A DNA stretch of 64,000 nucleotides from Synechococcus sp. BSA11S. Its GTDB lineage: Bacteria > Cyanobacteriota > Cyanobacteriia > PCC-6307 > Cyanobiaceae. The notes below the pieces were generated by a model. The model made no database searches, had not been told where the DNA came from, and saw only the letters and a list, made by a program, of their open reading frames with translations. The position numbers and the translations under genes were made by a program. Of the stretch, positions 1 through 64,000 are shown piece by piece. The stretch covers positions 186,001 through 250,000 of the forward strand of contig NZ_VNWP01000002.1 in the NCBI RefSeq assembly GCF_014224355.1, given 5' to 3'. The stretch's first letter is position 1. Every line of letters starts with the position of its first letter.

Positions 1-71
1 GATGCTGAGTCACGGACGAAAACTGATCGAGCAGGCAAGGTACGGAGCCGGCCCATGGCCTCCGCGTTCAA

Positions 72-1751
72 TTGCTTCCAACTGATGTGACATCGGCTAC
101 CCCTGCTCATCCCACCGGCCCGGAACCGCCGCTGGATCTGGCCAGTCTGATCAGGGCCCTGAGCCGCGCCGAGGCCTATCCAGACGACGCCTGGGGAGAG
201 CTTCCAGTGGAGCAACGCCGGGTGGAGGTGGTTCAGACCCACATCAGCGTGGTCTTCCTCAGCGGCCGGCGCGCCTACAAGCTCAAGAAGCCCCTGAGCT
301 TCTGGGGTCTGCTCGATTACGGCAGTGCCGAGCAGCGTCTGCACTGGTGTCGCGAAGAAGTCAGGCTCAACAGCCGCCTGGCACCTGATCTCTACCTCGG
401 GGTGGCGCCGGTGCTGCGCTTCACAGACGGCGGGGCCAGGGTCGGTGCCCTCGACACGGAGCTGGAGGGGGGGGAGCACGTGGTGGTGATGCGCCGCTTC
501 GAGGCCGGAGCCACCCTCGCCAGCCGGCTGGCGGCCGGCCGGGTCAGCGAAGCGGATCTGCAGCGTCTGGGCGAGCGCATCGCCGGCTTCCACGATCAGA
601 ACCGGCTGGAGCCCGCCCTGGCCAAGGGCGCCGACCGGCGCTTTGCGGCGGTGCTGCGCAGCAATGTCTGCGCCACCCGCCGCTCGGTTCCTGAGCTGTT
701 TCCTGCGGGTGTTCATGAGCTGCTCGTCGGCGGCCTGGCCCTGGCCCTTCGCCGATCCCGCCACGTCCTGCGCCAGCGGCTGGCGGCGGGAGCGGTCGTG
801 GATGGCCACGGCGACCTGCGGCTTGAGCACGTGCTGCTCGAGCCGGCGCTGGCCGTGGTCGATGGAGTGGAGTTCAACGCCGACCTGCGCCAGGTGGATC
901 GGGCCTCCGACCTCGCCTTTCTGGTGATGGACCTGCAGGCCTCGGGTCACGCCGCTTGCATCCCAGCCTTGCTGAAGGGCTACGGCCAGATGATCGAGCC
1001 AGCCGTGCTTGGGCTCTTCTGTGCCTACCGTGCCCACGTGCGGGCCAAGGTGGAAGCAGCCACCAGCGGCGAAGCGGAGATCCCCCGGCCCCAGCGCCAG
1101 GGCGCCGAGGTGATGGCGCGGCGCTACCTCAGCCTGGCGCTGGCCTATGCCTTCAGGGGGCTGAGCCCCCCGGCCCTGATCCTGCTCCATGGTCTCTCCG
1201 GCAGTGGCAAGAGCCATCTGGCCAAACGACTGACCCCCTGGCTGCTGGCCGGCCTCCACCGCAGCGACCTGATCCGCAAACGGCTGCACGGTCTGCAGCC
1301 CCTGCAGCGGCCATCACTCCAGGAGACACGGCAGCTCTACGGCCCCATCGCCGATCAACGCACCGAGGCTGCCCTGCTCGACGCCGCCGCGGCCAGCCTG
1401 ACCAGGGGGGACTGGGTGCTGCTGGATGCCACACACCTGAAGTCCGCCAGCCGGGAGAGAGCCATGCAACTGGCAGGGCGCCTCGGGGCGATCAGCCTCG
1501 TGCTGGACGTTCAGGCCGATCAGGCCTTGCTAAAGCAGCGCTTGGAGCGGCGCGGGCTGCTGGATGACGATCCCAGCGATGCGAATCTGCCCGTCCTGCA
1601 GGAGCAGATGCGTTCTGCCGAACCACTCACCCCAGGTGAGCAGGAATGCAGCGTGGTAGTGGATTCTCGGACGGACCTGGATGACTCGGCTGTGCTGATG
1701 GCGCTGTGGGAGCACTGGCGGGCACGGCTGAAAACCCTGCGCCGTGCGTGA
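72..1751 (+). CDS. Bifunctional aminoglycoside phosphotransferase-like / P-loop kinase-like protein
   Basis: The N-terminal half (about residues 45-330) looks like an APH-fold kinase: HGDLR at 246-250 resembles the catalytic loop, and VDGVEFN and VDRASDLAFLVMDL follow it. The C-terminal half is a zeta-toxin/gluconokinase-like P-loop domain with GLSGSGKS at 374-381 and a later hydrophobic strand VLLDATHL. This two-domain architecture is known as a conserved bacterial family annotated bifunctional aminoglycoside phosphotransferase/ATP-binding protein; its substrate is unknown, and antibiotic resistance should not be assumed. The start is uncertain: TTG at 72 is the longest choice and GTG at 87 is an alternative, with no strong ribosome binding site for either. 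It is encoded alone, convergent with the next gene. Confidence 0.8.
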   Translation: MLPTDVTSATPAHPTGPEPPLDLASLIRALSRAEAYPDDAWGELPVEQRRVEVVQTHISVVFLSGRRAYKLKKPLSFWGLLDYGSAEQRLHWCREEVRLNSRLAPDLYLGVAPVLRFTDGGARVGALDTELEGGEHVVVMRRFEAGATLASRLAAGRVSEADLQRLGERIAGFHDQNRLEPALAKGADRRFAAVLRSNVCATRRSVPELFPAGVHELLVGGLALALRRSRHVLRQRLAAGAVVDGHGDLRLEHVLLEPALAVVDGVEFNADLRQVDRASDLAFLVMDLQASGHAACIPALLKGYGQMIEPAVLGLFCAYRAHVRAKVEAATSGEAEIPRPQRQGAEVMARRYLSLALAYAFRGLSPPALILLHGLSGSGKSHLAKRLTPWLLAGLHRSDLIRKRLHGLQPLQRPSLQETRQLYGPIADQRTEAALLDAAAASLTRGDWVLLDATHLKSASRERAMQLAGRLGAISLVLDVQADQALLKQRLERRGLLDDDPSDANLPVLQEQMRSAEPLTPGEQECSVVVDSRTDLDDSAVLMALWEHWRARLKTLRRA

Positions 1752-1924
1752 CAGGCGAGCCAAGACCGCGAATGGCTCAGCCAGGTTGTGCTCAAGCACA
1801 TTGACAACCAACCCCAGCCTCGCTTCCGTCATCGAGGGCACGTCTGGCTCTGAGGGAGCCACATTGGGGCTTCAGCTCGGCGGTGTTGGTTCGGCGAGGG
1901 CTGGGGAAGGGCAGGCGAGAAAGA

Positions 1925-3520
1925 TCAACCTCGTAAATCATTGCAGAGTTCTCTGATTGTTCTTGACGGGAGACCAACAGGAGTCCGGCACCATGATCCC
2001 TTGAATCGACCGGCAATGTGGTCAGGGTTTGGGTAAAGGGCTGCGGCACAGGAGCGGTTCAGACCGGAAAGCTCTGAATCCACAAGGTCTGGTTGAGCGC
2101 GAACATACATTTTCATGCAGTTGACGGCTTGTTGTCGCCCTGAGAAATGCTTTATAATGTGTGGTCTCCAGGCCGCATTGGCACTTAAACCATTCATCTC
2201 AAAGACCAGAAGAAGAACGACTGAGGCAATTACAGTCGACTGCAGAGACTTGCGAACGGGGCTGGCTGCTGATCCAGCTCCGTTCACTCGCCCACGAAGC
2301 ATAGTCGCAAGGGTCAGGACAATGCAAACACAAACGATGGAAGCAAAAAGAATGGATAGGCTGTTGTAACGATCAGCAAGTGCTGCACGGAAACCAATCG
2401 GGGTGCCACCGCGACCCACTGAACTCGCAGCACCCAGGCCGAACAGAAAGAAGACCAGGCTGATGCAGTGGACAAACTCCCAGGATGGAGTCTTTCCTCC
2501 AGCTCTGGCAGCTCTCCAGATGACAGCCATAGCCATGGCTACCAATACTACGCCCGTTACCGCATTCATCAAGACGAATAAGACACTCGGTTGATACTTG
2601 TAGAAGTTTGAAAGAAATGCGACAATATAGCGCGGGTCAATAAAGTTAGCCCTTAGCGATGCGTGGTGCGCAGGACTTTGGTAACCATAGAAAAAGACTA
2701 TAATCGCAAGCACAAGACATGAAAGAACAACAAGGCTGGGAGAACTGCGGACAACCTGCCTCAAAGACCGAAGACTGGTGGATGGGGCCATCAAACATAT
2801 CGTTATGATTGAGCAAGGTAAAAGTAGAACATTTCCGGAAAATGAGAAGATGGAAAGAATTCCCATCAACCCTGCCGCTATCGAAAGAGATCGTTGAAAT
2901 GTCTTTTCATTGCTGAGGGCCATACCCTTCAAAGACAGTGCAACTGTAAGTGCAGACAGGCAGCCGAAAGCGAACAGGATGCCGAGGAAGAAACTGATCT
3001 GAACATACCAAAGACCATTGTATAAATTCGCCGGACCTACGGCATAAAGCTTTGTCGAAAAAGCTATGACACTCAGACGCACACCCCAATCCAGGGATCC
3101 TGATAATGACCTCGTCAACAGAGGAAGGCATACAATCAGGACGGTGATAACCCTAACGAAATACGATATGTTGACTGTCAAGTCTGAGTGAAAGACAGCA
3201 AAGCGCTCAATCACAACTGTAAGCAGCTTGGTCGTTACCTTGCGGCTCTCATTGTGTTGATCAAAGAGTTCTTTGAAGATATCTCCTGGCTTTGCTATTT
3301 CAAGACTCTGTAAGAAGCTCAAGGGTGTATCCCAGTCGTCCCAGAAAGGGAAGTGAAAAAAACCAGACCCCTGAAGAGATGAAACTTCCGATCGAAACGC
3401 GGAAAAACCAAAAAGCCAAACCAGAAGCGTGGCTAAAACAAGAGTGCGTCTGGTGAAGAGATGCTCAGGCCTTGATGGAATCACCGGCGTTAGATATTCA
3501 ACCCAAATCAAGTCTAGCAT
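1925..3520 (-). CDS. Polytopic membrane protein, GT-C glycosyltransferase-like
   Basis: A 531-residue protein with about ten hydrophobic segments. The first hydrophobic segment (about residues 27-43) is followed by a soluble stretch with FWDDWD and then QHNESR. Acidic motifs in the first external loop and an HNE-type motif occur in polyprenol-phosphate-dependent GT-C transferases and related polysaccharide membrane proteins, so a glycan-transfer role is inferred and not demonstrated. The C-terminus (about the last 90 residues) is soluble and contains several cysteines, consistent with an exported tail. Base composition and codon use are clearly more AT-rich than in flanking genes, as in the neighbouring GT2 and GtrA genes, which suggests transfer as a block. 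ATG start at 3520. Confidence 0.7.
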   Translation of the reverse strand: MLDLIWVEYLTPVIPSRPEHLFTRRTLVLATLLVWLFGFSAFRSEVSSLQGSGFFHFPFWDDWDTPLSFLQSLEIAKPGDIFKELFDQHNESRKVTTKLLTVVIERFAVFHSDLTVNISYFVRVITVLIVCLPLLTRSLSGSLDWGVRLSVIAFSTKLYAVGPANLYNGLWYVQISFFLGILFAFGCLSALTVALSLKGMALSNEKTFQRSLSIAAGLMGILSIFSFSGNVLLLPCSIITICLMAPSTSLRSLRQVVRSSPSLVVLSCLVLAIIVFFYGYQSPAHHASLRANFIDPRYIVAFLSNFYKYQPSVLFVLMNAVTGVVLVAMAMAVIWRAARAGGKTPSWEFVHCISLVFFLFGLGAASSVGRGGTPIGFRAALADRYNSLSILFASIVCVCIVLTLATMLRGRVNGAGSAASPVRKSLQSTVIASVVLLLVFEMNGLSANAAWRPHIIKHFSGRQQAVNCMKMYVRAQPDLVDSELSGLNRSCAAALYPNPDHIAGRFKGSWCRTPVGLPSRTIRELCNDLRG

Positions 3521-3897
3521 GTTTAGCGTTCAATGCCCATCTATCTCTTGGCTTCAAGTAGACCAGGCTCCCTGCCCGTTCAATCAACGCATGATCTTCT
3601 CATTGGATACGGGAAAAGACTCTGGATCAAAGGTGTATTGAACGTGTGAGCCAACGGGCAATAAGATTCCTGGCAAGGCAGTCCTGATGCACTGTCTGCA
3701 ATGATAACAATGCGTAAAATCGGAAACGCTACCTTGTTTGCTTGATGGGTGCCGGTCACGAGGTTCTCCTGCCATGCCAATCACATCATCAATCCCATGG
3801 CAACAGCTTGCTCGCGCAGCTCAAGCCAGGAAGTACAGTGATCGTTGCTTCAATGAATCCTTCGATCGTGCCGTAAGTCAACACCGATGCAGCTTTC
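3521..3897. other. AT-rich intergenic region between divergent genes
   Basis: This 377-base stretch separates the minus-strand polytopic membrane protein gene from the plus-strand GT2 gene. Only short, non-conserved-looking open frames are present on both strands. It presumably holds both divergent promoters, but I could not assign convincing -35/-10 pairs. Its composition matches the AT-richer island. Confidence 0.6.
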
Positions 3898-4920
3898 ATG
3901 TTAACGATGACATCTGTAGCTGTCGTTACCCCATCATTTAATGACTATCGTTGTGTCCTGGAGCTCGTCAGGGAGCTGGATCGTCTATCCAATGCTGTAG
4001 GAAATATCAGGTTCAGAGTGATTGTTGTCAATGACTCTCCTTGGGTTGAAATCAGTGATGAGTTGCTTGCCAGAAGCCAGCTGGAGAGACGTGAAATGGA
4101 TCTTCGAGTGCTTGAACTCAATGCAAATCTTGGTCACCAGGCGGCATTGGCTATTGGCTTGGCATGGCTCTTGCCTGAGCTTGATGACTATCAATACATC
4201 GTGACTATTGATGCAGATGGTGAGGATAATCCCTCTGATATCATCAGAATGATCCAAACACTAAGCAATGATTCTCCGTCTTCCCTCGCTTGCGTAGCCA
4301 GGAGGAGGGTGAGAATGGAGAGGCTTCTGTTTAGAATGGGCTACAAGGCTTACAAGTCCTTCTCGTACTTACTTATCGGTACATCCATCGACTATGGCAA
4401 CTTTATTTGTTTTCGTCCAGCTGCGCTGAAGATTCTTGCCAGAAAACCAGAAACAACTGTCCACATTGCGGCTTCCGTTCTGCACTCTAGGATGCCATTC
4501 AGGAAGGTTTCGTCTGATCGCCGCAAGCGTTATAGTGGAGAATCGCGGATGGGTGGGTATTCGTCCCTAGTCTTGCATGGCTTTCGCGCCTACACGGTGT
4601 TTGGAGACAGAATAGCCGTACGCCTTATGATGTTTGTCTTGCTGGGCTTGGGCATGGTGCTGATTGGAGTATTTGCAGCCGGCTTAATACGATTTACGGG
4701 GATGATCGAAGTGTTCCCAGGTTGGGCGTCCATCGTTTCACTGGTTCTGATTGGCTTTGGATCTATGATTGCAATTAACTTGTTTGGACTCGCCTTGCTC
4801 TTGATTATAACCTCGAGCTCTTCGCTGCGAGCAAGCCCGCTGGATTATCTTGAGCAATTTCTTGCAAAGGACTCTTGGGAGAAGCCTCGAAAGCCTCGCG
4901 GTGAAACTTTGGGCCTCTGA
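3898..4920 (+). CDS. GT2 family glycosyltransferase (DPM/GtrB-like)
   Basis: A 340-residue protein with an N-terminal GT-A domain. VVTPSFNDY is near residue 9, VIVVNDSP follows at 41-48, and the DXD-type motif IDADGED lies at 104-110. Two C-terminal transmembrane segments (about 235-262 and 277-305) match polyprenol-phosphate glycosyltransferases such as GtrB/DPM synthase, which load a sugar from a nucleotide donor onto a lipid carrier at the cytoplasmic face. Adjacent to a GtrA-like protein and a GT-C-like membrane protein, so a GtrA/GtrB/Gtr-type glycan modification set is likely. ATG start at 3898, with a second ATG at 3907. Codon use is AT-richer than the bulk of the window. Confidence 0.85.
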   Translation: MLTMTSVAVVTPSFNDYRCVLELVRELDRLSNAVGNIRFRVIVVNDSPWVEISDELLARSQLERREMDLRVLELNANLGHQAALAIGLAWLLPELDDYQYIVTIDADGEDNPSDIIRMIQTLSNDSPSSLACVARRRVRMERLLFRMGYKAYKSFSYLLIGTSIDYGNFICFRPAALKILARKPETTVHIAASVLHSRMPFRKVSSDRRKRYSGESRMGGYSSLVLHGFRAYTVFGDRIAVRLMMFVLLGLGMVLIGVFAAGLIRFTGMIEVFPGWASIVSLVLIGFGSMIAINLFGLALLLIITSSSSLRASPLDYLEQFLAKDSWEKPRKPRGETLGL

Positions 4921-4931
4921 TCCATGGATTC

Positions 4932-5312
4932 TTATCTCATTCTATGGAAGAATGGCCGTGACACCATGATGCCGTAAGTGCAGAAATTAGCCCCGGCTGC
5001 CAGCAGGGGAAGAGCAGGCTTCAGCCAGAGATTCTCTAGAGCCAGAATCCCACCGAGCCAGTTAATGGCTGAGTTGATCAGAATTAAGCTGAAAAGAGCA
5101 TATCCATTGAGTTTCTTCCCGCGAAGCCGATCCCTAAATGTAAATCGCTGTTGCATGACAAACGAGAAACCCGTTGCAATCAAGAACGAAATGACGTTGA
5201 CTGCAGATAAATTCTGTGAATACAGAGATAAGCTATAAAGAAAGAAATAATGGATGGAGGTGGCTGCAATCCCCACGCCCCCAAACCGAATGATCCTTTC
5301 CGTTGATCTCAT
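4932..5312 (-). CDS. GtrA family membrane protein
   Basis: A 126-residue protein with four predicted transmembrane helices. The N-terminal pattern, a basic start followed by RFGGVGIAATSIHYF and later ISFLIATGFSFVMQQRFTFRD, is characteristic of GtrA/DPMS small-membrane proteins. These are thought to flip or hold polyprenol-linked sugars, usually beside a GtrB-type glycosyltransferase. Here that enzyme is the convergent GT2 gene 11 bases away. ATG start at 5312. It lies 21 bases downstream of the DUF3050 gene on the same strand but is compositionally part of the AT-rich island. Confidence 0.85.
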   Translation of the reverse strand: MRSTERIIRFGGVGIAATSIHYFFLYSLSLYSQNLSAVNVISFLIATGFSFVMQQRFTFRDRLRGKKLNGYALFSLILINSAINWLGGILALENLWLKPALPLLAAGANFCTYGIMVSRPFFHRMR

Positions 5313-5333
5313 TGTTGGGATGGGGTGTATGGC

Positions 5334-6125
5334 TTACACGGTAATTGGAGCCTGACCAGGAATGGTCAGGGACCGGTGGATTCCATCCCAGAACTGTCTG
5401 CGGGCCTCAACGGCACGACGGGCCATCACCTGAGCGATCAGAAGCCTGAACGGGGAGTGGTGGCAGAGCTCGTCCACCATGGCCAAGGCCCCGGGGCCAT
5501 GGTCATCGCCATCCAGATCGATGTGCCGGGTCAGATACCAATGCAGGGAGGGGGCCCGCTGCGGTGGGATCAAGGCCCGATCCAACAGGGCCTGGAATAA
5601 CGACGGCACCAGCAGCTCACGGCCATGGGTGAAGGCCACAGCCATCGTGAGCGCATCAGCGCTGCCGATCACCTGAAAGGTGAACGCCATGAACCGGCGC
5701 GATGGCTCGGGAATCGCCACACCATCGAGAACAGCGCAGAGCTCAGCGCCGCTCAGGGCCCAGGTCTCAATCCCCTGCAACCGTGCCATCAATTGCTGGA
5801 TCGAGGAGGTGGAGGCCCCCACCTCCTGCATCGCCAGCAGATAGATCTGCAGATGGCTCAGACGGCTGGCGCCGAAGGGATTGGCGGGTGCCTGATCAGA
5901 CTCCTCTTCCGCAACGATGCGGTTGATCACGGCAATGGCCCCATCCAGTCTGCATGACTGATCGGAGCGAGGTGCTCTGGTGAGCTGATGTTGCAGCGCC
6001 TTCGCCAGGAGCAGGAAGTCCCAAACCGCAAAGACATGGTGCTCCATGAACAGCCGCAGCTCCGCCAGGTTCTGGATGGCACCGGCCAGGGGGTGATCCT
6101 GCAGACCTGAGACCGGAGGGTTCAC
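5334..6125 (-). CDS. DUF3050 family protein, possible heme-oxygenase-like di-metal enzyme
   Basis: A 263-residue, largely helical protein whose opening ([18 protein letters not shown], residues 28-45) matches the DUF3050 family. Candidate metal-binding residues lie in family-like places: E28/H29/H30, E73-E75 and D77, H91, H167/E170, and the H201-D203-D207-H209 cluster. The pattern is reminiscent of heme-oxygenase-like di-iron oxidases (CADD, SznF, UndA), but that link is my inference. The reaction is unknown. It starts with a GTG overlapping the stop of the upstream NTF2-like gene (GTGA junction), so the two are likely translationally coupled. Confidence 0.75.
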
Positions 6126-6589
6126 AGCCCCAGTTCGCTCAGACCTGGGTGATCGTCAGGCCTGGGGCCCTGGGGCCAGAGGAACAGCCGGTCGGTTTCT
6201 TGGATCGGAACGTCGTTGATGCTGGCCTCACGGCGACGCATCAATCCCTGCTCATCAAACTCCCAGTTCTCGTTTCCATGGGCTCGAAACCAGTTGTTGG
6301 AGTCGTCATGCCATTCGTATTGAAAACGCACGGCAATGCGGTTGTCGTGCCAAGCCCACACTTCCTTGATCAGCCGGTAGTCGAGTTCGCGGGCCCACTT
6401 GCGTTTCAGAAATGCTTCAATCTCCTGGCGGCCACGGATGAATTCCGAGCGGTTGCGCCAGACACTGTCTTCGCTGTAGGCCAGAGCAATCTTGCCTGGA
6501 TCGCGGGAGTTCCAGGCATTCTCGGCCATGCGGGCCTTTTGAAGCGCCCCATCGCGATCGAAGGGTGGCAGGGGAGGTTTCGGGGTCAC
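6122..6589 (-). CDS. NTF2-like superfamily protein, DUF1348
   Basis: A 155-residue SnoaL/NTF2-fold protein. The stretch [19 protein letters not shown] (about residues 27-45) followed by [16 protein letters not shown] is typical of DUF1348, a cone-shaped alpha+beta fold that binds small molecules. No catalytic role is established for the family. GTG start at 6589. The stop overlaps the GTG of the DUF3050 gene by four bases. The gene belongs to the same minus-strand run as the MSMEG_0570-type gene and the cupin gene. Confidence 0.85.
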
Positions 6590-6623
6590 AGGGAAATCCT
6601 TGGTTGTATCGAGTGATGGTGTC

Positions 6624-6902
6624 TCAGCTGCCGGCCATGATCGTCACCAGCTGATCAGAGCGGTAGGCGCTCAGGCTCTGTCGGAGCTTCAGGGCCTCCT
6701 CGTCGGTGCGCGTACAGGCGAATCCATAGCGAGCCCTCACCCGCTCGGAGGCCCGGTGCAAGCCTTCAATCCCTCTGCTTTGCAGTTGCGCCACGGTCAT
6801 CTGTTCTCCAGGTGGAAGATGCTCAAGGATCACGGTGGAAGGTGAATAGAGCTGTGAGCTCAGGCCATCGGGCCACTGCAGGGTGAGATGGACTTCAGGC
6901 AC
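6624..6902 (-). CDS. MSMEG_0570 family nitrogen-starvation response protein
   Basis: A 92-residue protein starting at GTG 6902 with [13 protein letters not shown], then [11 protein letters not shown] and [14 protein letters not shown]. These match the small MSMEG_0570 family. In many bacteria and in Synechocystis the gene sits in a conserved cluster with a nitrilase, a radical SAM protein, a GNAT protein and a flavoprotein (Nit1C cluster). None of these partners is adjacent here, so this is an orphan copy among cupin, NTF2-like and DUF3050 genes. A longer frame reaches ATG 6971, but its extra N-terminus is not family-like and would overlap the upstream cupin gene. Confidence 0.8.
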
Positions 6903-6967
6903 GGGCGGCAATAGGCAACAGCCGATGCCATGCTCCCAGGAGCGGGTCGTTGTAGCGGTACTCACCG

Positions 6968-7459
6968 TCACCGAAGCTGGCTTGCGCAGAGCTGATCTTC
7001 TTCATGGGGAAGAAACCGTGCCAGCGCCGGATCACGGCCCAGCAGCGCCCGGGCCTGGGGGGAGTGAGGATCAAGCAGCTGAAAATCACCGAACTCGAAG
7101 CCAGGCGCCACGCTGCAACCCACCAGGACCGCCTCGCTGATCGGTTCCGCCGCCTGCCAGAGGCACGATGGAATCACATGACAGAAGGTGTTGGCTTCTG
7201 CTGAAAGAGTGACGCAGCTGGGGAGCTGGCTTGTGCCATCCCAGCTGTAGAGCTTCAGGCCATGTCCCCGGTAAAGATTCCAGACCTCATCGGAGGCCAC
7301 ACGATGAAACAGGCTTCGTTCCCCCGCCCTGAGCTCGAAATAGATGTGGGTGAGCGCGCTGCGATCGACGGCCGTGGTGGTACTCACGTGGACGGTTGAT
7401 CGAAACACCTCTCGGAATCGCCCTCCTTCGGGGTGATCGATCAGATCCAGGGGTTGCAT
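6968..7459 (-). CDS. Cupin superfamily protein, DUF985
   Basis: A 163-residue RmlC-like cupin. LIDHPEGGRFREVFRS at the N-terminus and the later ALTHIYFELRAGE, LFHRVASDEVWNLYRG and VPxxLWQAAEP-type segment fit the DUF985 family, whose members bind sugars or metals in a jelly-roll pocket. The function of this copy is unknown. ATG start at 7459. It is first in a minus-strand run of four small accessory genes and is divergent from the SPFH gene, with a 108-base promoter region between them. Confidence 0.85.
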   Translation of the reverse strand: MQPLDLIDHPEGGRFREVFRSTVHVSTTTAVDRSALTHIYFELRAGERSLFHRVASDEVWNLYRGHGLKLYSWDGTSQLPSCVTLSAEANTFCHVIPSCLWQAAEPISEAVLVGCSVAPGFEFGDFQLLDPHSPQARALLGRDPALARFLPHEEDQLCASQLR

Positions 7460-7567
7460 GGGATGGTCGGTCTTGATCCAACCCTAGATCGGTGCTGACG
7501 CCGGACGGCCCAGGCGCACTGGACGAGGCCTTGGCCCTAGGGTCTGAGCCTTCAGAGTCCTTTCTTG

Positions 7568-8371
7568 ATGCAGAGCTCGATGCGCCCGGCCGGTGGCGAC
7601 GGACCAGGAGCTGGTTTTCAGCTGATCGCCGCTGTGGCCGTGGCGTTGCTGATCCTGCTCACCCAGACCATTTTCATCGTGCCGGCCGGCACCGTGGCAG
7701 TGGTTACCACCCTCGGACGGGTGACGGGCGGCCAGCGCAGCCCCGGCCCCAACGTCAAGGTGCCCCTGATTCAGGCCACCTCCTTCTTTGATGTGCGTAC
7801 CCAGGTACGGCCTGAGCAGTTCTCCACCCTCACCAAGGACCTGCAGGTGATCGAGGCCACTGCCACGGTCAAGTACTCGATCAAGCCGCAGGAAGCGGGC
7901 CGGATCTACGAAACGATTGCCACAGACAACCAGCAGATCTATCCGCGCATCATCCAGCCGTCGTTGCTCAAGGCACTCAAATCGGTGTTCTCCCAGTACG
8001 AACTGGTGACCATCGCCACCGAGTGGAACAGCATCTCCGAGCTGGTTCAGGACATGGTGGCCCAGGAACTGAGCAAGTTTGACTATGTGAAAGTGCAGGG
8101 ACTTGACCTCACCGGATTGCAGATCGCGGAGGAATACCGTTCGGCGATTGAGCAGAAGCAGATCGCCGATCAGCGGCTGCTGCGCGCCCAGACCGAAGTG
8201 AAGATTGCCGAGCAGGAAGCCAAGCGTTACCAGATCCTCAACTCCAGCCTGGATGATCAGGTGCTCTTCAAGCTCTTCCTCGACAAGTGGGATGGTCAGA
8301 CGTCTGTGGTTCCTGCCCTGCCGGGCACGGCGGGCGGCGGCACACCGGTGATCGTCAACGGCCGCCGCTGA
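7568..8371 (+). CDS. SPFH/prohibitin family membrane protein
   Basis: A 267-residue prohibitin-type protein. One N-terminal transmembrane helix (about residues 20-42, ending IFIVPAGTVAVV) is followed by a band-7 domain with TLGRVTGG, a duplex of beta strands and a helical region rich in Glu/Gln/Arg (about 180-225) that would form a coiled coil. Such proteins assemble large membrane rings and guard or scaffold membrane proteases such as FtsH. ATG 7568 is preferred; TTG 7565 is directly in front of it. It converges with the small unknown gene at 8409. Confidence 0.88.
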   Translation: MQSSMRPAGGDGPGAGFQLIAAVAVALLILLTQTIFIVPAGTVAVVTTLGRVTGGQRSPGPNVKVPLIQATSFFDVRTQVRPEQFSTLTKDLQVIEATATVKYSIKPQEAGRIYETIATDNQQIYPRIIQPSLLKALKSVFSQYELVTIATEWNSISELVQDMVAQELSKFDYVKVQGLDLTGLQIAEEYRSAIEQKQIADQRLLRAQTEVKIAEQEAKRYQILNSSLDDQVLFKLFLDKWDGQTSVVPALPGTAGGGTPVIVNGRR

Positions 8372-8408
8372 TGGTGGTGCGCAAGCCGGGGCTCCCCACA
8401 GCCTCGGC

Positions 8409-8783
8409 TCAGTCGTAGCGGCACTCCGGGGTCAGGCCAGGCACCGTGAACTCCTGGAACCAGAGGAAATCGCGACTTCTCCAGCCCAGATCGAACGGGG
8501 CCGTGGAGGTCCACTCCCCTGGCTCCAGCTGGAACCGGGAGCTGAGATAGGGCGGTACTAGGGCTTCCACCTCCTGCTGTCCGGTGCTGTCCTCATCTGG
8601 AAACAGCCGATCGAGGTAGAGCACCGCGAAAATCGCCGCTTCCTCATCCACCACCACCACCTCGAACGGCCCGTCCTCGGCGGGTAGGGGTGTGACCTCA
8701 AAGAATTCATCCCGCTCCAGCGGATCTGCCGGCGCCTTCTCCATCAGGGCCGCCAGGGCCTGCTTGAAACGATCAAGGGTCAC
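8409..8783 (-). CDS. Conserved small protein of unknown function at the end of the protease operon
   Basis: Starting at GTG 8783 this is a 124-residue acidic protein beginning with VTLDRFKQALAALM. A central region reads EVVVVDEEAAIFAVLYLDRLF, and the end is aromatic-rich (DFLWFQEFTVPG). The GTG overlaps the stop codon of the upstream CPBP protease gene (GTGA junction), so the longer frame to 8933 is mostly antisense-like noise inside the protease gene. I do not recognise the family. Its position as last gene of a coupled six-gene operon suggests it works with the protease module. Confidence 0.65.
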   Translation of the reverse strand: MTLDRFKQALAALMEKAPADPLERDEFFEVTPLPAEDGPFEVVVVDEEAAIFAVLYLDRLFPDEDSTGQQEVEALVPPYLSSRFQLEPGEWTSTAPFDLGWRSRDFLWFQEFTVPGLTPECRYD

Positions 8784-11224
8784 GTCGGGGCCTGCGTCTG
8801 CCCTCGCATCCTCGCCCTCCCCCCCAGGCCCCAGAGCCAAAGCGTTACGGCCAGCCCATGCAGCAGCACCGGTGGCCAGAGCGAGCCGGTGGTCCCGTAG
8901 GCCAGCACGCAGGCCACCCCCAGCAGGGTGCACTGCACCAGGAAGCGCCGGTCGCGGAACACTCCCCGGCCCGGGGGATACCAGACCATCGCGGCCAGGG
9001 GGTGATAGAGCACGAACAGGCCCACGCTCAGGGCCCCCCAGGCAGCACTGCTGGCTATCGAGCCGCCTTCGAGGGGATGGGGCATCAGGGCCACGCGGAA
9101 GAGCAGTTCCTCCCCCAGGGCCGGCATCAGCATCAGGCGGGGCGCCGCCCGCAGGGCCGGACCGATTGCCTCCAGCCGCCAGGGGGTCAGAAAGCCTGAG
9201 CGCCAGCCCAGGGACAGGGCCAGCGCCGCGTAGGCCGCCAGAATCGCCAGACTGCGGGCCAGGGCGGTTGGGCCCAGGGGGGCGAACAGGGCATCACTGA
9301 GGCGCCGCAGCAGGGTGGACAGTGGTGGGATCTGACCCAGCAGCAGGGTGGGAGCGAGGGGCTCGATCGTGGTGTCACCGCCCGCGAGCTGGTTGGTGCG
9401 CAGGAACCAGATGCCGGCACCGTGCTGCAGGAACACCCGCGCCATGTCGTCGTGGGCGCGGCGGGGCAGCATCGAGCGCCAGCTCAGCAGGGCATCCAGG
9501 CCAGTTTCGCCGCGCATGAACCTCTCACCGGCCACCACTTCGGCGTTGTGACGCCAATCCGCGCGGACTGTGCCGAAGGGAGTGAGCAGGTCGTCGAGGG
9601 AGCGGGCCAGGCTGGCCAGCTTCAGGAAGGCCAGGCTCGAGCTCTCCTGAGGATGCTCCGCAAGCCAGCCCCTCAGACCTGGATCGGCCTCCACCCGGCG
9701 CCTTAGTCGATCAATCGCGATGAAGAGCGCCTGGCTCGAATCCTGCACGCAGGAGGTGGAGGGCGTCACTGTCGAGACCCCGCTGCCATCGCCACTGCGG
9801 TAGCGGGCCATCAGCACCTCCGCCTGGATCGCCAGCTCCCGCAGCAGCGAGAGCTCCTGCCCGTCCACTGTCAGGTCGTCGAAGGGCTGCAGCTTGATCA
9901 CAACATCGGAGATCGGCCGGGAGCCCATCCAGCCCCGCTGCAGATCTCCGCTGAAAGCCGTCCAGTCCTGCGTCCCCGCAACGATGCCGTTGGGGTTGTT
10001 GGCATAGATCTGGTGGTAATGCAGATCGAAGCGGGGCTCGCCGGTGATGGCATCGCTCACCACCCGCGCGTCTCCGAAGGCGAAGTGGCCGGTCACGGTG
10101 GCGCCGCTGATCCGCTCACCTCCCGGGCCACCGATCCCGCCGAAGCTGTGGATCAGCAGGGCCCTCTCCCCCGGCCGCCAGTGCTCGGCCAGAGGCCCCG
10201 TGGCGGCGGAGGGCTCCAGCAGCACCCGCCTGAGGCGCCCCCGTTGCTGCGGGGTGTCGGCCCAGTTACCGCGCAGGATGTAGGGAATCCCCTCCCGGCC
10301 CGCCGGCAGGATGGCCTCGGGGCGGAGCTGATGAAGGGCCCGGGGCCTGAGTGCCTGGGCCGTGAACGTCCCCTCGGCGTCGGGGGCGCCGTAGAGGTAC
10401 CAGCCCTGGCGGCCCACGGGATTGGTGATCAGCCCCAGGGGCGTGGAGATCCAGCGGCCGTAACGGTCCCGCGGCTGCTGGGGCACCCGCACCACGTCCG
10501 TGGGGCCGCTGAAGTCATGCCGCTCCGGATTCCAGTGGCGCACCCGGAAGCGCTCCTTCTCTCCGGGAACGGGCCCGAGAATCCGCACCAGCCCCACGTA
10601 GCGGCCGCTGATCTGCACCGGTGGCTCGCCGATGCGCAGCTGCGTCGAGCCATCCGGTCGCGGCTCCAGCTGCACCTTCTCCAGCTGCACGATCAGATCG
10701 TCGTTGGGGCGTGCCCCCGCCAGCGACTGGAGAGGGCCCACCTTCCGGCGCCCGTCCAGGCGCCGCGGCAGCAGATTCCCCTGCTTCTCGATCTTCAGCG
10801 CGGCCGGTGTGAAGCGCACATCGGTGCTCACCCGCTCCACCAGCTCCTTCAGCTCCGGCTGATCCACCCAGCCCAGCCGCAGCACCTGCCCCTCCAGCCC
10901 CCGGGCCGTGGCAGGGGCGTGCTCGATCTCGATCCAGACCCAGTCACCCGGCTCCCGGCCGGTCTCCTCGGCGCCGGGCAGGATCAGCCGCCCGATCCAG
11001 TCGGCATGGGGCCGGTAGCGCCGCGGGTCGGGCCGTTGGCTGAGCGGGTAGTGACTGGGACGGTTGAAGGGTGCGGCCTGCGCCAGGGCGTAGCTGCTGC
11101 CGGGAATGGGGTCGCTGGCTGACCCGGAGGGTGTGGGTCCGCCCGCCTGGACCGGAGTCAGCAGCAGCGACACGGCCAGGGTCAGCAGCAGCAGCAGAAC
11201 CCGCAGGGCAGGGGCTGATCTCAT
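8780..11224 (-). CDS. CPBP-family intramembrane protease with very long N-terminal exported region
   Basis: Starting at ATG 11224, a 814-residue protein with a signal peptide or anchor at 1-28. About 550 residues follow without obvious transmembrane helices, apparently beta-rich and proline-rich. The C-terminal membrane domain (about 630-805) carries CPBP motifs: EELLFR at 705-710, FVLYH at 737-741 and a third histidine near 789 (LLHGLAV). CPBP enzymes are glutamate-type intramembrane proteases related to Rce1. The usual HxxxN/B last motif ends in Val/Thr here. ATGA overlap with the zinc-ribbon gene upstream and GTGA overlap with the small gene downstream argue for coupled expression. Confidence 0.8.
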   Translation of the reverse strand: MRSAPALRVLLLLLTLAVSLLLTPVQAGGPTPSGSASDPIPGSSYALAQAAPFNRPSHYPLSQRPDPRRYRPHADWIGRLILPGAEETGREPGDWVWIEIEHAPATARGLEGQVLRLGWVDQPELKELVERVSTDVRFTPAALKIEKQGNLLPRRLDGRRKVGPLQSLAGARPNDDLIVQLEKVQLEPRPDGSTQLRIGEPPVQISGRYVGLVRILGPVPGEKERFRVRHWNPERHDFSGPTDVVRVPQQPRDRYGRWISTPLGLITNPVGRQGWYLYGAPDAEGTFTAQALRPRALHQLRPEAILPAGREGIPYILRGNWADTPQQRGRLRRVLLEPSAATGPLAEHWRPGERALLIHSFGGIGGPGGERISGATVTGHFAFGDARVVSDAITGEPRFDLHYHQIYANNPNGIVAGTQDWTAFSGDLQRGWMGSRPISDVVIKLQPFDDLTVDGQELSLLRELAIQAEVLMARYRSGDGSGVSTVTPSTSCVQDSSQALFIAIDRLRRRVEADPGLRGWLAEHPQESSSLAFLKLASLARSLDDLLTPFGTVRADWRHNAEVVAGERFMRGETGLDALLSWRSMLPRRAHDDMARVFLQHGAGIWFLRTNQLAGGDTTIEPLAPTLLLGQIPPLSTLLRRLSDALFAPLGPTALARSLAILAAYAALALSLGWRSGFLTPWRLEAIGPALRAAPRLMLMPALGEELLFRVALMPHPLEGGSIASSAAWGALSVGLFVLYHPLAAMVWYPPGRGVFRDRRFLVQCTLLGVACVLAYGTTGSLWPPVLLHGLAVTLWLWGLGGRARMRGQTQAPT

Positions 11225-12552
11225 CGGCGTGGGGGCAGCGTTGATGGAGCCACGTCCAGTTGGGCGGCTCCGCACTGGCTGCAGTAAGACAGATGGCGGT
11301 GGGTTTGCTGGTGGCACAGCACGCAGTCGCGGAACTGCCCGTAGCCGCAGTGGGGGCAGTGGCGGCTTCCGGCCGGGAGCCTGCGGGCGCAGCGCAGGCA
11401 GCGGTGGCGCTGTGCCCGCTCCGCCGCCTGCACCCTCGGGTTGAACACCAGGGTCTGCAGCAACTTGATCAGGGCGAAGCCCACCACGGGCACCACCAGC
11501 AGATACAGATAGCTGACCAGGAAGCGAAGGTTGCCCACCAGGGCCTGCACGGCCTGAAGCACCACGCTGAAGATCACCCCCACCTGGGCCATCTCAGCCA
11601 GCTTCAGCAGCAGCGGGATCAGGGTGAGCACCAGCAGGTGCCAGCTCACCAGGGCGAGCAGGCCATGGCCGCCGCGCAGGGCCAGGCGGTGGATCTGCAG
11701 GCTCAGCAGCACCAGTGGCATCAGGAACAGGCTCTGGAGCAGCAGGCGCTGGCTCGGGGCCCAGAACAGAGCCCTCTCGAAACGCTGCTCCATGGCCTCG
11801 AAGCTCGCCGTGCGGTTCAGGAAACCGAGGAAGGCCTGGCTCTCAGGGGCCTCCAGCAGCTTCTCCTGGAGGGCCACCACCTGACTTCGCAGCACGCTGA
11901 TGCGGGCGTCGTTGGCCTCGATCCGTTGCCGCGCCTCGGCGGCGGGCACCGGCTGAAGGGCTTGGGAGGCAGGTTGAGCGGCGATCTGCTCCAGCAGGCT
12001 GGAGTCGTACTGCGAGCGGATCGTGGCGTTGCTCTGCTCCAGGGTGGCGATCTCGCGCTCGGCCCGATCCAGGTCCCGCTGCAGCCGTCGCAGCCCCGGC
12101 TGGGCGGCGATGCGGTCCTGGTGGCCGGCGAACTTCAGGCAGAGGGGGTCCACACGACCGAGATGATCACGGCTGGCCTCCTGTGCACTGGCTCGGAAGC
12201 CCGGCGCGGGAGCTGAACTCTGCGTCTCGCCCGGGGCCCGGCGCGGAATCGCCCGGCGAAGGATCGCCAGACCCTGCTCTCGACGGTCGCCACCGGCCTC
12301 CCGGTAGAGGCTCCACTCGGCCTCGCAGGGGAAGGCCTGCTGCGGGCTGAGGGGCCACTGGCCGATCGCGGCCATGCCGCTGAAGATGTTGACCAGCAGC
12401 ACCAGATCGACCAGGACGATCACCAGCAGGCTGGCTTTGTTCAGGGGCTGGTCGTTGAGGGTCCCCGATCGCTGCAGCAGGCTCTTGAGCAGACGCCCCA
12501 GCCGGCGACGGGCGCCTCTCAGGCCTTCGATCCATGGGAGTCCTGGCGGCAT
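11221..12552 (-). CDS. Membrane protein with coiled coil and C-terminal zinc ribbons
   Basis: A 443-residue protein of unknown function. A transmembrane helix lies near 41-62, followed by a soluble region containing a heptad-like coiled coil (about 165-245, rich in Gln/Glu/Arg/Leu). Four or so further hydrophobic helices follow (about 260-380). The C-terminus has a double zinc-ribbon pattern: CLRC, CPHCG, CVLC and CSQCG between about 388 and 430. Zinc-ribbon tails of this type often mediate protein contacts. It is sandwiched between a retropepsin-like gene (10-base gap) and a CPBP protease gene (ATGA overlap), so it may be an adaptor for, or substrate of, these proteases. That is inference. 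Confidence 0.7.
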   Translation of the reverse strand: MPPGLPWIEGLRGARRRLGRLLKSLLQRSGTLNDQPLNKASLLVIVLVDLVLLVNIFSGMAAIGQWPLSPQQAFPCEAEWSLYREAGGDRREQGLAILRRAIPRRAPGETQSSAPAPGFRASAQEASRDHLGRVDPLCLKFAGHQDRIAAQPGLRRLQRDLDRAEREIATLEQSNATIRSQYDSSLLEQIAAQPASQALQPVPAAEARQRIEANDARISVLRSQVVALQEKLLEAPESQAFLGFLNRTASFEAMEQRFERALFWAPSQRLLLQSLFLMPLVLLSLQIHRLALRGGHGLLALVSWHLLVLTLIPLLLKLAEMAQVGVIFSVVLQAVQALVGNLRFLVSYLYLLVVPVVGFALIKLLQTLVFNPRVQAAERAQRHRCLRCARRLPAGSRHCPHCGYGQFRDCVLCHQQTHRHLSYCSQCGAAQLDVAPSTLPPRR

Positions 12553-12562
12553 CGGGGCTGCC

Positions 12563-13543
12563 CTAGGGCCAGAGAGTCAGCGTCGCAGGCGTGGCGTCCA
12601 ACCGCCAGAGCTGGGCCCGCCTTCGCAACAGCTCCTGGCCCACGATCGCCTCCACCCTCAGGCTCGTGAAGATCGGGTTGTCGGTCACGATGGCATCGAC
12701 GGCCCTGAGCGGATCTCCACCGGGCAAGGCCAGTCCGGCCATGGGTTGGCGCCGGACCCGCTGTTCACCACAGAATCCCGTCAGCCGCAGGCCCTTGGCC
12801 GGGGCCAGTGGCCGCAGCTGTGCCGCCAGCGCCGATGTGATGAACAGCCCTTCCGCCCCGGTGTCGGCCAGGGCCCGGGATGGGCCGGCCGGCGTGGTCA
12901 GGGGCAGCAGCGGCACCTGCTGGCGCCAGACCAATGGCAGGGTGGTGGGCCGCTCGCCACGCTCAGAGCTTGCTCGGCTGTGGGACTCCGCCTCGGCAAT
13001 GGCCCGCTGGCCCAGGCTGAGACGTCCGCCCTGGGGATCGATCCAGAGCGGTTGCTGCCGCAGCTGCGGTGCTCCCAGCACTCCATCGACCCCTTCCGGC
13101 AGCCCGGCCACCGGCAGCACCAGCGCCTCCATGCCGCTGATCCTCAGGCGGTCAGCGCCGGAGGCGAGCACCAGCTCCGGCAGCTGCACCCGCTGGGGCC
13201 GCAGCTCCGGGCAACCATCACCGGCTCCGGCGAGCGAGAACGCCTTCGGATCCACCGGCTGGCTCCGCAGCCCCAGCCGCCGCACCAACTCTGGTGTCAC
13301 CAGGGTGGTGGAGGCCCCGGTGTCGAGCAGCACACGCACCTGGCCGCGTCCGCTCCGCAGGCTGAGCACGGGGGTGTCGCCGCCCGTGGCCCGCACCAGG
13401 GGAACGCTCACCTGGCCGCTGCTCGTGCCAGCGGCCAGGGGTGGACCCCCCAGCTGAATCAAGGCCGCCGTGGTTGTGCCCGCCATCGCTTGTGGCATCA
13501 GGCTGGCCAGCCCAAGCTCCAGTGCGGTGGCCAGCCCATTCAT
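12563..13543 (-). CDS. Tandem retropepsin-like aspartic protease homologue (two DTG motifs)
   Basis: From ATG 13543, a 326-residue protein with a likely signal peptide (first 22 residues). It has two retropepsin-like units. Unit 1 has LLDTGAS at 72-78 and a VDGVLG flap-like/psi-loop segment at 152-157. Unit 2 has LADTGAEG at 225-232 and AIVGQELL in the matching place near the end. Retropepsins normally act as homodimers of one DTG each; here a single chain supplies both, as in pepsin. Substrate unknown, probably periplasmic. The ATG overlaps the stop of the META-domain gene (ATGA). The longer frame to 13624 lies inside that gene. Confidence 0.78.
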   Translation of the reverse strand: MNGLATALELGLASLMPQAMAGTTTAALIQLGGPPLAAGTSSGQVSVPLVRATGGDTPVLSLRSGRGQVRVLLDTGASTTLVTPELVRRLGLRSQPVDPKAFSLAGAGDGCPELRPQRVQLPELVLASGADRLRISGMEALVLPVAGLPEGVDGVLGAPQLRQQPLWIDPQGGRLSLGQRAIAEAESHSRASSERGERPTTLPLVWRQQVPLLPLTTPAGPSRALADTGAEGLFITSALAAQLRPLAPAKGLRLTGFCGEQRVRRQPMAGLALPGGDPLRAVDAIVTDNPIFTSLRVEAIVGQELLRRRAQLWRLDATPATLTLWP

Positions 13544-14355
13544 GGGGTGCCGGCCCTGCGAAGGGTGACAGCCAGGGCCCCATCGGGGCGGCGCAGCTCC
13601 AGGCGCTCCGCCTCGATCCTCCACTGGCCGGCGGATTCAAGGGCGCTCAGGAACTGGACCTCCTGCTCCATCACCCCCCTGGGCTGGCTGCAGATCCTGC
13701 GGGTGGCGACCGGCGGCTTCACCTTGAGGGTGCCCTCACCCAGTTGCACCGCCGCGGCATAGCGGTTGCAGCCGGCCGTTCCCGTCAGTCGCCCGCGACT
13801 CTTCAGCTCCAGGCTGAGGGTGCTGCCGGCCAGGGTGCTGACCACCGCCTGCCTGCCGTTGTTGAACCCTGTCACGATCCAGACGCTGCCTGCGATCTCC
13901 TGCGGCTGGGGCCTGAAGCGTGCCACCGGCCTGCCGCCCGTGGTGAGAAGCTCCAATCTGCCGTTGCGCAGTCGATAGCGCCGTGCGGATCCCAGGACCG
14001 CACGGAAGGTCTCGGCCTGGCGCCTCTGCCTGGGGGGACAGGCCATCAGGGTTGATGGACCCGGCTGGTTGACGCGGAAGCTGGAGCCCTTCACCTGAAC
14101 AGGAGCGCTGTAGCGGTTGCAGCCATCGCTGCCGCTGATCCGACCCGCCTCGAGGCGCAGGGTCGGTGCCGGCGGCAGCACCGCCCGCTGTCCTGGGATC
14201 GACTCCAGCAGCCAGGCGCTTCCCTCCAGCGTCGCAGCAGGCGCTGCCTTGGACCGGGGGGAGTGGTCGGGTTGGGCGTGTGCCGGCAGGGAGCTGAACC
14301 CCAGCAGGGCCCCGAGGGCCAGGCTGGCCGCAGCAGGCGTGTTGCGTTGGATCAC
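13540..14355 (-). CDS. Double META-domain (HslJ-like) exported protein
   Basis: Starts at GTG 14355, two bases after the stop of the upstream permease gene. The 271-residue product has a signal peptide ending near PAHAQ (residue 28), then two META/HslJ-like domains. Each has a W-containing first strand (GSAWLLESI; GSVWIVTGF) and a GCNRY motif (DGCNRYSA; AGCNRYAA). META domains occur in outer-membrane or secreted heat-inducible proteins and bear on stress or novobiocin tolerance in Escherichia coli; their molecular role is unclear. The product is probably periplasmic, coupled by ATGA overlap to the retropepsin-like gene. Confidence 0.82.
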   Translation of the reverse strand: MIQRNTPAAASLALGALLGFSSLPAHAQPDHSPRSKAAPAATLEGSAWLLESIPGQRAVLPPAPTLRLEAGRISGSDGCNRYSAPVQVKGSSFRVNQPGPSTLMACPPRQRRQAETFRAVLGSARRYRLRNGRLELLTTGGRPVARFRPQPQEIAGSVWIVTGFNNGRQAVVSTLAGSTLSLELKSRGRLTGTAGCNRYAAAVQLGEGTLKVKPPVATRRICSQPRGVMEQEVQFLSALESAGQWRIEAERLELRRPDGALAVTLRRAGTP

Positions 14356-14356
14356 G

Positions 14357-15271
14357 TCAGGCTGGGCGGACACCGGTGCCCATCCTGGTGCCCAGCAGCA
14401 CCAGCAGCAGACCGACGACCGTGACGGGGTGGATGGCCTCCCCCAGCACCAGGGCTGCACTGATCACGGCCACCACGATCGTCAGCGATCCCCACAACGA
14501 CACCTGGGCCACACTCCAGTGGCGGTAGGCCTGACGCAGGGCCAGTTCACTGCCCAGGGACAGGCCGATTCCGTAGATCACGATCACCCCCACCACCCAC
14601 GCGGCGCTGAGCAGGTGGAAATGGGAGGGTCCGAACAGGATCAGGGCCAGGGCGCCGAACACCAGGGCCGAGACCGTGGTGGTGAGCCCCACCGTGAGAG
14701 CCGCCGGCCAGCCGCGCTGGGCAATGGCGCGGCCGCTCACCCCGGCACCCGCGAAGGCAACCACCCCCACCAGGGCCCAGATCACCCCTCGCACTTCGTC
14801 CATCGGTCCGTCCATGCGGGCCATCGCCAGCTGGGGCAGTAGCAGCCCGAGCACGATCAGCCCGAAGCTCAGCCAGAAACCCCGCGGCAGCGTTTCCCCC
14901 AGCAGACGCCTGGCCAGAAGGGCTGATAGCGGCAGCACCAGGGCGAACAGGAGGGTCTGGCTGATCACCGAAAGGGCGTCCAGGGCGAAGTAGAAGGCCA
15001 CGGGTCCGAGGAACAGCCCCAGCACCGTGTCCAGCACCAGCAGACGACGATCACCCCCCTCCAACTGCTCCAGCAGTGCCGGCAGCTGGGCCCGTCCGGG
15101 CAGCAGGACCGTGAGGCCCACGATCATCTGAGCCACAAAGAAGACGTTGCAGAAGCTGATCGGGTTCTCGCCCCCGATCGGGTGAGACGCCCCGAAGGCC
15201 TGCAGCCCTTTCAACGCGGTGGCATTGAGCCCCTTGAGCACCACGTAAAGCAGCAGCGGAAACCAGGCCAT
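14357..15271 (-). CDS. EamA/DMT superfamily permease
   Basis: A 304-residue integral membrane protein with about ten hydrophobic helices arranged as two EamA repeats, each ending in a family-like stretch such as LSALLARRLLGETLPRGFW and WGSLTIVVAVISAALVLGE. Drug/metabolite transporter family members export amino acids, nucleotides or other metabolites; the substrate cannot be read from the sequence. ATG start at 15271. It is the first gene of a six-gene minus-strand operon followed by META, retropepsin-like, zinc-ribbon and CPBP genes. Confidence 0.85.
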   Translation of the reverse strand: MAWFPLLLYVVLKGLNATALKGLQAFGASHPIGGENPISFCNVFFVAQMIVGLTVLLPGRAQLPALLEQLEGGDRRLLVLDTVLGLFLGPVAFYFALDALSVISQTLLFALVLPLSALLARRLLGETLPRGFWLSFGLIVLGLLLPQLAMARMDGPMDEVRGVIWALVGVVAFAGAGVSGRAIAQRGWPAALTVGLTTTVSALVFGALALILFGPSHFHLLSAAWVVGVIVIYGIGLSLGSELALRQAYRHWSVAQVSLWGSLTIVVAVISAALVLGEAIHPVTVVGLLLVLLGTRMGTGVRPA

Positions 15272-15330
15272 GGGTGGGCGATTCGGTTCGATCGGCTGGC
15301 GCCTGGCTGGAAAGCCTGCCTTGGCTCAAC

Positions 15331-16221
15331 TCAGAAAAAGAATTTCACCCCCATCTCCACTCCATTATGGTCGATGCTGTAAGCATTCTCCGGGGACTGA
15401 TCGTTGGTGCCTCCCAGATGCAGGTAGCGCCAGGAGAGATTGAGCTGGGTGTTGTTGCCCACCGCATAGCCAACTCCCACCTGGGCATTGGCGGAATAAT
15501 CATCGGAGTTGTTGACGCCGAAGCCACCGACATCACCCCGGGCGAACAGGCGCAAGCGCGGCGAGAGGAACACACTGGCCTGGGTTCCAAGCAATGGTTG
15601 GGTCACAGTGCCACCGAAACTCCTGGAACCGGAGAGGCTCCGGTTCGGTCCGTCGAACTGGGCACTCAGTTCGTAGCGCATATCGACGAAACGCACGCCC
15701 GCGTAGGGGATCACATTGAAGCTGCCCCCCTTGGCGATGGCCTGTTCCCTGTCGCCGAAGCGATAGCGCAAGGCCAGGTCATAGATCCCCTGGATGTTGT
15801 TGAGCGTCGCGCTCACTTTCCTCACCCCTGAGGGAGATGTCGTGGCCTCCTCCCCACGCAGGGACACATAGCTCAGGTCAGTGAGCAGCCCCAGCCGCTT
15901 GTACTCCACGCTGCCACGCACATAGGCGGCCATGGTCAGCGGGCGCAGCACCTGCTCGAGATCGAGGTCCAAATCGGCGGTCAATCCCTTGACGGTGGTG
16001 CTGCCGGTGGTGCGCAGGGGGAAAAACCCGTAGATCTCCGCCGTGGCACTCCAGGGGGAGGGGGGGGGCTCGGCCATCTGCTTCTCCTCTGTGCTGGTAG
16101 GGCCTTCGTCGGCACTGCCTGGGATCGCCTCGGTGGTTCCCTCTTCAGCAAGGGCGACTCCAGACTCGATCAGAGGCTGGATCAGGGCAAGGCCAAGCAG
16201 CAGCAGAGCCTGGGGCCGCAT
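15331..16221 (-). CDS. Outer-membrane beta-barrel protein
   Basis: ATG 16221 follows a GGAGG ribosome binding site three bases away, so the TTG at 16224 is unlikely to be the start. The 296-residue product has a signal peptide (about 1-25), an acidic Glu/Pro/Thr-rich linker to about residue 55, then alternating amphipathic strands. It ends in VKFFF: a terminal aromatic residue is typical of proteins inserted by the BamA/Omp85 machine. The pattern suggests an OmpA/OmpW-like small barrel, but I cannot name the family. It stands alone on the minus strand between the methyltransferase and permease genes. Confidence 0.75.
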   Translation of the reverse strand: MRPQALLLLGLALIQPLIESGVALAEEGTTEAIPGSADEGPTSTEEKQMAEPPPSPWSATAEIYGFFPLRTTGSTTVKGLTADLDLDLEQVLRPLTMAAYVRGSVEYKRLGLLTDLSYVSLRGEEATTSPSGVRKVSATLNNIQGIYDLALRYRFGDREQAIAKGGSFNVIPYAGVRFVDMRYELSAQFDGPNRSLSGSRSFGGTVTQPLLGTQASVFLSPRLRLFARGDVGGFGVNNSDDYSANAQVGVGYAVGNNTQLNLSWRYLHLGGTNDQSPENAYSIDHNGVEMGVKFFF

Positions 16222-16307
16222 CAACCTCCAGACGAGAGCAGAGTGAACAAATGGTTTGGGTGATGAACTTCCCTCAGGGGAGAGTAGTGGGAAGGGTGAT
16301 GGCCGGC

Positions 16308-16955
16308 TCAGGCCGGTTGTCGGCCCATGATCTCCAGATAGCGATCATCGAGGTCCCTCACCAGCAACTGCTCGAGACCAGCCTGGCGCAGTTGCTCCTC
16401 CACCTCCGGGGCCGTGAAGGCAGCCCGCAGAGACTGGCGGTAGTCGTGCTGGAGCACGGGCGGGGCCTGGGCAGCATGGGTGGCCACCAACCGCTCCAGC
16501 GCGGCCTGGTCGGCGGGCCGCCGCAGATCCTTGATGTAGACCGCCGCTCCAGGGGCCGCCAGCTGGCGCACCGTTCTCCAGAGCACCTGGGGATCGTGGA
16601 GGTGATGCAACAGGCTGTTGCTCACCACGGCGTCATACCCCCCTTCCAGCCCTGGGGCGGGGAGCAGGACCTGCTGGAAGCGCAGTGAACCGGCTGGACT
16701 GGAGCACTGCTGCTCTTGCTCCAATCGCGCCTTGGCGAGGGCCAGCATGGCTTCTGACCCGTCGACCCCCAGCACCTCAGAGAGGGGATAGCGCTCAGCA
16801 AGCCTGAAGCTGATGTTGCCCGGGCCGCAGCCGAGATCCACAATGCGCGCTCCCAGCCTGTCGCCATAGAGGTCGGCGATCCGCTCGACCATGGCCTGGT
16901 CCGTGGCACTGAAATCTGCCTCGGCATAGGCCTGGGCCTGCTCGGCCCCCTCCAT
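16308..16955 (-). CDS. Class I SAM-dependent methyltransferase
   Basis: From ATG 16955, 215 residues with motif I VDLGCGPGN at 39-47, an acidic residue at the end of strand 2 (GVDGSEAML) and the strand-4 region YDAVVSNSLLHHLHD. This is a standard Rossmann methyltransferase; substrate unknown. The reading frame continues in phase upstream with EPEL before the ATG, and family members often keep EPELM near their N-terminus. A non-AUG start up to CTG 16985 is therefore possible, which would touch the stop of the RodZ-like gene. It is probably co-transcribed with that gene. Confidence 0.82.
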   Translation of the reverse strand: MEGAEQAQAYAEADFSATDQAMVERIADLYGDRLGARIVDLGCGPGNISFRLAERYPLSEVLGVDGSEAMLALAKARLEQEQQCSSPAGSLRFQQVLLPAPGLEGGYDAVVSNSLLHHLHDPQVLWRTVRQLAAPGAAVYIKDLRRPADQAALERLVATHAAQAPPVLQHDYRQSLRAAFTAPEVEEQLRQAGLEQLLVRDLDDRYLEIMGRQPA

Positions 16956-16981
16956 CAGTTCAGGTTCGCAGACGCGCTCGA

Positions 16982-17956
16982 TCAGGGTGTCTCCTCGAGA
17001 GGATCGGCTGGGGGGGAGTCTCGTTCTCCCGAGCTGCTGAACCGCTGCCAGCTGATCTCCTCGATCGTGCCCAGGGTCTCGGACTCGCCCGACGCTGTGG
17101 TCACGGTGATCAGGTCCGGTCGCCCGGCCAGCACCTGCAGACCCTCGGCCAGGGAAAAGTTTCCGGTGCCGGTGAACAGGCCCCGGAACAGTTCCTTCCC
17201 CTCACCGTTGCGCACTTCCAGCCAGCTGGGCTCACGGCTGCTCAGCTGAAGACTTCCCTGTCCCGGCTGAGCCTGAGCGGCGGACTCAGCAGGCTCTTCC
17301 TGGGTGGAGGTTGCAGCTTCTCTGGCCTCTGGGGTGAGCGGTGGGGTCGGCAGCTTGCTGGACGTGGGTCGGCTCTGGTTCCAGCCCATGGCCAGACCCG
17401 CCGCCAGGGCCAGGACGCCGGCGCCCCCCGCCAGCAGCCAGGGCATCGCGCCCCGCCTGGGCTTGCGGGTCGACTGAAGCAGGGCGCCGGTGCTCGACTC
17501 CCGGGGGGCCATGGCGGGAGCCGCCAGGCTCACCCTGGCCACGGGTGCCGAGGTCTGCCCCGGTGCCGGGGAGGCCGGGTTGGTTCTGGCGCTGCGGCTC
17601 ACCCCAGGCAGGTGGATGTTCAGCAGGGGCTCGGTCAGCTCATCGGCATCAAGACCGAGGCTGGTGGCCACCCGGCGGGCCTGGGCGATCAGGTAGATCC
17701 GCTCCGGGAGCCGGGTGTGATCTCCGCATTCCAGGGCATCGAGCCGGTCGGCGGAGAGGTAGTTCTGCTCGGCAAGAACCGGCAGGGGGATGCCCTGGGC
17801 CTGACGCGCTTCGGCGAGCTTGCGCCCCAGATCCACCAGGGCAGCCAGCCGCTCGGGGCCGGGGGAGTCGGCTGCGGCTGCCGATTCGCCGGCCTCGGCT
17901 GGATGGGAGGCGCGCTCGCTCACGCTCGTGCTGCTGTCGGGGTGTCGATCCATCAT
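16982..17956 (-). CDS. RodZ-like helix-turn-helix membrane protein (DUF4115)
   Basis: A 324-residue protein. An N-terminal helix-turn-helix of the RodZ/Cro type (about 45-115, with LGRKLAEARQAQGIPLPVLAEQ as its start) is followed by a Pro/Ala/Ser-rich linker. A single transmembrane segment (about 172-192) and a C-terminal periplasmic DUF4115-type domain (about 230-310, SWLEVRNGEGKELFRG) complete it. RodZ links MreB to the cell wall machinery; this domain order is the same. Tandem ATG codons at 17956 and 17953 both fit as start. The methyltransferase gene follows directly. Confidence 0.85.
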   Translation of the reverse strand: MMDRHPDSSTSVSERASHPAEAGESAAAADSPGPERLAALVDLGRKLAEARQAQGIPLPVLAEQNYLSADRLDALECGDHTRLPERIYLIAQARRVATSLGLDADELTEPLLNIHLPGVSRSARTNPASPAPGQTSAPVARVSLAAPAMAPRESSTGALLQSTRKPRRGAMPWLLAGGAGVLALAAGLAMGWNQSRPTSSKLPTPPLTPEAREAATSTQEEPAESAAQAQPGQGSLQLSSREPSWLEVRNGEGKELFRGLFTGTGNFSLAEGLQVLAGRPDLITVTTASGESETLGTIEEISWQRFSSSGERDSPPADPLEETP

Positions 17957-18006
17957 GAACGGAAGCCCCTGTTCAGGCAGAAGCTGTTGTTGCCATACAC
18001 CTGGGC

Positions 18007-18372
18007 TCAGGGGGAGGCGGGAGTGACCACACAGGGCAGGGGTTGTTCGCTGGTGGCGGCGCTGCGAATCCAGCTGGCCTCTCGACCCTTCACCCAGAAC
18101 TCCTGGCTCTGGGAGCTGTAGCGGGCACCGCTGGCGGAGCGGGCCTGGAGCAACCGCTCAGCCTGGCCGTCCACGATCAGCACCACCTGCCGGGGTTCCA
18201 GGGGGAAGAACAACGCCGTGGCGAGGCGCTCCTCTCCAGGTTCGCCGCAGCGGTACTCCGCTCGGATCGCCGGTTCGGCCACGGCGGGCTGGATCAGCAG
18301 AAGCGCAGCTGCCAGGGCGGCAGAGCCTTCGGCCAGAACGGATGCAGCACGGGTAAGGCCAGGGCCGATCAT
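18007..18372 (-). CDS. MliC-like exported protein
   Basis: From ATG 18372, a 121-residue protein with a signal peptide (to about residue 32), then EYRCGE, ALFFPLEPRQVVLIVDGQ, QARSASGARYSS and FWVKGREA. This order matches MliC/PliC-type inhibitors of c-type lysozyme: a beta-barrel with a disulphide between a Cys in the first strand and one near the C-terminus, both present here. It would act in the periplasm. Divergent from the DoxX gene with 86 bases between them. The frame extends to 18450, but the extra residues do not look like a signal peptide. Confidence 0.75.
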   Translation of the reverse strand: MIGPGLTRAASVLAEGSAALAAALLLIQPAVAEPAIRAEYRCGEPGEERLATALFFPLEPRQVVLIVDGQAERLLQARSASGARYSSQSQEFWVKGREASWIRSAATSEQPLPCVVTPASP

Positions 18373-18458
18373 TCTCGAAATCCTGCCGTGCCCTTGCACT
18401 CTGCCAGGACGGGACCCAATCTGGTGCCAGCAGACTGCAGGCCATTGCACCGTCCCCG

Positions 18459-18887
18459 ATGAGGAGTTCCAGGCCCCAGTTGCGCCTGTCCCGTTCAGCC
18501 CAGCGCCCGCGCGGTAACCCCTGGATCGAGACGGTCGCCCGGGTTCTGCTCGGGCTGATCTTCGTGCATGCCCTGGTGGGCAAGCTCATGAACTTCCCCG
18601 CGGTGACGGCCACCATCGCCGCCAAGGGCCTGCCCCTGGCCCCCGTGCTCCTGTCGCTGGCCATCGCCCTGCTGGCTGTGGGATCGGCTCTGCTGATCAG
18701 CGGCTGGCAGCGGCGTCTGGGGGCTGTGTTGCTGCTGATCTTCCTGGTCCCCACCAGCCTGATCTTCCATGGCCAGCTGGGCGACACTGCCGAGCGCATC
18801 CAGCTGCTCAAGAATCTGGCGATCATGGCTGGCCTGCTGCTGGTGGCCAACCAGCCGGGTGAGCGTCCTCCGAGGCTTCGGCGCTAG
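18459..18887 (+). CDS. DoxX family membrane protein
   Basis: A 142-residue protein with four transmembrane helices and the DoxX-like sequence ARVLLGLIFVHALVGKLMNF near residues 26-45. DoxX members are small membrane proteins sometimes linked to thiosulphate:quinone oxidation or membrane redox stress; no specific activity can be assigned here. ATG start at 18459. It converges with sds: its TAG stop and the TAG stop of sds share the palindrome CTAG at 18884-18887. Confidence 0.85.
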   Translation: MRSSRPQLRLSRSAQRPRGNPWIETVARVLLGLIFVHALVGKLMNFPAVTATIAAKGLPLAPVLLSLAIALLAVGSALLISGWQRRLGAVLLLIFLVPTSLIFHGQLGDTAERIQLLKNLAIMAGLLLVANQPGERPPRLRR

Positions 18888-19855
18888 TAAAGCCGGCTCA
18901 GCACGAACTCGGGAAGGCTGACCAAAGCCGTGCAGGAGGGTGATGGTCTGATCCACTGCAGGGCTTCGCCGGCTTCCCGTGCAAATCCCTCGGCCAGAGC
19001 ACGGGAGCGAGGGATCGCCTCGCAGCCACGCACCAGCGCAAGTGCCTGGGACAGATCATCGGGCTCGCAGAGTTCCCTCTCGATCAGTCCAGCCAGAGCC
19101 GGGCGTTCCTCGAGCGCATACAGCACTGGGGCGGTGAGGTAGCCCGTGGCCAGATCACTGGCTGCCGGCTTGCCCAGCTGCTGATCGCTGCCGGTGAAGT
19201 CGAGGATGTCGTCGACCACCTGGAAGGCGAGACCGAGCTGGCGGCCGAAGCGGTAGAGGTCTTCGAGGCGGTCGCTGGGAAGGCCGCTGAGCACCCCGGC
19301 CGCTTTGGCGCTGTTGGCGATCAGAGAGGCCGTCTTGCAGTAGCTCTTGTCGAGGTAGGTCTCGAAACTCTGGCCGGTATCGTAGCGGTAGAGACCCTGA
19401 CGGACCTCGCCGTCGGCCAGGTCCATGATCACCCTGGAGAGCAGCTTGACCACGGCGAGGTCATCGAGGTTGGCCAGGTGCCAGCTGGCCTGCGCGAAGA
19501 GAAAATCACCAGCCAGAACAGCCAGGCGATTGTTGAAGCGGCTGTGCACGGTGTCCACACCGCGCCGGGTGGAGGCCTCATCCACCACGTCGTCGTGCAC
19601 GAGGGAAGCCGTGTGGATCATTTCGGTGATCTCCGCCAGGCGCCTGTGGCGGCTGCTCAGCTCGCCGTCGGGGGAGAGGGCGCGGGAGAGCAACAGCACG
19701 ATGCCGGGCCGGATCCGCTTCCCTCCGGCGCTGAACAGATGCTCGGCAGCGGCCTGGAGAATGGGGTGGCCCGCTCCGATCAGACTGCGCAGATCGCTCA
19801 GCAGGGTTTCCAGGTCGTGTTCGACCGGCTGAAGCAGCTCTGCAACGGTGGCCAT
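18884..19855 (-). CDS. sds: Solanesyl (long-chain polyprenyl) diphosphate synthase
   Basis: A 323-residue trans-prenyltransferase. GGKRIRP at 44-50, the first aspartate-rich motif DDVVDE at 88-93 and the second VDDILD at 214-219 are intact. The sequence is of the long-chain type: an Ala occupies the fifth position before the first motif, where short-chain enzymes carry bulky residues. It would make the side chain of plastoquinone at the membrane. ATG 19855 lies 23 bases after murI, so amidase-murI-sds form one operon. The gene ends in the CTAG palindrome shared with the convergent DoxX gene. Confidence 0.93.
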   Translation of the reverse strand: MATVAELLQPVEHDLETLLSDLRSLIGAGHPILQAAAEHLFSAGGKRIRPGIVLLLSRALSPDGELSSRHRRLAEITEMIHTASLVHDDVVDEASTRRGVDTVHSRFNNRLAVLAGDFLFAQASWHLANLDDLAVVKLLSRVIMDLADGEVRQGLYRYDTGQSFETYLDKSYCKTASLIANSAKAAGVLSGLPSDRLEDLYRFGRQLGLAFQVVDDILDFTGSDQQLGKPAASDLATGYLTAPVLYALEERPALAGLIERELCEPDDLSQALALVRGCEAIPRSRALAEGFAREAGEALQWIRPSPSCTALVSLPEFVLSRLY

Positions 19856-19878
19856 GTCTCCCGACCGGGGAGCAGATC

Positions 19879-20709
19879 CTAGAAGGCTCCCACCGAGGAG
19901 CGGAGGCTCACCCGTTCCACCTGAGGTTGCCAGCCCAGCCAGGGAGCAGCGGCCAGGGCAAAGGCCTCTGGATCGCCCGTGACGCAGAACCGCCCCCGCT
20001 CCACCGGCACGACCCGGGGGTGCAGGCCGCAGCAGCGTGCCGTGAACAGGGGAGTCTTGCCAAGCCGCTGACCCAGCTGGTCCACCGCCGACTGGGCCGG
20101 ATCCACCAGCACCACCTCGGGGGGCAGCAGCTCACGCAGCAGTTCCTCGAGCAGTGGGTAGTGGGTGCAGCCCAGCACGATGGCCTCCACCCGTTCGGCC
20201 AGCAGCGGCTCGAGGTAGGCGATCGCCGCTGCCCGCAGGCGCGGATCCTCGAAATTGCCGTCTTCGATCAGGGGCACGAAGGCCGGGCAGCCGATCTCGA
20301 TCACATGGCGGGAGGGATCGACCTGGCGCAGGGCTCTCCCGTAGGCGCCGCTCGCCGCCGTGGCTGGGGTGGCAAGCACCCCGATCCGTCCACCACGCAG
20401 GTGGCTGGCCACGCAGTCGATCAGCCCGAACACCGGCACACCTGCACCGGCCTCGGCCACGGCGATGTCGAAGGCCAGGGCATTGGTGGTGTTGCAGGCC
20501 ATCAGCACCGCGTCCACCTGCTGCTCCCTCAACCAGACCACCACCTCCGCCGCGATCCGCCGGATCTCGTTGGGGGAGCGATGGCCGTAGGGCACCCGTG
20601 CCGTGTCGCCCAGATAGACAAAGGGCAGTTCAGGGTGATGCTCCAGCATTCGCCGCAACACCGTCAGCCCGCCCAATCCGCTGTCCAGCAGGCCGATCCG
20701 CTGCTCCAT
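19879..20709 (-). CDS. murI: Glutamate racemase
   Basis: A 276-residue enzyme that interconverts L- and D-glutamate for peptidoglycan. DSGLGGLTV at 9-17, the first catalytic cysteine C72 in ACNTTNA and the second, C181, in GCTHYP are all present, together with the substrate-binding YGHR near 41-44. Its ATG overlaps the TGA of the amidase gene by one base (TGATG), so the two cell-wall genes are translationally coupled. Confidence 0.95.
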   Translation of the reverse strand: MEQRIGLLDSGLGGLTVLRRMLEHHPELPFVYLGDTARVPYGHRSPNEIRRIAAEVVVWLREQQVDAVLMACNTTNALAFDIAVAEAGAGVPVFGLIDCVASHLRGGRIGVLATPATAASGAYGRALRQVDPSRHVIEIGCPAFVPLIEDGNFEDPRLRAAAIAYLEPLLAERVEAIVLGCTHYPLLEELLRELLPPEVVLVDPAQSAVDQLGQRLGKTPLFTARCCGLHPRVVPVERGRFCVTGDPEAFALAAAPWLGWQPQVERVSLRSSVGAF

Positions 20710-21758
20710 CAGCCCCCTGCCAGATAGCGGAGAATACCCCGGGCGATTGCCTGGGCCAGCCGCTGCCGGTGGGAAGCCGTGGCCAGCCGGGGAGAATCGA
20801 TGTTGCCGGTGACAAACCCGGTTTCCACCAGCGCGGCGGGCATCACCGTCCGGCGGATCACGAAGAAGCGCCCGGGGCGCACGCCCCGGTCCGGACTTCC
20901 CGGCGAGGCCGCCACCACTTCCGACTGGATGGCGGCCGCCAGGGCCCGAGAGCGGGAGCTCTGGAAATAGAAGGTCTCGATGCCGTTCACATCCGGCCTG
21001 GACATGCTCAGGGCATTGGCATGGATGCTCACGAAGGCCGTGGCCCTGCTGCTGTTGGCGAGCGACACCCTCGGCGGCAGGTCCACGTCGATTTCAGAGG
21101 TGCGGGTGAGCACCACCTGCACCCCCTGGGCCTGAAGCAACCGCGCCACCTGGAGGCTGATGTCGAGCACCACGTCGGTTTCGCGCAGCCCTCTGATTCC
21201 CACGGCCCCGGGGTCGGGACCCCCGTGGCCAGGATCGATCACAACCCGGTAGCGCCCGCGGGGAACAGTGGGCAGCCCCGCCGAGGAGAGGGGTGTGCGT
21301 CTGTAGCCGGGCGTGAATCCAGGGCTGGAGCGCCATGGCACAGTCCTGGCGTTCAGGTTGCCCTCACCGATGGTGCGCAGGCTGCCCCTGGGCAGTCCTT
21401 CGAAATCGAGTTTCCAGCGGTCGCGCGACGTGCCCACCAGGCGCAGACGCCGGGGATCAAGCCGGGTGCCGGGCTGAAACTCCAGCACCAGGCGGGTTGT
21501 GCTGGGATCGGGTTTGCCGATGCGCACTTCCCGCAGAACGCCATTGCCGCGAATGCTGCGGGTCCGGCTGGGTGCCCCAGGCAGATCCACCCACACCCTG
21601 GGTCCCACATTGCCCTTACCGGCCTCGTAGAAGGCCTGAAGTGAGATCGAGGGGGAGGTGCGCAGCTCCAGAACCCCATTGCTGTTGATGCGCCAGGCCG
21701 CGAGGGCACTGGCTGCCATGGCCGGCAGTGCCGCCAGCAGCAGGGCGCCCTGAATCAC
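20709..21758 (-). CDS. N-acetylmuramoyl-L-alanine amidase (AMIN plus Amidase_3)
   Basis: A 349-residue exported protein. A signal peptide (about 1-21) is followed by an AMIN-like N-terminal domain (to about 140) and a zinc amidase domain. The amidase carries the ligands DPGHGG, LRETDV and SIHANAL, plus the catalytic glutamate in LVETGFV near the end. Such enzymes cleave peptide stems from glycan in daughter-cell separation; AMIN targets them to peptidoglycan or the septum. GTG start at 21758. Directly coupled to murI. Confidence 0.9.
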   Translation of the reverse strand: MIQGALLLAALPAMAASALAAWRINSNGVLELRTSPSISLQAFYEAGKGNVGPRVWVDLPGAPSRTRSIRGNGVLREVRIGKPDPSTTRLVLEFQPGTRLDPRRLRLVGTSRDRWKLDFEGLPRGSLRTIGEGNLNARTVPWRSSPGFTPGYRRTPLSSAGLPTVPRGRYRVVIDPGHGGPDPGAVGIRGLRETDVVLDISLQVARLLQAQGVQVVLTRTSEIDVDLPPRVSLANSSRATAFVSIHANALSMSRPDVNGIETFYFQSSRSRALAAAIQSEVVAASPGSPDRGVRPGRFFVIRRTVMPAALVETGFVTGNIDSPRLATASHRQRLAQAIARGILRYLAGG

Positions 21759-21817
21759 TCCCCCGAGGAGAAGGGTGCTCAGGGGGCCGAGACGGGGTAG
21801 GCGTGGTGTCCTCAGGA

Positions 21818-22636
21818 TCAGAACAGCGAAGGATGGCGGTGGTTGAGGCTGGGCATCTGGTTGCGGACCCGCTGGCCATGGTCCGGGTCGACGGGGGCCA
21901 CCGCAAGCCCCACGCCGATGCCGGCATCGGCCAGGACAGTCCCCCAGGGATCGATCACCAGCGCATGGCCATGGCTCTGGCGTCGGCCGTAGTGGAGGCC
22001 AGTCTGGGCCGGGGCCAGCACATAGGCCGTGTTCTCGATCGCCCGGGCCTGCAGGAGCACCTGCCAGTGATCCTTCCCGGTGAAGGCGGTGAAGGCCGCC
22101 GGAATCATGATCAGCTCGGCGCCGGCACCGGCCAGATGGCGGTAGAGCTCAGGAAAGCGCACGTCGTAGCAGATCGAGAGACCGATCCGGCAGAGACCGG
22201 GAGCATCGACCACGGGCGGCAGGGCAGTGCCGGATCGGACGGTTTCCGATTCCCGGTAGGTGTTGCCGTCAGGCAGATCCACATCGAAGAGGTGGATCTT
22301 GTCGTAGCGGGAGAGCAGCTGGCCGTCGCGGCCCACCAGCTCCGCCCGGTTGTAGGTGAGTCGCTCGCCGGCGGGGACGGGGAAGCCACCACCGAGCAGG
22401 GTCACCTGGTAGCGGCGCGCCATCGTCACCAGGAAGCGGCTGCAGCGCTCCGCCAGGGTCGGAGCCAGCTCCAGTCGGCGTTCGTCGTCGCCCATGAAGG
22501 CGAAGTTCTCCGGCAGGCCCACCAGTTCGGCGCCGCGCCGGGTGGCCAGTTCGATCTGCTCCTCGGCGGCGGCGAAGTTGGCGTCCGGATCGGGCGTGCT
22601 GGTGAGTTGCACTGCGGCAGCCAGAAAGCTCGTCAC
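21818..22636 (-). CDS. Carbon-nitrogen hydrolase (Nit2/omega-amidase-like)
   Basis: A 272-residue nitrilase-superfamily enzyme with the Glu-Lys-Cys triad: E43 in LPENFAF, K113 in YDKIHLFD and C156 in LSICYDVRFPE. The sequence around these positions is of the Nit1/Nit2 branch, which hydrolyses deaminated glutathione or alpha-keto acid amides, so metabolite repair is the likely role. True nitrilase activity is less likely. GTG start at 22636. It lies in the same direction as, but 59 bases ahead of, the amidase gene. Confidence 0.88.
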   Translation of the reverse strand: MTSFLAAAVQLTSTPDPDANFAAAEEQIELATRRGAELVGLPENFAFMGDDERRLELAPTLAERCSRFLVTMARRYQVTLLGGGFPVPAGERLTYNRAELVGRDGQLLSRYDKIHLFDVDLPDGNTYRESETVRSGTALPPVVDAPGLCRIGLSICYDVRFPELYRHLAGAGAELIMIPAAFTAFTGKDHWQVLLQARAIENTAYVLAPAQTGLHYGRRQSHGHALVIDPWGTVLADAGIGVGLAVAPVDPDHGQRVRNQMPSLNHRHPSLF

Positions 22637-22718
22637 CGTTAGGAAGTGCCAGGTCGGCGGAACTTTAGGGGGAGGTTCGTCGGGGTTCCGGCCGGATCGG
22701 CCCCCTCACGGGCTGGCC

Positions 22719-23474
22719 TCAGCTGGCCTTGAGCACCCCGGGCTCCGCCTGCATCGGCACGATCGTGAGGTTGTCAACGGCTGCGCAGCACTGGAAGTCG
22801 GCGTCGTGGTTGCCCAGCCTGATCAGTCGCTGGCCATGGCTGGCGGTGCGCAGGCAGGCCTCGGGGTCGTGCTGCCATTGCCGCCAGAGGGCCAGGGCTG
22901 CCACCATCTCGTCGTTGCCGGTCTCCACAATGATTCCGGCGGTGGGAGCCAGGTCGAGCAGGGCGGCGGCCACCGCGCCCGCCGCCAGGCTGTCCTCGAG
23001 CGAATAGGACCCTTCCCAGCCGCTGCCCACGATCCAGACGTTCTCCACACCCCGCTCGATCAGCCGCCGTGCCACGGCTGTGCGGTTCGGCAGGCAGGCC
23101 GTGAGCAGCAGCGGCAGCTCCCGCACCCGATCCAGGGAGCGGGTGCCGTTGGTGGTGCTCATGAAGATCCGCTTTCCCGCCACCAGCTCCGGGGTCACCC
23201 CCAGGGGGGAGTTGCCCAGATCGAAGCCTTTCACCCTGGCCCCGCCGCGTTCGCCGGCGGTGAGCCGGCGCTCGGCGGGCCAGGCGGCGGCACTGGTCTT
23301 GAGGGCCTCCAGGTCGGCGAACGCCTGGATCGCCTCAGCACCGTTCTCCAGGGCCCAGGCCATGGTGGTGGTGGCCCGCAGCACATCGATCACCACCGCA
23401 GCATCGGGGCTGCCGCCTTCCGCTCGCTCGGCGGCGGGGACACGTTCTGAGGTGTGGAAGGTATGGATCAGCAC
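22719..23474 (-). CDS. comB: 2-phosphosulfolactate phosphatase (ComB family)
   Basis: A 251-residue ComB-like protein. [20 protein letters not shown] near 26-45, [11 protein letters not shown] and [19 protein letters not shown] are family hallmarks. ComB hydrolyses 2-phosphosulfolactate in coenzyme M synthesis in archaea. The family is widespread in cyanobacteria, where the true substrate is uncertain. GTG start at 23474, divergent from ubiD with a 53-base shared promoter region. Confidence 0.9.
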
Positions 23475-23527
23475 GGCACGGCGGACGGGGAGGGTGCGCC
23501 ACAGTAGTCAGCAACGGAACAGGACGG

Positions 23528-25093
23528 ATGCAGGCAGTGTTGCCGCGGAGCACCACCCGCGACCTGCGAGGGTTTCTGGCGCTGCTGGAGCAGCGCGGCC
23601 AGCTGCGGCGGATCACCGCTCCGGTTGATCCCGATCTGGAACTGGCCGCCATCGCCGACCGCGTGCTCGCCCGCGGTGGGCCCGGACTTCTGTTCGAGAA
23701 CGTGATCGGCAGCCCGATGCCGGTGGCCGTCAACCTGCTCGGCACGGTGGAGCGGGTGGTCTGGAGCATGGGCCTCGAGCGGGCTGAGCAGCTGGAAGAC
23801 CTGGGCGAGCGGCTGGCGCTTCTGCAGCAGCCCCGCCCCCCGAAGGGTCTGCGCGAAGCAGCCCGTTTCGGCGGTGTGCTCTGGGATGTGGTCAAGGCCC
23901 GTCCCGACCTCGACCTGCTTCCCCCCTGTCATCAGCAGGTGATGAAGGGGGACCAGGTGAACCTCGACGCCCTGCCGCTGGTGCGCCCCTGGCCCGGTGA
24001 TGCCGGTGGGGTGATCACCCTCGGGCTGGTGATCACCAAGGACCCGGAGAGCGGCGTGCCCAACGTGGGGGTCTACCGGCTGCAGCGCCAGTCGCTGAAC
24101 ACGATGACCGTGCACTGGCTGAGTGTGCGCGGTGGCGCCCGCCACCTGCGCAAGGCTGCGGCCCTGGGCAAGCCCCTGGAGGTGGCGGTGGCGATCGGCG
24201 TCCACCCCTTGCTGGTGATGGCCGCCGCCACGCCGATTCCGGTGCAGCTGAGTGAGTGGCTGTTCGCCGGCATCTATGCCGGCGAAGGGGTGCGGCTGGC
24301 GAAGTGCAAGACGTTGAATCTGGAGGTGCCCAGCCACAGCGAGGTGGTCCTGGAGGGAACGATCGCTCCCGGGGAGGTGCTCCCGGATGGCCCATTCGGG
24401 GATCACATGGGCTTCTACGGCGGCGTGGAGGATTCCCCCCTGGTGCGCTTCCACTGCGTGACCCAGCGGCGTGATCCGATCTTCCTCACCACCTTCAGCG
24501 GCCGCCCTCCCAAAGAGGAAGCGATGCTGGCCATCGCTCTCAACCGGATGTACACCCCGATCCTGCGCCAGCAGGTGCCGGAGATCGTCGACTTCTTCCT
24601 GCCGATGGAGGGCCTCAGCTACAAGTTGGCGGTCATCGCGATCGACAAGGCCTACCCCGGCCAGGCCAAGCGGGCGGCGATGGCCTTCTGGAGCGCCCTG
24701 CCCCAGTTCACGTACACCAAGTTCGTGGTGGTGGTCGACAAGACGATCAGCATCCGCGATCCACGCCAGGTGATCTGGGCGATCAGTGCCCAGGTGGATC
24801 CCCAGCGGGATCTGTTCGTGCTTGAAGACACCCCGTTCGACAGCCTGGATTTCGCCAGCGAGCGGCTCGGTCTCGGTGGTCGCCTGGCGATCGACGCCAC
24901 CACCAAGATCGGCCCTGAGAAGCGACACGACTGGGGAGAACCGCTGCGCCGCACAGCCGAGCAGGAGGCCCAGGTGGATCGCCGCTGGGCCGAGCTGGGC
25001 CTCTCCGACATCGACGCCAGTGATCCCGATCCGGCGCTGTTCGGCTACACCCTCGAGCATGTGCTCGAGAGGCTGGCGGCTCGCAGGGCGTAG
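23528..25093 (+). CDS. UbiD family decarboxylase
   Basis: A 521-residue member of the UbiD family of prenylated-FMN-dependent (de)carboxylases. The N-terminus TRDLRGFLALLEQRGQLRRI, the central EWLFAGIYAGEGVRLAKCKT and the conserved GPFGDHMGFYG region are present, as is the E-x-x-x-R-type context in the C-terminal half. In cyanobacteria UbiD-like enzymes are proposed for 4-hydroxybenzoate decarboxylation in plastoquinone synthesis, which would fit with sds in the same window. ATG at 23528. An Rrf2 regulator follows 21 bases later. Confidence 0.9.
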   Translation: MQAVLPRSTTRDLRGFLALLEQRGQLRRITAPVDPDLELAAIADRVLARGGPGLLFENVIGSPMPVAVNLLGTVERVVWSMGLERAEQLEDLGERLALLQQPRPPKGLREAARFGGVLWDVVKARPDLDLLPPCHQQVMKGDQVNLDALPLVRPWPGDAGGVITLGLVITKDPESGVPNVGVYRLQRQSLNTMTVHWLSVRGGARHLRKAAALGKPLEVAVAIGVHPLLVMAAATPIPVQLSEWLFAGIYAGEGVRLAKCKTLNLEVPSHSEVVLEGTIAPGEVLPDGPFGDHMGFYGGVEDSPLVRFHCVTQRRDPIFLTTFSGRPPKEEAMLAIALNRMYTPILRQQVPEIVDFFLPMEGLSYKLAVIAIDKAYPGQAKRAAMAFWSALPQFTYTKFVVVVDKTISIRDPRQVIWAISAQVDPQRDLFVLEDTPFDSLDFASERLGLGGRLAIDATTKIGPEKRHDWGEPLRRTAEQEAQVDRRWAELGLSDIDASDPDPALFGYTLEHVLERLAARRA

Positions 25094-25117
25094 GGCGATG
25101 CTCTCCCCCTGGCGGTG

Positions 25118-25558
25118 ATGCTCAAGCGGCGGGGCCTTCAGGCGATTCAGGCCTTGCTGGAGCTGGCACTGCAGCCCGAGAGCTGGCGCTCGGGCCCTGA
25201 TCTGGCCGCCAGCCAGGCGATTCCCGAGCCGATGCTGGAGCAGGTGCTGCTCCAGCTGCGCCGCGCCGAGCTGGTGGAGGCCCGGCGCGGCCGCCATGGC
25301 GGGTACAGGCTCCAGCGTGCTGCCGCCGCCATTCCCCTGCTGGAGGTGTTGCGGGCCGTGGAGGCGGACCCCTCCCAGCAGGCTTCCACTGCGGCAGCCC
25401 CTGAGCAGGCGGGAGAACAGGTGGCCCTGGCCCTGGAGAGCCGGTTGCAACTGGCTCTGGAGCGTGAGCTGGCCCGTCTCACCCTGGAGGAACTGCTCTA
25501 CGACCTGCGCAGCACCCAGGAGTGCCTGCGCCAGGAGGGGGGGCTGATGCTGGGCTGA
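25118..25558 (+). CDS. Rrf2 family transcriptional regulator
   Basis: A 146-residue winged-helix protein. The recognition region RRAELVEARRGRHGGYRLQR (about 48-67) is the Rrf2 signature. Iron-sulphur members (IscR, NsrR, RsrR) carry three cysteines in the middle; here the only cysteine is near the C-terminus, so cluster binding is unlikely. GTG 25115 is an equally possible start. It is directly downstream of the UbiD gene and may regulate it. It converges with the exchanger gene, with one base between the stops. Confidence 0.85.
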   Translation: MLKRRGLQAIQALLELALQPESWRSGPDLAASQAIPEPMLEQVLLQLRRAELVEARRGRHGGYRLQRAAAAIPLLEVLRAVEADPSQQASTAAAPEQAGEQVALALESRLQLALERELARLTLEELLYDLRSTQECLRQEGGLMLG

Positions 25559-25559
25559 G

Positions 25560-26673
25560 TCATGAAGCGGCTGGGAGCAGCAGTGCCCCGAGCGCGAAAC
25601 TGGCATACAGGAGCAGCAGCTGCAGGCCCTCGTACCAGCTGAGCTGGCGGTCTTTGCTGATCCAGTCGACCACCAGCACGGTGCAGCCCAGGCAGGCCAG
25701 GGCCACTGGAGGGAAGGCCAGGTGCAGGTAGCGCCCCATCACCAGGCCCGAGAGCACCAGAACGGGCAGCACGAACAGCAGCAGCTGCAGGCTGGATTCC
25801 ACCGTGCTGCTCATGGTCAGATCCATGTTGCCGTCGGCGCTCGCCTGGATCGCCACAAGGGCTTCCGCGAAGCTGCCGAACAGTGGCAGCAGGAACAGCC
25901 CCACGAACAGGGGACTCAGGTTCAGCTGCTCCACCAGTTGCTCCAGGGAGTTCACCAGGGCATCCGACACCCCCACCAGCATCAGACTGACCAGGGCGAT
26001 CAGCCCCAGGATCGAGGCCATCGAAGCCTGGGGCTGGATTCGCTCGCTCACCGAGGACTCCTGCTGGGCGAACAGCCGACGATGGGTGCCGAGCTGATAG
26101 ACGAACGAGAGCAGGTAGTAGCCCAGCACCAGGGCCGACACCAGAACTGAGTAGAGGGCAAAGCCCTCGAAGCTGTTGGTGCCGGCCGAGATTCCCTCCC
26201 CCTGGTGAAGCAGGAAGATCGTCGGCACTGAAAGCAGGATGGAGCTGATCAGCAGTTGCTGGGTCTGCAGCTGGGTGCTGTGGGGATGGATCGGCACGGC
26301 GATCACCCGTCGGCTGGCCACCAGGGTGCTCAACCCCAGCACCAGCAGGCAGTTGGTGATCACGGCGCCCGCCAGGCTGGTGACCACCAGCGGATAGAGG
26401 CCGCTGTTCAGGGCGGTGAACAGGACCACCAGATCCACCAGATTGCCCAGGGTCACGCTCACCAGACCCCCGAGACGGTTGCCCAGCCTCCGGGCCAGGG
26501 CATGCACCAGCACGGCGACCATCCGTCCGAGCGGTGCAAGCCCCAGACCGTGAAGCGCGAAGCTCAGCACCACCGGGATCCCCTTCAGGCCCAACCCCGC
26601 GCTGGAGAGCAGGGTCAGCAGGGTGAAGGGCAGCAGCAGGCTCCAGCGGCTGACCAGAAGCTGTCGGATCAGA

Positions 26674-26681
<8 letters not shown>
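25560..26681 (-). CDS. CaCA-superfamily cation exchanger-like membrane protein with altered motifs
   Basis: A 373-residue protein with about ten helices in two halves, as in CAX/YfkE calcium-proton antiporters. The alpha-repeats are recognisable but changed. The usual GNxVE of repeat 1 is GNLVD (about 79-83), and the usual GNAAEH of repeat 2 is GSFAEA (about 269-274), although the downstream MDLTMSSTVESSLQ context is typical. Transport of calcium is therefore doubtful; another cation or a lost function is possible. Its ATG overlaps the end of livF by eight bases, so it is the last gene of the hemL-transporter operon. Confidence 0.72.
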
Positions 26682-27416
<735 letters not shown>

Positions 27417-27420
<4 letters not shown>

Positions 27421-28187
27421 GAACTCACCCCCAGGTAGGCCTCGATCACGGCGGGATCGTGCCGCACCAGCTCAGGGGTGCCCAGGGCAAGGCGACGGCC
27501 GAAATTCAGCACTGCCAGCCGGTCGCAGAGGCGCATCATCAGCGGCACGTGGTGCTCGATCACGAGCACGGTGAGTTCGGAGCGGGCGCGCAGGCCGAGG
27601 ATCAGGGCTGAAAGTTCCTCTTTCTCGATCGGATTCATGCCGGCGGCCGGTTCATCAAGCAGCAACAGGCGCGGGCCGGTGGCCAGTGCACGGGCGATCT
27701 CCAGACGCCGTTGCGATCCGTAGGGAAGGCTGCCCGCCGGCTGCTGGGCCACAGCGGACAGATCCACCAGTTCCAGCAACTGCAGGGCCTGCTGCCGCAA
27801 CTCCACCTGGTGCCGGCGAAAGGACCTCCCGCCGATCAGGGCGCCGAGCAGGGGGGAGTGCCCCCGCTGGTACAGGCCGATCAGCACGTTCTCCAGAGCG
27901 CTCAGCCTGGCGAACAGGCGCAGGTTCTGAAACGTGCGAGCGATGCCCAGCCGGTTGATGCGATCGGGCGGGAGGCCGCCGATCGCTTCCCCGCTCCAGC
28001 GGATCAACCCCGCTGTGGGACGGCCCACCCCGGAGATCAGGTTGAACAGGGTGGTCTTGCCGGCCCCATTGGGGCCGATCAACCCGAAGATCTCCCCCTG
28101 CTCCACCTGCAGGGACACCTGATCGAGGGCGAGCAGGCCACCGAAGCGGCAAGTCACCGCCTCCAGTTCCAGCAGGGGTGCCGGCAT
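27417..28187 (-). CDS. livG: Branched-chain/neutral amino acid ABC transporter, ATPase LivG/NatA type
   Basis: From ATG 28187, 256 residues with Walker A GPNGAGKTT, signature LPYGSQRR (a LivG-type variant of LSGGQ) and Walker B LLLLDEPAAGMNP. The frame can be extended to 28619, but that part is antisense-type sequence within livM. The ATG overlaps the livM stop (ATGA). It energises uptake together with LivF. Confidence 0.92.
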
Positions 28188-29068
28188 CAGGCTCTTCTCA
28201 CGGCTGCTCGGATGCGGGCCAGGCCCTCTGGGGTGATCACCCCCTGCGGAAAGAGGATCGGACCCACCAGGATCACCAGGCCGAACAGGATCAGGCGCAG
28301 ATCCCCCACCGGTCGCAGCAGTTCGGGCAGAGCCGTGATCACCAGTCCACCAAGGACCGGCCCCAGCCAGATCCGGGAGCCGCCGAAAACCACGAAGGCC
28401 AGGGTGGTGATGCTGGCATCGAAGCTGCCCTGACGGGCGTTCCAGGTGTTGAGGAAGTGGGCGGCCAGCACGCCGGTGAGGGCAGCGATCACGGCGCTGA
28501 GCACGAAGGCGATCAGTTTCACGTCGGCGGTGGGAATGCCCATGCAGCGGGCGGCCAGTTCGTCTTCTCGGATGGCCGACATGGCCCGCCCCAGCCGCAT
28601 GGCCTCCAGCCGGGAGCACAGCCAGCAGGTGAGGGCGAGCAGCACCCCTGTGGCCAGGGCATAGCCCGCGGGGCCGTCGAAAGGCTGGGGAATGCCGAAG
28701 ATCCCCACGGCGCCGCCACTCCAGGCCATGTTCAGGTTCAGCACCCGCAGGATCTCCACCAGGGCGATGGTGGCGATGGCCAGATAGATCCCACGCAGCT
28801 GCAACACCGGTCGCCCCAGCACCAGGGCCACAGCGCCTGCCACCAGGGCCGCCAGCAGCAGCTCCAGGGCAAGGGAGGTGAGGGGATAGCTGGCTCCCCC
28901 GCCCGAAAGGGCGGGCCAGCGGGTGGAGAGCAGGGCGGCCACATAGCCGCCGATGGCGTAGAAGCCCGGTGTGGCCAGCGACAACTGCCCGCAGCGCAGA
29001 GGCAGATAGACCGAAAGGGCCAGCAGGGCCCCGAAGCCCATCTGCACCAGCAGGGACAGATCCCTCAC
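28187..29068 (-). CDS. livM: Branched-chain/neutral amino acid ABC transporter, permease LivM/NatD type
   Basis: A 293-residue permease with about nine helices. GFYAIGGYVAALL near 33-45 and the later SAIREDELAARCMGIPTADVKL coupling-loop sequence (EAA-like) identify LivM. GTG start at 29068, overlapping the livH stop (GTGA). Confidence 0.92.
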   Translation of the reverse strand: MRDLSLLVQMGFGALLALSVYLPLRCGQLSLATPGFYAIGGYVAALLSTRWPALSGGGASYPLTSLALELLLAALVAGAVALVLGRPVLQLRGIYLAIATIALVEILRVLNLNMAWSGGAVGIFGIPQPFDGPAGYALATGVLLALTCWLCSRLEAMRLGRAMSAIREDELAARCMGIPTADVKLIAFVLSAVIAALTGVLAAHFLNTWNARQGSFDASITTLAFVVFGGSRIWLGPVLGGLVITALPELLRPVGDLRLILFGLVILVGPILFPQGVITPEGLARIRAAVRRA

Positions 29069-29997
29069 ACCTTGCTCGCCAGGGGTTTGCCGAGCAGTCC
29101 CCGGGGCCGCAGCAGCAACACCAGGAACAGAATCGCGAACGCCACCCCGTCCTTGTAGCCGGAGAAATCAGAGGGCACGAGGGCCTCGGCCAGCCCCACG
29201 ATCAGGCCGCCGAGCACCGCCCCCGGGACGCTGCCCAGCCCACCCAGCACCAGCACCCCCAGACCCTTGAGCCCGTAGCCGATTCCGAAGTAAGGCCCGG
29301 CGATGCTCACGCTCAGCCCCACCAGCCCACCGGCCACCCCCGCCAGGAAGCCGCTGACGGCGAAAGCGAGGCGGATCATCGCGCCTGAATCGATCCCCAG
29401 CAGGCGCGCGGTGACGGGATCCTCCGACACCGCCTGCAGGGCCTTGCCGCCGCGGCTGCCCTCCAGCCAGAGGGTGAGCAGCACCAGCAGCAGGGTGGCC
29501 ACCAGGAGCAGGAGCAGCTGCACGGTGCGGATCTGGGCGCCGCCCAGGTTCAGCGCAGCCGGCAGCCCAGCCAGGGTGGAGGAGGGGATCGAGTAGCTCT
29601 CGGCCCCCATCAGCAGCTGCACCAGATTCACCAGCACCACCCCCGCCCCCAGACTGGAGATCAGAGAAAGCAGCGGCTCTGCCTGGCGCTTTCGCAAGGG
29701 GCGGAAGGCCACGGCCTCCACCACCAGACTCACCAGCGCGGAGCCGGCCCCGGCCAGCCCCAGGGCCAGCCAGAACGGCAGGGCCAGGGGCAACTGCAGG
29801 CCAGCCAGCAGCCCATTGGCGCCCACCGCGCCACCGATCAGCAGGTAGGTGAGGTAGCCCCCGATCGTGAACACGGCCCCGTGGGCGAAGTTGATCACCC
29901 CCAGCACGGAGAACACCAGGGTGTAACCCAGGGCGAACAGGGCATAGACCGCCCCGGAAGCCAGGCCGTTGATCAGAATCTGCAGGAGGTGAACCAC
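29065..29997 (-). CDS. livH: Branched-chain/neutral amino acid ABC transporter, permease LivH/NatC type
   Basis: A 310-residue permease with about eight helices. INGLASGAVYALFALGYTLV at the N-terminus, followed by INFAHGAVFTIGGYL, is the LivH hallmark. The coupling-loop VSEDPVTARLLGID is present near 190. GTG start at 29997, seven bases after the binding-protein stop. Confidence 0.92.
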   Translation of the reverse strand: MVHLLQILINGLASGAVYALFALGYTLVFSVLGVINFAHGAVFTIGGYLTYLLIGGAVGANGLLAGLQLPLALPFWLALGLAGAGSALVSLVVEAVAFRPLRKRQAEPLLSLISSLGAGVVLVNLVQLLMGAESYSIPSSTLAGLPAALNLGGAQIRTVQLLLLLVATLLLVLLTLWLEGSRGGKALQAVSEDPVTARLLGIDSGAMIRLAFAVSGFLAGVAGGLVGLSVSIAGPYFGIGYGLKGLGVLVLGGLGSVPGAVLGGLIVGLAEALVPSDFSGYKDGVAFAILFLVLLLRPRGLLGKPLASKV

Positions 29998-30004
29998 GCC
30001 AGAT

Positions 30005-31221
30005 TCAGGGCAGCAGGGCGAAACGGCCGTTCAGGCTGCCGGGCTTCATCTGCACCTGGGCCACGTGGAAGCGTTGCTGCACCACTTCGCCATCGGGGCT
30101 GAAGGCGATCTCGCCGAGGGGGGTGTCATAGCGGCCGGAGAGCAGTTCCGCCATCAGCGCCTTTCGGGCATCGGCAAGGGAGAACTGGCTCAGTGGTTGG
30201 CGTTTGTTGAGTCGCTGCAGGGCCTCGGCCACCACCTGGTAGGCGCTGAAAGCCTGGGCGGTGAGCTGGGGCGGAATCGCCCCACCCTTGGCCAGTTTGT
30301 AGAGGGCCACGAACTCACGGTTCATGGGCGTGTCGAGCTCCGGGCTGTAGGCCTGCGCGATCAGGATGCCGTCGCAATAGGCCTGGCAGATCGGATAGAT
30401 GTTCGGGGTGTTCATGCCGTTGCCCACCACGATTGAGCCCTTGTAGCCCAGTTCCCGCAGCTGACGGATCAGATTGCCCCCATCCACCGCCTGGGCGGAG
30501 ATCACGATCAGATCAGGTGTCTGGCGCAGGGCGCCGGTGATCTGGTTCTGAAAATCCTGGTCATTAAGCTGGGTGCGCTGCACCGTGACCGGCTTCAGCC
30601 CCTTGTCGGCGAGAGCCTTCTGGAAAATGGCGCTCTCGGAAGTGCTGTAGGCGTCGTCCTGGGCATAGAACACCGCCGCTCGCCGGATCGAGGGGTTCAG
30701 CTCCAGGGCCTTGGCAATCGAAAGGGGGGCAATCTCGGTGCTTGGAGCCGACACGCGGCTGATGAAGCCGCCGATCTGGGGGATGTTGGTGGCGGTGTTG
30801 GACGGGGCCACCACCGGCACCCCCCGGCGCTGAGCGATCGGGTCGGCCGCGAAAGCCTGCTGAGAGAGGGTGGGACCGACCAGGGCCACCACGCCGGCAT
30901 CGATCAGCAGATTAAAGGCCTGGGTGGCGGTGGCCTCATCACCACCGCCATCCTCCAGGCGCAGGCTGAGCTCCGGGGCGCCGGGGGAATCAGCCTTTCT
31001 CCGCTTCTGGTGCCAGGCCTGGGCCAGCTCGAGCCCGATCTGCTGATCCTGGCCGTAGGCATTGGCATTGCTGGTGAGCGAGAGCACAGCCCCGACGGGG
31101 ACCCCGCCCTCGACCTGAAGCGGCAGGTCGTCGGCGCGGGGGCCGCAGGCGGCCAGAGCGGCAGCCAGGGCCAGGGCGCCCGCCAGGGCAGCGCCGGGAA
31201 GAGAGCGCTGGCCGGCCTCCA

Positions 31222-31222
<1 letters not shown>
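30005..31222 (-). CDS. Periplasmic amino-acid-type binding lipoprotein (LivJ/NatB type)
   Basis: A 405-residue type I periplasmic-binding fold protein. A lipobox LAAC puts the lipidated cysteine at C26, so it should be anchored in the inner membrane facing the periplasm. PVGAVLSLTSNANAYGQDQQIGLELA, VALVGPTLSQQAFA and VPVVAPSNTAT follow the Leu/Ile/Val-binding pattern. The ligand could be a branched-chain or neutral amino acid, urea or an amide; sequence alone does not decide. Its ATG overlaps the hemL TGA by one base (TGATG). Confidence 0.88.
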
Positions 31223-32538
<1,316 letters not shown>

Positions 32539-32750
32539 AGCGTGATCCGCGGACGTTCAAGAAGTCTGGAATCGGGTTGATCCCTGGGGACCACCCTCTC
32601 CACCACCAGACCATGATCCATCCTCGCCCAAAGCGGTGCGGATCGCACGGCTGGAAGAAGGAATGCCGGCGCCTCCTCCCCCTGTGATCCCCATGGCCCT
32701 GCTCCGGGGGGGGTGTCCTAACGCCACCCTCGCTATGGTCTGAGTGATGC

Positions 32751-34283
32751 ATGTCCTTGTTGGCTGACCCCTTGGCCGAGCCGCCTGCCCTGACCCTGCC
32801 CTGGGGGCGGATCGAGCGGCGCCTGCGCCAGTTTCTGCCCGGCAGGGCAGTGGTGGCCCGGCGCCAGGAGCTGCTCACGTACGACAGCGATGGCCTGACC
32901 CTGCACCGGCAGGAGCCTCCCCTGGCCGTGCTGCCGGAAACCACCGAGCAGGTGGCGGCTGTGCTGAGCCTCTGTCACGAGGAAGGGGTGCCGTTCGTGG
33001 CCCGGGGCAGCGGCACCGGCCTCTCCGGCGGAGCCGTGGCCGAGCAGGAGTCTCTGCTGGTGGTCACCAGTCGGATGCGCTCAGTGCTGGCCCTCGATCT
33101 CGAGAATCAGCGGATCACGGTTCAGCCTGGAGTGATCAACAGCTGGGTCACCCGCGCCGTCTCCGGCGATGGTTTCTATTACGCCCCCGACCCCTCCAGT
33201 CAGGTGGTCTGCAGCATCGGCGGCAACGTGGCCGAAAACGCCGGGGGGGTGCACTGCCTCAAGTACGGCGTCACCAGCAACCATGTGCTGGAGCTGGAGG
33301 TGGTGCTTCCCGACGGCCGGATCACCCGGCTGGGGGGCTCCCTCGCCGAAATGCCCGGCCTGGATCTGCGTGGAGTCTTCATCGGCAGCGAGGGCACCCT
33401 CGGCATCGCCACGGCCATCACCCTGCGGTTGCTGCGTCAGCCCCAGACCGTGCAGGTGCTGCTGGCGGATTTCCCCTCGATGGAAGCCGCCGGGGAAGCG
33501 GTGCGACGCGTCACGGAAGCGGGGGTGCTGCCGGCGGGGATGGAGATCATGGATAACTTCACGATCAATGCCGTCGACGACCTCTTCGGCTGCGATGAAT
33601 ACCCCCGCGATGCGGCGGCAGTGCTGCTGATCGAGCTCGACGGTCGCCTGGAGGAGGTGGATGCCGCGGCGTTGCGGACCATGGAGCTCTGCCGCCGGGC
33701 CGGGGCCCGGTCGTTGCGCCGGGCCGAATCAGACACCGACCGGGCCCTGCTCTGGAAGGGCCGCAAGTCGGCCTTCGCTGCCGTGGGCCGGATCACGCCC
33801 ACGTATTACGTCCAGGACGGTGTAGTTCCCCGCAGCGCCCTTCCGGCGGTGCTGGCGGCGATCGAGCTGCTCAGCCGCCGCTACTCCCTGCCGGTGGCCA
33901 ACGTCTTTCACGCCGGGGACGGCAACCTTCATCCGCTGATCCTCTACGACGCCAGCCAGGAGGGTGTTCAGGACCGGGTCCAGGCCCTCGGCGCCGACAT
34001 CCTGCGGCTCTGCATCGACGCCGGTGGCAGCATCACCGGGGAACATGGCGTGGGTGCCGACAAGCGCTGCTACATGGACTGGATGTTCTCTCCAGACGAC
34101 CTGAGCACGATGCGCCTGGTGCGCCAGGCTTTCGATCCGGAGGGTCGGGCCAACCCCGGCAAGCTCTTCCCCACGCCTCGCAGCTGTGGGGAGTCGGCGC
34201 GGCTGGCCCGCACCGTGCGCGTCAACGTGGCGGCCGGCAAGGAGGCCGACCGGCCCCTGCCCGCCTCCCTCGAGGTGTTCTGA
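32751..34283 (+). CDS. glcD: Glycolate oxidase FAD-binding subunit GlcD family
   Basis: A 510-residue FAD-linked oxidase (PCMH type). The FAD-binding segment VPFVARGSGTGLSGGAV lies near 82-98. The C-terminal half has NVFHAGDGNLHPLIL and ITGEHGVGADKR, the substrate and cofactor motifs of D-lactate/glycolate dehydrogenases. It would oxidise glycolate from photorespiration at the membrane. No glcE or glcF is adjacent. ATG at 32751, divergent from hemL with 212 bases between. Confidence 0.9.
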   Translation: MSLLADPLAEPPALTLPWGRIERRLRQFLPGRAVVARRQELLTYDSDGLTLHRQEPPLAVLPETTEQVAAVLSLCHEEGVPFVARGSGTGLSGGAVAEQESLLVVTSRMRSVLALDLENQRITVQPGVINSWVTRAVSGDGFYYAPDPSSQVVCSIGGNVAENAGGVHCLKYGVTSNHVLELEVVLPDGRITRLGGSLAEMPGLDLRGVFIGSEGTLGIATAITLRLLRQPQTVQVLLADFPSMEAAGEAVRRVTEAGVLPAGMEIMDNFTINAVDDLFGCDEYPRDAAAVLLIELDGRLEEVDAAALRTMELCRRAGARSLRRAESDTDRALLWKGRKSAFAAVGRITPTYYVQDGVVPRSALPAVLAAIELLSRRYSLPVANVFHAGDGNLHPLILYDASQEGVQDRVQALGADILRLCIDAGGSITGEHGVGADKRCYMDWMFSPDDLSTMRLVRQAFDPEGRANPGKLFPTPRSCGESARLARTVRVNVAAGKEADRPLPASLEVF

Positions 34284-34329
34284 GGGCAATTCAGGCGTTT
34301 CGGCCCGCGCTGCCCTCCGGCGCGATGGC

Positions 34330-35070
34330 TCAGGCGGCCACCGGCACCTGGTAGCGAGCGATTCTGGCGAATCCCGCCGGATCAAGGGACGCCCCACCCA
34401 CCAGCACCCCGTCGATGTCCGGCTGGGCCATCAGCAGGTCGATGTTCTCGGCCTTGACCGAGCCGCCGTACTGGATCACCACATCGTCGTAACCGACCCA
34501 GCGGCGGATCAGCGCGCAGATCCGGTTGGCCTCCTCGGCGCCACAGGTCTTGCCGGTGCCGATCGCCCAGATCGGTTCATAGGCCACCACCAGCTGGGTG
34601 GGGTCCAGGCCTTCGAGGCCCTGGTCCACCTGTCGGCGGATCACCCGCTCGGCCTCTCCGGCTTCCCGCTGGGAATCGCTCTCGCCCACGCACAGGATCG
34701 GGATCATTCCGGATTTCTGAGCTGTGCGCGCCCGCAGGTTGATCTGCTCGTCGGTTTCGCTGTAGTACTTACGCGGTTCGCTGTGGCCCACGATGGCGTG
34801 GCTGACTCCGTGCTCCAGCAGCATCGGGGCCGAGATCATGCCTGTGTAGGCCCCCACGTCGTCCCAGTGGACGTTCTGGGAGGCAACCTTGACAGGACTG
34901 CCCTCGATGGCCTCGCTCAGGGTGGCGATGGCGGTGAACGGAGGTGCCAGCACCACCTCCCGATCGCTGGGCAGATCCCCCAGCAGTGGCAGGAAGGTGT
35001 CGGCATAGGCCCGCGCTTCGGCGCAGGTCATGTGCATCTTCCAGTTCCCTGCAATCACGGCCTTGCGCAC
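34330..35070 (-). CDS. tpiA: Triosephosphate isomerase
   Basis: A 246-residue TIM barrel. N9 and K11 in AGNWKM, the catalytic H96 in VGHSEPRKY and E165 in [13 protein letters not shown] are present, with the phosphate-binding loops downstream (VQYGGSVK). It interconverts glyceraldehyde-3-phosphate and dihydroxyacetone phosphate in the Calvin cycle and glycolysis. GTG start at 35070. It is convergent with glcD and 32 bases downstream of the S4-domain gene. Confidence 0.95.
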
Positions 35071-35102
35071 AGGATCGTCCTCGCTGAGAAATGCCCCACA
35101 AC

Positions 35103-35288
35103 CTAGTTGGCGGCGTGGACCACCAGTTTCATCCCAGCCAGTTCCACGGCGTCGCCAGGCAGCAGCTGGCGGCCGCGGCGGCGCTCCACCTCACCGTTGA
35201 CCCGCACCTCGCCCCCCTGCACCCGGACCTTGGCTTCACCGCCGGTCCCCACCAGGCCCTGGTACTTGAGGAATTGATCGAGGCGCAA
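35103..35288 (-). CDS. Small S4-domain RNA-binding protein (YaaA/YbcJ-like)
   Basis: A 61-residue single S4 domain starting at TTG 35288: [20 protein letters not shown], then [19 protein letters not shown]. This is the core of the S4 RNA-binding fold, with the Arg-rich strand expected to contact RNA. Longer frames to 35477 run across the divergent exporter gene and are unlikely. No ATG or GTG gives a family-like start, so TTG is inferred. Probably co-transcribed with tpiA. It may assist ribosome assembly or rescue, like other small S4 proteins. Confidence 0.78.
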
Positions 35289-35325
35289 GGAAAGGGAGCC
35301 GGATCGGCGCTGATAAGGTTCGCCG

Positions 35326-37065
35326 ATGCTCGCATCACCCCCGGCCGGCTTTCGAGGGCTGTTGCCGCTGCTGAAGCCCCACCGCCGCAGGCTGGTGGCC
35401 GGTGGCCTGTGCATGCTCGTGTTCGTGGCCTGCTGGCCCTTGCTGGCCGCCCTGGCCGGTCGCCTGATCCCGGCCATCGGCGCAGGTGATTTCCCTCAGG
35501 TGCTGCGGGCGATTGCTCTGGCCCTGGCGGTGTTCCTGGTGCAGAAGCTGGCCCAGTTCGGCCAGGACACCCTGCTGGCCTCCCCGGCTTTGCAGGTGAG
35601 CCAGGCCCTGCGCAGCCAGTTGTTCGCCCGCCTGCAGCGCCTGGAGTTCGGCGCCCTCGAGAAGCTCTCGGCCGGAGATCTCACCTATCGCCTCACCGAA
35701 GACGCCGACCGGGTCGGGGAGGTGATTTACAAAACGATCCAGGACACCACTCCCAGCCTGCTGCAGCTGGTGGTGGTGTTCGGCTACATGGTGTTTCTTG
35801 ATTGGAAGCTGTCCCTGGCCACCCTGCTGCTGGCGCCGCTCGTGGCGGTGATGGTAAGCAGTTTCGGCGCCCGGGTGATGGGAGCCGCCGAGCGCAGCCA
35901 GAAGCAGGTGAGCGAGCTGGCGGGGCTGCTGGCCGAGGCCATCGGAGGTCTGCCCCTGGTGCGGGCCTTTGCGGCCGAGGCCTGGTTGCAGAACCGCTTT
36001 GAGCAGGAGATCGACCTGCACCGGCGGGCCCGTTACCGCACCCTGCGCCTGCTGGCCCTTCAGCATCCCGTGGTGGGCTTCATCGAAGCGGCGGGAATTC
36101 TCTCGGTGCTGCTGATCGGAGCGGCCCGCATCCAGGCCGGGGGGCTCGACAGCCAGGGCTTCAGCTCCTATGTGGCGGCCCTGCTGATGCTGATCGATCC
36201 GATCTCGCACCTGACCACCAATTACAACGAGTTCCAGCAGGGCCAGGCCTCACTGCGGCGCCTGCGCGAGATCGAGCGCGAGCCGGTGGAGATCCCCGAC
36301 AGCCCCGGGGCCCAGCCGCTCGGGCCGGTGCGCGGGGCCCTGCGACTGGAGCAGGTCTGGTTCGGCTACGACCCCGAGCAGCCGGTGCTGCGGAACCTCG
36401 ATCTGAGTGCTGAGCCCGGTCAGCTGGTGGCCCTGGTGGGTCCATCTGGCGCCGGCAAAAGCACCCTGTTTTCCCTGTTGTTGCGTTTCAACACCGCCCA
36501 GCGCGGGCGCGTGCTGCTCGATGGCCAGGACCTCGCAGGTCTGCGGGCCGCCGACCTGCGCCGTGCCGTGGCCCTGGTTCCCCAGCAGAGCCGTGTGTTC
36601 TCCGGCAGCGTGGCCGAGGCGATCCGCTTCGGGCGTCCCGCCAGCGACGCGCAGGTGCGCCAGGCGGCCCGACTGGCCAATGCGGCAGGCTTCATCGAAG
36701 CCCTCCCCGAGGGATACCACTCCCGCCTCGAGGAGCGAGGCAGCAACTTCTCGGGCGGGCAGCTTCAGCGCATCGCCATCGCCCGTGCGGTGCTGGGCGA
36801 CCCGGCCGTGCTGTTGCTGGATGAGGCCACCAGCGCGCTCGATGCCGAGGCGGAGGAGGCGGTGCAGCAGGGCCTGAAGCAGGCCATGGCCGGCCGCACC
36901 GTGCTGGTGATCGCCCACCGGCTCTCCACGGTCCAGGGGGCTGACCAGATCCTGGTGCTCGAGGGCGGCGGCATCGTCGAGCGCGGCAGCCATGATCAGC
37001 TCATGGCCCGTCCCGGTCGCTATCGCGAGCTGTGCGACCGTCAGTTGATCCGAGTGGCGGCCTGA
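35326..37065 (+). CDS. MsbA/HlyB-type ABC exporter (fused membrane and ATPase domains)
   Basis: A 579-residue half-transporter. Six transmembrane helices (about 1-310) contain the coupling sequence EKLSAGDLTYRLTEDADRV. A nucleotide-binding domain follows with Walker A VGPSGAGKSTL, Q-loop VALVPQQSRVF, signature NFSGGQLQR, Walker B VLLLDEATSALD and the switch histidine in IAHRLST. It works as a homodimer; the substrate may be a lipid or drug. ATG start at 35326, 37 bases from the divergent S4 gene. Confidence 0.92.
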   Translation: MLASPPAGFRGLLPLLKPHRRRLVAGGLCMLVFVACWPLLAALAGRLIPAIGAGDFPQVLRAIALALAVFLVQKLAQFGQDTLLASPALQVSQALRSQLFARLQRLEFGALEKLSAGDLTYRLTEDADRVGEVIYKTIQDTTPSLLQLVVVFGYMVFLDWKLSLATLLLAPLVAVMVSSFGARVMGAAERSQKQVSELAGLLAEAIGGLPLVRAFAAEAWLQNRFEQEIDLHRRARYRTLRLLALQHPVVGFIEAAGILSVLLIGAARIQAGGLDSQGFSSYVAALLMLIDPISHLTTNYNEFQQGQASLRRLREIEREPVEIPDSPGAQPLGPVRGALRLEQVWFGYDPEQPVLRNLDLSAEPGQLVALVGPSGAGKSTLFSLLLRFNTAQRGRVLLDGQDLAGLRAADLRRAVALVPQQSRVFSGSVAEAIRFGRPASDAQVRQAARLANAAGFIEALPEGYHSRLEERGSNFSGGQLQRIAIARAVLGDPAVLLLDEATSALDAEAEEAVQQGLKQAMAGRTVLVIAHRLSTVQGADQILVLEGGGIVERGSHDQLMARPGRYRELCDRQLIRVAA

Positions 37066-37098
37066 CCCTCCACCGTCCAGTTCCACGCTCAAGCGGCC

Positions 37099-37467
37099 AT
37101 GGCAGAGATGCCCCAGTGGGAGTACCGGGTGATCCACATCAATGTGGAGAACAGCTCCCCACCACAACCGCCCGATCCCCAGGCCGCCAGTCAGAAGCTG
37201 CAGGGGATGCTCAGCCCGGAATTCATTGCCCGGGAATTTCCCGAGTTCTACGGAGCCTCCCAGACGCCCCGCCACCCGGCCGAGCAACTGCAGTTCTTCA
37301 TGAACCTGCTGGGCAAGGAGGGCTGGGAGATGGTGGAGGCGGCCCAGGTGGGCCCGTTGCTGATGTTCTTCTTCAAGCGGCCCCGCCGTCCGGCCCCGGC
37401 CAAGCTGCCGCCGGCCGGTGCTTCGCTGGCCGCGCCCCCCGCCGAGAGCCCGCCGGGCGCGGCTTAA
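37099..37467 (+). CDS. Conserved hypothetical protein, DUF4177-like
   Basis: A 122-residue protein with WEYRVIHINVEN at the N-terminus and LLGKEGWEMVEAAQVGPLLMFFFKRP in the second half, a pattern seen in small DUF4177-type proteins. The C-terminal 25 residues are Pro/Ala-rich and probably disordered. Between the two family-like parts is an insertion with a conserved-looking PEFYGASQ stretch. Function unknown. ATG 37099 lies 33 bases after the exporter gene in the same direction. Confidence 0.65.
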   Translation: MAEMPQWEYRVIHINVENSSPPQPPDPQAASQKLQGMLSPEFIAREFPEFYGASQTPRHPAEQLQFFMNLLGKEGWEMVEAAQVGPLLMFFFKRPRRPAPAKLPPAGASLAAPPAESPPGAA

Positions 37468-37485
37468 CCTGCGCGGGACGACACA

Positions 37486-37725
37486 GTGGTGACCTTGACG
37501 GCCTCTTCCAACCAGCCCCCCGTGCTCACGTTCGAGGGCAAGCGCTATGAACTCAACGCTCTCCCCGACGACGTCAAGGAGCTGGTGCGGGGGATGCAGG
37601 TGGCCGATGCCCAGCTTCGCCTCTACGAGGACACCCTCAAGGTGCTGGCGGTGGGACGGCAGTCGATGGCCTTTCAGCTGAACGAACGGCTCAAGACCAT
37701 CCCCGCCCTTCCGGACGGGGTCTGA
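37486..37725 (+). CDS. DUF6447 family small protein
   Basis: A 79-residue acidic/helical protein: LTFEGKRYELNALPDDVKELVRGMQVADAQLRLYEDTLKVLAVGRQ-type order fits the DUF6447 family of small cyanobacterial and bacterial proteins. Two consecutive GTG codons (37486, 37489) could start it. It follows the DUF4177-like gene by 18 bases and is convergent with DUF3386. Function unknown. Confidence 0.7.
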   Translation: MVTLTASSNQPPVLTFEGKRYELNALPDDVKELVRGMQVADAQLRLYEDTLKVLAVGRQSMAFQLNERLKTIPALPDGV

Positions 37726-37743
37726 ACGAACTGGGCGAAGCGA

Positions 37744-38493
37744 TCAGGCGACCGGCTTCTCCGCTGGGGTGGGCTCGAGCGCTTCAAAGCGGAAGATCTG
37801 CTCGCTGGTCGTCTCCGGCGCTTCGGGATCCTCGCTGCTGATCACCCGCTCCGCCAGCACCCAGGGACCCACGCCGCCGAGGGGCACGAAGGTGTCGGTG
37901 AAGTGGCTCCTGCCGCCGCGGGCTTCGCCCGTGGCTGGATCGCTGTACTGGCTGGTGTAGGTGTGGCTGAGGTAGCCGGCACCGGTGTCCGTGGTGCTGC
38001 CGGTGAAGATCGTGACCACGGTGCCGTGGATCTGACGGTGCACCATCGTGACCACCGAATCCTTGATGCGATAGCGATCACCGGCGTTCTTGCCGCCCAC
38101 GATCACCTCGAGCCCCACGGCATCGGTGTCGCCGGCACTGAAGGTGTTGGCGCCGTGGGTCTGCTCGAAGCTGCGGCGCACCCGGTGAATGCAGACCTCC
38201 CAGAGTTGGGAGCCGACGGCTTTGCTGATGGTCTCGTCCTCGATGCCCTCCACGCTGGCCTTCAGGTCGGCGCCCACGCGGAACCGGCCCTCCACCCGCT
38301 GCTCCCCCTGCTGCCAGACGCAGCGTCCCTGGTAGCCGCCGAAACCGGGATCCCAGGTGTAGCGGTTCTCGTAGGCGGCGCGGAACAGCTCCCGGATGTC
38401 GCTGCCCGGGGCGATCGGCTCGCCGGCCTGGCCGGCATTGGAGCTGATCGGAGTGGCTGTGCTGGTCAAGGGGCCGTCGGCGGAGGCCCTCAA
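37744..38493 (-). CDS. DUF3386 domain protein
   Basis: A 249-residue protein. LFRAAYENRYTWDPGFGGYQG (near 35-55) and the beta-rich middle with RIKDSVVTMVHRQIHGTVVTIF are typical of DUF3386, a family shared by cyanobacteria and plant chloroplasts. Its function is unknown. The start is uncertain: TTG at 38493 is the longest, TTG at 38469 gives MTSTATPISS and also looks reasonable; no ATG is suitable. It follows carB by two bases and is probably co-transcribed with it. Confidence 0.8.
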   Translation of the reverse strand: MRASADGPLTSTATPISSNAGQAGEPIAPGSDIRELFRAAYENRYTWDPGFGGYQGRCVWQQGEQRVEGRFRVGADLKASVEGIEDETISKAVGSQLWEVCIHRVRRSFEQTHGANTFSAGDTDAVGLEVIVGGKNAGDRYRIKDSVVTMVHRQIHGTVVTIFTGSTTDTGAGYLSHTYTSQYSDPATGEARGGRSHFTDTFVPLGGVGPWVLAERVISSEDPEAPETTSEQIFRFEALEPTPAEKPVA

Positions 38494-38495
38494 CC

Positions 38496-41801
<3,306 letters not shown>

Positions 41802-41917
41802 GGGCGGCGTCTGAACGGCCAAACGACGCCAGCCTCTCACGGCCCCTCCACGTCGCGGGCGTTGGGGTGCTGTGTCCTCGCTAACGTGAGCATCTTGTGA
41901 TCGGCGATCGTGGCTCC

Positions 41918-42553
41918 ATGAGCGAACTCCAGCGCCTGAAGGGGCTCCTCCCTCCGGAGATGCAGAGCTGGGTGTTCGTGGAAGCGGCCGCCTCGGCCGA
42001 CCCGCCTCTGATCACGATCGAGGAGATCGGCCGCGACGAGGTGGAGGTCCAGGTGGATCTGACCAAGTGGGAGCCCTTCGCCCTCGATCACCGCAACCTG
42101 CTCTTCTGGCATGAGGTGGGGCGCATTCAGAACGATGCCGTCCCCCGCGACGGCTGGGAGATGGCCGCCCTGGCGATCGGCCTCGGCGGAGCGATCGGTG
42201 AACTCTGGGTTCAGGACGGCCTGCTGCTGATGATGGCCCTGGGCCTGTCCGGATTCGCCGGCTACCGCCTCTACCTCAAGAACAACAACGAGAAGCGCCT
42301 GCAGGACGCCATCGCGGCCGACGAGCGGGCCATCTCCCTGGCCTGCCGCTTCGGCTACACCCTCCCCAACGCCTACAAGAGCCTGGGGGGCGCCCTGAAG
42401 GAACTGCTCGAGCAGACCCGCAAGAAGCGCCGCCGCTCCTTCTACGAAGACCGCCTCGAGGCCCTGCGCAAGAGTGCCGGGCGGGCCAGGGCTGAAATGG
42501 CCCAGCAACAGGGAAGCCGTCAGTCCGTGACCAGTGAGAACGTCTATGGCTGA
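41918..42553 (+). CDS. DUF3318 family membrane protein
   Basis: From ATG 41918 ([18 protein letters not shown]), 211 residues. One or two hydrophobic helices lie near 80-115, and a basic helical C-terminus has [24 protein letters not shown]. The N-terminal pattern is the DUF3318 signature, a family found across cyanobacteria. Function unknown. Its 3' end overlaps the start of rsfS by eight bases, which suggests coupled expression with the ribosome-silencing factor. Confidence 0.85.
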
Positions 42554-42953
42554 TCCAGCCCGAAGCCCCATTGCCGTGGACTCCGGTGACAGCCGGGATC
42601 TGGCCCTGCTGGCCGCCGAAGCCTGTGACGACCGCAAGGCGATCGACATCCAGTTGATCCGGGTGGAGGAGGTCTCCTCCCTGGCCGACTGGTTTGTGAT
42701 CTGCTCCGGCCTCTCCGATGTTCAGGTGCGCGCCATCGCCCGCTCGGTCGAAGATCGTCTTGAGCTGGAGGCCGCCCGCCTGCCCCTGCGCAAGGAAGGC
42801 CAGAGCGAAGGCCGCTGGGTGTTGCTTGATTACGGCGAGCTGATCGTGCATGTGCTCACACCGGCGGAGCGCAGCTACTACGACCTCGAATCCTTCTGGG
42901 GACACGGTGAACACGAGCCGTTCCTAAGCTCTGCTCAAGCTCTTCCCCAATGA
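42546..42953 (+). CDS. rsfS: Ribosome silencing factor RsfS
   Basis: A 135-residue protein starting at ATG 42546. SLADWFVICSGLSDVQVRAIARSVED (about 41-66) and GRWVLLDYGELIVHVLTPAERSYYDLESFW are the RsfS/Iojap hallmarks. RsfS binds ribosomal protein L14 and blocks subunit joining when nutrients are low. Overlaps the DUF3318 gene by eight bases and is followed after 33 bases by the CGLD27-like gene. Confidence 0.93.
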   Translation: MADPARSPIAVDSGDSRDLALLAAEACDDRKAIDIQLIRVEEVSSLADWFVICSGLSDVQVRAIARSVEDRLELEAARLPLRKEGQSEGRWVLLDYGELIVHVLTPAERSYYDLESFWGHGEHEPFLSSAQALPQ

Positions 42954-42986
42954 GGGCCGACCCGGCGACTGCCTGCTGACTCCCCC

Positions 42987-43499
42987 GTGACTGCCATGGA
43001 TCAGGCCTGCTCGGAGAGCCCCTGCCCGGTGCCGCACGACCAGCGCCCTCTTGAGGAGTATCGCCAGCTCTGTTCCTCCTGGTTCTTCGCCTGGCCCTCC
43101 CTCACCAGTGCAGGACTGTGGCGCCCCCTGCTGATCAGCTGGCTGCTGTCGCTGCCGCTCACCGCCCTGATCAGCTCGGGCAGCTGGACACTGCGCCATG
43201 ACCCCCTGCGGCAGGTGGCCACCGCTGTGGTGGCGGCCGTGTTGCCTGCCCTGCTGCTGCTCTCCCGTCAGTGGCTGGGCTGGTCCTACGTCAACCGTCG
43301 CCTGATCGCCGAGCGGGTCGAGTACGAGGAATCCGGCTGGTACGACGGCCAGGTGTGGGAGAAGCCCCTCGCCTGGCGCCAGCAGGATCTGCTTGTGGCC
43401 CGCCACCAGGTGCGGCCGGTGCTGGTGCGGCTGCGGCAGGCCCTCGGCCTGGCCCTGCTGCTGCTGCTCAGCGGCGCTGGCCTCTGCCAGGCTCTCTGA
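42987..43499 (+). CDS. CGLD27-like membrane protein (DUF1230)
   Basis: A 170-residue protein: CPVPHDQRPLEEYRQL near the N-terminus, two or three hydrophobic segments, then RRLIAERVEYEESGWYDGQVWEKP, the signature of the CGLD27/DUF1230 family. It is conserved in cyanobacteria and chloroplasts and linked in green algae to photosynthesis and iron status. GTG start at 42987, with ATG 42996 possible. It sits in the DUF3318-rsfS-asparaginase run. Confidence 0.88.
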   Translation: MTAMDQACSESPCPVPHDQRPLEEYRQLCSSWFFAWPSLTSAGLWRPLLISWLLSLPLTALISSGSWTLRHDPLRQVATAVVAAVLPALLLLSRQWLGWSYVNRRLIAERVEYEESGWYDGQVWEKPLAWRQQDLLVARHQVRPVLVRLRQALGLALLLLLSGAGLCQAL

Positions 43500-43530
43500 G
43501 CGCTCCACCCGCGGTCCCCATTTCCCCCCG

Positions 43531-44514
43531 ATGACCCTGTCTTCCAGTTTCGGCAGCCCCCAGCGCCCCGGGGTTCCTCCCCTTGAGGTGCGTCTGCTGC
43601 GCAACGGCATCGCGGAGTCGGTCCATCGTGTCCACGCCGCGGTCTGCGACAAGCGGGGCCGCGTGCTGATGCGCGCCGGTGATCCCCAGCAGCTCAGCTT
43701 TGTGCGCTCGGCGCTGAAGCCTTTCCAGGCCATGGTCTTTGTGAGCAGTGGCGCAGCCGATCAGACCGGCAGCGGCGACCGGGGTCTGGCCATGGCCTGT
43801 GCCTCCCATGCCGGCACCGCCTCCCACGCCCGCGAGGCCTTCAAGATCCTCTGGAGCGCCGACATCGAGGCCGAACAGCTGCAGTGCCCCACCCCTGCAG
43901 GTGCCGACAGTCCGCTTCAGCACAACTGTTCCGGCAAGCACGCAGCCTTTCTCACCACCTGCCGGCGTCTGCATTGGCCACTGGAGAGCTATCTGCAGGT
44001 GGACCACCCCCTGCAGCAGCAGATCCTGCGCCGGGTGGGGGAACTGCTGGGTCTTCCCGGCGCTGAGCTGGTCACTGCGCGAGACGACTGCGGAGCGCCG
44101 ACGCTGCAGCTGCCCCTGGCCCAGATGGCCCTGCTGTTTGCCCATCTCGCCTCCTCCGAGCACGCCGATCTCGAGCGGCTCAGCAGGGCGATGCTTGCCC
44201 ATCCCGAGCTGGTGGCCGGTGAGGGTCGCTTCGACACCGAACTGATGGCCCGTGGTCACGGCATGGTGATCAGCAAGGGCGGCGCCGAGGGGATCCAGTG
44301 CATCAGCCGGGTGGGCGAGGGACTCGGACTGGCGATCAAGGTGGAAGACGGCGCCAGCCGTGCCAAGCACGCCGTGGCGCTGCACCTGCTGGAGCAACTG
44401 GACTGGCTCACCCCGCTCACCCTCGAAGAACTCAAGCGTCAGTTCCTCGTGCCCGGAGAGGCACTGGAGCTGGCGGTGAGCGGAGAACTGCGCTTCGACG
44501 CAGCCATCCCCTGA
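43531..44514 (+). CDS. Asparaginase (plant/bacterial type II-like, AnsA family)
   Basis: From ATG 43531, 327 residues. VHAAVCDKRGRVLMRAGDP, FVRSALKPFQA, LQHNCSGKHAAFLTTC and the C-terminal VISKGGAEGIQ form the asparaginase_II pattern, different from the E. coli AnsB fold. The enzyme would release ammonia from asparagine. The frame from 43393 starts within the preceding gene and is not used. It follows CGLD27 by 31 bases and ends 50 bases before tRNA-fMet. Confidence 0.85.
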   Translation: MTLSSSFGSPQRPGVPPLEVRLLRNGIAESVHRVHAAVCDKRGRVLMRAGDPQQLSFVRSALKPFQAMVFVSSGAADQTGSGDRGLAMACASHAGTASHAREAFKILWSADIEAEQLQCPTPAGADSPLQHNCSGKHAAFLTTCRRLHWPLESYLQVDHPLQQQILRRVGELLGLPGAELVTARDDCGAPTLQLPLAQMALLFAHLASSEHADLERLSRAMLAHPELVAGEGRFDTELMARGHGMVISKGGAEGIQCISRVGEGLGLAIKVEDGASRAKHAVALHLLEQLDWLTPLTLEELKRQFLVPGEALELAVSGELRFDAAIP

Positions 44515-44523
44515 GCGTTCGGT

Positions 44524-44553
44524 TTGCTGGCCGGCACCTCCGGCTGGTACTCT
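44524..44553 (+). promoter_or_regulatory. Candidate promoter of tRNA-fMet
   Basis: An extended-type -10 candidate TGGTACTCT has its hexamer TACTCT at 44548-44553. TTGCTG at 44524-44529 lies 18 bases upstream as a weak -35. Transcription would start close to 44560, just before the mature tRNA end at 44565. The match is only moderate. Confidence 0.35.
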
Positions 44554-44564
44554 CCTCCCAGCGC

Positions 44565-44641
<77 letters not shown>

Positions 44642-44648
44642 CATCACC

Positions 44649-44683
44649 AAAGCCCAGCCATCCTCAGGTGGCTGGGCTTTTTG
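44649..44683 (+). terminator. Rho-independent terminator after tRNA-fMet
   Basis: An AAAGCCCAGCCA arm and its complement TGGCTGGGCTTT form a stem with a short loop (TCCTCAGG), followed by a run of T. It ends the tRNA transcript before the GMC oxidoreductase gene. Confidence 0.85.
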
Positions 44684-44761
44684 CTGGCCGTTCGCCCCCG
44701 CAGGCCGCGCCCGGAACCCCTCCCCTAGCCTCGCCCCTGACGCTGGCTGGGAAGCCCAGGG

Positions 44762-46441
44762 ATGTCCTCAGGCCTTGCCGCTTCGTTCCGATTCGATCCA
44801 TCCATCACCTACGACGCCGTGGTGGTGGGCTCAGGAGCCACGGGCGGGGTGGCCGCGATGGTGCTGGCGGAGGCTGGCCTGAGGGTGCTGGTGCTGGAGG
44901 CTGGCCCCGACCTGAGCCCGGAGAGGGCCTTCGGCCGGGAACCGCTCAACAGCCTGCGTCGGCTGGCCAACCTCAGTAGCGGCCGCCAGCGGCTGCAGAG
45001 TCAGCATCCGGGCTACTGGAAAGCCAATCCCGATCTCTACGTGGATGAGCTCCAGAACCCCTACACCACCCCCGAGCAGCGGCCGTTCCTGTGGAGCCGG
45101 GGCAGGCAGGTGGGTGGAAAGAGCCTCACCTGGGGCGGCATCACCCTGCGCCTCTCCGACCACGAGTTCAAGGCGGCCGAGCGGGATGGGCATGGCCTGC
45201 CCTGGCCGATCGTCGGGGAGGATCTCGCCCCCATCTATGACCGTCTCGAGCGCATGCTCGGCGTCCATGGCCAGCGCGATGGGCTACCCCAGCTGCCCGA
45301 CGGCCAGTATCTGCCTCCGCTGCCCTTCACCCCCGCCGAGAAGCACCTGGGCGCAGCGATCGCCCGCGACCTGGGGCTGCCCCTGATTCACTCCCGTGGG
45401 TTCCGTCGGCAGCGTCCCTCGCCGAGCAACCCCTGGCCTCGCTCCTGTTCCCAGGGCGGCGCCCTGGCCCGTGCCCTGGCCAGCGGCAGGGTCTGCCTGC
45501 GCAGTGACGCTGTGGTCAGCCACGTGGAGATGACCGACCGTGGCCTGGCCGATGGGGTCGTGTTCCTTGATCGGCTCAGTGGCGCCAGTCACCGCTGCAG
45601 AGCAGCGCTGGTGGTGCTCTGCGCCTCCACGCTCGAGAGCGTGCGCATCCTGCTGCATTCCGGTGAGCCCCATCAGAGCGGCGGTCTGGTGGATGGGTCG
45701 GGCACCCTGGGCCGCTACCTGATGGATCACATCTCCACCAGTCGCTTCTTCGCCCTGCCCGACCAGCCCGCGCCGGAGGAGGCCACCGAACTGTCGGGGG
45801 CGGGCAGTGCCTTCATCCCCAACACCGTCAACCTCGACGGCCTCGGCGAGCTGCCTTTTCTGCGGGGCTACGGGATCTGGGCGGGGGTCCAGCGTTTCGA
45901 TCCGCCTGTCCCGCTCAAACGCCGGAGCCAGGAGGCGGTGGGGTTTCTGATCGGCCATGGCGAGGTGCTGCCCTGGGCCGAGAACCGGCTCAGCCTGAGC
46001 GCCACCGAGCGTGACGCCTGGGGACTGCCGGTGCCGCACATCGATTGCCACTGGGGGGAGAACGAGAGGCTGATGGTGGCCCACATGCAGGAGCGCATGC
46101 AGCAGGTGGTGGCCGCCGGGGGAGGGCGGATCCGCCCTCTTGAGGACCTCTTCCTGTTCCCCCTGGCCGAACCGCTCGTGCGCCGCGGGGTGGCCCTGGC
46201 TCCAGCGGCAGCCCCTCCCGGTTATTACATCCACGAACTGGGGGGCGCACGGATGTCGTCGAGCCCTGAGCAGGGTGTGCTCGACCCCTGGAACCGCCAC
46301 TGGCAGGCGCGCAACCTGCTGGTGACCGATGGTTCCTGCTGGCCCAGTGCCGGCTGGCAGAGCCCCACACTCACGGAAATGGCGATCACCTGGCGGGCGT
46401 GCGCGCGGGCCGCTGATGATCTGCGTCGCTCGACGATGTGA
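44762..46441 (+). CDS. GMC-family FAD-dependent oxidoreductase
   Basis: A 559-residue flavoprotein. The Rossmann motif VVVGSGATGGVAAMVLAEAG lies near 20-39 and GGKSLTWGGITLRLS near 117-131. The C-terminal domain has HELGGARMSS and NLLVTDGSCWPSAGWQSPTLT, the GMC_oxred_C region. The typical N-P-T step reads S-P-T here. It resembles gluconate-dehydrogenase-type and choline-dehydrogenase-type enzymes; the alcohol or sugar substrate is unknown and no signal peptide is seen. ATG at 44762. Confidence 0.85.
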   Translation: MSSGLAASFRFDPSITYDAVVVGSGATGGVAAMVLAEAGLRVLVLEAGPDLSPERAFGREPLNSLRRLANLSSGRQRLQSQHPGYWKANPDLYVDELQNPYTTPEQRPFLWSRGRQVGGKSLTWGGITLRLSDHEFKAAERDGHGLPWPIVGEDLAPIYDRLERMLGVHGQRDGLPQLPDGQYLPPLPFTPAEKHLGAAIARDLGLPLIHSRGFRRQRPSPSNPWPRSCSQGGALARALASGRVCLRSDAVVSHVEMTDRGLADGVVFLDRLSGASHRCRAALVVLCASTLESVRILLHSGEPHQSGGLVDGSGTLGRYLMDHISTSRFFALPDQPAPEEATELSGAGSAFIPNTVNLDGLGELPFLRGYGIWAGVQRFDPPVPLKRRSQEAVGFLIGHGEVLPWAENRLSLSATERDAWGLPVPHIDCHWGENERLMVAHMQERMQQVVAAGGGRIRPLEDLFLFPLAEPLVRRGVALAPAAAPPGYYIHELGGARMSSSPEQGVLDPWNRHWQARNLLVTDGSCWPSAGWQSPTLTEMAITWRACARAADDLRRSTM

Positions 46442-46453
46442 GCAGCTGAACAC

Positions 46454-46474
46454 CGACACCGGCAACTGGTGTCG
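46454..46474. repeat. Inverted repeat in GMC 3' region
   Basis: A perfect seven-base inverted repeat, CGACACC and GGTGTCG with a seven-base loop, begins 13 bases after the GMC stop codon. No T run follows, so it may be an RNA 3' stabiliser and not a terminator. Confidence 0.5.
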
Positions 46475-46555
46475 ATGACCACAATCCCCCAGCTGATGAG
46501 GCCGCACACTCTGCAGGCGACCTTTCAACGGGTCGGGCAAGGGAGAAACGGCGGG

Positions 46556-46578
46556 AGCGGCAGCTTCCGCTTTTTTTT
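46556..46578 (+). terminator. Rho-independent terminator after GMC gene
   Basis: Stem AGCGG/CCGCT with a six-base loop is directly followed by seven further T residues. It lies about 115 bases beyond the GMC stop on the plus strand and 16 bases before the convergent DUF2811 gene end. Confidence 0.75.
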
Positions 46579-46593
46579 GCCTTCTGCCGTGCC

Positions 46594-46833
46594 TCAGCTG
46601 GAGCCGGCCTTCATGAACAGGCCATTGAGGTAGTGCTGGGTCACGCTGCGGTCGCTGCAGCCGTTCTGGAACAGAAACCCCGCCAGGGCCGCGGTGATCA
46701 GCCGGTACTGATCCCAGTGGGGGTGGTTGCGCATGAACTCGTGCATGCCATCGAACAGGGCTTCTGGGATCTCCGCTTCCAGGCTGATGTCAGCACTGCC
46801 CTGGGGCTGGAGACCATCGTGAGACTGGGGCAT
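46594..46833 (-). CDS. DUF2811 family small protein
   Basis: From ATG 46833, 79 residues: ISLEAEIPEALFDGMHEFM (about 16-34), then HPHWDQYRLITAALAGFLFQNG. This is the DUF2811 signature found in cyanobacteria. The function is unknown; the short helical build resembles small regulatory proteins. The frame can be extended to 47133, but the extra 100 residues are not protein-like and cover the intergenic region. A 310-base leader/intergenic region lies upstream. Confidence 0.8.
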   Translation of the reverse strand: MPQSHDGLQPQGSADISLEAEIPEALFDGMHEFMRNHPHWDQYRLITAALAGFLFQNGCSDRSVTQHYLNGLFMKAGSS

Positions 46834-46924
46834 GGATTCACTCTTCGCCAGCCCAGCAAGCCACGGGGAGGGGGGAGGCGTCAAAGCGGCGTGTCGCTCA
46901 CCAATCCACCCGGCCCAAGGCTGA

Positions 46925-46954
46925 GACAGCCAGCCCGTGAGCGGTCTGGCTGTC
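46925..46954. repeat. 9-bp inverted repeat
   Basis: GACAGCCAG at 46925-46933 and CTGGCTGTC at 46946-46954 pair perfectly with a 12-base loop. No T run follows on either strand. It could be an operator-like site or a leader hairpin for DUF2811. Confidence 0.5.
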
Positions 46955-47009
46955 CTTCTGGGGCACCGGACCCTGGGCTCAAAGCGCTGTGATCGAGCTG
47001 TCAAGTGAT

Positions 47010-47040
47010 GGGCCTGGGGAAGCTCGCAATCCCCAGGCCC
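47010..47040. repeat. Perfect 11-bp inverted repeat
   Basis: GGGCCTGGGGA at 47010-47020 and TCCCCAGGCCC at 47030-47040 with a nine-base loop. The inner sequence CCTGGGGA recurs in the three direct repeats just downstream, so the element seems built from the same unit. Confidence 0.6.
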
Positions 47041-47070
47041 AACGCCATGACGGCCAGTTCGGCTCTTCAA

Positions 47071-47124
47071 CCTGTGGAAAAACCCCATGCGGCCTGGGGA
47101 AAACCCTGCCAACCTGGGGAAATC
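47071..47124. repeat. Three direct repeats resembling cyanobacterial DnaA boxes
   Basis: CCTGTGGAAAAA starts at 47071, CCTGGGGAAAAC at 47093 and CCTGGGGAAATC at 47113, spaced 22 and 20 bases, about two helical turns. Read on the minus strand, the first contains TTTTCCACA, which matches the DnaA box described for cyanobacteria; the other two contain TTTTCCCCA and TTTCCCCA, one or two changes away. Confidence 0.55.
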
Positions 47125-47143
47125 GTTGATCAATCAGCAGGGC

Positions 47144-48280
47144 TTATGTCTGCTGTGTCTCCTGGGACTCGGCTGAGATCGAGACAGGTGAGCCAGCCGC
47201 CCCGAGGCTGCGGGGGCCGAGGGGATGGTTGGCCTGGGGGTAGGGCGCATGGCTGTGGCCATGACCCCCTCCTGGCCCATGGCTGTGGTCATGGCTGTGG
47301 CTCAGGGGGATCGGCACGCCGTCGGGCTGGCAGGCACCGGTGCATTCCCGCTCGCAGAGAGTGCAGCTCTCCACCAGTCCTTCCACGTGGTGATGGTGGC
47401 TGCGCTGGGGAGCGCCCACTTCGCTCTCGAAGCCAAGCACCTGGGCGCGGTACTTGCACAGAGAACAGTTCATCTGGGTTTCCCCTCGGATCACCTCTTC
47501 CACCCGCTCGCGGAAGGTGTCGAGCACCAGGGGGTGGTCTCCCAGGTAACTTGCCGAGAGAAACTCGATCTCAGGGTGGTCTTCGGCGACCCGCTGGGTG
47601 TGCTGCCGGATCCGGCTCACCAGAACGCCTGAGAACAGAAAGTAGGGAAAAACGACGATGCGGCGGAAGCCCAGCTTGATGGCATGGCGCAGACCGGGTT
47701 CCACCAGGGGAAAGGTCACTCCGGAGTAGAGGGTCTCACCCCAGCCGAAGCCCATGCCTTCCACAAGCATCCGCGTCACCTTGCTGACGTTGGAGTTGGC
47801 ATCGGGGTCGGAGGAGCCACGGCCCACCACCACCAGCAGGGTGTCGTGGCGTGGGACGGAGGCCTCAGCCTGCATCAGGCAGGCCTCGATCCTGGCGGCG
47901 GCGGCCTGGATCATCTTGCGGTCGACCCCCAGCTCACGGCCGTAGTCGATGCGCAGGCCGGTCTCGGCCGCATAGGTGTTGAGCACCGAGGGAATGTCGT
48001 TCTTCGCGTGGCCGGCTGCGAACAGCATCCCCGGCACCGCCAGCACGTGCTCCACGCCCTGGGCCCGCAGGTTGTCCAGGCCATCCCGCAGGATCGGTCG
48101 GGCGAATTCCAGATAGCCGTAATCGACGGGAACTCCTGGCAGGCGTGTGCGCAGTCCCTCGGCCAGCTGCGCGAATTCACCCACCGCCAGCCGGTTGCGG
48201 CTGCCGTGGCCGCAGACCATCACACCGAGTTTGCCGTGGGGGCCGAGGGCCGCCAGGGGTTGCGCTGGAGAAGAAACCAT
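47144..48280 (-). CDS. cbiX: CbiX/SirB-type sirohydrochlorin chelatase with His-rich and Cys-rich C-terminus
   Basis: From ATG 48280, 378 residues. Two CbiX units are fused: the first with VMVCGHGSRNRLAVGEF near the N-terminus, the second with LLVVVGRGSSDPDANSN near 145-165. The C-terminus has CSLC, CTLCERECTGAC and a run of His (SHSHDHSHG, HGHSHA). Chelatases of this family insert Co or Fe into sirohydrochlorin for siroheme or B12; His and Cys regions could store metal or hold an iron-sulphur cluster. It matches the presence of cobB in the same window. Confidence 0.87.
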   Translation of the reverse strand: MVSSPAQPLAALGPHGKLGVMVCGHGSRNRLAVGEFAQLAEGLRTRLPGVPVDYGYLEFARPILRDGLDNLRAQGVEHVLAVPGMLFAAGHAKNDIPSVLNTYAAETGLRIDYGRELGVDRKMIQAAAARIEACLMQAEASVPRHDTLLVVVGRGSSDPDANSNVSKVTRMLVEGMGFGWGETLYSGVTFPLVEPGLRHAIKLGFRRIVVFPYFLFSGVLVSRIRQHTQRVAEDHPEIEFLSASYLGDHPLVLDTFRERVEEVIRGETQMNCSLCKYRAQVLGFESEVGAPQRSHHHHVEGLVESCTLCERECTGACQPDGVPIPLSHSHDHSHGPGGGHGHSHAPYPQANHPLGPRSLGAAGSPVSISAESQETQQT

Positions 48281-48394
48281 GGGCCATCCTGCCTGTGGGG
48301 ACCCTATCGCTCTCCCCTCGGCCCCACTGAAGCCGCCTGTAGGACCTTGTTTGGCAGTGCAGCCCTTCAACCGACGGTCCGCAAGGCTCAGGCC

Positions 48395-50482
48395 TCAGGC
48401 GCTGTAGGCCTTGCGCGCCGGGATCGGGTAGGGAATACGGCGGTGACGCATGCGCCGCCAGACCTTCACGAAGGAGCGGATCACCAGTTCCAGTTCACCG
48501 CGGCTGAGGCCGCTGTCGCGCAGCTGGCCATCCAGTCGGCGGGCATCGATCAACCGTCGCACCATCGCCGAGGCCTCCAGTTCGGAGGTGCCAGGAGGCA
48601 GGGAGCGCAGGGCGGCTTCGCAGCCGTCGGCGAGCATCAGGATGGCCGTTTCCCGGCTCTGGGGGGTGGGACCGCGGTAGCGGAACGCGGCTTCCGGGGT
48701 GGAGGGGTCGCGCTCGCGGGCCTGGTGGAAGAAATATCCCATCCGCAGGGTGCCCTGATGCTCGGGAATGAAGTCTTCGAGAGGTCGCGGCAGGCGGTAC
48801 TTCCGGGCCAGTTTCAGTCCTTCATCCACGTGGGCCTGCAGAACCCTGGCGCTTCCGAAGGGATCATCGAGCTCATCGTGGGGATTGGGACCCTCGGTCT
48901 GGTTCTCGATGAACCACTGGGGGGCATGAAGCTTGCCCACATCGTGGTACAGGGAACCGGTTCGGATCAGGTCCACATCGGCCCCGATCGCCCGTGCCCC
49001 CTCCTCAGCAAGCCCGCAGATCATCAAGGTGTGCTCAAAGGTGCCGGGAGCCTCTGTGGACAGGCGGCGCAGCAATGGCCGCTCCAGATCGGCCATCTCC
49101 AGCAGGCGGGCCCGCGTCAGCAACCCGAAGAAGCTCTCCACCAGGGGGCCGAGCAGCAGGCCGCCCATCAGCAAGCCCCCCATCAGCAGTGCCTCTGCAG
49201 CCAGTTCGGTGCCGCTGGGGGGCACCCGGGTACGTCCATGCCAGAGCGCCACGCTCTGCAGAGCGACCCACTGAATCACCAGAGCGACGATCGGCAGCAG
49301 AATCGCCAGCTGCACCAGCTGGGCCCGGCTGCGCTGGCGGCCAGCCAGCACCGCCGCCACCGCCGCCACCAGGGCTGCCACCAGCAGGCGAACTTCGCTG
49401 AAATCATCGAGCGGCTGGGGCCAGAGCAGGCTGGCCACCGCCAGCCAGCCCAGCCCGGCCGGTGTCCCCAGGGCCTGAGCCAGCAGCAGGGTGGGGGGAA
49501 CCAGCAGGGCCAGGGGGCTGGCAGCATTCCCCAGCCAGAGCTTGAACCCCTGCACCACCGCCAGCATCGTCAGGGCCAGCAGGGCATGGCGAGGCTCCAG
49601 GCTGCAGCGCCAGCGTCGCAGGATCAGCACCATCACCAGGCAACCGGCCATGGCCTCGAGGAAGTAGCCCAACCAGGCCCTCAGCAGGGGGCGGCGGTTC
49701 ACCAGGCCGAAGTAGTCGAGAACGTCGTAGGCCTGCGGACTGATCGGTTCACCGCGGCGGGCGATCAGATCCCCCTTCTTGACCACGATGCGCGGAATGC
49801 CCTGTTGGCTCAGCAGCTCCTCAATCAGCTGCTGACTCATCAAAGGGTCGGTGCGCAGATTCGTGCGGCCCTGCAGGTTCGTGGCCAGCAGCCTGCTGCC
49901 GAGGCCCAGGCCAGGTTCCTGCATGGGGGAGAGCTGGAGCCGTGCAGCCTGCTGCAACTGCTGCTTGGCGAGGTTGCCCACGATCCCCTGACTGAGCATC
50001 CGTTGCTGGGCCTTGCGCAGGGACAGCTTCCAGGTGTTGAGATCCTTCGGGTCGCGACCCACCAACCAGCTCTGTTCCAGGGGGCTGAGGTTGAGCGGTC
50101 CCACCCGGGTCTGGCTGCTGCGCGCGACCTGATCCAGTTCCTGCAGCTGACGCTCCAGCCGCTCCTGCAGGACCCGGTTCGCCTCCAGGTCGATCACCTG
50201 CACGTGGGTTCGGGTCCCCAGCTGAGAGCGCCTCTGCTCGAGGGCCTCGGAATTGATCACGGTGGCGGCCTCGGGGGCGCTCACGCTGATCGGAGCGGCA
50301 ATGCCTGGACGCAGACTGGGCTCCACCAGCCAGGGCCAGCTGGAGATCATGGCCACCAACGCACAGCCCAGCAGGATGCCCGCCCAGTCGAGCCGCCGCC
50401 AGGAGCAGAGGGCCTGGCAGGGACTTTCCTGCCGCATCAGCCGGCGCCAGATGTTCTTGAGGCGACCCCGTCGCAGCACCAT
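48395..50482 (-). CDS. 7TM-HD family phosphohydrolase (PgpH-like c-di-AMP phosphodiesterase)
   Basis: A 695-residue protein from ATG 50482 (GTG 50485 just before). An N-terminal helix is followed by a large extracytoplasmic 7TMR-HDED domain (to about 260) and seven transmembrane helices (about 265-440). A cytoplasmic HD domain then follows with HTLMICGLAEEGAR, LYHDVGKLHAPQWF and PEHQGTLRMGYFF. PgpH enzymes hydrolyse cyclic di-AMP. It is divergent from folD and overlaps no neighbour. Confidence 0.87.
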   Translation of the reverse strand: MVLRRGRLKNIWRRLMRQESPCQALCSWRRLDWAGILLGCALVAMISSWPWLVEPSLRPGIAAPISVSAPEAATVINSEALEQRRSQLGTRTHVQVIDLEANRVLQERLERQLQELDQVARSSQTRVGPLNLSPLEQSWLVGRDPKDLNTWKLSLRKAQQRMLSQGIVGNLAKQQLQQAARLQLSPMQEPGLGLGSRLLATNLQGRTNLRTDPLMSQQLIEELLSQQGIPRIVVKKGDLIARRGEPISPQAYDVLDYFGLVNRRPLLRAWLGYFLEAMAGCLVMVLILRRWRCSLEPRHALLALTMLAVVQGFKLWLGNAASPLALLVPPTLLLAQALGTPAGLGWLAVASLLWPQPLDDFSEVRLLVAALVAAVAAVLAGRQRSRAQLVQLAILLPIVALVIQWVALQSVALWHGRTRVPPSGTELAAEALLMGGLLMGGLLLGPLVESFFGLLTRARLLEMADLERPLLRRLSTEAPGTFEHTLMICGLAEEGARAIGADVDLIRTGSLYHDVGKLHAPQWFIENQTEGPNPHDELDDPFGSARVLQAHVDEGLKLARKYRLPRPLEDFIPEHQGTLRMGYFFHQARERDPSTPEAAFRYRGPTPQSRETAILMLADGCEAALRSLPPGTSELEASAMVRRLIDARRLDGQLRDSGLSRGELELVIRSFVKVWRRMRHRRIPYPIPARKAYSA

Positions 50483-50566
50483 CACCGGTCACTTGAAACC
50501 CAACGCTAGCGAGAGCGTCTGCGCACGCTTCGCTGCATGCTGGAGCTCACCGCGAGCATGAACCCG

Positions 50567-51469
50567 ATGGCCCTTCGTCTCGACGGCCGCCAACTTGCCG
50601 CGGAGCTGGAGAATCGCCTGCGCGCCGTCATCAGCGACCGGCTTCAGGGGGCTGGCCGTCCCCCCGGCCTGGCGGTGCTGCGGGTGGGCAACGATCCTGC
50701 CAGTGGGGTGTATGTGGCCAACAAGGCCAAGGCCTGCGCCCGGGTGGGCATCCACAGCCTGGTGAAGCATCTGGGCGCCGACACCGGGCAGGCAGAGCTG
50801 CTGGCCACGATCGCGTCGCTCAACAACGATCCTGCGGTGGACGGGATCCTGTTGCAACTGCCCCTGCCTGCGGGGTTGGACGACACTCCGCTGCTGGAGG
50901 CGATCGATCCGGCCAAGGACGCTGACGGACTGCACGCTCTCAACCTCGGCAGGTTGCTCAAGGGGGAACCCGGGCCACGCAGCTGCACACCGGCCGGGGT
51001 GATGGCCCTGCTGGCCCGCCATGGGATCGATCCCGCCGGTCGCCGCGCCGTGGTGGTGGGCCGCAGCATTCTCGTCGGCCAGCCGATGGCCCTGATGCTG
51101 CAGGCCGCCGACGCCACCGTGAGTGTGGCCCACTCCCGCACAACCGATCTGCCTGGTCTTACCCGGCAGGCGGAGATCCTGGTGGTGGCCGCCGGGCGCC
51201 CGCGCCTTCTGGGCGCCGAGCATGTGCGTCCCGGGGCTGTGGTGGTGGATGTTGGAATCCACCGCCGTGACAGTGGCCTCTGCGGTGATGTGCGGGCTGA
51301 GGAGGTGGAGCCGCTGGCCAGCGCCATCACGCCGGTGCCCGGAGGCGTGGGGCCGATGACAGTGACGATGCTGCTTGTGAACACTGTTGTGAGCTGGTGG
51401 AACCGCAGCGGGGCAGGCGACCAGGCCGCAGGCCCCGCTGACCATCCGTTGGCGGATCTTCTGCCGTGA
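50567..51469 (+). CDS. folD: Bifunctional methylenetetrahydrofolate dehydrogenase/cyclohydrolase
   Basis: From ATG 50567 ([15 protein letters not shown]), 300 residues. [14 protein letters not shown] carries the catalytic lysine; [17 protein letters not shown]-type (here [11 protein letters not shown]) and [17 protein letters not shown] (NADP-binding) follow. It interconverts methylene- and formyl-tetrahydrofolate. Alternative starts are at 50537 and 50558. The crtE gene follows 52 bases later. Confidence 0.93.
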
Positions 51470-51521
51470 GCCACCGCCAGACCGATGGCCTGAGAGAATC
51501 CCCGCCAGCGCGCTTGGACCC

Positions 51522-52424
51522 ATGGCCGTGGCGGTGAGCACGGGATTCGATTTCGCCGCCTATCTGGGGTCGGCCCGGGAGAGGGTTGAACTGGCTCTTG
51601 AGGCGGCCCTCGGCCCTGAGCGGCCCGAGTCGCTGCGGGAGGCGATGCGCTACTCGTTGCTGGCCGGTGGCAAACGGCTTCGTCCGATCCTCTGCCTGGC
51701 GGCCTGTGAGCTGGCCGGTGGAGACGTGGCCCTCGCCCTGCCCTCAGCCGTGGCGCTGGAGATGATCCACACGATGTCGTTGATCCACGACGACCTCCCG
51801 GCCATGGACAACGACGATCTCCGCCGTGGTCGTCCCACGAACCACAAGGTCTTCGGCGAGGCCCAGGCGATTCTCGCCGGTGATGCCCTGCTGACTCGAG
51901 CCTTCGAGATGGTGGCCCTGCGCAGCCCCGGCGTGCCACCGGAGCGCCTGTTGTCGGTGGTCGGAGAGCTCTCGCTGGCGGCCGGAGCGCCTGGGCTGGT
52001 GGGAGGCCAGGTGGTGGACCTGGAATCAGAGGGCAAAGACGTTGATCTCAACACCCTGGAGTACATCCATCTGCACAAGACCGGTGCTCTGCTCCAGGCC
52101 TGCGTGCTCACCGGGGCCCTGATCGCCGGTGCTCCAGACCCTTTGCTGGAGGCCCTGCGCACCTACTCCAGGGGCATCGGCCTGGCCTTTCAGATCATCG
52201 ACGACATCCTCGACGTCACCGCCAGCAGCGAAGTGCTCGGCAAGACGGCAGGGAAGGATCTCACCGCCGACAAGACCACATACCCCAAACTGCTGGGCCT
52301 GGAGGAATCCAGGCAGCGGGCGGATGCCCTGGTGGCGGAGGCCAAGCACGCCCTGCAGCCGTGGCAGGCCAGGGCCCAGCCCCTGCTGGCCCTGGCCGAC
52401 TACATCACGAGCCGCGACCGATGA
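51522..52424 (+). CDS. crtE: Geranylgeranyl diphosphate synthase
   Basis: A 300-residue short-chain prenyltransferase. GGKRLRP near 48-54, the first aspartate-rich motif [12 protein letters not shown] and the second [11 protein letters not shown] are intact, with the two-residue insertion in the first motif (DDxxxxD) typical of plant/cyanobacterial GGPP synthases. It provides C20 precursors for carotenoids, chlorophyll phytyl and tocopherol. ATG at 51522; its stop overlaps the next ATG (ATGA). Confidence 0.95.
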
Positions 52425-52996
52425 GCACGTCCTTCGTTCCGGATGGGCCCCTGCTTCAGTTGCTTGACAACGGTGTGCTGGCCTGGGCCCTGATCGCCTG
52501 TGGCCTGGCCCAGCTGGGCAAGTTGCTGGTGGAGCTGGTGGAACACGGGCGCTGGCGGCCCGCGGTGCTGTTCGAAACCGGAGGGATGCCCTCCAGCCAC
52601 TCGGCCCTGGTCACCGGGGCCTGCGCAGGCATCGGCTGGGAGCTGGGAGTCGACGATCCGCTGTTCGCCTTCGCCTGCACGATCGCGTTCATCGTGATGT
52701 ACGACGCCAGCGGAGTCCGCCGGGCGGCGGGTCTCCAGGCCGCTCGCCTCAACGGCCTGCCCGACTCCCTCTGGACAACTGAGGTGCCGCCTGAGGAGTC
52801 TCAGCCGACCCCGCCGCTGTCGCCGTCAACGGCTCCGCTCGCCCCACTGCTTCCCCTCAAGGAAAGCCTGGGCCACACCCGCGGTGAGGTGCTGGCCGGA
52901 AGTCTGATCGGCCCGGCGATCGCCCTGATGGGCCTCGCCCTGGCTGGTTCTCCGCTGCAGATTGCCCAGGGGTTGGGTTGGCTGCCCCTGGCCTGA
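52421..52996 (+). CDS. Divergent PAP2 family (DUF212) membrane protein
   Basis: From ATG 52421, 191 residues. [43 protein letters not shown] and [18 protein letters not shown] define the DUF212/divergent PAP2 family, which keeps the SH and R/H parts of the phosphatase motif. About four helices. In cyanobacteria and plants this gene is often next to crtE, so a role in dephosphorylating prenyl diphosphates is attractive but unproven. An acidic Pro/Ser linker lies near 130-150. Confidence 0.88.
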
Positions 52997-54450
52997 GCGG
53001 CAGCCCGCCCGCGGCCCCTCTGCGGCTCACACCCTCCCAGCGCCGTGCGGTGGACAGCTTCGGCGAGTGGCTGGCGCGACCTGCCCGGGATGAGCCCTTC
53101 GTGCTCAGCGGTTTTGCCGGCACCGGCAAGACCTTTCTTTCGATGCTCTTCCTGGCCGAGGCCGAAGCAAGGGGTCTCTGCTGGACGGCGGTGGCACCGA
53201 CCCACAAAGCCGTCGGAGTGCTGCGGGGGTATCTGGAGCTCGCGGCACTGCGTCCCACCTGGCATCCCTCCACCCTGCACAGGCTGCTGCGGCTGAAGCT
53301 GCGCCGCCAGGGGGGACGTGAGGTCTGTGAGGAGACCGATCAGACGGCCCTGGCCCTGGAGCACCTCGGACTGGTGCTGATCGATGAGGCCTCGATGGTG
53401 GATGGCAGTCTGCTGCGGTTCAGCCTGCAGGGAGCCCACCCCTACGGCACCCGCCTGGTGTTCGTCGGGGATCCTGCGCAGCTGCCGCCCGTGGGGGAAG
53501 CAAGCAGCCCGGTGTTTGCGCTGCAGCGTGCCTGCCGCAGCGAACTCTGCGAGGTGGTCCGTCACCAGGGGCCCGTGTTGCGCCTGGCCACCGCCCTGCG
53601 CCAGGAGCAGCTGCCCTGCCGCTTGCCGCCGGTGGGTCCACGCCGTCTCACCCCTCAGGGGGATGTGGCCGTGCTGGAGAGAGGTGCCTGGCTGGAGGCC
53701 GCCCAGGCGGCCCTGCGTCGGGCCGCCGCCGGCGACGATCCCGACCAGGCGCGCATTCTCTGTTACACCAACCGCTCCCTGGAGCGGCTGGTTCCTCTGG
53801 CCCGGCGCGCCATCCATGGCTCCATGGCCGACCAGCTGCCGGTGCTGCCCGGTGAGGTGCTGCTCAGCCGCATGGCGGTGATGGCGCCAGCCTGCCGCCA
53901 GGGGGCCGAAGGCGGCGAGGAGCCGGACATGGTGCTGGCCTCGAACAGAGAGTTGCTGGTGCGGGATGTGACACCGGAGCGCTGCGACCTGGCCGAGTTC
54001 GGTGTGGCGGAGGCCCCCGTGATCGACACCCAGCTGGTGGAGGTGGCGTTCGGGGAGACCCCCCTGAGCCTGCGACTGCTGCCACCGGTGGGCAGTGCCG
54101 CCAGGGAGAAGCTGGAGGCCGTGCTGGATGCCTTGCGGCGCCAGGCCCGTGAGGCGGGACAGGAGCAGGGCCGCTCCCACTGGCGTCGCTATTTCCTGGT
54201 TCGTGATGCCTTCGCCTCCCTCGGTCCAGCGGCCGTGCTCACGGTGCACCGCTCCCAGGGAAGCGGCTTCGGGGAGGTGTTCATCGATGCCGATGTCTTC
54301 TGGCCATCCGACCTGCGGCTGCGTCGTCAGCTGGTCTATGTGGCCGTCACCCGTGCCCGCCACGGGGTGTGGCTGGCCGGCGGCCCCGGTGGTGAGGCGG
54401 ATCGCCGCCGCTGGCAGGAGGCCCTCGTCGAGCAGCCCGATCCCCCCTAG
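52978..54450 (+). CDS. RecD-like ATP-dependent DNA helicase
   Basis: A 490-residue superfamily 1 helicase. Walker A GFAGTGKTF lies near 42-50, followed by AVAPTHKAV, LVLIDEASMVD (motif II), VFVGDPAQLPPVG (motif III) and, at the end, LTVHRSQGSGFGEVFID and YVAVTRARHGV (motifs V/VI). It is a RecD2/UvrD-like enzyme of unknown job. The TTG start at 52978 overlaps the DUF212 gene by 19 bases; no later start gives a family-like length. Its TAG stop shares CTAG with the convergent gene. Confidence 0.85.
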   Translation: MAAPGLSGSPPAAPLRLTPSQRRAVDSFGEWLARPARDEPFVLSGFAGTGKTFLSMLFLAEAEARGLCWTAVAPTHKAVGVLRGYLELAALRPTWHPSTLHRLLRLKLRRQGGREVCEETDQTALALEHLGLVLIDEASMVDGSLLRFSLQGAHPYGTRLVFVGDPAQLPPVGEASSPVFALQRACRSELCEVVRHQGPVLRLATALRQEQLPCRLPPVGPRRLTPQGDVAVLERGAWLEAAQAALRRAAAGDDPDQARILCYTNRSLERLVPLARRAIHGSMADQLPVLPGEVLLSRMAVMAPACRQGAEGGEEPDMVLASNRELLVRDVTPERCDLAEFGVAEAPVIDTQLVEVAFGETPLSLRLLPPVGSAAREKLEAVLDALRRQAREAGQEQGRSHWRRYFLVRDAFASLGPAAVLTVHRSQGSGFGEVFIDADVFWPSDLRLRRQLVYVAVTRARHGVWLAGGPGGEADRRRWQEALVEQPDPP

Positions 54451-55133
54451 GCCAGCTGCAGCCCCTCGATCCCCTGCCAGGCCAGATAGGCCGCCAGGGC
54501 CAGGCTGATCGTGCCCATCACCAGCTCCCCATGGGCGTAGAGGCTCTGTTTGCCCCTCTGCAGCAGCGGCAGCACCCGCTCTCGGCCCAGGGCCACCCCC
54601 AGCACAGGCAGCAGTAGCAGGATGCTGGCTGAGAGGGTGAAGACGCCCACCAGCAGCACCTCCTGGTCTCGTCCCAGGCCGGCGGCCAGGAGGGCAGAGG
54701 CGCCTTTGGCCAGCAGCACCAGGTCGTCGGGACTGATCACCTCGATCGCCATGCTCACCCCGATCAGCAGGGGCAGGGGCAGAGCGCAGAAGCGATCCAG
54801 CTGGCGAATCCAGCCGGCGGGCTCCTCCCCTCCGGCCTTGGTGGGCAGCAGATCCCTGATCCCCAGGGCCAGCAGAGCCCCGGCTCCGATCAGATCCAGG
54901 CCGGTGCGGTGGTCGCTGCCCTGCTCCATGGTCAGCAGCAACCCATGGCCCACCGTGAGCAGCAGCGTCACCATCACAGCGATGGTGAGGATCCAGCTGA
55001 GCAGGAACAGCCCCCCCCGGCGGAGGGGATCAGGCCCCAGCAGCAGCAGCAGCAGCAGACCGATGTGGATCGGCGAGAGGCTGATTCCGCTGCCGTAGGC
55101 CAGCAGCTCGGCCCAGAGCGTGGCATCGGTCAT
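54447..55133 (-). CDS. GAP/Sap-like polytopic membrane protein
   Basis: From ATG 55133, 228 residues with six or so hydrophobic helices. GSGISLSPIHIGLLLLLLLGPDPLRRG and later the conserved VISPDDLVLLAKGASALLAAG resemble the GAP/Sap (sulpholipid-addressing) branch of the LysE-like superfamily. Export of a small molecule is the likely role; the substrate is unknown. It ends in the CTAG shared with the helicase gene. Confidence 0.75.
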   Translation of the reverse strand: MTDATLWAELLAYGSGISLSPIHIGLLLLLLLGPDPLRRGGLFLLSWILTIAVMVTLLLTVGHGLLLTMEQGSDHRTGLDLIGAGALLALGIRDLLPTKAGGEEPAGWIRQLDRFCALPLPLLIGVSMAIEVISPDDLVLLAKGASALLAAGLGRDQEVLLVGVFTLSASILLLLPVLGVALGRERVLPLLQRGKQSLYAHGELVMGTISLALAAYLAWQGIEGLQLA

Positions 55134-55226
55134 GGGGCTGGCGCCGGGGGAAAGGTTCCAGCTCAGGATGGCGGGTTGCTCCCCCTCAGACAGCAGATCT
55201 GCCGGATAAGGGCGGGTGATCAACGG

Positions 55227-55496
55227 TCAGCGGCGCACCTCGAACCAGTCGTGTCCTCCGGGGGGGATCACACTTTCGCTGACCCCACTCACGTGGGCTC
55301 CCGGAGGGCCCGACTCACACCACAGCCTCAGTTGCTCAAGGTTCTGGCTGCAGCCTTCCGCCTCCAGCTCCACCCGGCCGTCGGGTCGGTTCCTCACCCA
55401 GCCGCCCAGGCCAAGGGACTGGGCCCGGAGGCAACAGGCCTGCCGGTAGCCCACTCCCTGAACCCGTCCACTGACGATCAGGCGCCAGCGCTCCAC
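55227..55496 (-). CDS. Acylphosphatase
   Basis: Starts at GTG 55496 and has 89 residues. SGRVQGVGYRQ carries the phosphate-binding loop and catalytic arginine; GWVRNRPDGRVELEAEG carries the catalytic asparagine. It hydrolyses acyl phosphates. The start lies 19 bases inside the 3' end of the cobB/cbiA gene, so the two are coupled. The longer frame to 55649 lies within that gene and is not used. Confidence 0.9.
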   Translation of the reverse strand: MERWRLIVSGRVQGVGYRQACCLRAQSLGLGGWVRNRPDGRVELEAEGCSQNLEQLRLWCESGPPGAHVSGVSESVIPPGGHDWFEVRR

Positions 55497-56950
55497 AGGG
55501 GCACCGGTGCCACCACGCCGCCGGAGGTCCCCGCTTCCCCTGGCCAGGGCATCGCCCGGGCGGCCGCGTCGCGCAGGCGCCAGGGAATCGCCGAACATCC
55601 AGCCCAGTGGAGGTGCAGCCAGCTTGCGTGAAGCGTCGGTGTTGTCCATCCTTCCTGCCGCGGCGCCCAGCCCCAGCCTTCAAGCTGCCACAGTCGTTCG
55701 CTGCCGTCCACGAATGTGTCGCTCAGTTCCCAGCGGTGAAATTCATGGCCCACGAGGCCTTCACCCTGGCGGGTCACCAGGCCGTTTCCCATGGGTGTGG
55801 CCTGGCGATAGCCCAGTTGCAGCGTTCCCCGCCGGGCGCTGAACGGCAACAGACCGGCCATGGCATGGGCTTCGCCCAGGGGATCCAGCAGCTGCTGGCC
55901 GAGCAGGAGCAGGCCGCCGCATTCCGCATAGATGGGCAGGCCCGTTGCCGCGGCATGCCTGAGGTCGTCCTGGCTGCGCCGAGCGGCGGCCAGTTCGGCG
56001 GCATGCAGCTCGGGGTAACCCCCCGGGAGGATCACCCCGCGACAGCCCTGGGGCAGGGGCTGATCGGCCAGGGGATCCCATGGAAGGGGGGTGACCCCCA
56101 CAGCGGTGAGCAGCTCCGTGGCCTCGGGGTAACGGAAGTGGAAGGCCGCGTTGCTGGCGATGGCAATCGCCAGCTCCCTGCCGCTGCTGGTGTCGATCGC
56201 TTCCCAGGCCTGGGCCGAGGGATCGAGGCACCAGTGGATCGGATCGTCGGCGTTGCCTCGGCCCCGCAGGCGCGGCGGCGGGGCCAGCAGGGGCAGCAAC
56301 CGCTCCAGATCCAGATGGCGCTCAGCCAGGGCGGCCCATTCCTCACTTCTGGCCTGGAAATCCTGCAGCTCGTGGGGAGGGAGCAGGCCCAGATGGCGGG
56401 AGGGGAGGCTGAGATCGGGATGGCGGGGCAATGACCCCAGCAGGGGCATGCCAATCGAGGCGAGGGCCTCGCTCAGCAGTGACCGGTGGCGCTCGGTGCT
56501 CACCCCGTTGAGCACGACCCCGGCCAGGTCCAGCCCGGGTTGGTGATCGCGGAAACCCCGAACCAGGGCTGCCAGGGAACCCGCCTGCCGACTGGCCTCC
56601 ACCACCAGCACCACAGGAAGCTCCAGCAGGGTCGCCACCTCGGCGGAACTCCCTTCCGAGCCCGGGCCCCGCCCGTCGAAGAGGCCCATCACCCCCTCCA
56701 CCAGGCAGTGGTCAGCCTGGCTGCCCCACCAGTGGAAGGCCCGCTCCAGCCATTTCTCGCCGCAGAGCAGGCGATCGAGGTTTCGGCACGGGCGTCCGCT
56801 CACCCGGCCCAGCAACTGGGGATCGAGGTAATCGGGCCCCACCTTGAAGACCTGAACGCTGGCCCCACCACGGCGCAGCAGTGCGCTCAGGGCGAGGCTG
56901 AGCAGGGTCTTGCCGCTGCCGCTGCAAGGGGCCGCGATCAGACAGGCCAT
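55478..56950 (-). CDS. cobB: Cobyrinic acid a,c-diamide synthase
   Basis: A 490-residue enzyme with an ATP-dependent dethiobiotin-synthase-like N-terminal half: APCSGSGKT near 7-15 and KVGPDYLDP as substrate loop. A class I-like glutamine amidotransferase C-terminal half follows, with PGGYPELHA and the cysteine in AECGGLLLL. It amidates side chains a and c of cobyrinate or hydrogenobyrinate in B12 synthesis. ATG 56950. Downstream of opcA by 20 bases. Confidence 0.92.
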   Translation of the reverse strand: MACLIAAPCSGSGKTLLSLALSALLRRGGASVQVFKVGPDYLDPQLLGRVSGRPCRNLDRLLCGEKWLERAFHWWGSQADHCLVEGVMGLFDGRGPGSEGSSAEVATLLELPVVLVVEASRQAGSLAALVRGFRDHQPGLDLAGVVLNGVSTERHRSLLSEALASIGMPLLGSLPRHPDLSLPSRHLGLLPPHELQDFQARSEEWAALAERHLDLERLLPLLAPPPRLRGRGNADDPIHWCLDPSAQAWEAIDTSSGRELAIAIASNAAFHFRYPEATELLTAVGVTPLPWDPLADQPLPQGCRGVILPGGYPELHAAELAAARRSQDDLRHAAATGLPIYAECGGLLLLGQQLLDPLGEAHAMAGLLPFSARRGTLQLGYRQATPMGNGLVTRQGEGLVGHEFHRWELSDTFVDGSERLWQLEGWGWAPRQEGWTTPTLHASWLHLHWAGCSAIPWRLRDAAARAMPWPGEAGTSGGVVAPVPLWSAGA

Positions 56951-56970
56951 GGCTTCGAGCCCTCAGGCCG

Positions 56971-58257
56971 TCAGGCGTTGGGCAGCAGTTTGGCAGCCAG
57001 CGGGGCGGCCGCCGCCATCAGGGGATTGGTGGAGTCGTGGCCGCCCCCCAGGAGCCGGGCCATCTCCCACTCGTCGGTGGCGTGGCGCATCGGCACCACT
57101 TCTTCGGCCAGCTCCATCCGGGCCATCCCTCCGGCCTCGAGGCGCATGCACCCTCCCGATTCCGAGCAGAGGATCACGCAGACGGCCTGACGGCCGGGAG
57201 GTTCACAGATCAGGCGCAGGCCCATCACGCTGCCGGGATGGCTGCTGGGTACACCCACCGGCACCGGGCTGAGATGGAACTGAACCGGGACGCCGTCGGT
57301 GCGCTGGAATTCCGCATGGATCTCCTCGTCGGGGCCGGCATGGGTCTCGGCCCAGTGCCAGCCGAGCCGATCCGCCAGCCAGGCCGCCAGAAGCAAGCCC
57401 TGCACCGGATGGGTGCCCTCGACGTCGATGTCGAGCTGCACCACGTGATTGAGGGCATCCCGGCGGCTGGGGGGATCGAAGACCATGGCCAGTGATTCGC
57501 GCCAGGCCCGCTGCCTCAGCCAGTTGAGGTCGTTCACCGGCTGACCGCTGGCCACGCGGCTTTCCAGCAGATCCAGGCAGCGGCGTGGGGTTCCCATGGC
57601 CGTGTCGATCACCAGGCGACGGCCCGCCGAGCAGAGGGCATCCAGAAGCTCGGGCGCTTCATCCAGGGAACCGTTCCACCACACCCAGCAGGGCAGATCA
57701 GCAGGCACCAGGGGTTGAAGCAACTGCAGACCCTGCTGCAGCGCTCCGAAATCGCCGCGCAGCACCACGACATCGCCGCAGGCGGCTGCAGTTCCTTCCC
57801 CCGGCAGGGGACAGTAGGCGGCCACCAGGGTCTCCAGGGGCTGCCCGTGATCGAGGGTGGGGGCCAGGGTGATCAGCCGCCGCGGCTGGTAGGTGCTGAT
57901 GGCCGAATCAATGTGCTGCCCGCGCAGGTCCTCAATGGCATGGTCCCCGCTCTGTTGACCCAGGGCCCAGGCGAGCTTGGGCGAGAGAGGGGAGATGCTC
58001 AGGGGCAGGCCGCAGGCCGGAACGGCCTCGCGGGCGGCCTCGAGCAGTTCGCTGCGCACCACACCGGTGACGGGGCCATCAAGACGGCCGGTGCGCACCA
58101 GATGCTGCTCCACCCAGGCAGGCTGCCACACCAGCAGCGTGAAGGTGGAAGCCCCGCTGGAGGATTCGAGATCCTGACTCCAGAGTTTGTCGAGGTAATC
58201 GGTGAGTTCCGGCGGTGGCAGGGCCACCGGGGCCTGAAGCGTGAGCTGGGGGGACAT
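56971..58257 (-). CDS. opcA: Glucose-6-phosphate dehydrogenase assembly protein OpcA
   Basis: A 428-residue OpcA. RTGRLDGPVTGVVRSELLEAAREAVPACG near 36-66, VWWNGSLDEAPELLDAL and the C-terminal CMRLEAGGMARMELAEEVVPMRH (with ESGGC) are typical of the cyanobacterial protein. OpcA activates Zwf in a thioredoxin-linked way. It lies 58 bases after zwf and 20 before cobB on the same strand, in an order conserved in picocyanobacteria. Confidence 0.93.
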   Translation of the reverse strand: MSPQLTLQAPVALPPPELTDYLDKLWSQDLESSSGASTFTLLVWQPAWVEQHLVRTGRLDGPVTGVVRSELLEAAREAVPACGLPLSISPLSPKLAWALGQQSGDHAIEDLRGQHIDSAISTYQPRRLITLAPTLDHGQPLETLVAAYCPLPGEGTAAACGDVVVLRGDFGALQQGLQLLQPLVPADLPCWVWWNGSLDEAPELLDALCSAGRRLVIDTAMGTPRRCLDLLESRVASGQPVNDLNWLRQRAWRESLAMVFDPPSRRDALNHVVQLDIDVEGTHPVQGLLLAAWLADRLGWHWAETHAGPDEEIHAEFQRTDGVPVQFHLSPVPVGVPSSHPGSVMGLRLICEPPGRQAVCVILCSESGGCMRLEAGGMARMELAEEVVPMRHATDEWEMARLLGGGHDSTNPLMAAAAPLAAKLLPNA

Positions 58258-58315
58258 GGGGTCAAAGCGTCAGGACAGGGGCGAAGCGGGGGGCTGGATC
58301 GGTATCGGGCTGGGG

Positions 58316-59839
58316 TCAGGGGCGACGCCAGATCAGGCCATCACGGCCCAGCAGGTTGTCGGAGGCAGCGGGCCCCCAGGTGCGGGCTTCGTAAGGGTGC
58401 ACCGGCAGCTGCCAGGGGCTGTCCTCGATCAGCTCCAGCAGAGGGGTGTACAAACGCCAGGCGGCCTCCACCTCATCGCCGCGGGTGAACAGGGTGGGGT
58501 CCCCCAGCATGGCGTCGGCCAGCAGGCGCACGTAGCCTTCATCGGACGGTTCACCGAAGGATTCGTCGTAGGAGAAGTGCATGTCGACGGGTCTGCTGCG
58601 CATTCCCGAACCCGGTGACTTGACCTCGAAGCGGAACCCGGCCCCCTCATCGGGCTGGATGCGCAGGATCAGCTGGTTGGCGGTGGGGCTTCCGCCGGCA
58701 GCGTCGAACAGGTGCACCGGTGCTTCGCGGAAGGTGAGCACCACCTCGCTCATGCGTTTGGGCAGCCGCTTGCCGGTGCGGAGGTAGAAGGGGACGCCCT
58801 GCCAGCGCCAGTTGTCGATGAAGAGTTTCATCGCCACATAGGTTTCCGTGGTGCTGTTGGGGTTCACCCCCGGCTCCTCCCGATAGCCGGGCAGGGGGCG
58901 GGCCGCGTTGCCACCTGGGCCGTACTGCCCACGCACGCAGCAGTTCCAGGGCTCGAGCTCATCAGCGAGCCGAGCTGACTGAAGCACTTTGGCCTTCTCG
59001 TTGCGGATCGCCTCGGGCTCGAAGCGTCCGGGAGCTTCCATCGTGGTGAGGGCCAGCATCTGGGTCAGGTGGTTCTGGACCATGTCCCGCAGGGCGCCGG
59101 AACTTTCGTAGTAACCCGCCCGCTCCTCGACCCCCACGGTTTCAGCTGCGGTGATCTCCACGCTGGCGATGTAATTACGGTTCCAGATCGGCTCGAAGAT
59201 CGTGTTGGCAAAGCGCAGCACGAGGATGTTCTGGACCGTTTCCTTGCCGAGGTAATGGTCGATGCGGAAGACCTGGCTTTCCTTGGCACTCTCCTGCACG
59301 ATCCTGTTGAGTTCCTGGGCGCTGCCGTAATCGCGGCCGAAGGGCTTCTCGATCACCACCCGGCTGCGCTGGTCGTCGCTGAGCAGCCCGGCCGCTGCCA
59401 GGGCACGGCAGCCGCTTCCGTAGAACTTCGGCGACACCGAGAGGTAAAAGGTGCGGTTGTTACGGGTGGCTCTTTGGCGGTCGATCACCTCCAGACGCTG
59501 GGCCAGGCGCACCAGATGCTCAGGTTGCTGCAGGTCCACCGGCTCGTAAAAAAGCCCGGAGGCAAACTGTTCCCAGGCACCGAGGTGTTCGCGGACCACA
59601 TCCCCGAGGGCTTCAGCCATGTGGCCGCGGAAGTCGTCGTCGCTCCATGGGCGCCGTGCACAGCCCAGCACGGCGAATTCGGTGGGCAGCCGCCGCTGGC
59701 GGAACAGTTCGAACAGAGCAGGAACCAGCTTGCGATGGGTGAGATCTCCGCTCGCTCCAAAGATCACCAGGCACTGGGGCGAGATCACACGCTCCTGGCG
59801 CAGCCCGACCCTCAGTGGATTGGTGAGCGTGACGGTCAT
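58316..59839 (-). CDS. zwf: Glucose-6-phosphate 1-dehydrogenase
   Basis: A 507-residue enzyme of the oxidative pentose-phosphate pathway. The nucleotide-binding FGASGDLTHRKL is near 28-39, the substrate-binding RIDHYLGKE near 194-202, and EKPFGRD precedes it. Complete at both ends, ATG 59839. It supplies NADPH in the dark and is adjacent to its activator opcA and to petH, as in relatives. Confidence 0.95.
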   Translation of the reverse strand: MTVTLTNPLRVGLRQERVISPQCLVIFGASGDLTHRKLVPALFELFRQRRLPTEFAVLGCARRPWSDDDFRGHMAEALGDVVREHLGAWEQFASGLFYEPVDLQQPEHLVRLAQRLEVIDRQRATRNNRTFYLSVSPKFYGSGCRALAAAGLLSDDQRSRVVIEKPFGRDYGSAQELNRIVQESAKESQVFRIDHYLGKETVQNILVLRFANTIFEPIWNRNYIASVEITAAETVGVEERAGYYESSGALRDMVQNHLTQMLALTTMEAPGRFEPEAIRNEKAKVLQSARLADELEPWNCCVRGQYGPGGNAARPLPGYREEPGVNPNSTTETYVAMKLFIDNWRWQGVPFYLRTGKRLPKRMSEVVLTFREAPVHLFDAAGGSPTANQLILRIQPDEGAGFRFEVKSPGSGMRSRPVDMHFSYDESFGEPSDEGYVRLLADAMLGDPTLFTRGDEVEAAWRLYTPLLELIEDSPWQLPVHPYEARTWGPAASDNLLGRDGLIWRRP

Positions 59840-59928
59840 GGAGTGGAGGCTGCTGAGACTGGTTTACCCACGAAAGCGGGGAACACCCAGCAAACGACAG
59901 CACGGGTTCCCTTCTGTGCTGATTTCGG

Positions 59929-59955
59929 CAAAAAAGCCCGCCGTCAAGGCGGGCT
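59929..59955 (-). terminator. Rho-independent terminator after petH
   Basis: On the minus strand, AGCCCGCC and GGCGGGCT form an eight-pair stem with a five-base loop and are followed by six T. It separates petH from zwf, so the two are separate transcription units, and zwf has its own promoter in the 59840-59930 interval. Confidence 0.88.
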
Positions 59956-59993
59956 GATTCAGGCCAGGACAGGGCCGGTGGAGCGCTGAGTGC

Positions 59994-61157
<1,164 letters not shown>

Positions 61158-61182
61158 TCATTCTCCAAAAAAATCCGACCCG

Positions 61183-61188
61183 ATCATA
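61183..61188 (-). promoter_or_regulatory. Candidate -10 element of petH
   Basis: TATGAT on the minus strand, 31 bases upstream of the petH ATG, is a good -10 match. No clear -35 is visible 17 bases further upstream, so an activator (for example NtcA-type) may be needed; I did not find a convincing GTA-N8-TAC site. Confidence 0.45.
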
Positions 61189-61312
61189 GGCAACGTCTGT
61201 GATCTCTCCCTGATCGACCGTGGGCCTTTCCGCACCGGAATCCGCCCATTGCGGTTAGGTTTGGGCCCGGCCGGACCGATCAGGCCTGCCCGAATCCGGC
61301 GTTTCCCCTCAC

Positions 61313-61873
61313 TTGGCGCAACTTTCGGTTCTGACCTCACCCCCCAACCAGGGCCTGCTCCACAGCCAGGCCAGCTGCTCGCTGGACACGATCCAGCAGG
61401 AGATGGAGCGGCTGCCCCAGGGAACACGCCGGCTGGCGGTTCAGTTGCGCCTTGAACTCCCACCCCAGCGGATCTGGGCCGTCCTCACCGACTACGAGAA
61501 TCTCAGCCGCTTCATCCCCAACCTCTCCACGTCGCGCTTGCTCTGGCGCCGTGGGTCCACTGTGGGCCTCGAGCAGGTGGGTTGCCAGCAGTTCTGCGGT
61601 CTTCGCTTCAGCGCCCGTGTCGAACTTGAATTGTGTGAGCACCCCGACGACGGCCTGCTCCGCTTCAGCATGCGCCAGGGCGATTTCCGCCGCTTTGAGG
61701 GTGCCTGGCATGTCAGCGATGACCCAGGCGGGTCCCGACTGCTGTACGAACTCACCGTGCAGGGACGTCAGGGAATGCCGATCGGCCTGATCGAGCAACG
61801 TCTGCGCGAGGATCTGGCGGCCAATCTCAGGGCTGTGCAGCGGGAAGCGTTGCGCCGCTGCGAGCAGAACTGA
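61313..61873 (+). CDS. SRPBCC (START-like, COQ10-type) family protein
   Basis: A 186-residue protein with a START/COQ10-like helix-grip fold: LRLELPPQRIWAVLTDYENLSRFIPNL (about 46-72) and QGDFRRFEGAWHVSDD later. Such proteins bind lipids, quinones or carotenoids; in cyanobacteria this branch is of unknown function. A TTG start at 61313 is used because the first 30 residues precede the domain; the first ATG (residue 31) is possible. Divergent from petH. Confidence 0.82.
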   Translation: MAQLSVLTSPPNQGLLHSQASCSLDTIQQEMERLPQGTRRLAVQLRLELPPQRIWAVLTDYENLSRFIPNLSTSRLLWRRGSTVGLEQVGCQQFCGLRFSARVELELCEHPDDGLLRFSMRQGDFRRFEGAWHVSDDPGGSRLLYELTVQGRQGMPIGLIEQRLREDLAANLRAVQREALRRCEQN

Positions 61874-61940
61874 ACCAGGGAAGTCTGAAGGTCAACTGAT
61901 CATTGCTACGGCAGCATCTTTTGCCGTTCGCTTTGATCAA

Positions 61941-62000
61941 ACAATCATTTCAACGATTACGCATGAATCGTTGAACTGGTAATTTTCAAGCTTGATTGTC
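61941..62000. repeat. Nested inverted repeats beside tRNA-Glu
   Basis: TTCAACGATT (61949-61958) and AATCGTTGAA (61966-61975) pair perfectly around a seven-base loop. Outer arms ACAATCA (61941-61947) and TGATTGT (about 61994-62000) can pair too. The position is right for bidirectional termination between the SRPBCC gene and the minus-strand tRNA gene, but only short T runs follow. Confidence 0.5.
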
Positions 62001-62001
62001 A

Positions 62002-62074
62002 TACCCCCAAGGGGATTCGAACCCCTGTCGCCTCCGTGAAAGGGAGGTGTCCTAGGCCTCTAGACGATGGGGGC
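62002..62074 (-). tRNA. trnE: tRNA-Glu (anticodon TTC), CCA not encoded
   Basis: A 73-base cloverleaf on the minus strand beginning GCCCCCATCGTCTAG. The anticodon loop is CTTTCAC (TTC) on the stem CCTCC/GGAGG, and the T-arm loop TTCGAAT is intact. The acceptor closes with a G:T pair at 1:72. CCA is not encoded, unlike in tRNA-fMet. In cyanobacteria this tRNA also feeds tetrapyrrole synthesis through glutamyl-tRNA reductase. Ends could be off by one base. Confidence 0.95.
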
Positions 62075-62148
62075 GAGGCCACGGAGGTTCAGCGTTTTTC
62101 AGGCGCTGATTCCGATTCATGGACGCTACGGGTCGGAGTGTCCCTTCG

Positions 62149-63348
62149 TCAAGGCAAGGTCTGGCCTGGAGAGTTCTGCCCCGACCACACCGGAACGGTG
62201 AAGTGGAAACAGGCCCCTTCACCTGGCTCGGAGACCACCCAGATCTTTCCGCCATGAACTTCGGCGATACGGCGACAGACCGAGAGCCCAACCCCGAAGC
62301 CGGAGGTGGTTCCTGATGTCTGGGGGAGCCGCACCCGTTCCAGGAAAATACGCTCCTGTTCCGCGCGGGGAATGCCCGGACCGGTGTCGCAGACGCTCAC
62401 CTGAACCCACTGGCTGGTGCGGTGCAGCAACGACAGGGTCACCTCGCCGTCATCGGGGGTGTATTTCAGCGCATTCTCCAGAAGGTTCAGCAGCACCTGG
62501 CGCATGCGCCGCTGATCGGCGAACACATCCGGAAGGTCAGCGGGAATGTCGGTGATCAGGTGCAGCGTCCGACCCACCCACAACTTCTCCAGCTCCAGGA
62601 TCGCCTCCGCCGCCACCGGCGCCAGGGCAAGCCGCTGGGGGTTGAACAGGGCTTCCCAGCGGGTGGTGCCCACCTCCAGCAGGTCCTTGGAGAGGTGCTC
62701 GATGTCATCGAGGCGGCGGTCGAGCACATCCCGGCAGCGGGTGTTGTTGATGTGCCCCAGTTGCAGGCTCTGAAGCGCCAGCTTGGCGGCGGTGAGGGGG
62801 GTGCGCAGCTCGTGGGCCACCATGCGCAGCAGCCTCTCCTGCACCCGCAGGCGCTCGATCAGGGTTTCGTTTTCCTGACGCAGCACCAGCACCTGGTCTT
62901 CCAGTTGCAACTCCCGCTGGGAACGGCTGCCATCCATCTCGGCGGGCCGCAGGCTCATGCCCAGGTCACTGACCACCTCCAGCTGTTGCCAACGGGGCAG
63001 CCAGCCCTTCAACTGATCCAGCACCGCGTTGCCCGCCAGCACCTGCCGGGGTGGTGGCTCCAGTTTCACCAGGGCCGGGGTGGCCACCAGCCTGTGCAGC
63101 TCCAGCAGCTCGGGTCGCAGGGCGGGGTTGGCCACCTCCAGAGCCACCTCGAAGCCGCAGTCGCAGGTTTCGAGGTAATGGAGCACGCTGCGCAGATCCG
63201 CGGAAGCGAGGTGGTGGGGGGCCGCCACCAGCAGCAATTTCAGGGGCTGCCGACTGGCCGGGGTGCTGCCCCTGGTGCTGCCCCTGGTGCCGCCGGGAAG
63301 GGGCCCGGCGGCAGTTGTGCCGGGGTCGGCGTTCCCCGCTTCGGGCAC
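62149..63348 (-). CDS. sasA: Adaptive-response sensory histidine kinase SasA
   Basis: A 399-residue kinase. Residues about 34-120 are a KaiB-like thioredoxin-fold sensor ([20 protein letters not shown]). The dimerisation/phosphoacceptor domain has [20 protein letters not shown] with H179. The ATPase domain has [11 protein letters not shown] (N box), DTGPGIP (G1) and [19 protein letters not shown] (G2). SasA is stimulated by KaiC and phosphorylates RpaA in clock output. GTG start at 63348; the first 33 residues are low in complexity and a later start is possible. Confidence 0.93.
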
Positions 63349-63455
63349 CTTGGCTGCAGGCGAATCGTTCTGATCACCTTATGGCGTCCAACGGTTTCCC
63401 GAGGCCTGGCTATGACAACCCTGTGGCCTGACCCCACACCGCACCCCCACCTTCC

Positions 63456-64000
63456 ATGACTTCTTCCACGCAACGGGTGCCGCGGGACGAGCCCGGTCCA
63501 TCGACGATCCCCCCCCGGGGAAGCCGCATTCAGCTGGACAGCAGCCTGAGGCGATGGTTCTCCCGCAACCTCGGCCTCTGGCGTTCCAGGCGCCTCTATT
63601 TCTTCCGCGGCGAGGAGGAGGGCCTGCGGCTCGACAGCTTTCTGCGGATCGAATCCTATGAGCATCCGGTCGAAGGGGAGGCGGCCTATCGCTTCAGCTG
63701 GTGGCCGGAGCGGGATTTCGGCTTCTATGCCCGCAAGCCCCAGTACCAGGCCGAGGGCAGGCTGGATGCTTACCTCTGCGGTCACCAGCTGCGCTGCAGC
63801 AGGGGGCCTTTCTCGGATCTGCCCATGCGTTCCCAGATCCGCCAGGTGGACGAGCACGAACTGATCCTCGGGTCGCAGCATCAGGGCTGGGACATCGAGC
63901 AGCACATCCGCCTGATCGATCAGGACCGCTTCCGGGCCTGCTCGACCTTCTCCTGGCGGGATGGGGTTCTGGACATCACCGAAACCCACCATGAGATCCG
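63456..64000 (+). CDS. Unidentified protein, truncated by the window end
   Basis: From ATG 63456 the frame is open to the edge (181 residues, no stop). LRRWFSRNLGLWRSRRLYFFRGEEEG near 31-56 and YRFSWWPERDFGFYARKPQYQ follow, and later GWDIEQHIRLID. The tryptophan- and aromatic-rich beta pattern is reminiscent of the lipocalin-like CpeS bilin-lyase fold, but I do not recognise the family. Divergent from sasA with 107 bases between. The 250-residue minus-strand frame over it is antisense noise. Confidence 0.6.
   Translation, partial: MTSSTQRVPRDEPGPSTIPPRGSRIQLDSSLRRWFSRNLGLWRSRRLYFFRGEEEGLRLDSFLRIESYEHPVEGEAAYRFSWWPERDFGFYARKPQYQAEGRLDAYLCGHQLRCSRGPFSDLPMRSQIRQVDEHELILGSQHQGWDIEQHIRLIDQDRFRACSTFSWRDGVLDITETHHEI

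Follow-up and report, generated by a model that had tools for sequence, protein, structure and literature searches.

A conserved Cys/His module fused to a CPBP protease domain in cyanobacteria and its recurrent coupling to a tandem retropepsin-like gene

To our knowledge, proteins of the CPBP (Rce1-like) family are common, yet few of them have an assigned role. In Staphylococcus, the permuted NlpC/P60 protein LnsA needs the CPBP-like protein LnsB, whose catalytic motifs are degenerate, for lipoprotein N-acylation (PMC7387801), and myxosortase is a sorting protease of the CPBP type (PMC11980579). More generally, permuted NlpC/P60 enzymes have been associated with acyl-chain substrates, and one of them, TseH, acted as a phospholipase in one assay (PMC12994826).

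Here we analyze a locus in a window of 64,000 nucleotides from Synechococcus sp. BSA11S that encodes a protein combining a probable permuted NlpC/P60 Cys/His part with a CPBP-family part, as LnsA and LnsB do between them; in both cases the parts can be encoded by separate genes, and no sequence similarity between the two systems has been shown. In contrast to LnsA and LnsB, the cyanobacterial N-terminal module (hereafter NTD) and CPBP domain are usually fused, OB-like barrels precede the Cys/His part, the CPBP active site is intact, and the cyanobacterial side has an aspartic-protease-like partner together with Lnt in the genome. Compared with the CPBP/Rce1-like proteases of PF02517, which include the myxosortase MrtX and whose catalytic motifs are kept in the C-terminal domain, the fusion adds the large NTD and a coupling to the gene of a tandem retropepsin-like protein (RP). 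No description of the NTD-CPBP fusion or of an RP-rhomboid-CPBP cluster was found in the literature library searched. RP and the fusion form the robust conserved core of the locus and, in the reading favoured below, its functional core. Interest shifts from the six-gene system first proposed to this undescribed protein and its recurrent RP and rhomboid coupling.

Gene order and its conservation within the genus

As the initial annotation described, six open reading frames follow one another on the minus strand: an EamA/DMT permease (14357..15271), a double META-domain protein (13540..14373, with an alternative GTG start at 14355) that is probably exported, RP (12563..13543; 326 aa), a zinc-ribbon/coiled-coil membrane protein with about five TM segments (ZnR; 11221..12552), the NTD-CPBP fusion (8780..11224; 814 aa) and a small protein of 124 aa without a Pfam match (8409..8783). 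The families named for them are borne out in Pfam for EamA, two META domains, two Asp_protease_2 domains and the Rce1-like/CPBP domain, with the zinc ribbon remaining below threshold. The junctions were also read correctly for the most part, namely an ATGA overlap between META and RP, a gap of 10 bases between RP and ZnR, ATGA between ZnR and CPBP and GTGA between CPBP and the small gene; the exception is the supposed 2-base gap between the DMT and META genes, which is a 17-base overlap if META starts at GTG 14373 or a 1-base gap if it starts at GTG 14355. The tight packing exceeds chance because these junctions are conserved: the META-RP ATGA overlap is found in nine of nine genomes of the genus and the CPBP-small A/GTGA overlap in eight of the nine and in another genus. 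Coupled translation, which had also been suggested, is probable. A promoter and terminator scan yielded nothing in either direction.

The nine-genome sample, which includes Synechococcus sp. WH 5701, 1G10, J7-Johnson, Cruz-7E5, RedBA-s and CS-1329, does not bear out the proposal that the run is one six-gene system. The META, RP, CPBP and small genes occur together in all nine genomes (the CPBP gene being split in WH 5701). The DMT permease is an optional cassette with the gene of a putative outer-membrane beta-barrel protein (OMP; 15331..16224, minus strand) that lies upstream of it, outside the core; both are absent in three of the genomes and degenerate in one. Among close relatives, the OMP gene is gained or lost in step with the permease gene. 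J7-Johnson and Cruz-7E5 lack ZnR; in both, the sequence past the RP stop still resembles the start of ZnR, indicating that the gene was deleted. A search of 150 genomes of the order detected no relative of ZnR beyond the genus. Being confined to the genus and lost twice, ZnR was dropped as the necessary adaptor that it had been taken for. The genes other than RP and the NTD-CPBP fusion would be dispensable, lineage-specific additions.

A RodZ-like HTH_25 membrane protein is encoded upstream of the run (16982-17956), and in several other genera relatives of this protein precede RP or CPBP. In WH 5701, the NTD-CPBP gene is interrupted by an insertion sequence (L049:10475-11997; transposase genes DUF772 and DDE_Tnp_1_2), so the sequenced form of that strain can probably do without it.

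The N-terminal module and the CPBP domain

The fusion had been annotated as a long CPBP protease, and its C-terminal domain is indeed of this family; three quarters of the protein, however, is a separate conserved module that had been missed. The predicted protein comprises a membrane anchor (residues 4-27), a region of OB-like barrels weakly suggested by structure comparison of the AF2 model (residues ~74-295), a Cys/His core (residues ~330-625) and the CPBP domain (residues ~633-806). The last of these scores 43.5 bits against PF02517 (cut-off 22.4) and keeps the EExxxR, FxxxH and H motifs (E705/E706, R710, H741 and H789), so that the predicted catalytic motifs are intact.

The NTD spans about 600 residues (~40-630) and has no Pfam match in any of 47 members, in all of which H359, H380, Q405, Y407, N410, C492, Q494 and D495 are invariant. 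It is fused to CPBP in many cyanobacteria, including Nostoc, Calothrix, Okeania and Leptolyngbya, whereas six genomes (G149, G239, G299, G316, G383 and G390) have it as a gene of its own and encode a closely related CPBP elsewhere. Furthermore, it occurs behind a hydrolase-like N-terminal part with a GFSGG motif, and the same eight residues are invariant in these hydrolase-fused paralogs. Judged from these sequences, the NTD is a module separable from CPBP. The NTD-hydrolase paralogs, of ~940-1000 aa, were found at six loci (L071, L072, L074, L076, L078 and L080); the gene of a small Pfam-less membrane protein lies directly upstream of the paralog, and RP precedes both at L076.

With respect to the fold of the Cys/His core, H380 precedes C492, which is the order of permuted NlpC/P60 domains, and a permuted NlpC/P60 fold was guessed from this motif order before structure modelling. 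AF2 modelled the full-length fusion confidently, with a pLDDT of 90.5 and a pTM of 0.90, with C492 at the start of a helix, and the core alone (codons 300-630; 9335..10327, minus strand) with a pLDDT of 81.5 and a pTM of 0.86. In structure, the core comes closest to TseH (6v98; Z 7.0, a value under the safe level; rmsd 4.2; 149 of 183 residues aligned), followed by a match with a Z of 4.8. The core shares the His-before-Cys order with the TseH, Tox-Act1 and DUF4105 (Lnb) clades of permuted NlpC/P60 proteins, one of which supplies its best match, and differs from them in that it has no sequence match to these clades and belongs to a membrane-anchored, widespread cyanobacterial protein rather than a secreted effector. 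Taken together, the models are suggestive of a permuted NlpC/P60-like domain.

Other searches added no relative. Foldseek gave no significant match for the full model or the core against the PDB or for the core against viral models, and a PDB profile search with the fusion gave none up to an E of 10. In Pfam, the 47 NTD members did not match Lnb_N/DUF4105 at E values up to 1, nor was there a match to any NlpC/P60 or other Lnb family or to Peptidase_C92 (YiiX/YaeF), with which an hhalign comparison of the core, based on four sequences only, reached a probability of 0.8%, like unrelated controls. Lnb_N/DUF4105 (PF13387) was found in none of 292 cyanobacterial genomes, and defence-system models returned only a weak retropepsin-type match. 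A resemblance of the CPBP region to Sec61 (VIA structure matches, Z up to 5.9) was set aside as a common helical arrangement.

Association of RP with CPBP beyond the genus

RP shares its DTG and hydrophobic-Gly motifs with the retropepsin-like proteases of PF13650, from which it differs in carrying two complete halves per chain, in a pepsin-like arrangement, and in its gene coupling to CPBP. As in a tandem PF13650 protein, the D[TS]G motif and the hydrophobic-Gly motif each occur twice, and the active-site residues D74 and D227 and both hydrophobic-Gly motifs are invariant in 11 orthologs. Because orthologs carry clear signal peptides, RP probably acts in the periplasm.

We surveyed 200 genomes of the order, finding NTD/CPBP relatives in 47, RP in 29 and the small gene in 25. 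RP and NTD/CPBP relatives co-occur in 26 of the 29 RP genomes (Fisher 1e-16) and in 18 of 21 outside the genus (Fisher 7e-12), both values ignoring relatedness and hence overstating the evidence. Outside the genus, RP adjoins CPBP in nine of 21 RP genomes, lying beside the fusion in six (G059, G063, G069 with a truncated RP, G119 at a distance of ~1.1 kb, G125 and G171) and beside a standalone CPBP in three (G112, G169 and G184); it lies elsewhere in the genome in another nine, and in G054 and G155, as at locus L076, it is found close upstream of the NTD-hydrolase paralog instead. Moreover, ATGA or GTGA overlaps leading from RP into CPBP recur in three other genera (loci L051, L054, L058, L109, L118 and L083-L085), both with and without the NTD (L083-L085, L051, L054, L058 and L109) and in two gene contexts, one with RodZ-like and Band 7 genes and the other with a rhomboid.

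The rhomboid gene (PF01694) lies immediately upstream of RP at L083-L085, L109/L186 and L176. The order rhomboid-RP-CPBP is seen in three genomes even without the NTD, rhomboid-RP-NTD-CPBP at L109 (= L186) and rhomboid-RP in G149, and many Cyanobium genomes have a rhomboid directly upstream of NTD-CPBP. The link between two protease types that was originally proposed therefore holds across genera, with a rhomboid as a third protease in some genomes. The proximity of RP to the fusion is limited to the Synechococcus/Cyanobium group; in other cyanobacteria the fusion has no RP, rhomboid, META or ZnR neighbours. The small gene, for its part, also occurs without CPBP in other genera and, in one group (g9), with neither CPBP nor Band 7 nearby.

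Candidate functions

We tentatively favour, over each of the alternatives below, the reading that the fusion works in the envelope as an enzyme that links Cys-dependent acyl or peptide chemistry to an intact CPBP domain, with RP as a periplasmic partner. The NTD would be placed in the periplasm behind its single membrane anchor, where C492 and H380 could serve to build a covalent intermediate next to the membrane surface, as in lipid-acting members of the superfamily. Together, the NTD and the CPBP domain would act on a lipid or on a (lipo)protein anchored in the membrane, much as LnsA and LnsB cooperate, by acyl transfer, acyl hydrolysis or peptide processing, and RP would trim or release substrates of that kind in the periplasm. 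Counting against this reading are the sub-safe Z of the TseH match, the negative outcomes of Foldseek, of the four-sequence C92 comparison and of Pfam for NlpC/P60 and Lnb families, and the fusions that lack an RP neighbour outside the Synechococcus/Cyanobium group. We do not claim membership in the LnsAB system because the CPBP motifs are intact and the genome encodes a full-length Lnt-like protein, so that the lipoprotein N-acylation role is not vacant. A more specific version, in which the fusion is a widespread one-protein analogue of LnsAB for envelope (lipo)proteins, with an acyltransferase of the permuted NlpC/P60 type linked to an active CPBP, and has become, with the tandem aspartic protease and with or without the rhomboid, an acylation-and-processing pathway in Synechococcus/Cyanobium, appears doubtful.

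A close rival, ranking just behind and possible in its own right, is that the locus serves envelope proteolysis and nothing else: RP would cut in the periplasm, CPBP, sometimes with the rhomboid, in or beside the membrane, and the NTD would bind or recruit the substrate, its Cys/His residues being structural or peptidolytic. In favour of proteolysis, the CPBP domain, unlike LnsB, keeps its catalytic residues; the invariance of both RP active-site motifs and the rhomboid-containing gene orders described above, those without the NTD included, point the same way. This account leaves unexplained the invariant Cys/His pair of the NTD and the joining of the NTD to a hydrolase-like domain.

We regard as rather unlikely the view that the genes are mere neighbours, each acting alone and packed by general compaction and inherited order. 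It would fit the NTD-CPBP proteins that stand apart from RP beyond the Synechococcus/Cyanobium group, the nine genomes with RP elsewhere, the solitary small protein and the insertion sequence in the WH 5701 fusion gene. Against it, the overlap between RP and CPBP persists in both gene contexts and whether CPBP is fused or standalone, and the co-occurrence of the two families, uncorrected for relatedness as it is, extends beyond the genus. Finally, the fusion might be a sorting enzyme, with CPBP cutting off a C-terminal anchor and the Cys of the NTD handing the protein on or setting it free. Myxosortase provides a precedent, and a Cys domain facing the periplasm would be well placed for transfer, but we consider this reading very unlikely.

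RP and NTD-CPBP may represent a novel route by which envelope proteins are processed or lipid-modified. The NTD, as a large Pfam-less module with an invariant Cys/His pair, provides a handle on the envelope roles of CPBP proteins and bears on why a CPBP-like protein partners an NlpC/P60 enzyme in LnsAB. Furthermore, the repeated coupling with a rhomboid and an aspartic-protease-like gene points towards a processing pathway that can be tested.

Two additional gene associations were observed. SPFH proteins modulate membrane proteases, and a Band 7/SPFH protein, encoded here on the plus strand (7565..8371), convergent with the six-gene run and not part of the operon, is a possible partner; a strongly conserved gene of this family lies near CPBP, on either side, in several genera (L050-L063, L098-L108 and L183), directly before RP at L183. 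In addition, at L084:2783-3580, about 2 kb from the rhomboid-RP-CPBP cluster and on the opposite strand, lies the gene for a META protein of another kind, which is joined to a YscW-like lipoprotein-chaperone domain.
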